NCBI GenBank assembly: GCA_029882685.1
Contig: JAOUKH010000012.1
Span: 1 to 32,933, forward strand
Source of the DNA: Cyclobacteriaceae bacterium
Lineage (GTDB): Bacteria > Bacteroidota > Bacteroidia > Cytophagales > Cyclobacteriaceae
DNA length: 32,933 nt
Direction of reading: 5' to 3'
The position numbers and the translations under genes were made by a program. This document shows positions 1 through 32,933 of the stretch, one piece after another. Below the pieces are notes generated by a model, which saw only the letters and a program-made list of their open reading frames with translations, did not search any database and was not told the origin of the DNA. Each line of letters opens with the position of its first letter. The first letter of the stretch is position 1.

Positions 1-944
1 AAATAGGACGTAGAAGGCTAGACACCCATTTTTTGGGCTTCGAGAAATTGGGGGCACAATTTAACTACAATTCGAAAACTGGTTTTTACAATATTGATGC
101 ATCCAACTTAAATGGCACATACATGCTGTTGGATGAAGCCTCAGTTACTGGAACTGCCAATGTAATAATGGCTGCAGTTTTAGCTAAAGGCAAAACAACC
201 ATTTATAATGCTGCTTGTGAGCCATATTTACAGCAGCTTTGTCTTATGCTTAATCGTATGGGAGCAAATATATCCGGCATTGGATCTAATTTAATTACTA
301 TTGATGGAGTAGAGTCATTAAGGGGAACTGAACATACAATGCTTCCTGATATGATTGAAATTGGAAGTTTTATTGGATTAGCAGCAATGACAGGTTCTCA
401 TATTCGCATAAAGAATGCTGGGGTGAAATATTTAGGAATAATACCCTCTGTTTTTAATAGGCTAGGAATAAAGCTAGAATTTGATGGAGATGACATTATT
501 GTACCTGAACAAGATAGTTACGAGATTGAAACATTTATTGACGGATCAATAATGACTATTGCTGATGCTCCATGGCCGGGTTTTACACCTGACTTACTCA
601 GTATAGTATTGGTAATTGCCACGCAAGCCAAAGGTACTGTTCTAGTTCATCAAAAAATGTTTGAAAGTCGTTTGTTCTTTGTGGACAAGCTTATTGATAT
701 GGGTGCGCAAATAATACTATGTGATCCACACCGAGCTACAGTAATTGGCCTAGATAGAAAACAACAATTACGAGGAATTAAAATGTCTTCTCCTGATATT
801 AGAGCTGGAGTATCTTTACTTATTGCAGCACTTTCAGCCGAAGGAGAAAGTATCATTTCTAATGTGGAACAGATTGATCGTGGTTATCAGAATATTGATA
901 CCAGATTAAAAGCACTTGGTGCAAAGATAGAAAGGGTGGTATAA
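1..944 (+). CDS. murA: UDP-N-acetylglucosamine 1-carboxyvinyltransferase (MurA), 5'-truncated by the window edge
   Basis: The reading frame is open from base 3 (IGRRRLDTHFLGFEKLGA...), so the ORF-caller start at 33 (TTG) is internal. MurA-like motifs: DMIEIGSFIGLAAMTG, DAPWPGFTPDLLSIVLVIATQAKGTVLVHQKMFESRLFFVDKLIDMGA. Confidence 0.93.
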   Translation, partial: IGRRRLDTHFLGFEKLGAQFNYNSKTGFYNIDASNLNGTYMLLDEASVTGTANVIMAAVLAKGKTTIYNAACEPYLQQLCLMLNRMGANISGIGSNLITIDGVESLRGTEHTMLPDMIEIGSFIGLAAMTGSHIRIKNAGVKYLGIIPSVFNRLGIKLEFDGDDIIVPEQDSYEIETFIDGSIMTIADAPWPGFTPDLLSIVLVIATQAKGTVLVHQKMFESRLFFVDKLIDMGAQIILCDPHRATVIGLDRKQQLRGIKMSSPDIRAGVSLLIAALSAEGESIISNVEQIDRGYQNIDTRLKALGAKIERVV

Positions 945-952
945 TGATAAAA

Positions 953-984
953 AAAGACCAACTTATATACACAAGTTGGTCTTT
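953..984. terminator. Bidirectional intrinsic terminator between convergent murA and the SusD-associated lipoprotein gene
   Basis: Perfect 12-bp inverted repeat AAAGACCAACTT / AAGTTGGTCTTT with an 8-nt loop; A-run on the left and T-rich tail on the right. Confidence 0.85.
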
Positions 985-1023
985 ATCTTTATTACATATA
1001 CTATAAACTAGTAACTTAAAATC

Positions 1024-1560
1024 CTAGTCTACATCAGCAATTACCAATACTGCAGATTTAAGATAATCCGTTCCACCTCTGCCTACAGCTATTTGACCTT
1101 CTGCATTAGATGCACTTATCAAATTAATGTTAAGTGTTTTTTCTCCATCAACTATTGCATCAGTTAATAATGAAATATCTAAATCCTTATTGTCAAAATC
1201 TAGAAAATCAGCTGGATCATGAGTAATTACAAGTGAACCCCCAGCTGCACTAGCTCCAGCAACGTTAAAATCTGTACCGAAAATAGCTGTTCCTGAAAAT
1301 TCGTAATTAACTGTAATATCAGATAATGTACCTGTTGGTGCTTCAACATTAAATGTGGCAGAGCCTCCATTTTCATCTGTAAATACTGTATCTAAGTATG
1401 CTTCTGTACCATTAGCATTGAAAGCTACATAAGACGGCAACTCTTCTAAAACAATACCTTGATCTGCGATATCAAATTCATCACAACTCATTATGATACT
1501 AGCACTAAATAAAATTAATAATATCTTTTTCATAATCATTTTATTATTATAAGTTTTCAT
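1024..1560 (-). CDS. Lipoprotein with Calx-beta-like domain, encoded downstream of susD
   Basis: Signal peptide with lipobox (LILFSASIIMSC). Calx-beta-like pattern VNYEFSGTAIFGTDFNV...VDGEKTLNINLISA. ATG overlaps the susD-like TGA stop (ATGA); an internal ATG at 1533 (MKKILLILF...) is an alternative start. Confidence 0.7.
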   Translation of the reverse strand: MKTYNNKMIMKKILLILFSASIIMSCDEFDIADQGIVLEELPSYVAFNANGTEAYLDTVFTDENGGSATFNVEAPTGTLSDITVNYEFSGTAIFGTDFNVAGASAAGGSLVITHDPADFLDFDNKDLDISLLTDAIVDGEKTLNINLISASNAEGQIAVGRGGTDYLKSAVLVIADVD

Positions 1561-2990
1561 TCAAACCACATTGGTCTATCTGTAGGCAAATTAGCAGGAG
1601 TATTAGGATTCGCTGCTATTTCATTTGGAGGGTATGTAAACCTTTTCAAATAAGTTGAAATAGCTGTCCCAGGAACTGGATCCATAGTAGGGACACCAGT
1701 TCTTCTCACTGTATTCCAACCAAGTATTGGATTTAAAAATGCCTCCAAATATTGTTGTTCATGTACTCTAGTAAGTGCATCTGCGTTTGTAAGTAAACTC
1801 AAATCAGGCAAACTAGCTACATAAGCATCAATTTCACCTCCCGTCAAAGTAGTAATAGCTCCAGGTATATCCTGTCCCCAAAATGTTAAGATATTTCTAA
1901 CCCCATTTTCATATTCAGTTTGTGTATTTGAAGTTCCTACCCCTTTTAATGCTAACTCAGCTTTATAAAAATTAACTTCAGCCGCAGTAAAAAATATGTC
2001 TGGAAGACTGCCTCTTATAACGTTATTTGAAAAATGTGCAAAACTCCCAAAAGAAAATTGCCCAATACTAGGAGGTCCTACATTACCAGGATCATAAATA
2101 AATAATTGTTCACGTGGATCATTATTGTTAACAATAAGGTCATAAAATACTGGTCCTGGTGCGTGAACACCTGTAGATTCATTATCAGAACCAAAGAAAG
2201 CAGAAACTATTGTTTGAAATGCATTCTCAGCACCAGCCTGCCCTGAATAGGTTAACATAGCTATATCACCAGAATTTTCTATTAACGGTTTAGAAAGTAA
2301 AGCTGTTATTTGTGAATCAACAGATGTGTCTTTATTCCTAATCATCATTAAAACTCTTAATTTCAATGAGTTAGAAAGTTTTTCCCACTTTGTCATATCT
2401 CCTTGGTAAATTAAATCACCTCCAGAGACATCAAACACTCCTTCTGCTGGTATTTCTGCAATTAAAGTATTTGCTTCATCAAGTAAAGCTGCAACTCCAT
2501 TTAATACTGTTTCCTGACTATCAAACGTAGGAGAAGGAAATTCTTGTCCATTAATAGCTTGGGTAAAAGGTACATCTTCCCAGATACTTGTTAATTCATA
2601 ATAAATTAATGCTTTTAATACTATTGCGATAGCAGCCACATTATTACTAGTAGCTCCTGCTTCTTTAGCATCTGCTTCTACTAAAGCCAAATTTCCAAGC
2701 ACATCAACATACATCATTCGCCAAGTATTACCCGTTAAAAAACTGGTAGTAGACCCTGTTTTAGGAGAATTAAAATTTGACGACATATACTGAGGGACAT
2801 CAGACGTTCTGGTACCTAATTCCGTTTGCTTTCTATTCGAATACTGAACAATTACGTAAGGCAATACCACATTAGGGTCTGCCGAGGTTGCAGCTAAGGG
2901 ATCTGTGTTAACATCTAGCACATCATCACATGAGAATGCTGACAACAAGAACACAAAGCTCAATAAATATGTTTTTAAACTATTTTTCAT
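1557..2990 (-). CDS. SusD/RagB-type outer membrane lipoprotein (SusD-like_2 type)
   Basis: Lipobox LLSAFSC near the N-terminus, SusD-like architecture, directly downstream of a SusC/RagA-type gene. Confidence 0.85.
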   Translation of the reverse strand: MKNSLKTYLLSFVFLLSAFSCDDVLDVNTDPLAATSADPNVVLPYVIVQYSNRKQTELGTRTSDVPQYMSSNFNSPKTGSTTSFLTGNTWRMMYVDVLGNLALVEADAKEAGATSNNVAAIAIVLKALIYYELTSIWEDVPFTQAINGQEFPSPTFDSQETVLNGVAALLDEANTLIAEIPAEGVFDVSGGDLIYQGDMTKWEKLSNSLKLRVLMMIRNKDTSVDSQITALLSKPLIENSGDIAMLTYSGQAGAENAFQTIVSAFFGSDNESTGVHAPGPVFYDLIVNNNDPREQLFIYDPGNVGPPSIGQFSFGSFAHFSNNVIRGSLPDIFFTAAEVNFYKAELALKGVGTSNTQTEYENGVRNILTFWGQDIPGAITTLTGGEIDAYVASLPDLSLLTNADALTRVHEQQYLEAFLNPILGWNTVRRTGVPTMDPVPGTAISTYLKRFTYPPNEIAANPNTPANLPTDRPMWFE

Positions 2991-3012
2991 AATACATTTT
3001 TATATATAATTA

Positions 3013-6000
3013 TTAGAATTTTACCCTAACGTTAAACCCAATACCTCTAGTGGATGGTATGTTACTTCTTTCAATACCAAATCCATCAGCGCCAGATCCG
3101 AACAGATTAGACTCAGGGTCAATATGAGGAACTTTAGAATATAACAAAGCTAAATTTCTACCCTCAATTCCTATTTGAAAAGAATTAATAAAGCTATTAT
3201 CAAAAAATTTGCTAGGTAATGTATACGACACTGCTACTTCTCTCAATTTCACAAATGATGCATCAAAAATCCATGGTTCAGCTATACTACCATCGTTAAG
3301 TGCAGTCCAAAAATCTCTTGAATTTCTTAATGGCACATCATTTTCTCTTATTGATCCATCTGCATTTAGTATAACTCCTCCTTTATCAATAAAGGTTCCT
3401 TCTCTATTTAATGTAGTTTCTTCAGCTAATCCTCCATTTTGAAGACCTTCAACTGTTGATGACTTCATTATTCCGCCAGATCTCCAGTCTATAGTAAAAG
3501 ACACATTCAATCCTTTATAACTGAAATTATTTACAAATCCCATAGTAAAATCTGGAAGCACACTTCCAAAAGTTTTTGCTTCACCTGCAAGTCTTCTACC
3601 AGTATTAGGGTCAATCAATATTTCATTCGTGACACTATCTCTTAAATATGGAATACCAAATAATTGAAATTCCTCACCTGGAACAGCTACAACTTGAACG
3701 CTATTAAAAGCACTAGCTATAAGAAGCCTTTCCACACCTTCTGCAAGTTCTACAACTGTAGACTCAACTTGTGAAAAGTTAACTATTGAATTCCATGAGA
3801 AGTCTCCCATCTCAAGTACCTTAGCATCTAGTGTTAATTCAAACCCTTTAGTGTCTACTTGACCTACATTTGTTGTTCTGAAATTAAACCCTGTAGATTG
3901 AGGTATTGGAAGGTCTGCAATTTGGTTAATATTTTGAGATTTAAAGTATGCAACATCTAAACCAATTCTACCATCTAAAAACTGAAGATCCAACCCAAAT
4001 TCATAACTTTTTTGTTGTTCAGGTAACAAGTTGTTATTAGGTATTGTATTGGCCTTTGCAAATGCTAATTGACCATTAAAAGGAAAATTAACATTTAAAC
4101 CATATTGACCAGACGCAGTTGAAACAGGAAAAAACCTAAAGTCAAGCTGATAAGGATCAGCATCATTCCCAACCTGAGCATAACTAGCTCTTATTTTTCC
4201 AAAAGACAATATGTTATTAGAAATACCTAATGCATCAGTAAATACAACCGCTGCACTTGCTGATGGATAGAAATACGAATTATTCTCTAATGGTAAAGTA
4301 GAAGACCAATCATTCCTAGCTGTTAAGGACAAAGTAGCCCAATTTTTATAAGATAATTCAGCCTGACCATAAGCACCCATTAATATCCTTTCTGAAAAAT
4401 TTCTGCTTGAAACTGTTTGATTAACATTTCCTGGATCAAACAATTGAGGCACTGCTAATTCATTACCGAACAAAGTCTCTCTAGTAAATAATCTTTTATT
4501 ATAATTATAACCTGCAAGAATAGATAATCCAAAATCTTCTGAAAGATCTGTTGAATAATTAGCTATCCCATCAAAATTAATTTGAGATCTTCTAATTCCA
4601 TCAACAGTGAAATTACCTTCTAATCTCTGTGCTGTACCTTTTCTATTAGAAAAAAAACGATTATCTATTTCGTAATCATATCCTAATCTACCAAGTATAT
4701 TTAATTTTTCGATTGGAGTATATTGCACTTCGAAATTTCCAAGATATCGATCCCAATTTCTATCATTTCTATTCTCGTTTCTAATCCAGTATGGATTATT
4801 AGAAGTAGGAGTAGTTTGGTTTATTTGGTTTCCACTAGCATCAATCCAAGGTTTGAAATTATTCTGATCCAATGTGCTACTAAAAGATCCTAAACCAATA
4901 ATATTAGGGTCATTTGCACCTGCTGCTGCTGTACCTACAGATTTTGTTTTGATATATTGTATACCAAAACTTGATCTCAATTTATCAGAATGTTGCATTC
5001 CTGTGTTTAACCCTAGAGTTAACCTATCCAACTCTTGACCAGGTATTACCCCATCCTGATTAAGTGATGTAATACTAAGCCGATAATTACTTTTATCTGT
5101 AGCATCTGACACTGATACATTATTAATTAGAGATACTCCCCTTTCAAAAAAATCATTTACTCCATTGTCTTCTATGGCAGTTAATGGGCCAGACTCACCT
5201 GTAACAGGTAAATTAACAGTTTGACCAACAATTCTTGGACCCCAATCAAATCCTACTGAAGATGAATCATACTTAAACGCATCACCCATTGCATATTGTT
5301 GTTGGTAATCAGGTATTGTAAGTAAATCATCAAATCTAACTGTAGAATTAATTGAAACTTGAGCCTTTCCATTTTTTCCTCTTTCTCCTTTTTTTGTTGT
5401 AACAACTATTGCTCCTGCTGCTGCTCTAGAACCATAAAGGGCTGTGGCTGCTGCTCCTTTCAATACATTAATGGTTTCCACATCATCAGGGTTAATAACA
5501 GAAGCTCCATTAGCAAAATCTCTTACCCCAGAAATCCTTGAACCCGTTGGTGTCTGAGCATCATTAATTGGAATACCGTCAACTATCCAAAGAGGTGCAT
5601 TATTACCTCTTAAAGAAGTTACTCCTCTAATAATTACTTTTGAAGAACTTCCCAAATTACCACTAGTATTTGAAATAGTAACTCCTGTAACTTTTCCCTG
5701 CATAGCATTAACGATATTAGACTCTCTAGCTTCTAATAATTGATCTCCATCAATAACATCAATACCATACCCAATAGATCTAGCCTCTTTTTCTATTCCT
5801 AGTGCCGTAACCACGACCTCAGAAAGCTGTTGAACATCGGCTGTCATAGCAAGGTCAATAACTGATCTTGCTCCAATTTCTATTTCTTGGGTTGTAAGAC
5901 CAACAAAAGAAAAACTCAATATTCCTCCTTCAGAAGGAACTGAAAGTTTATAGTTACCATCAATGTCAGTAATGGTACCATTTGTTGTTCCTTTAAGGAC

Positions 6001-6132
6001 AACGTTAACACCAGGCATTGTACTTCCGTCTTCGGCAGAAGTGACAGTACCACTAATGGTGCGTTCCTGCGCCCACGACTCTGTGAAGAGTGCAGACAAC
6101 AAAAAAATACTTAAAAGTAAAATCTTCTTCAT
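3013..6132 (-). CDS. SusC/RagA family TonB-linked outer membrane protein
   Basis: Signal peptide, N-terminal carboxypeptidase-D-like repeat (ISGTVTSAEDGSTMPGVNVVLKGTTNGTITDIDGNYKL), plug domain (SEVVVTALGIEKEARSIGY...IRGVTSLRGNNAPLWIVDG), about 1039 aa. Confidence 0.95.
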   Translation of the reverse strand: MKKILLLSIFLLSALFTESWAQERTISGTVTSAEDGSTMPGVNVVLKGTTNGTITDIDGNYKLSVPSEGGILSFSFVGLTTQEIEIGARSVIDLAMTADVQQLSEVVVTALGIEKEARSIGYGIDVIDGDQLLEARESNIVNAMQGKVTGVTISNTSGNLGSSSKVIIRGVTSLRGNNAPLWIVDGIPINDAQTPTGSRISGVRDFANGASVINPDDVETINVLKGAAATALYGSRAAAGAIVVTTKKGERGKNGKAQVSINSTVRFDDLLTIPDYQQQYAMGDAFKYDSSSVGFDWGPRIVGQTVNLPVTGESGPLTAIEDNGVNDFFERGVSLINNVSVSDATDKSNYRLSITSLNQDGVIPGQELDRLTLGLNTGMQHSDKLRSSFGIQYIKTKSVGTAAAGANDPNIIGLGSFSSTLDQNNFKPWIDASGNQINQTTPTSNNPYWIRNENRNDRNWDRYLGNFEVQYTPIEKLNILGRLGYDYEIDNRFFSNRKGTAQRLEGNFTVDGIRRSQINFDGIANYSTDLSEDFGLSILAGYNYNKRLFTRETLFGNELAVPQLFDPGNVNQTVSSRNFSERILMGAYGQAELSYKNWATLSLTARNDWSSTLPLENNSYFYPSASAAVVFTDALGISNNILSFGKIRASYAQVGNDADPYQLDFRFFPVSTASGQYGLNVNFPFNGQLAFAKANTIPNNNLLPEQQKSYEFGLDLQFLDGRIGLDVAYFKSQNINQIADLPIPQSTGFNFRTTNVGQVDTKGFELTLDAKVLEMGDFSWNSIVNFSQVESTVVELAEGVERLLIASAFNSVQVVAVPGEEFQLFGIPYLRDSVTNEILIDPNTGRRLAGEAKTFGSVLPDFTMGFVNNFSYKGLNVSFTIDWRSGGIMKSSTVEGLQNGGLAEETTLNREGTFIDKGGVILNADGSIRENDVPLRNSRDFWTALNDGSIAEPWIFDASFVKLREVAVSYTLPSKFFDNSFINSFQIGIEGRNLALLYSKVPHIDPESNLFGSGADGFGIERSNIPSTRGIGFNVRVKF

Positions 6133-6257
6133 ACTGTTAGTTTTAGTTAAAAAAATAAGTTTAATACTACTGTAAATTTATAAAATATAAATAAAAAACA
6201 TAGGAAAGGATGTAAGTTTTGCTATTTTTTTTTAATAAAAAAATAGATGTGATATAA

Positions 6258-6297
6258 CAAAAAAAAGGGTTGCTAATAACTAACAACCCTTTTTTTG
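6258..6297 (-). terminator. Intrinsic terminator downstream of rpsJ
   Basis: Inverted repeat AAAAAAGGGTTG...CAACCCTTTTTTT with A/T runs on both sides, about 20 nt beyond the rpsJ stop. Confidence 0.85.
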
Positions 6298-6315
6298 AAG
6301 ATTTAATTATAAAAA

Positions 6316-6621
6316 CTACACCTTAATTTCCACATCTACTCCACTAGGAAGTTCTAATTTCATCAAAGCATCTACAGTTTGAGCGCTATTAGAATAGATA
6401 TCTACTAACCTCTTGTAAGTACAAAGTTGAAATTGCTCTCTTCCTTTCTTATTTACGTGTGGTGATTTTAATACAGTGTATTTCTCCTTAATAGTTGGTA
6501 ATGGAATTGGTCCACTTACCACAGCACCAGTAGTTTTTACAGCTCTAACAATCTTTTCTGATGATTTATCAACCAAATTGTGATCGTATGACTTAAGTTT
6601 TATTCTTATTTTCTGATTCAT
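6316..6621 (-). CDS. rpsJ: 30S ribosomal protein S10
   Basis: [25 protein letters not shown]...[25 protein letters not shown]; directly follows fusA. Confidence 0.97.
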
Positions 6622-6632
6622 AATTGTATCTT

Positions 6633-8741
6633 TTAAGCAAGCTGTCCTTTAGTTTCAGCAATTACTGTATCTGCAATATTTTTTGGTACTGGATCGTAAT
6701 GAGAGAATGTTAAATTAGCAGTAGCTCTTCCTGACGTTATTGTTCTTAAGTCAGTAACATATCCAAACAATTCAGATAAAGGAACATCTGATTTTATTAC
6801 TCCAGAAGTACCTCTAGTATCCATTCCTTTCATCAAACCTCTTCTTCTGTTTAAATCACCAGTTACATTTCCTGTATATTCATCAGGAGTCACTACTTCA
6901 ACAGCCATAATTGGTTCAAGTAAAACTGGGCTAGCTTTTGCTGCTGCGGCTTTAAAACCTAAACGAGCAGCCAATTCAAACGAAAGTGCATCAGAATCCA
7001 CATCATGGAAAGATCCATGATACAACTTCACTTTCATGCTATCTAAAGGGTAGCCAGCTAACGGCCCATTAACCATCGCCTGATTAAATCCTTTTTCTAT
7101 AGAAGGAATAAATTCTTTAGGAATTACTCCACCAACAATTTTATTCACAAACTGAAGACCATCTTTTTCATAATCTTCATCTTTTGGACCTATTTCGAAT
7201 GAGATATCAGCAAATTTACCTTTACCACCCGATTGTTTCTTGTATACTTCTTTATGCTCTACTGTAGCTTGTATAGCTTCCTTGTAAGCAACTTGAGGAG
7301 CTCCTTGGTTTATTTCAACCTTAAATTCTCTCTTAAGTCTATCGATAATAATATCTAAATGAAGTTCTCCCATACCTCTCATAATTGTCTGACCTGTTTC
7401 ATGATCAGTCTCAACTTGAAGTGTAGGATCTTCTTCAACTAATTTAGCAATAGCAATACCTAATTTATCAGCATCTGCTTGTGTTTTAGGTTCAATTGCA
7501 TAACCAATTACTGGGTCTGGAAAATCCATTGATTCAAATATTATAGGAGATTTTTCCGCACATAGTGTGTCTCCTGTTTTAATATCTTTAAACCCTACAA
7601 CTGCAGCAATATCCCCACAGTGTAATTGATCTATTTGATTTTGTTTATTGGCATGCATTTGGAAGATACGTGATATTCGTTCTTTCTTTCCTGTTCTAGT
7701 ATTTAATACATATGAACCAGAGTCTAACATTCCAGAATATGATCTCACAAAACAAAGTCTACCTACAAAAGGATCCGTAGCAATTTTAAAAGCAAGTGCT
7801 GAAAATGGTTGTTCAACATCTGGCGTTCTTTCCTCCTCGAGTTCTGTATTAGGATTTGTACCAATAACACTATTTCTATCTAATGGTGATGGTAATAATT
7901 CCATCACATAATCAAGCATAGTTTGTACACCTTTGTTTTTGAATGCAGAACCACACATCATAGGTACAAAAGCTAAATCAATAGTAGCGGCTCTTAAAGC
8001 TGCAACGATTTCATCTCTCGTAATAGAATCTGGATCTTCAAAGAATTTCTCCATCAAGCCGTCATCGTATTCAGCTACTGCCTCAACTAAATTTTCTCTG
8101 TATTCATTTACCTCATCAAGCATGTCAGCAGGAATTTCAACTTCTTTAAAAGTCATCCCTTTATCATCTTCATTCCACACCATGGCTCTATTTTCCACTA
8201 GGTCAACAACACCTTGGAAATTATCTTCAGCACCGATAGGCAACTGTAAAGGAACTGCTTTAGTTCCTAACATTTCTTTCACTTGCTTACATACATTAAG
8301 AAAATCAGCTCCAGATCTATCCATTTTATTTACAAAGCCAACACGAGCTACTTTGTAATTATCTGCAAGTCTCCAGTTTGTTTCTGACTGAGGTTCAACA
8401 CCATCTACTGCAGAAAATAAAAACACTAAACCATCGAGTACTCTTAATGATCTGTTTACCTCTACGGTAAAATCAACGTGACCAGGAGTGTCAATAATAT
8501 TAATGTGATATTCATTGTCCTTATATGGCCAAAATACTGTAGTAGCTGCTGAGGTAATGGTAATACCTCTTTCTTGCTCTTGCTCCATCCAGTCCATGGT
8601 AGCAGCACCATCATGTACTTCACCAATTTTATGGCTAACACCTGTGTAATATAGTATACGCTCTGTTGTAGTTGTTTTACCAGCATCAATATGAGCTGCA
8701 ATACCAATATTACGTGTATATTTTAAATCTCTCTTTGCCAT
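6633..8741 (-). CDS. fusA: Elongation factor G
   Basis: [41 protein letters not shown]; 702 aa; operon context. Confidence 0.98.
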
Positions 8742-8746
8742 TATTG

Positions 8747-9214
8747 TTAGAATCTAAAATGAGAAAATGCTTTGTTAGCTTCAGCCATTCTGTGGGTATC
8801 ATCTTTTTTCTTGATAGCTGCCCCTTCACCTTTAGAAGCTGCTAAAATTTCCCCTGCTAACCTTTCTTTCATTGTTTTTTCACCTCTTTTACGTGAAAAA
8901 CTTATCATCCACTTAATACCCAAAGTAATTTTTCTGTCGGGGCGTACCTCCAATGGTACTTGAAAAGTAGCGCCACCTACTCTTCTACTTTTCACCTCAA
9001 CAGAAGGCATGATGTTATTTAATGCCTTTTTCCAAATTTCTAATCCATTCTCGCCTGATTTTTCTTCTACTATTTCAACAGCATCGTAAAAGATATCATA
9101 GGCAATACTCTTCTTGCCGTCAACCATCAAATAATTCACAAACTTAGTTACAAGTGTGTCTTTAAATTTTGGATCAGGAAGAATATATCTCTTCTTTGGT
9201 TTCGCTTTTCTCAT
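8747..9214 (-). CDS. rpsG: 30S ribosomal protein S7
   Basis: [17 protein letters not shown]...[17 protein letters not shown]...[13 protein letters not shown]. Confidence 0.97.
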
Positions 9215-9227
9215 TATTTTATCTTAT

Positions 9228-9602
9228 TTATTTCTTAGGGCGTTTCGCTCCGTATTTAGATCTTCTTTGTAACCTACCACTAACACCTGCAGTATCCAGT
9301 GCACCACGAATGATATGATATCTAACACCTGGTAAATCTTTCACTCTACCACCTCTTATCAATACAATGGAGTGCTCTTGTAAGTTATGACCCTCACCTG
9401 GAATGTATGCATTTACTTCTTTTCCATTAGTTAATCTAACTCTGGCAACCTTACGCATAGCTGAGTTAGGTTTTTTAGGAGTAGTAGTATACACTCTTGT
9501 ACACACACCTCTTCTTTGAGGGCAAGAATCCAATGCTGGAGACTTCGACTTTGAAGTCAATTTCTTTCTACCCTTTCTTACTAGTTGCTGTATAGTAGGC
9601 AT
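9228..9602 (-). CDS. rpsL: 30S ribosomal protein S12
   Basis: [60 protein letters not shown]... Confidence 0.98.
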
Positions 9603-9657
9603 TAATTATTTTTTTAATTCTTGTAATTCTTTTTTAAAGCCGAAAAATTTCGGTTTG

Positions 9658-9689
9658 CAAAGGTATAAAATAGAAAAATAGGATACAAA
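9658..9689 (-). promoter_or_regulatory. Predicted Bacteroidota sigma-A promoter for rpsL-rpsG-fusA-rpsJ
   Basis: Minus strand TTTG (9689-9686)-N20-TACCTTTG (9665-9658), matching the TTTG-N19/20-TAnnTTTG consensus. Confidence 0.7.
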
Positions 9690-9737
9690 CCATAAAAAGA
9701 TTTTTAACCTATTTTCATTGCTCATTATTATTTTTAG

Positions 9738-10067
9738 TTATGCTTCTCCCAACGTTCCTCCAAAATTAATTGGAAATTTAGGAGCTTCATCACTCTTTTT
9801 TATATCACCAAAAGTAGCTTCAAATTTTTTAACATTATCAGCCAAAGCACCTAACAATCGTTTTGCGTGCTCTGGCGTAATAACAATTCTTGATTTCACC
9901 TTTGCTTTTGGTACACCTGGCATTAATCGAATAAAGTCAATGACAAACTCACTATTCGAATGTGCTATCATCGCTAAATTAGAATATTCTCCTTCAGCAA
10001 TTTCTTCTGGCAACTCAATGTTAATTTGATTGCCTTGCGGTTTATTTTCTTTATCCGAATTTGCCAT
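9738..10067 (-). CDS. DUF3467 family protein
   Basis: 109-aa protein immediately downstream of rpoC; sequence GEYSNLAMIAHSNSEFVIDFIRLMPGVPKAKVKSRIVITPEHAKRLLGAL is typical of DUF3467. Confidence 0.85.
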   Translation of the reverse strand: MANSDKENKPQGNQINIELPEEIAEGEYSNLAMIAHSNSEFVIDFIRLMPGVPKAKVKSRIVITPEHAKRLLGALADNVKKFEATFGDIKKSDEAPKFPINFGGTLGEA

Positions 10068-10069
10068 TA

Positions 10070-13000
10070 TTAACTTTGTTGTTTCACTTCTTCAGTTTCT
10101 GCTTTTACTTCATCATCGCTTCCTGTCAACTTATCATACTCTTCTTTCGAACCTACTATTAGCTTACCAAAGTTACGTTGACCTGTTCCTGCTGGAATTA
10201 AGTGTCCAACAATAACATTTTCCTTTAAGCCTATTAAATGATCAGCTTTAGCTCTAATAGAAGCTTCACTCAACACTTTAGTGGTTTCCTGAAAAGAAGC
10301 CGCAGATAAGAAACTTTCTGTTTTCAATGAAGCTTGTGTAATTCCTTGCAATGTAGGTTTAGATACTGCAGGTTGTGCATCTCTAACAGCTATTTGCTTT
10401 AAATCTCTACGTTTCAATGATGAGTTTTCATCTCTTAACTCTCTGGCTGTCAAAATTTGACCAGGTTTAACATTCTCAGAATCCCCTGATTCTAAAACAA
10501 CTTTTTTATCTAAAATCTGATCGTTTTGTTCTCTAAAAGTAAACTTGTCAACAATTTCCCCTGGCAAGAAACTAGTATCCCCAGAATCTAACACATTAAC
10601 TTTTTGCATCATTTGACTAACAATAGCCTCAATGTGTTTATCGTTGATTTTCACACCCTGTAGACGGTATACTTCTTGAATTTCATTCACTAAGTATTCC
10701 TGAACAGCAGTAGGCCCTTTAATAGAAAGTATATCTGCTGGTGTAATTGCCCCATCCGACAGTGGGTATCCGGCTCTAACAAAGTCATTATCTTGAACTA
10801 GAATATGTTTAGAAAGTGATACTAGATATCTTTTCTTAACACCATCTTTAGATTCGATGAAAATTTCTCTATTACCTCTTTTTATTCCACCATAAGTCAC
10901 TACACCATCAATTTCACTAACCACTGCAGGGTTAGAAGGGTTACGTGCCTCGAACAACTCAGTTACTCTTGGTAGACCACCAGTAATATCTCTTGATTTA
11001 CCCATAGTACGTGGGATTTTAGCAAGAATTTGTCCTGACTTAATTGTATTACCTTCTCCAACTGCTAAGTGAGCTCCCACAGGAATATTATATCCTTTCT
11101 CTTTCGATTTTCCTTTAACAATTATTGAAGGATTTTTTGTTTTGTCTTTCGTATCTATGATAACTTTTTCTCTGTGCCCTGTTTGTTCATCAGATTCTTC
11201 TTTAAAGGTAATCCCTTCAATAATTGAATCAAATTCAATTATTCCATCGAATTCAGAAAGTATTACCGCATTATATGGATCCCAGAAACAAAGTTCTTGA
11301 CCTTTCTCTACTGTTTCCCCATCTTTTATTTTCATAAAAGCACCATAAGGCACATGGTTAGAAATTAATACTTTTTTAGATTTAGGATCAACAATTTTAA
11401 TCTCACCAGAACGTCCCATTACCACATCAGCTTTTTTACCTTCACTATTTGTAGTTTTTAACGTTCTTAATTCTTCAAACTCAATAACACCTCCAAACTT
11501 AGCCTTTATCATAGCATCAACTGCAATGTTAGATGCTGTACCACCAACATGGAATGTTCGTAATGTAAGCTGAGTTCCAGGCTCACCAATTGATTGTGCA
11601 GCAATTACACCTACAGCCTCACCTTGCTGTACCATGTTACCTGTAGAAAGATTTCTACCATAACATTTAGCACAACCACCTATCTTAGTTTCACAAGTTA
11701 ATAGTGATCTAATTTCTACTTCTTCTATTGCTGTTTCATCTATAGCCTTAGCTACTTCCTCTGTAATCTCATCTCCAGACTTACAAAGTAATTCTTCAGT
11801 AATAGGATCAAAAATATCATGAACTGATACTCTACCTAAAATTCGTTCTGATAAAGGTTCAACAATATCTTCATTATCTTTTAATGCAGTTACTACTAAT
11901 CCTCTTAATGTTCCACAATCAACTTCATTCATTACCAAGTCTTGTGCAACATCTACTAGACGCCTAGTTAAATAACCCGCATCAGCAGTTTTAAGAGCTG
12001 TATCAGCTAGTCCTTTACGAGCACCATGTGTTGAAATAAAATACTCTATTACATCGAGTCCTTCTTTAAAGTTCGATAAAATAGGGTTTTCAATAATAGC
12101 ACCTACCGATCCTGCTAAATTTTTCTGTGGTTTCGCCATTAAACCTCTCATACCACCTAACTGACGAATTTGCTCTCTAGAACCCCTTGCACCAGAGTGC
12201 ATCATCATGTAGATAGAATTAAATCCTTGGTCATCTTCTTCAAGCTGTGTCATCAAAGTAGACGTAAGTAAAGAATTTATTCTGGTCCAAATATCAATTA
12301 CCTGATTATAACGTTCATTATCAGTGATAAGACCCATTAAATAATTATTCCATACTACATCAACTTCCTCTTTTGCTTGTGATACTAATGCTTCCTTCTC
12401 AGCAGGAATAGCAACATCACCAAGTCCCATCGAAAGACCACCTTTATAAGCAGACTGGAAACCTAAAGTTTTGATGTCATCTAAGAAATTTGCTGTTCTT
12501 GCCTGACCAGCAATTTTATACACATCAGAAATAATTGTCTGAAGTTTCTTTTTCGTCAATAATTCATTTACAAAACCTACTTCATCAGGAACATACTGAT
12601 TGAATAATACTCTACCAGCAACAGTTTCAATCATTTCATCTACCAACGTACCATCTTCTTTCCTCACTTTGCCCTTCACCTTAATGTGAGCATGTTTTGA
12701 AAGCTTTTCTTCGTTAATAGCAATGATCACTTCTTCAGCTCCATAGAATATCATACCTTCTCCTAAAACGACATCCTTTTTGGTGGATTTTCTACCTTTA
12801 GTAACATAGTAAAGTCCCAATACCATATCTTGTGATGGTACAGTAATAGGAGCTCCATTTGCAGGATTCAAAATATTATGAGAAGAAAGCATCAATGTAG
12901 AAGCTTCTAAAACAGCTTCAGGCCCAAGTGGTACATGTACCGCCATTTGGTCACCATCAAAATCCGCATTAAATGCAGTACATACTAATGGGTGAAGTTG

Positions 13001-14383
13001 AATAGCTTTCCCTTCAATCAATTTAGGTTGAAATGCCTGAATACCAAGACGGTGCAATGTAGGAGCACGGTTAAGTAATACAGGGTGTCCTTTCAATACA
13101 TTCTCTAATATATCCCAAACAACAGGGTCTTTTCTATCAACAATTTTCTTTGCTGATTTTACCGTTTTAACGATACCTCTTTCTATTAACTTCCTAATGA
13201 TAAAAGGTTTAAACAGTTCTGCTGCCATAGATTTTGGCAAACCACATTCGTGTAATTTCAACTCTGGTCCAACAACAATTACTGAACGTCCAGAGTAATC
13301 AACTCTTTTACCTAATAAGTTCTGACGGAAACGACCCTGCTTACCCTTCAGCATGTCACTTAAAGACTTAAGCGCTCTATTCCCATCCGACCTTACTGCA
13401 TTTACTTTTCTTGAATTATCAAAAAGTGAATCTACAGCTTCCTGAAGCATACGTTTCTCATTCCTTAATATTACTTCAGGTGCCTTAATATCAATTAGTC
13501 TTTTCAGGCGATTATTTCTAATAATTACCCTTCTGTATAAATCATTTAAATCAGAAGTAGCAAAACGACCACCATCTAATGGTACTAATGGTCTTAGCTC
13601 TGGTGGAATTACAGGAACCATTTTAATTACCATCCACTCTGGTCTATTTTCGATACGAGTTCTCGCATCTCTAAAAGCCTCAACCACTTTCAAACGTTTT
13701 AAAGCTTCTGCTTTTCTTTGTTGAGAAGTATCTGTAGCTGCCTGATGTCTTAAATCATAAGAAAGTGTATCAAGTTCTATTCTTGATAACATCATTTCTA
13801 ATGCTTCAGCACCCATTTTTGCAATAAACTTATTAGGGTCATCATCATCCAACAATTGGTTTTCTCTAGGAAGTTTATCAAGAATATCTAGATATTCATC
13901 CTCCGTTAAGAAGTCCATTTTTTGAATACCATCTTCTTCTTTTATTCCTGGCTGAATAACCAAAAATCGTTCGTAGTAAATAATTTGATCTAATTTCTTA
14001 GTTGGTAAACCTAATAGATAACCAATTTTGTTTGGCAAAGATTTGAAATACCAAATATGTGCTACTGGAACTACTAATTCAATATGCCCCATTCGCTCAC
14101 GTCTTACCTTTTTCTCAGTAACCTCAACCCCACAGCGATCACATATAATTCCTTTGTAACGTATTCTTTTATATTTTCCACAATGACACTCCCAATCCTT
14201 TACAGGCCCAAAAATACGTTCACAGAAAAGCCCACCCATTTCAGGTTTATATGTTCTGTAGTTAATTGTTTCTGGTTGAGTAACTTCTCCTTGCGAACTC
14301 TCCAAAATTGATTCTGGAGAAGCAAGACTTACTGTTACTTTTGAAAAGTCATTATTGATTTTTTTATTTTTTCTGAACGACAT
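10070..14383 (-). CDS. rpoC: DNA-directed RNA polymerase subunit beta'
   Basis: [15 protein letters not shown] catalytic motif, zinc-binding [23 protein letters not shown], 1437 aa. Confidence 0.99.
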
Positions 14384-14435
14384 AGTGTTAATTTATCTAT
14401 AATCCAAAGACCTTAGTCCAATTATATTCAATTGA

Positions 14436-17400
14436 TTAATCCATAGTAATTTCAAGTGCTAATCCACGTAATTCGTGAACTAATACATTGAAAGACTCTG
14501 GAATATTTGGCTTGTTCATATTCTCTCCTTTCACAATCGCCTCATATGCTTTAGCCCTACCGATAACATCATCCGATTTTATGGTCAAAATTTCCTGAAG
14601 TACATGTGAAGCTCCAAATGCTTCCAATGCCCAAACTTCCATTTCACCGAATCTCTGACCACCAAATTGTGCTTTACCACCCAATGGTTGTTGCGTAATC
14701 AATGAGTAAGGCCCAATTGATCTAGCATGCATTTTATCATCTACTAAATGACCTAATTTAAGCATGTAAGCAATACCAACCGTAACTGATTGGTCAAAAC
14801 GCATACCTGTTAAACCATCATATAAGTAAGTTCTTCCGTACTCTGGTAATTTAGCTTCTTTCAATTCTGCAGCAACTTGATCCATAGTTGCACCATCAAA
14901 TATTGGTGTAGCATATCTTTTACCAAGCTCGAGTCCTGCCCATGCCAGTACTGTCTCATATATCTGTCCAAGGTTCATCCTTGAAGGCACGCCAAGTGGG
15001 TTCAGTACTATATCCATTGGTGTACCATCCTCTAGGAATGGCATATCTTCCTGACGAACAATTCTAGCAACTACACCTTTGTTACCATGTCGACCAGCCA
15101 TTTTATCTCCTACTTTAAGCTTACGTTTTTTCGCAATATATACTTTAGCCAATTGAACGATTCCAGCTGGAAGTTCATCACCCACTTCTAAAGTAAATCT
15201 CCCTCTTTTAAATTCTCCTGAAATTTCATTACGCTTATTATTATAACTTTTAACAAGCTTTACAATAAGACTATTAATATCATCGCTGGTAGTCCAGTTA
15301 TCCAGAATAACATCAGAAATAAGGTTTACTTCTTCCTGAACATTATAGTTACTTTCGTCTCTATATATATTCTTTTCGGGGAATATATTTTCCTTAATAT
15401 TTTTAGCTGAGAATTTTACTCCTTTACTAATTAATTCATCACCAAATTTATGCTTAACACCCTGAGAAGTTTTACCAGTAAGTATTTTTGCTAACTTCTC
15501 AATCATTTGATCTCTGATTAATGTTAGCTCCTTACCATAGTTTGTTTTTAATACTTCAACTTCTTTTTTAGATTTTGCACGAAGTTCTTTATCCTTTTTA
15601 GGTCTTGAGAATAGTTTAGTATCTATAACCACACCTCTCAATGAAGGAGAAGCTTTCAAAGAAGCATCTTTTACATCACCAGCTTTATCTCCAAAAATTG
15701 CTCTTAATAATTTCTCTTCTGGTGTTGGGTCAGTTTCTCCTTTCGGAGTAATTTTACCAATTAAAATATCTCCTTCCTTTACATCTGCACCAATACGAAT
15801 AATACCATTTTCGTCAAGGTTCTTAACTGCTTCTTCACTAACATTTGGTATTTCTGAAGTAAGCTCTTCCTCTCCTCTTTTTGTATCTCTTACCTCTAAC
15901 TCATACTCATCAATATGGATAGAAGTATAAACATCATTTTTAACTACATTTTCAGAGATTACAATTGCATCCTCGAAGTTATACCCTTGCCAAGGCATAT
16001 ATGCTACTCTAAGGTTTCTACCCAAAGCTAACTCACCTCCCTGTGTTGCATATCCTTCGCACAATATCTGACCTTTTTTTACTCTATCGCCTTTTAATAC
16101 AATAGGTTTTAAGTTGATACAGGTATCTTGATTTGTTCTTCTAAACTTAATTAGTTCATAAGTTCTATAATCTTCATCAAAACTTATCAAATGATCATCA
16201 TCAGATAAATCATATTTTATTACAATTTTATCTGAGTCTACAAAATCTACAACTCCGTCATCCTCTGCTACCACTAATGTTCTTGAATCTTGAGCAATTC
16301 TAGATTCCAGTCCTGTTCCTACAATTGGAGCTTCAGCTCTTAATAAAGGTACAGCTTGACGCTGCATGTTAGACCCCATCAATGCACGGTTTGCATCATC
16401 ATGCTCTAAGAAAGGAATCATTGATGCCGCTACTGATACAATTTGATTAGGTGCAATATCCATGTACCTTAATTTATCTGGCTCTACCACAGGAAAATCA
16501 CCTTCAAATCTGGCTTTTACCTTATCATTGATAAACAGACCATTATCCTCTAAAGGAGCATTTGCCTGAGCAATGTTATGAGTATCTTCTTCTTCCGCAG
16601 TAAGATAAACTACATCTCCCGACATATTGGCCTTACCATTATCTACGGTACGATATGGTGTTTCGATGAATCCCATACCGTTTACTTTTGCATGAACACA
16701 TAATGAAGAAATCAAACCAATATTTGGTCCTTCAGGAGTTTCAATGGTACATAATCTACCATAATGTGTGTAGTGAACATCTCGAACTTCAAAACCAGCT
16801 CTTTCTCTTGAAAGACCACCAGGTCCTAGTGCAGACATTCTTCTTTTATGCGTAATCTCAGCTAATGGATTCGTCTGATCCATAAATTGAGACAATTGAT
16901 TTGTTCCAAAGAATGAGTTTATAACTGAGGATAACGTTCTAGCATTAATTAAATCAACAGGCTTAAAATCTTCGTTATCTCTTACGTTCATTCTCTCTTT
17001 AATGGTTCTAGCCATTCTGGCAAGACCTACACCAAATTGAGAATAAAGTTGCTCCCCTACTGTTCTTACCCTTCTATTACTTAAATGATCAATATCATCA
17101 ACAACAGCTTTAGAGTTAATCAAACCAATTAAGTATTTTACAATAAAGATAATATCTTCTGTAGTTAGTACTCTTTGATCCAAAGAAGTCTCAAGCCCTA
17201 GTTTTCTATTAATTCTATATCTTCCTACTTCTCCTAAATCATATCGTTTATCACTAAAGAATAAATTTTGAATTACATCTCTTGCAGTTTGTTCATCAGG
17301 AGCTTCTGTATTTCTTAACTGACGATAGATTTGCTCAACTGCTTCTTTTTCAGAATTTGAAACATCTTTACCTAACGTGTTAAAAATAATGTTAAAGTCA

Positions 17401-18308
17401 GTTATGCTTACATCGTCTCTGTGAAGAATAATTGATTTAGAACCTGAGTCTAATATCGTTTCAATATCTTCTTCAGAAATAATGTGATCTCTTTCTAAGA
17501 GAATTTCATTTCTATCAATAGAAACTACCTCTCCAGTATCTTCATCCACAAAGTCTTCTGTCCAAGTCTTTAGTACTCTAGCAGCTAACTTTCTGTTTAT
17601 TGCTTTTTTAAGCTTTGCACTTGTTGCATCAATTTCTTCAGATAAACCAAATAAATCTAATATATCTTTATCTGATCCATAACCAATAGCTCGTAAAAGT
17701 GTTGTTACTGGGAATTTCTTTTTACGATCAATATATGCATACATCACGTTATTAACATCTGTAGCAAATTCAATCCAAGACCCTTTAAAAGGGATAATTC
17801 TTGCAGAATATAGTTTTGTACCGTTTGTGTGTTTACTTTGAGCAAAGAAAACTCCAGGGGAACGGTGCAATTGCGAAACGATTACTCGTTCAGCACCATT
17901 AATCACAAACGACCCTTTGGCGGTCATGTATGGGATATTACCTAAGAAAACTTCTTGTTCTATTGTCTCAAAGTCCTCATTATCCTCATCATTGCAAGTT
18001 AATTTCAACTTTGCTTTTAGAGGAACATTGTAAGTCAACCCCCTGTCAATGCATTCATCAACCGAATACTTAGGTGGGTCTACCAAATAGTCTATAAATT
18101 CTAGAACGAAATTTTCTCTGGAATCCGAAATAGGGAAATTTTCAGAGAACACTTTGAACAAACCTTCCTGAGTACGTTTTTCAGCTGGAGTATCTAGCTG
18201 AAAAAAGTCTTGGAATGACTGTAATTGAACATCCAAAAAATCAGGGTAATCAATAACCTTTTTAATGGATGAAAAATCTATTCTTGAGGATTCTATATTC
18301 TTAGCCAA
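14436..18308 (-). CDS. rpoB: DNA-directed RNA polymerase subunit beta
   Basis: [65 protein letters not shown]; 1290 aa; start codon is TTG. Confidence 0.98.
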
Positions 18309-18398
18309 GGCTTTAAATTTTTAGTTACAAAAAATGTAAACATTGTGTGCCGCTTTTTTCTTAATAAAATCAAGAAAATATTAATCGACCTTATAAAA

Positions 18399-18414
18399 GT
18401 GCCAAAATTGGCAC
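18399..18414 (-). terminator. Hairpin with U-tract in the rplL-rpoB intergenic region (terminator/attenuator-like)
   Basis: Minus strand GTGCCAATTTTGGCAC (perfect 7+7 inverted repeat) followed by TTTTAT. Confidence 0.5.
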
Positions 18415-18424
18415 AAACAGGAAA

Positions 18425-18477
18425 AGACCCCTAATCTTGACACAAGTCGAGACCGGGGTCTAATATTCCTATTAGAC
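18425..18477 (-). promoter_or_regulatory. Overlapping alternative hairpins between rplL and rpoB (candidate attenuator)
   Basis: Hairpin A: GTCTAATA-GGAA-TATTAGAC (18477-18458). Hairpin B: AGACCCC...GGGGTCT (18461-18425) with internal CTTG-TGT-CAAG, followed by TTTTCC. The AGAC of A's 3' arm is also the start of B's 5' arm. Confidence 0.55.
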
Positions 18478-18496
18478 AACTGAAATAGTCGTCAAA

Positions 18497-18874
18497 TTAT
18501 TTTAATTCTACTTCTGCACCTGCTTCTTCAAGCTGCTTTTTAAGTGCTTCAGCTTCATCTTTAGATACACCTTCTTTTACTGCTTTAGGGGCACCATCTA
18601 CTACTTCTTTAGCTTCTTTAAGACCAAGACCTGTTAATTCTTTAACAAGTTTAACTACTGCTAATTTTGCTCCACCAGCTGCCTTAAGTATTACATCAAA
18701 TTCTGATTTTTCTTCACCACCACCTTCTGCACCTCCATCTGGAGCAGCTACGGCTACAGCAGCAGCTGCAGCAGGCTCAATACCATGCTCTTCTTTAAGA
18801 ATTTCAGCTAATTCATTAACTTCTTTTACAGTTAAATTCACTAATTGATCAGCGAATGCTTTTAAATCTGCCAT
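18497..18874 (-). CDS. rplL: 50S ribosomal protein L7/L12
   Basis: [71 protein letters not shown]. Confidence 0.98.
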
Positions 18875-18913
18875 TTTTATTTACTTTATAAATTTCTACT
18901 TGTTTCTAATATA

Positions 18914-19444
18914 TTAATTTTCTCTTTCGGATAATGTCTTAACCAAACCAGCCAATGTTGATTTTCCACTCTGAAGAGCACTAACAACATTTTTAGCTGG
19001 AGATTGTAACAATCCAATAATTTCACCAATAAGCTCGTTTTTAGATTTAAGCTCACTAAGCATTTTAACGTTCTCGTCACCAAAATAAAATTCTGATTCG
19101 ATAGAAGCAGCCTTTAAAATTGGTTTTTCAGCACTCCCTTTTCTAAATTCTTTTAATACTTTGGCAGGAATGTTAGTTCCTTCCTCAGTTGAGAACATGA
19201 TTCCAGAAAATCCTTTAAGTACATCAAAAAATTCAGTATAATCTACATCCAATTTTTCTAATGCTTTCTGAATTAATGTATTTTTATATACTTTATATTC
19301 AACACCTTTTTCATAGCAAAGTCTTCTGAAATTATTAATTTCAGCTACAGTAAGTCCTGACGCATCTGTCACATAGAAATTAGGTTTATTGCTAAGTTTC
19401 TCTGACAATTCTTCTAGTATCTGTACTTTCTCTTCTCTAGTCAT
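18914..19444 (-). CDS. rplJ: 50S ribosomal protein L10
   Basis: MTREEKVQILEELSEKLSN...YVTDASGLTVAEINNFRRLCYEKGVEYKVYKNTL; between rplA and rplL. Confidence 0.96.
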   Translation of the reverse strand: MTREEKVQILEELSEKLSNKPNFYVTDASGLTVAEINNFRRLCYEKGVEYKVYKNTLIQKALEKLDVDYTEFFDVLKGFSGIMFSTEEGTNIPAKVLKEFRKGSAEKPILKAASIESEFYFGDENVKMLSELKSKNELIGEIIGLLQSPAKNVVSALQSGKSTLAGLVKTLSEREN

Positions 19445-19448
19445 GACT

Positions 19449-20147
19449 TTATAATCCTGAAATTAAACTTTTATCAATAGTAATAACTGGGCTCATAGTA
19501 CTAGACATATTTATACTTTTAAAATATGTACCCTTCGAAGAAGCTGGCTTCAACTTTGCAATAGTTTGAATTACCTCATTAGCATTTTCTCTGATTTTTT
19601 CTGGAGAGAAAGAAACCTTTCCAATACTGGCATGAATAATTCCAGTTTTATCTACTTTAAAATCGATTTTACCAGATTTGATATCACTAACAGCTTTACC
19701 TACATCTAAAGTTACAGTACCTGATTTTGGGTTAGGCATTAGTCCACGAGGTCCTAATACTCTTCCTAAACGTCCAACTTTCGCCATTACTGTTGGCATA
19801 GTTATTATCACATCGATATCAGTCCAACCTCCATCTATTTTAGTGATATAATCATCTAATCCAACATAATCAGCTCCAGCATCTTTTGCTTCTTGTTCTT
19901 TATCTGGTGTACATAACACCAAAACTTTTACTTCTTTACCCGTGCCATGAGGCAAGGTAACAATACCTCGTACCATTTGATCCGCTTTCTTGGGGTCTAC
20001 ACCTAATCGAACATCAATGTCGACAGATGCATCAAATTTAGTAAAGGTAATATCCTTAACCAGAGCAGAAGCTTCTTCTAAAGAGTACTCTTTAGTACTG
20101 TCTAGTTTTGCTGCTACGGCTTTTTGGTTTTTAGTTAATTTTCCCAT
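19449..20147 (-). CDS. rplA: 50S ribosomal protein L1
   Basis: [23 protein letters not shown]-type motif ([27 protein letters not shown]). Confidence 0.98.
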
Positions 20148-20160
20148 TTTTTAAATTTGA

Positions 20161-20604
20161 TTAATTTTCCCAAGGTGCAACACCTGATACATTAATTCCC
20201 ATACTTCTTGCTGTACCTGCCACCATTTTCATGGCTGACTCTTCCGTAAATGCGTTTAAGTCAGGCATTTTAGTTTCAGCAATAAATTTCACTTGATCCC
20301 ATGAAATTGTAGCTACTTTATCTCGGTTAGGTTCTGATGAACCTTTCTTCTTCTTTGCAGCTTCTAAAATCATTACTGGGGCAGGAGGGGTCTTAATTAC
20401 AAAATCAAATGATTTGTCAGCATAAATTGAAACCAATACTGGTAACAATTGACCTTGTTTATCCTGAGTACGTGCATTAAATTGCTTACAGAACTCCATA
20501 ATATTGAGTCCTTTAGAACCTAATGCAGGGCCTACAGGAGGTGAAGGGTTAGCTGCTCCTCCTCTGATTTGCAATTTCAAATATCCACTAATTTCCTTAG
20601 CCAT
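20161..20604 (-). CDS. rplK: 50S ribosomal protein L11
   Basis: [36 protein letters not shown]. Confidence 0.98.
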
Positions 20605-20607
20605 TTT

Positions 20608-21165
20608 TTAGTCAGTTTTTTCTACTTGCAAATAATTCAATTCAACAGGGGTATTTCTGCCAAATATTTTTACCATTACTTTGAGCTTTTTACGCTCTTC
20701 AAACACCTCTTCGACATTTCCCGTAAATCCACTAAATGGGCCATCCATAACTTTTACAGACTCTCCAATTATATAAGGCGTGTCCAACTTTTCTTCAAAT
20801 TCATCGGACTCATCCACCTTACCGAGGATACGGTTAATTTCACTTTGTCTTAGAGGAACAGGCTCTTTGGAAGCACCGGCACTATTATTGCCGAGAAAGC
20901 CTATTACTCCAGGAATACTAGTAACTAAATGATTCGATTCGCCATGTGTAAGGTCGGCAGAAACAAGAACATATCCTGGAAAAAAATTTCTTTCTCTCAT
21001 CTTCTTCTTACCATTTCTCAATTCGTATACCTTTTCTGTAGGTATCAACACTTGAGGAATGTAATCTTGAAGATTTTCTCTTTCAATCTCAGTTTCCAGA
21101 TAAGTTTTTATCTTTTTTTCCTGACCGCTCACTACCCTTACTACATACCATTTAAGTTCGCTCAT
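20608..21165 (-). CDS. nusG: Transcription termination/antitermination protein NusG
   Basis: KWYVVRVVSGQEKKIKTYLE...FFPGYVLV...VKVMDGPFSGFTGNVEEV (KOW motif). Confidence 0.96.
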   Translation of the reverse strand: MSELKWYVVRVVSGQEKKIKTYLETEIERENLQDYIPQVLIPTEKVYELRNGKKKMRERNFFPGYVLVSADLTHGESNHLVTSIPGVIGFLGNNSAGASKEPVPLRQSEINRILGKVDESDEFEEKLDTPYIIGESVKVMDGPFSGFTGNVEEVFEERKKLKVMVKIFGRNTPVELNYLQVEKTD

Positions 21166-21195
21166 CTATAATATCCCTTATTATATATACCCTAT

Positions 21196-21387
21196 TTAAA
21201 ATGATTGATAAAACCACTGCATAGTGGTTTTAAAAACCCAATCAAATCCACCAATCATTAATGCAAAAATCATTGAAGCCACCAATACTAATATTGAACT
21301 ATTTTGTAGTTCAGAATATTTTGGCCAAGACACCTTGTTTTTCATTTCATCAACTGAATCAGTGATAAAAAGTTTTAGTTTTTGCAT
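21196..21387 (-). CDS. secE: Preprotein translocase subunit SecE
   Basis: 63-aa single-TM protein, MKNKVSWPKYSELQNSSILVLVASMIFALMI; position between tRNA-Trp and nusG. Confidence 0.93.
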   Translation of the reverse strand: MQKLKLFITDSVDEMKNKVSWPKYSELQNSSILVLVASMIFALMIGGFDWVFKTTMQWFYQSF

Positions 21388-21414
21388 ATGAATTTTATTC
21401 TAATTTTTAACATG

Positions 21415-21487
21415 CACGGGTGGAGAGACTCGAACTCCCAACCAATGGTTTTGGAGACCACTACTCTACCAATTGAGCTACACCCGT
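21415..21487 (-). tRNA. tRNA-Trp (CCA)
   Basis: Minus strand cloverleaf ACGGGTGTAGCTCAATTGGTAGAGTAGTGGTCTCCAAAACCATTGG...GAGTTCGAGTCTCTCCACCCGTG; anticodon loop CTCCAAA. Confidence 0.96.
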
Positions 21488-21511
21488 GTATCCATTCTTC
21501 AAAATGGACTG

Positions 21512-21543
21512 CAAATTTAGCCCTTATATTTTACAAATACAAA
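21512..21543 (-). promoter_or_regulatory. Predicted promoter for tRNA-Trp-secE-nusG-rplK operon
   Basis: Minus strand TTTG (21543-21540)-N20-TAAATTTG (21519-21512). Confidence 0.7.
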
Positions 21544-21574
21544 AAAAGCGTTTCAAATTTCTTCGAAACGCTTT
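21541..21574 (-). terminator. Intrinsic terminator downstream of tuf
   Basis: AAAGCGTTTC / GAAACGCTTT 10-bp perfect stem, 10-nt loop, followed on the minus strand by a T-run. Confidence 0.88.
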
Positions 21575-21591
21575 AAGTGAATTTATTTATC

Positions 21592-22779
21592 TTATTCGAT
21601 AATTTCTGTAACCTGTCCAGAACCTACAGTTCTACCACCTTCACGGATAGCGAAACGTAATCCTTTTTCCATAGCTACTGTATTGATCAACTCAACAGTA
21701 ATACTTACATTATCTCCAGGCATTACCATTTCCACTCCATCAGGAAGGAAAATTTCACCAGTCACATCTGTAGTTCTTAAATAAAACTGTGGACGATATT
21801 TATTGAAAAATGGAGTATGGCGACCACCTTCTTCTTTTGAAAGAACGTAAACCTCTGCTTTGAATTTTTTGTGAGGAGTTACTGAACCAGGCTTCACTAT
21901 TACCATCCCTCTTTTGATGCTTTCTTTTTCTATACCTCTCAAAAGAAGACCTACATTATCACCAGCTTCACCCCTATCTAATATTTTTCTAAACATCTCA
22001 ACACCTGTAATTGTAGATTTAAGACCTTCAGCACCCATACCTAAGATATCTACAGGATCTCCAGAGTTTATTACACCTCTTTCAATTCTACCTGTTGCCA
22101 CAGTACCTCTACCAGTAATAGAGAATACATCTTCAACTGGCATTAGGAAATCTTTATCTACAGCTCTTTCTGGTAACGGAATATGTTCGTCTACTGCTGC
22201 CATCAATTCCTCTACTTTAGCAACCCACTCAGCTTCACCATTCAAAGCACCTAGAGCAGAACCCGCAATTACAGGAATGTCATCACCTGGGAAATCATAA
22301 TAAGAAAGTAATTCTCTTATTTCCATTTCAACAAGTTCTAATAATTCAGCATCGTCTACCAAATCTACCTTATTCATAAATACAACTAAAGCAGGAACAC
22401 CCACCTGACGAGAAAGTAAGATATGCTCTCTTGTTTGTGGCATAGGTCCATCAGTAGCTGCAACTACGATAATTGCACCATCCATCTGAGCAGCACCAGT
22501 AACCATGTTCTTTACATAATCCGCGTGACCTGGACAGTCAACGTGAGCATAATGTCTTTTATCTGTTGCATATTCAATATGAGATGTATTAATAGTAATA
22601 CCTCTTTCTTTCTCCTCTGGTGCATTATCAATTGCAGAGAAGTCTTTTTGCTCAGCAAGACCTTTGCCTGCTAGCACGCTTGAAATAGCCGCTGTTAATG
22701 TTGTTTTACCGTGGTCAACGTGACCGATAGTACCAATGTTAACGTGTGGTTTCGAACGGTCAAATGTTTCTTTAGCCAT
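21592..22779 (-). CDS. tuf: Elongation factor Tu
   Basis: [33 protein letters not shown]...[12 protein letters not shown]...NKVDLVD. Confidence 0.99.
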
Positions 22780-22842
22780 ATTTGAAAACTCCCGATTTAG
22801 TTAATTATATATTTTATTTCTCTTTTATTAATTTACACATCA

Positions 22843-22897
22843 AAATGAGCCAATGACGGGATTTGAACCCCTGCCTGTCGGCAGACAGGCGTGACCT
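22843..22897 (-). pseudogene. Partial duplicate of the 3' end of tRNA-Thr, interrupted by a 20-bp insertion
   Basis: 22843-22870 is identical to 22953-22980 (28 bp). After a 20-bp insertion the match resumes with gtgacct (22891-22897 = 22981-22987). Confidence 0.85.
22871..22890. repeat. Short palindromic element inserted in the tRNA-Thr remnant
   Basis: ctGCCTGTC-GGCA-GACAGGC, perfect 7-bp stem with 4-nt loop, absent from the intact tRNA-Thr copy. Insertion can equally be aligned as 22870-22889 (CCTGCCTGTCGGCAGACAGG). Confidence 0.75.
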
Positions 22898-22957
22898 AGG
22901 TCACTATATTGTTACTCATACTTTCTCTGTCTTATACAAACAGTATTATCTTAAATG

Positions 22958-23029
<72 letters not shown>

Positions 23030-23080
23030 TTTGGGTTCTCTTGTCAGAGACTCATCGTAATTAGCCGAAGCTAATCAAAG

Positions 23081-23153
23081 AGCGGGAGACGAGGTTCGAA
23101 CTCGCGACCTACAGCTTGGAAGGCTGTCGCTCTACCAGCTGAGCTACTCCCGC
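23081..23153 (-). tRNA. tRNA-Gly (TCC)
   Basis: GCGGGAGTAGCTCAGCTGGTAGAGCGACAGCCTTCCAAGCTGTAGGTCGCGAGTTCGAACCTCGTCTCCCGCT; anticodon loop CTTCCAA. Confidence 0.96.
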
Positions 23154-23181
23154 TTAAACTGCTATTGCTAACAGTAGTATG

Positions 23182-23263
23182 TGGGGGGAGCAGGATTCGA
23201 ACCTGCGAAGTCGTAGACAACGGATTTACAGTCCGTCCCAGTTGGCCGCTTTGGTATCCCCCC
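23182..23263 (-). tRNA. tRNA-Tyr (GTA)
   Basis: GGGGGGATACC...ACGGACTGTAAATCCGT...GCAGGTTCGAATCCTGCTCCCCCCA; anticodon loop CTGTAAA; long variable arm. Confidence 0.96.
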
Positions 23264-23335
23264 AATGGTATTCAGTACTTAAATGAACTACTTAAAAACA
23301 TGGGTAATATTATCCCCTCTTATTTTAAGGAAGTG

Positions 23336-23366
23336 CAAAATTATATGGTTTTTTATTTTAATCAAA
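23336..23366 (-). promoter_or_regulatory. Predicted promoter for the tRNA-Tyr/Gly/Thr-tuf operon
   Basis: Minus strand TTTG (23366-23363)-N19-TAATTTTG (23343-23336). Confidence 0.75.
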
Positions 23367-23479
23367 CATTTAAAAAAAAAAGATGTCTTTTTTTTAAACT
23401 TATATTTAAAGGCAACCCCAAGCCCCCTAAAACAGCTTTTTATTTTATACTCATTTCTCAATTGGCTATAAATTTCAAC

Positions 23480-23487
23480 TATATTTG
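23480..23487 (+). promoter_or_regulatory. Possible -7 element for the biotinyl-domain gene
   Basis: TATATTTG about 20 bp upstream of the ATG; the only nearby TTG (23462-23464) is 15 nt away, so the -33 spacing is poor. Confidence 0.35.
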
Positions 23488-23506
23488 ATAGCAAATTATC
23501 GAACTC

Positions 23507-24001
23507 ATGTATCAAGTAACAATTAATCAACATAAATACGAAGTAAATAAGAAAGGCGACACCTATTCTGTTAATGACAAAGTCATAGATTGGGACATTA
23601 TCTCTATTGGAGATAAAAAGTATCATATCATCTATAATAACCAATCATATAATGCTGAACTCATTGATATCAGTATAGATAAAAAAGAAGTAACCCTAAA
23701 AATTAACAATGAAGTTTTTAATATAGGTGTAAAAGATAAGTTTGATCAGCTTCTTGAAAAACTAGGAATGACAGACCTTTCTTTATCAAAAATAAATGAA
23801 ATTAAAGCCCCAATGCCTGGACTTATACTTTCTATCAATATAAAAGAAGGTGATGAAGTAAAAAAAGGAGATAGCATAATGATATTAGAAGCTATGAAAA
23901 TGGAGAATGTCCTGAAATCGCCTGGGGAAGGAATTGTAAAATCTATTGTTGTAAAACAAGGAGATAGTGTTGAGAAAAATGCTATTCTTGTTCAATTTTA
24001 A
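23507..24001 (+). CDS. Biotin/lipoyl attachment domain protein (biotin carboxyl carrier-type subunit)
   Basis: C-terminal biotinyl domain with ILEAMKMEN biotinylation motif and IKAPMPGLILSI. Confidence 0.88.
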   Translation: MYQVTINQHKYEVNKKGDTYSVNDKVIDWDIISIGDKKYHIIYNNQSYNAELIDISIDKKEVTLKINNEVFNIGVKDKFDQLLEKLGMTDLSLSKINEIKAPMPGLILSINIKEGDEVKKGDSIMILEAMKMENVLKSPGEGIVKSIVVKQGDSVEKNAILVQF

Positions 24002-24102
24002 TTCATTTGTATGTGCTTTATATATTATTATATATGATTTAATATATTTGCAAGAATTTAATTAATCAAAAAACTTCTAAACCTATCTACTTAATTACAC
24101 TT

Positions 24103-24807
24103 ATGAAATACAAACGCATTTTACTCAAACTTAGTGGGGAATCATTGATGGGCGAGAACCAATATGGTATTGACCCCATAAGGTTAGAACAATATACCCA
24201 TGAAATAAAAAATGTGGTTGAAATGGGGGTTGAAGTAGCCATAGTAATAGGTGGCGGAAATATTTTTAGAGGAGTCCAAGCTGAATCATCAGGAATTGAT
24301 AGAGTACAGGGAGATTACATGGGTATGCTTGCAACAGTAATTAACGGTATGGCACTACAAAGTGCTCTTGAAAAAGCAGGGTTATACACTAGAATGATGT
24401 CAGGAATAAAAATGGAACAGGTGTGTGAACCATTCATAAAACGAAGAGCTGTGCGACATCTTGAAAAAGGTAGAGTTGTGATTTTCGGAGCTGGAATTGG
24501 TAATCCTTATTTTACTACCGATTCAACAGCCAGTTTAAGAGCTATAGAAATTCAGGCAGATGTTGTACTGAAAGGAACTCGAGTTGATGGAGTATACACT
24601 TCCGACCCTGAAAAAAATCCCGAAGCTACTAAATATGCTAATCTTAGTTTTCAGGAAGCATATGAAAAAGGGTTGAATATAATGGATATGACTGCATTTA
24701 CGTTATGTCAGGAAAATAATTTACCAATAATTGTGTTTGATATGAATAAATCTGGAAATTTAGCAGAAATAATGAATGGTAATGTTAATGGCACAATCAT
24801 AAACTGA
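24103..24807 (+). CDS. pyrH: UMP kinase
   Basis: [17 protein letters not shown]...[13 protein letters not shown]...[31 protein letters not shown]. Confidence 0.97.
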
Positions 24808-24817
24808 TTTTTTTATT

Positions 24818-25378
24818 ATGGAAGAAATTGAATTATATCTAGATGACACCAAAGACATGATGAGTAAAGCGATTACTCACCTTATTGACGCTTTATCTAA
24901 AATTAGAGCAGGAAAGGCTATGCCTAGTATGTTAAGTGGTGTAATGATTGATTACTATGGAAACATGACACCTCTAAACCAAGTAGCAAGTATTAGCTCG
25001 CCAGATGCGCGTACTTTGATGATAAAACCTTGGGAAAAAAGTATGATTCAAGAAATTGAAAAAGCTATTATGAACAGTGATTTGGGTTTAAACCCTCAAA
25101 ATGATGGTGAACAAGTAATTATTAATATTCCTGCCCTTACCGAAGAAAGACGGATACAGTTAGTGAAGTTAGCAAAAAATGAAGGTGAGCATGCGAAAAT
25201 AAGTATTCGAAATGCACGTAAGGACACAAATGACGGGTTAAAACTTTTAAAAAATGAAGGTGTATCAGAGGATGAGATAAAAAGGGCTGAAGATAGTGTT
25301 CAAAAGCTAACTGATGAGTATACGCATAAAGTAGATGAACTTATTGTTCATAAAGAAAAAGATATCATGACTGTGTAA
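24818..25378 (+). CDS. frr: Ribosome recycling factor
   Basis: LSKIRAGKAMPSMLSGVMIDYYGNMTPLNQVASIS...IRNARKDTND; adjacent to pyrH. Confidence 0.97.
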   Translation: MEEIELYLDDTKDMMSKAITHLIDALSKIRAGKAMPSMLSGVMIDYYGNMTPLNQVASISSPDARTLMIKPWEKSMIQEIEKAIMNSDLGLNPQNDGEQVIINIPALTEERRIQLVKLAKNEGEHAKISIRNARKDTNDGLKLLKNEGVSEDEIKRAEDSVQKLTDEYTHKVDELIVHKEKDIMTV

Positions 25379-25575
25379 TATCATACTTTATCAAGTATAA
25401 TGAAAGCCCCCTAGGCCAACAATTCCATGAGGCATTTCGTTAATATTATTTTACTCTTAAAAAATATTTTCAAGCAATTGCCCTCTTTGAAACAAGAACT
25501 ATTCAATAGTTTACTTTTTACAACTATTTCTTTCAATCTGATTTACATTAGGTAAAACATGTCTTAATAATAGTT

Positions 25576-25935
25576 CTAATTTCCATTATTAATTACTTCA
25601 AGCAATTTTTCAGAGGTAAATGGTTTGATAATATAATCTGACGCACCAAGTTCTAAACCTTGATTAATTACTGATTGTTGCCCTACAGCACTTATCATAA
25701 TTACCCTACTAGTTAACCCTTCTTCTTTAAGAACCTTAAGTATATCAAGACCTATCATATCAGGTAATATATTATCTAATGTAATCAATTCAGGGTTTAA
25801 AGAAAGTGCCAAGTCAATTGCAATTTCACCATTTTCGGCTTCGCCAACAATCTCGAACCCATTTTTCTCGAGTGCCTCTCGAATAAGTTTTCGCATGTAC
25901 ATCGAATCATCTACAATTAATACTTTTTTGCCCAT
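25576..25935 (-). CDS. cheY: CheY-like response regulator
   Basis: Single REC domain: VLIVDDSMYMRKLIR...LITLDNILPDMIGLDIL...VIMISAVGQ...IIKPF; chemotaxis cluster. Confidence 0.88.
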   Translation of the reverse strand: MGKKVLIVDDSMYMRKLIREALEKNGFEIVGEAENGEIAIDLALSLNPELITLDNILPDMIGLDILKVLKEEGLTSRVIMISAVGQQSVINQGLELGASDYIIKPFTSEKLLEVINNGN

Positions 25936-25953
25936 AATTTTATTTTTTAAATT

Positions 25954-26769
25954 TTATTTCTTTTTATAAATCCTTGTTTTATTATCGTAAATATCAAAAA
26001 TATCTGCACCAGATTTAGGCATAGTATCATAATAACCTATCACTAAGTAACCACCATCATTTAATGAATTATTGAACATGTTTAGAACATGAAGTTTCAA
26101 TGTTTCATCAAAATATATCATCACGTTTCGGCAAAAAATAATATCAAATTTTTGCTCCATAGGATCCTGAGCTAAATTGTGCCTAGTGAACTTGACATGT
26201 TTTTTAAATTCAGGTTTTACCATCGCATTAAATTCTTGATAATCAAAAAAGTCTTCCATTTTTTTATCAGGAAAAAACTCTAAAAATGGTTTTAGATAAT
26301 TTTGCATAACAATAAGAGAATATTTTCCATTTTTAGCTTTTTCTAGTGCCTGGCTACTTAAATCAGAGGCCAACGCCTTAGTTTTAGATAACATACTGAT
26401 TTCATTTAGAATTATTGCCATTGTATAAACTTCTTCTCCTGTTGAACATCCTGCATGCCAAATACTTAAATTAGGTTTACTTTTATATTCTTCCAATAGA
26501 ATTTTTTTAATCATCATCCAGGCATCTGGATTTCTAAATAATTCAGTAAGATTTACCATTAAGTCATCGATACTATCTTTAAAAAATTCCTCGTCTTTTA
26601 ATATAATAGACCACAGTTCAAGGATATTTTTTATTTTACGCTTCATCATTAACCTAAAAATTCCCCTTTTCAAGGATTTAATTTCATAATTAGTGAAATC
26701 TAACCCATATCGTCTTTCTATAGCACTCATTAGTGCTCTTATTTCTTCATCGCCAATTACTTGTTTCAT
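25954..26769 (-). CDS. cheR: CheR-type protein-glutamate methyltransferase
   Basis: LTELFRNPDAW...SIWHAGCSTGEEVYTMAIIL...FDIIFCRNVMIYF. Confidence 0.94.
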   Translation of the reverse strand: MKQVIGDEEIRALMSAIERRYGLDFTNYEIKSLKRGIFRLMMKRKIKNILELWSIILKDEEFFKDSIDDLMVNLTELFRNPDAWMMIKKILLEEYKSKPNLSIWHAGCSTGEEVYTMAIILNEISMLSKTKALASDLSSQALEKAKNGKYSLIVMQNYLKPFLEFFPDKKMEDFFDYQEFNAMVKPEFKKHVKFTRHNLAQDPMEQKFDIIFCRNVMIYFDETLKLHVLNMFNNSLNDGGYLVIGYYDTMPKSGADIFDIYDNKTRIYKKK

Positions 26770-26809
26770 AATTGCTCTTTTTCGTTAATTTGTGCGACTG
26801 TTTTGTGTA

Positions 26810-27379
26810 TTAAACTAACAACTTAAAAAAATTATCATCAAATAACCAAATAAAGTCCAATTCAATATCGATATTTTCAACATGAACAACTGCATTTATA
26901 CAATTATTAAATCCTTTTTCTATAATCTCAGCATCTATGTATTCATTAATATTCAATTTATTCATTATCAATAATTTTGGGACATCTCCATATATTGTTT
27001 CATCCAATTGATTCGCAAACACGGTGATCGCCCCAGCAGCAACAATATTATCTAATTCAAGTAAAAAACCTCCTTGAATAGCTAGGTTTCCAGAGTTGTT
27101 TGTTTTCAAAGCTTCACCTGGCAAACATTTTTCAAATATTTTATTTACATCAGTTGGGGACATTACTAAATAGCTAGTGCTTACTAAATTACCCATCATA
27201 TCTGTTTTTAGTACATGAGCCCCTTTTTCTATTTTTTTGGAATATTGAACAATATCATTTTCTTCCTTAAAAGAAAAATTTATATTACTTACTTTAACCT
27301 CACTTCCTAGCATCATATTCATCGATGCTGCTGCATTATCTATTGCATTTATAAGTATTTGATTTTCGCTCTGACTCAT
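26810..27379 (-). CDS. CheC/CheX-like chemotaxis phosphatase (divergent)
   Basis: E-x2-N-x22-P signature present: FLLELDNIVAAGAITVFANQLDETIYGDVP; position between cheA and cheR. Confidence 0.7.
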   Translation of the reverse strand: MSQSENQILINAIDNAAASMNMMLGSEVKVSNINFSFKEENDIVQYSKKIEKGAHVLKTDMMGNLVSTSYLVMSPTDVNKIFEKCLPGEALKTNNSGNLAIQGGFLLELDNIVAAGAITVFANQLDETIYGDVPKLLIMNKLNINEYIDAEIIEKGFNNCINAVVHVENIDIELDFIWLFDDNFFKLLV

Positions 27380-27405
27380 AATTAATTTTTATTTTGAGTA
27401 TATTC

Positions 27406-29586
27406 TCAAACCATCTCCATTATTTTGCTTTTATTTGTTGATTTGAATAATATATCGGCTATAGCGGCAGCATCAACTACAAGACAAACATTGCCATTTC
27501 CAAGGATAGTGGTCCCTGTCAAAAGTTTTACATTGTCTAAAGGTTTTGATATCGTTTTTTCAACAATTTCTTTTTGCTGCAATAATTTATCAACAACAAT
27601 ACCAATAAAGCGGTCGGAATGTGAGACAACTATTACATCAAGTTTTTGATCATCTTCGATTTTATGATAGGTGTTATGAAAGGCACCTTCATCACTGATC
27701 TCATCTAAACAGTCCATCGATAACAGGTCTTCCAAAAAGATTACCGAAATAGTCTTATCAAGATACTTACACATCAATCCACTATTGATCATATAAATCT
27801 CATGTTTGTATAGAGATATCACTGCCTCGGTGTAAGTTAGTGCAAATGCAAATTCTTGTTTTCCTAGAAGAAATAGAAGTGCTCCTTTTACTGCCATTGA
27901 CGATGGAAGTTTAAGTATTATAGTACTACCCTTACCCACTTCGGTTTCTACGGAAATTTGACCTCCTATTGACTCTGTGGCTCTTTTCACAACATCCATT
28001 CCAACACCTCTTCCTGAAACCTCTGTAATTTTTTCAGCATTTGAAAACCCAGGTTCAAAAATATAGAGTAATACCTCATTTTCAGATAATTGATCGGCTA
28101 ACTCTTTATTAAGAAGACCTTTTTCAACAATTTTTTTACGTATTATTTCCGTTTCAATTCCATTGCCGTCATCAGAGATTTCTACTATTACGTTGTCTTT
28201 TTCATTCCGTGCATTCAATGTAACTACTCCTTCTTCTGGTTTACCTCGTTGCTTACGAGTTTGAGCATCTTCAATTCCATGACTAACAGAGTTTCTTACC
28301 AAATGAACCAATGAGTCACTCATTATTTTCAGAATGTTCCTATCAATTTCAACATCCGTACCCTTCAACACCAAGCTAACTTGTTTAGACTCTATTGATG
28401 CTACATCTCTTATAACACGATGGAACTTTTTAAATAAAAATCCAATTTGTACGAGCCGTACATCCATCACACTATACTGTAGGTCGGATGTGATACGTTG
28501 AAGACTAGTAAAATCCGAATTTGAACGTCCATTTATATCTATATCTGAGATTGCCATTAAACGATCTCTCTCAATAATTAGCTGCTCCACCTGATTCATT
28601 AGTGCATCCAACTTCCTTATTGGAATTTGAACAACATCAGAAAAGGCTATCTTTCTTTGAGTAGCACTTTCCTCTTCAATTTCTTCCTCCACTTCCTTTT
28701 CTTCGATTTCATCTTCCTCCTCTACTTGTTCCTCTTCGGGCTCAATATCTTTTTCCTCTTCTACAACTTTTTCAACTTCCTCTTCTACAACATTGTTTTC
28801 AAAATATGGCTCAGGCAGTTCTTGCTCTTCTTCTACAATATCTGGTGATTGTTCGTTTTCAACTTCTTCAGTTTCCATAGGTGTTTCAGAAACAGGTTGA
28901 GTGCTTTCCACACTACTTTCAGGCTCGGGTTCAGTACTAATATCAGAATCGGTTTCTTCTTCTGACTGCTTAGTTGATTTAAACAATCGAGCAGTCATCT
29001 CACCTAATTTTCCAAATGGTTTTTTTCCTGATTCAGTAGAAGTGTCTGTTTCAGAAACGGTATCTTCTTGTGGTTCATTAGCCTTTTCAGGTTCAGGTTC
29101 AGGTTGAGATTCTGTTTCTGGCACAACTGGCTCCTGAGTAGTGCCTTTAATTTTTTCATTAGTGTCAGGAGTCTCTGCCTCGTCTTTAGGTTGATTTTTT
29201 TCACGAGCCTTTCTGAGAATAACATTAAGTTTAGTTAAAATTCCTTTATAACTCACCTTTTCATCTGTAGTTAAAGCATCAATAAGTGTCCCTAGCTTAT
29301 CATTGGCTTTAAACATATTATCAAATAATGACTTACTAAGTTTAATATTACCTTCCTTTACTTCGCTAAAAACATCCTCCATTACATGAGACAATTCTGC
29401 TATTGCCTCAAACCCCATGCCCATGGCATTTCCTTTTAAGGTATGCGTAATTCGAAAAATAGAATCAATAGCTTCTGTATCATCCTTATCTTTCTCCAAT
29501 ACTGTAAATAATTCATTCAGTTGCTCATAATTTTGGAGCGCCTCTGAAAGAAACATTTCCTTATATTCTTCTTCTTTTGAACTCAT
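27406..29586 (-). CDS. cheA: Chemotaxis histidine kinase CheA
   Basis: N-terminal HPt (RITHTLKGNAMGMGFEAIAELSHVMED), N-box (LVHLVRNSVSHGIED), G-boxes (DDGNGIETE, GRGVGMDVVKRATESIGG), C-terminal CheW-like domain. Confidence 0.95.
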   Translation of the reverse strand: MSSKEEEYKEMFLSEALQNYEQLNELFTVLEKDKDDTEAIDSIFRITHTLKGNAMGMGFEAIAELSHVMEDVFSEVKEGNIKLSKSLFDNMFKANDKLGTLIDALTTDEKVSYKGILTKLNVILRKAREKNQPKDEAETPDTNEKIKGTTQEPVVPETESQPEPEPEKANEPQEDTVSETDTSTESGKKPFGKLGEMTARLFKSTKQSEEETDSDISTEPEPESSVESTQPVSETPMETEEVENEQSPDIVEEEQELPEPYFENNVVEEEVEKVVEEEKDIEPEEEQVEEEDEIEEKEVEEEIEEESATQRKIAFSDVVQIPIRKLDALMNQVEQLIIERDRLMAISDIDINGRSNSDFTSLQRITSDLQYSVMDVRLVQIGFLFKKFHRVIRDVASIESKQVSLVLKGTDVEIDRNILKIMSDSLVHLVRNSVSHGIEDAQTRKQRGKPEEGVVTLNARNEKDNVIVEISDDGNGIETEIIRKKIVEKGLLNKELADQLSENEVLLYIFEPGFSNAEKITEVSGRGVGMDVVKRATESIGGQISVETEVGKGSTIILKLPSSMAVKGALLFLLGKQEFAFALTYTEAVISLYKHEIYMINSGLMCKYLDKTISVIFLEDLLSMDCLDEISDEGAFHNTYHKIEDDQKLDVIVVSHSDRFIGIVVDKLLQQKEIVEKTISKPLDNVKLLTGTTILGNGNVCLVVDAAAIADILFKSTNKSKIMEMV

Positions 29587-29699
29587 TTTAGTGTAGTTTA
29601 AAGTTCATCGTTACTAAACTCTTTGTTGCTTTATAATAGTTAATACTATATACCACTATTCTTTGCTATTTACATTTTGCATCTTTTATTATTATCAAT

Positions 29700-30746
29700 T
29701 TAAGATAAACAACTAGTAATAAAACCTCCAATTTCACTTATTGGCACAACCTCATCAATACATTTTCGTTCAATTGCCTCACGAGGCATTCCGAATACCG
29801 CACATGTCTCTTTACTTTGTGCAATGGTATATCCTCCTTTATTTTTGATTTTTGTCATACCATCTGCACCATCTTTACCCATTCCTGTAAGTATTGTTCC
29901 AATTGATCTGCCTCCATAAGTATCAGCTACTGAATCCATAAGTGCGTTTACAGAAGGATTATTAAATTCAGGGTAAACCTTGTATGAAAAATCTATAATT
30001 ACTTCTTGTGTTGAGGAATTTTTCTTTACAATCATGTTTTTATCACCAGGAGAAATAATAATATACCCAGGTTTTACAGGCATACCCTTTCTTCCAACCT
30101 CTACTTTAAGAGGTACCAATTTATTAAGTCTCAGTGCAAAGGAAGGAACAAAATTAACTGGCATGTGCTGTGCAATAAGTACAGGAACGGCCAAATTACC
30201 TGGTAGTTTTTTTATAACCTCTTCCAGTGCCGTGGGGCCTCCTGTTGATGATCCAATAACTACAACATCATAAGGTAGTGAATCTGCAAAAACATGCTCA
30301 TTAAGATTAGTAATACTTTCTTCACCAATGCTAGCTTTAATGTTTGATACAGCTGCCTCCTTAACCTTTCTGATTATTTCGGCATCAATACTCCTTAATT
30401 TTGCATTATCCTTAACTGGTTTATTCAAATAGTCAAAGGCACCTAACTCCATTGACTTCATGATTGGATTAATATTAGAGTGACCAATTGAACTTAGAAT
30501 AATAATTGGAGTCGGACATTGCTTCATAATATGCTCTACTGCATAAAGACCATCGTATTCTGGCATTAACATGTCAAGTAATACTACATCTGGTCTAAAT
30601 TTGAGCGTTTTTTCCAAGGCTTCCTTACCATTTTCTGCTGTTCCAAGCACTTCTAACTGGCTATCCGATTGTAATATATCACGAATCAATAATCTCATAA
30701 ATCCCGAATCATCGGCAATAAGTATTTTTATTTTTCCATCTGCCAT
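29700..30746 (-). CDS. cheB: Chemotaxis response regulator protein-glutamate methylesterase CheB
   Basis: REC domain (ILIADDSGFMRLLIRDIL...VVLLDMLMPEYDG) plus catalytic domain (VVIGSSTGGPTALEEV...AQHMPVNFV...LTGMGKDGADGM). Confidence 0.96.
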   Translation of the reverse strand: MADGKIKILIADDSGFMRLLIRDILQSDSQLEVLGTAENGKEALEKTLKFRPDVVLLDMLMPEYDGLYAVEHIMKQCPTPIIILSSIGHSNINPIMKSMELGAFDYLNKPVKDNAKLRSIDAEIIRKVKEAAVSNIKASIGEESITNLNEHVFADSLPYDVVVIGSSTGGPTALEEVIKKLPGNLAVPVLIAQHMPVNFVPSFALRLNKLVPLKVEVGRKGMPVKPGYIIISPGDKNMIVKKNSSTQEVIIDFSYKVYPEFNNPSVNALMDSVADTYGGRSIGTILTGMGKDGADGMTKIKNKGGYTIAQSKETCAVFGMPREAIERKCIDEVVPISEIGGFITSCLS

Positions 30747-30797
30747 AATTTTTTCACCTGTTCAGTATTATAAGATTAATAGCCAAATCATCCATTT

Positions 30798-31355
30798 TTA
30801 TTCATTGGTAGTTTTAAGACCTCCAGTTTCCATCATACTCAATATATTAATTAAGATAATCATTCTTTCATCAATTTTAACTATCCCATTGATCGCATTT
30901 TCATCCAATGAAGAATGACGAATTATTCCAGCAGAACTATCAATTTCAGATCGATTGACTGAAAAAGTATTGGGAACTTCCTTTACAAGGATCCCTATTT
31001 TATACTCATCACTTTCAATAACCAATGTGTAATTAGAACTCTCTTCTTCCTCTTCTACACTATTACTTTCATCAACTACTGCCTTCTCTTTCTTCGATTT
31101 TAGTCCAAATCGAGCTTCAAGATCTATAATCGATATTACCGTACCTCTTATATTAGCCACTCCTTTTATGTAAGGTGGTGTTTGAGGAATTTCGGAAATT
31201 CGAGGTGTAAGTACTACTTCTTTGATCTGGTCAATTGATAATGCATATTCTGATTCTCCCAATTTGAATACAATCAGAAGTATTTTCTCATCAGTTACTG
31301 CATTACCATTTGTTTCGGACTTTTTCAGCACTTCATTATGTGTTTCAAGTTCCAT
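30798..31355 (-). CDS. cheW: CheW-like chemotaxis adaptor
   Basis: LLIVFKLGESEYALSIDQIKEVV...PYIKGVANIRGTVISIIDLEARFGL. Confidence 0.92.
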   Translation of the reverse strand: MELETHNEVLKKSETNGNAVTDEKILLIVFKLGESEYALSIDQIKEVVLTPRISEIPQTPPYIKGVANIRGTVISIIDLEARFGLKSKKEKAVVDESNSVEEEEESSNYTLVIESDEYKIGILVKEVPNTFSVNRSEIDSSAGIIRHSSLDENAINGIVKIDERMIILINILSMMETGGLKTTNE

Positions 31356-31391
31356 ATTTTATATTTTTATAATTTTGATCTATAAGTGGTT

Positions 31392-32933
31392 TTACTGTCT
31401 CAATGTGAATTTTGAAACCCCATCTTGTATTTGCGTAGCAATTTCGGCTAACCCTTTACTGGTTGAATTAAATTCATCCATACCATTACTTAAATCTTTA
31501 GAGGATGTAGCTATTTCTTCAGTGCCTGATGCGGTTTCTTCTGATACTACAACAATCTGCTCAATATTTTTCACTGTATCATCTATATTCTGCTTTTGTA
31601 CTTCAGCTGAAGCTAATACCTCTACAGAAAGTCTTAATGTCTGTTCTGTAGTTACACTAATTTCATTGAATACTTTTTCAGCGTCTCCAGAGGCATCATT
31701 ACCAATTTTAACACTGGAATCCATAGTAGAGATTGCTTTCCCTGCTGAGGCAACATCTTTTCCTACAGCGGAAATTACTTTTTCAATGTTACCTGCTGAT
31801 TTTCGTGAGTCTTCCGCCAGTTTCCTTATTTCTTCGGCTACCACTGCAAATCCTCTACCAGCATCTCCTGCTCTTGCCGCTTCAATAGCTGCATTAAGTG
31901 CTAATAAATTAGTTTGTGCAGCAATATCGGTAATTACATTAAGTGTTCTGGCAATTTCCTCTGATCGCTCAGTAAGTACATTTATAGAGTCTGAGGTTGT
32001 TTGTGCAGATTCTTGAATTTCTGTCATACTATCTACTACCTTTTTCACTGTTTCTAAACCTACTCCTACACTTCCCTGACTAGCTTCTGCTGCTTTATTG
32101 ATATCCTGAGATTTATCAGTTACCTCCAAGGAAGCATTTCTAACTCCTTCCAATAATTGAGAAGCCTGATCAATTTGCTCTGCTTGCTGTTGTGTGCCTT
32201 CAGCCATCTCTCCAATAGCAGATGCCACTTCCTGAGTAGTTCCCTGCATCTGATCACTCTTGGTTAGCATTTGTTCAGATGATGCTCCGAGTAAATTAGA
32301 GTTCTCTTGTATATTATTCAGTAAAGCATTAAGGTTATCCAAGGCTACGTTTAAAGCATCTCCCATTTCTTTCACGTACCCTGAAGCAGCTTCATCAAAC
32401 TTTTGAGTGAGATCTCCTTGAGCTACATTACTAATAATATCTTTCACCTGAAGAATTGGAACTTTTACATCAGTAACATCTGTAGCTATCTTGATTACTT
32501 TATACACATCTCCTTCCTCATTTCTAACTGGCACATAAGCAGACTGAACCCAAACATCACTCCCTCCTTTATCAATTAGTTTATACTCTCCACTTTGGAT
32601 ATCACCGTTTGCTAAATCTTTCCAAAACTTAGCATATTCTTGAGAATCTACATAGCTTTTTTCACAAATTACACGGTGATGTTGACCAACAAGATCCGAT
32701 TCCTTCTTATGACCAACTATACTTATAAAATTACTATTAGCAGAAATAATTGTCCCATCTAAATCGAACTCTGCTGATACGGATCCTGTATCCACAGCTA
32801 TTTTCACACTTTCTGCTTGTAGTTTAACAGCTCTTTCCTCCGTAATGTCTTTAATAAAGGCAGTGTACTGTAGTTCTCCTCTAACTTCAACTCTAGTCAG
32901 GGAAAGGTTTCCCCAAAATTTACTTCCATCTTT
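31392..32933 (-). CDS. PAS-domain methyl-accepting chemotaxis protein, truncated by the window edge
   Basis: MCP hairpin ([45 protein letters not shown]) and a PAS domain. The frame stays open past the called GTG start at 32807 to the window end ([43 protein letters not shown]...), giving a second PAS-like segment. Confidence 0.95.

Follow-up and report, generated by a model that had tools for sequence, protein, structure and literature searches.

A palindrome within a displaced tRNA-Thr fragment and a putative family of tRNA-nested GIY-YIG elements

The window analysed here (the whole 32,933-nucleotide stretch of contig JAOUKH010000012.1, from a Cyclobacteriaceae bacterium) contains an intact tRNA-Thr gene and, next to it, a fragment of tRNA-Thr that is interrupted by a 20-bp palindrome, referred to below as PAL. 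What placed a palindrome in a tRNA fragment, and is PAL the mobile entity or only one part of it? A first-pass annotation of the locus took PAL for a very short mobile or REP-like repeat. The reading that we favour, with moderate confidence, is that PAL is the hairpin of an ORF-less member of a homing-like family of elements that nest in tRNA genes and encode a GIY-YIG nuclease.

The tRNA-Thr locus and its empty counterpart

The features on which the argument turns are listed here; the congener is genome G001.

22847-22869, minus strand: outer block of the displaced tRNA-Thr 3' fragment (tRNA positions 51-73), which keeps the old tuf-side flank, as at the congener's empty site
22870-22889, plus strand: PAL, a palindrome of 20 bp (CCTGCCTGTCGGCAGACAGG) inserted as a hairpin into the T-arm of the tRNA-Thr fragment, its border being uncertain by 1 bp
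22890-22897, minus strand: inner fragment block, X (tRNA positions 43-50), T-stem 5' strand
22891-22904, no strand assigned: second perfect palindrome, GTGACCTAGGTCAC (GTGACCT AGGTCAC), consisting of X and then its inverted copy, X'
22905-22956, no strand assigned: A+T-rich spacer of about 50 nt from the fragment to the intact tRNA, with a sequence that differs between units
22847-22956, no strand assigned: net 110-bp insertion relative to the congener's empty tRNA-Thr locus (from alignment to G001, L267; repeat spacing also 110); these borders are one among several equivalent placements
22957-23029, minus strand: intact tRNA-Thr(GGT), found by ARAGORN and identical to the congener's copy
23080-23153, minus strand: tRNA-Gly(TCC), empty in the window; the congener's copy holds a unit of the same design

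PAL splits the T-stem of the tRNA-Thr remnant, just as the first-pass annotation had it: the 20 bp at 22870-22889 enter between tRNA positions 50 and 51, on the 5' strand of the T-stem, and their border slides by one base (CC/PAL/C or CCC/...). Two other early observations also hold. The insert is G+C-rich in A+T-rich DNA (65% G+C, against 34.7% for the window), and it is the sole copy in the window, where a search allowing up to three mismatches found no other, as 100 shuffles also found none. The fold originally proposed, a 7-bp stem with a GGCA/TGCC loop, has to be replaced: as DNA, the minus strand, CCTGTCTGCCGACAGGCAGG, forms a stem of 8 bp, one of them a G.T pair, closed by a loop of 4 nt, and the plus strand forms a 6-bp stem.

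PAL also interrupts a direct repeat, the two copies of which (22843-22873 and 22953-22983) lie 110 bp apart. At the orthologous tRNA-Thr site of the congener, which is empty, the flank is the one that adjoins the displaced fragment in the window. It had been claimed that the insertion boundary can be read to within one base, and compared with an empty site that is so, but what has been inserted is the whole 110-bp unit and not the 20-mer alone. ARAGORN finds one intact tRNA-Thr gene, tRNA-Thr(GGT). The unit beside it has no ORF, and the spacer contains no recognisable nuclease remnant, so that derivation of the spacer from a nuclease gene was rejected. We regard the window unit as an ORF-less, 110-bp version of the family, its ORF having been lost or never present. 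Because the window copy lacks an ORF, a reader of this stretch could not see the GIY-YIG neighbour that is described below. The X-X' layout following the hairpin recurs in other short forms, at tRNA-Leu and tRNA-Asn of the same genome, at the congener's tRNA-Gly and at locus L011. The tRNA-Asn short form contains a mini-ORF, MFKSEGNRTFIPL, that resembles the nuclease C-terminus, a resemblance too short for proof.

Comparison of empty and filled orthologous sites, which had been proposed as a check, turns up both states between the two congeners. In addition to tRNA-Thr, the Leu(CAA), Ser and Lys sites are filled in the genome of the window and empty in G001. Conversely, tRNA-Gly is filled in G001 (fragment, hairpin CCTGCCTACCGTCAGGCAGG, X-X' palindrome, spacer and intact tRNA, in that order), and so, in G001 only, are Leu(GAG), Leu(TAA) and Pro. 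A unit upstream of tRNA-Met (L220, L368), with a TCCCGATGTAATCGGGA hairpin, is present in both genomes; since its spacers are also related, it must be the older insertion, and short units can thus persist through speciation. The architecture of the units and their mobility are well supported.

Hairpins, tRNA fragments and GIY-YIG genes beyond the window

Had PAL been unique in its genome, or no more frequent there than composition predicts, the idea of a dispersed element would have failed at once. The genome (G000, a 3.43-Mb draft that is 89% complete) contains five copies at up to two mismatches, and a reversed control gave none. Four of the five interrupt fragments of tRNAs, namely that of Thr in the window and those of Leu(CAA), Asn and Arg on contigs C164, C162 and C142, respectively. 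Beside the Arg copy is a GIY-YIG ORF that is truncated by the contig end, as expected for a tandem array. Around the 29 tRNA matches of this genome there are seven fragments of tRNA ends, and all seven are split by a hairpin. Downstream of the Lys and Asn tRNAs of this genome (L211:1590-1690 on C142; L214:1400-1440 on C162) there are 3' fragments, each with a different hairpin, that have in common a motif GGGCGAGAAGYCTRTCC...GGAAGCCC; after the Lys fragment comes a second copy of the tRNA terminator.

The first-pass annotation's suggestion of similar palindromes in other Bacteroidota turns out to be correct, and they extend to other phyla. PAL (at up to one mismatch) is carried by 13 of the genomes of 59 relatives; across the phylum it is found in 41 of 396 Bacteroidota genomes, at 0-12 copies per genome, with the reversed control at zero throughout. 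A scan of one genome per species yields at least 119 stretches with the exact 20-mer, in Bacteroidota, Cyanobacteria, Patescibacteria, Neomarinimicrobiota, Nitrospirota, Planctomycetota and others; many of these cross-phylum matches are in metagenome bins with possibly wrong labels, though the Bacteroidota and the Cyanobacteria are also represented by isolates. Viral contigs contribute 23 stretches. A sequencing or adapter artefact is ruled out: the 20-mer occurs in differing contexts, with matching empty copies, in isolates from separate projects (Galbibacter, Flavobacterium, Maribacter, Robertkochia and Anabaena).

The copies avoid genes, as a proposed check for intergenic bias anticipated: 26 of 183 fall in ORFs of at least 100 aa, at loci with a coding fraction of 0.79. 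Target-site duplication is absent from PAL flanks, which are the equal of permuted flanks in this respect. The flank profile of 148 copies has G at -1 (55%) and T at +3 (51%). For 18 of the 148, the surroundings form an unrelated inverted repeat with PAL in its apical loop (permutations gave 3.5), and a few copies are nested at the centre of a palindrome of PAL's own family (L037:2020-2070, L052:6480-6525, L056:6080-6140); we read the nested copies as insertions into hairpin tips.

Interrupted tRNA sequence is a recurrent setting (at least 25 of 163 distinct copies), and an uninterrupted copy of the same site lies within 700 bp of PAL in 35 of 215 cases, against one in the control. The second recurrent neighbour is a GIY-YIG ORF of about 80 codons, which is found within 400 bp of 28 of 218 PAL copies (7.5 would be expected at random positions), mostly at a distance of 12-40 bp; all the collected loci, some 1.1 Mb, contain only 32 GIY-YIG matches. 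Among the 59 relatives, the nuclease is present in 13 of 13 genomes with PAL and in 23 of 46 without it (p = 0.0008). Roughly 80% of PAL copies are outside tRNA fragments and far from GIY-YIG ORFs.

The unit ORF is assigned to the GIY-YIG family by Pfam (PF01541, E 5.8e-17). It is a bare catalytic domain, with invariant Y, Y and R residues and a nearly invariant E, and among solved structures it is closest to UPF0213 proteins, SLX1 and I-TevI. Tandem nuclease copies differ at 103 synonymous and 138 non-synonymous positions; without the two pairs that hold a decayed copy, the differences are 95 and 72. Set against the neutral ratio of about 1:3, these ratios suggest that the nuclease has been kept functional. 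Small GIY-YIG proteins of Neisseria reportedly cut single-stranded DNA at a palindromic repeat.

A census that started from the nuclease and was blind to PAL led back to tRNA genes. In a profile search of the 59 relatives, 21 of 29 loci had an intact tRNA as their same-strand neighbour, and in a phylum-wide search 27 of 30 did (with one locus counted per genome, the best match, which favours the profile's own subfamily). With tRNAs at a density of about 45 per 4 Mb, a rough calculation puts the chance of such adjacency at well under 1%. The far side of the ORF is usually occupied by a fragment of the same tRNA that starts exactly at the tRNA end. A G+C-rich hairpin divides this fragment, with palindromes of the CCTGCC..GGCAGG type as well as TCCCGAAAGCTTTCGGGA, TCCTGACTGGATTCAGGA, GCTGACCTCTGCGTCAGC, TCAGCCAAAGGCTGA and others. 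A few loci, such as L255, L265 and the congener's Leu(GAG) unit, have no clear fragment or no clear hairpin. The units occur at both ends of tRNA genes and at many tRNA species. 5'-type units run fragment, ORF, tRNA and have their hairpin in the D-arm; 3'-type units run tRNA, ORF, fragment and have it in the T-arm. The distance from the matched fragment to the tRNA is 54-59 nt in short forms, against 236-323 nt in units with an ORF.

Two simple arrangements were considered and rejected. Strict pairing of nuclease and hairpin is incompatible with the mixing of hairpin families among related nucleases and with the occurrence of PAL beside divergent ones (L142, L147, L153, L040), which also implies that PAL is not the private mark of one nuclease. 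A group I or group II intron splitting the tRNA does not fit either: the ORF is outside the intact tRNA, and when the window locus, L150 and L173 were scanned with Rfam for catalytic intron RNA, tRNA alone scored above threshold.

A homing-like reading and its rivals

Full units encode a homing-type endonuclease, occupy a conserved gene that nevertheless remains functional, and exist as empty and filled alleles at orthologous sites, all of which are attributes of homing elements. Cutting by the nuclease, homing and the role of the hairpin are what we infer from this. The nuclease would cut an unoccupied tRNA gene at its D- or T-arm, and repair would then copy in the unit along with a duplicate of the tRNA end; the cell would thereby retain a working tRNA, and the displaced old end would be left outside the unit. 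The hairpin may lock this displaced end, which would keep it from serving as a target for cutting or recombination and from folding, within a shared transcript, into a tRNA arm that competes with the real one. The fragment of a 5'-type unit would be transcribed ahead of the true tRNA, since it sits directly behind the old promoter flank (Leu, Ser); there, the D-arm hairpin (joined in short forms by the X-X' palindrome) might block folding of the fragment as a tRNA arm, or its re-cutting. Self-immunity conferred by the hairpin is insufficient by itself, because the intact tRNA of a filled unit retains the uninterrupted site; for the same reason, immunity should also depend on the flank that insertion has altered. 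PAL probably also moves on its own, since hairpin families are interchangeable and are dispersed in intergenic loops as well. We put forward more tentatively, as a proposal that could well prove wrong, that these units represent a widespread class of bacterial mobile element in tRNA genes, with a GIY-YIG nuclease beside the restored tRNA, an exchangeable hairpin as the required lock, and ORF-less parasitic units of about 110 bp spreading alongside.

A different division of labour would have the GIY-YIG protein act as a single-strand nuclease, specific for structure or sequence, with the hairpin itself as its cognate substrate; it would mobilise that hairpin much as REPs are moved by a transposase, and would hit tRNA arms because these are hairpins too. 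The short distance of PAL from the ORF start (12-40 bp, in one instance, L142, with no tRNA), the presence of structure-specific SLX1 among the profile relatives and the apical-loop insertions would all suit it. This explanation is nonetheless unlikely: unrelated hairpin families take the same position beside related nucleases, PAL accompanies divergent nucleases, and the majority of PAL copies have no nuclease nearby.

The first-pass suggestion of a REP-like element, which would be mobilised by a TnpA_REP (RAYT) transposase and have only an incidental tRNA context, fares less well, and we consider it improbable. REPs are intergenic stem-loops of 20-40 bp, usually present at more than 20-100 per genome, with an unpaired GTAG/CGTC tag and a link to TnpA_REP (PMC3733652). 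PAL shares the first of these properties, being a short, dispersed, intergenic palindrome, and to that extent the suggestion stands; insertion into apical loops with no target duplication would suit single-strand transposition, and Y1-type transposase genes are indeed present in the genome of the window (10 matches) and in all 13 PAL-bearing relatives. They occur, however, in 33 of the 46 relatives without PAL as well (p = 0.05), and the proposed association with TnpA_REP comes down, among all copy-bearing loci, to a single Y1-type ORF at a distance of 1.5 kb (in a search seeded by this genome's Y1 proteins only). PAL falls short of a REP, too, in copy number (0-12 per genome) and in its ends, as neither a GTAG nor a CGTC tag was found at the flanks of 148 copies; moreover, the tRNA fragments, the GIY-YIG genes and the unrelated hairpins in the same position would be left unexplained. 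An IS200/IS605 element or remnant was rejected on the grounds that the units have no Y1 ORF. (Tandem IS200/IS605-type TnpA genes with fragments do occur on contig C5 of this genome, at L006, L007 and L009; they are unrelated to PAL.)

Fragments next to intact tRNAs resemble attL/attR relics, and 3'-type units do lie at tRNA 3' ends, as would be expected if tyrosine-recombinase islands or phages had integrated there site-specifically and random palindromes had struck the remains later. The 5' ends of tRNAs (Leu, Arg, Ser, Asn) carry many units too, however, and the sole gene between fragment and tRNA is the GIY-YIG ORF, with no integrase; 27 of the 30 blind nuclease loci at tRNAs, two spacing classes (about 54-59 and 236-323 nt) and a hairpin that is almost always there make relics of this kind very improbable. 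Insertion into a functional tRNA gene would be lethal. Neutral decay, in which tandem tRNA duplicates degenerate and gather palindromes with no element involved, could draw on the consideration that only redundant tRNA copies can show insertions, and on the two tandem intact tRNA-Glu genes of this genome, but it is the least probable explanation of all in view of fragments that begin exactly at the tRNA end even in the young insertion of the window, of an old flank that stays with the fragment, of a remaining fragment identical to the gene, and of a nuclease ORF that is recurrent on the same strand and conserved.

Relation to known systems

If homing-like elements do nest in tRNA genes, their closest analogue that we have found is the fungal mitochondrial endonuclease ORF that carries a duplicated end of its host gene, examples of which are in Allomyces atp6 and in Glomus atp6, atp9, cox2 and nad3 (PMC3630166). 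In those cases also, a free-standing LAGLIDADG or GIY-YIG ORF enters an essential gene, the duplicated end restores the gene, and the native end is displaced downstream. The fungal hosts, in contrast, are mitochondrial protein-coding genes and the displaced end has no hairpin (PMC3630166); the units described here occupy bacterial tRNA genes at either end, their fragment is split by a hairpin, and the donor end is identical to the target instead of foreign. Free-standing homing endonucleases, such as the Seg proteins of phage T4 in intronless homing, are similarly encoded by small GIY-YIG genes adjoining a presumed target, but restoration of the host gene and a hairpin-split fragment are undescribed for them (PMC1564403). 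REPs and REPINs with TnpA_REP, as well as CGTC-tagged repeats that lack a transposase, are likewise short intergenic palindromes distributed across phyla (PMC3733652, PMC2817692); PAL differs in its low copy number, in having neither tag nor Y1 neighbour, and in its tie to GIY-YIG/tRNA units. The unit ORF is of the same type as the single-domain GIY-YIG proteins of UPF0213/COG2827 (1ZG2, 1YWL), which are annotated as hypothetical only; the entries 1ZG2 and 1YWL do not record nesting in tRNA genes. Searches of open-access articles turned up no description of the 20-mer or of GIY-YIG units nested in tRNA genes, and a widespread family of tRNA-nested elements has apparently gone undescribed.

If the homing-like reading is true, essential tRNA genes of many Bacteroidota have repeatedly been colonised by small nuclease elements that duplicate part of the gene and spare the host, much as the mobile endonuclease ORFs of fungal mitochondria do. 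The same reading would account for the abundance of tiny GIY-YIG genes and of odd tRNA fragments near tRNA genes, and would offer one route for the spread of short palindromes across phyla. It would also supply a testable link between transposase-less hairpin repeats and a nuclease family that is often annotated as hypothetical.

Some individual loci deserve mention. At L185:430-1120 (genome G291), nine tandem 5' halves of tRNA-Leu, each with PAL and with a period of about 77 bp, precede one intact tRNA-Leu; the first unit seemingly derives from a different tRNA-Leu. At L142:2789-3065 (CACYDE010000257.1), the hsdM and hsdS genes of a type I restriction operon flank a GIY-YIG ORF; there is no tRNA, and PAL is located at the extreme end of hsdM, 12 bp ahead of the nuclease start. 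PAL is often open in frame with the adjacent nuclease (L013, L028, L054, L076, L150, L153, L243), and the peptides that are read from it, among them CLPTGR, PVCRQAG, LPVGRQG and LSADRQA, may contaminate protein annotations.
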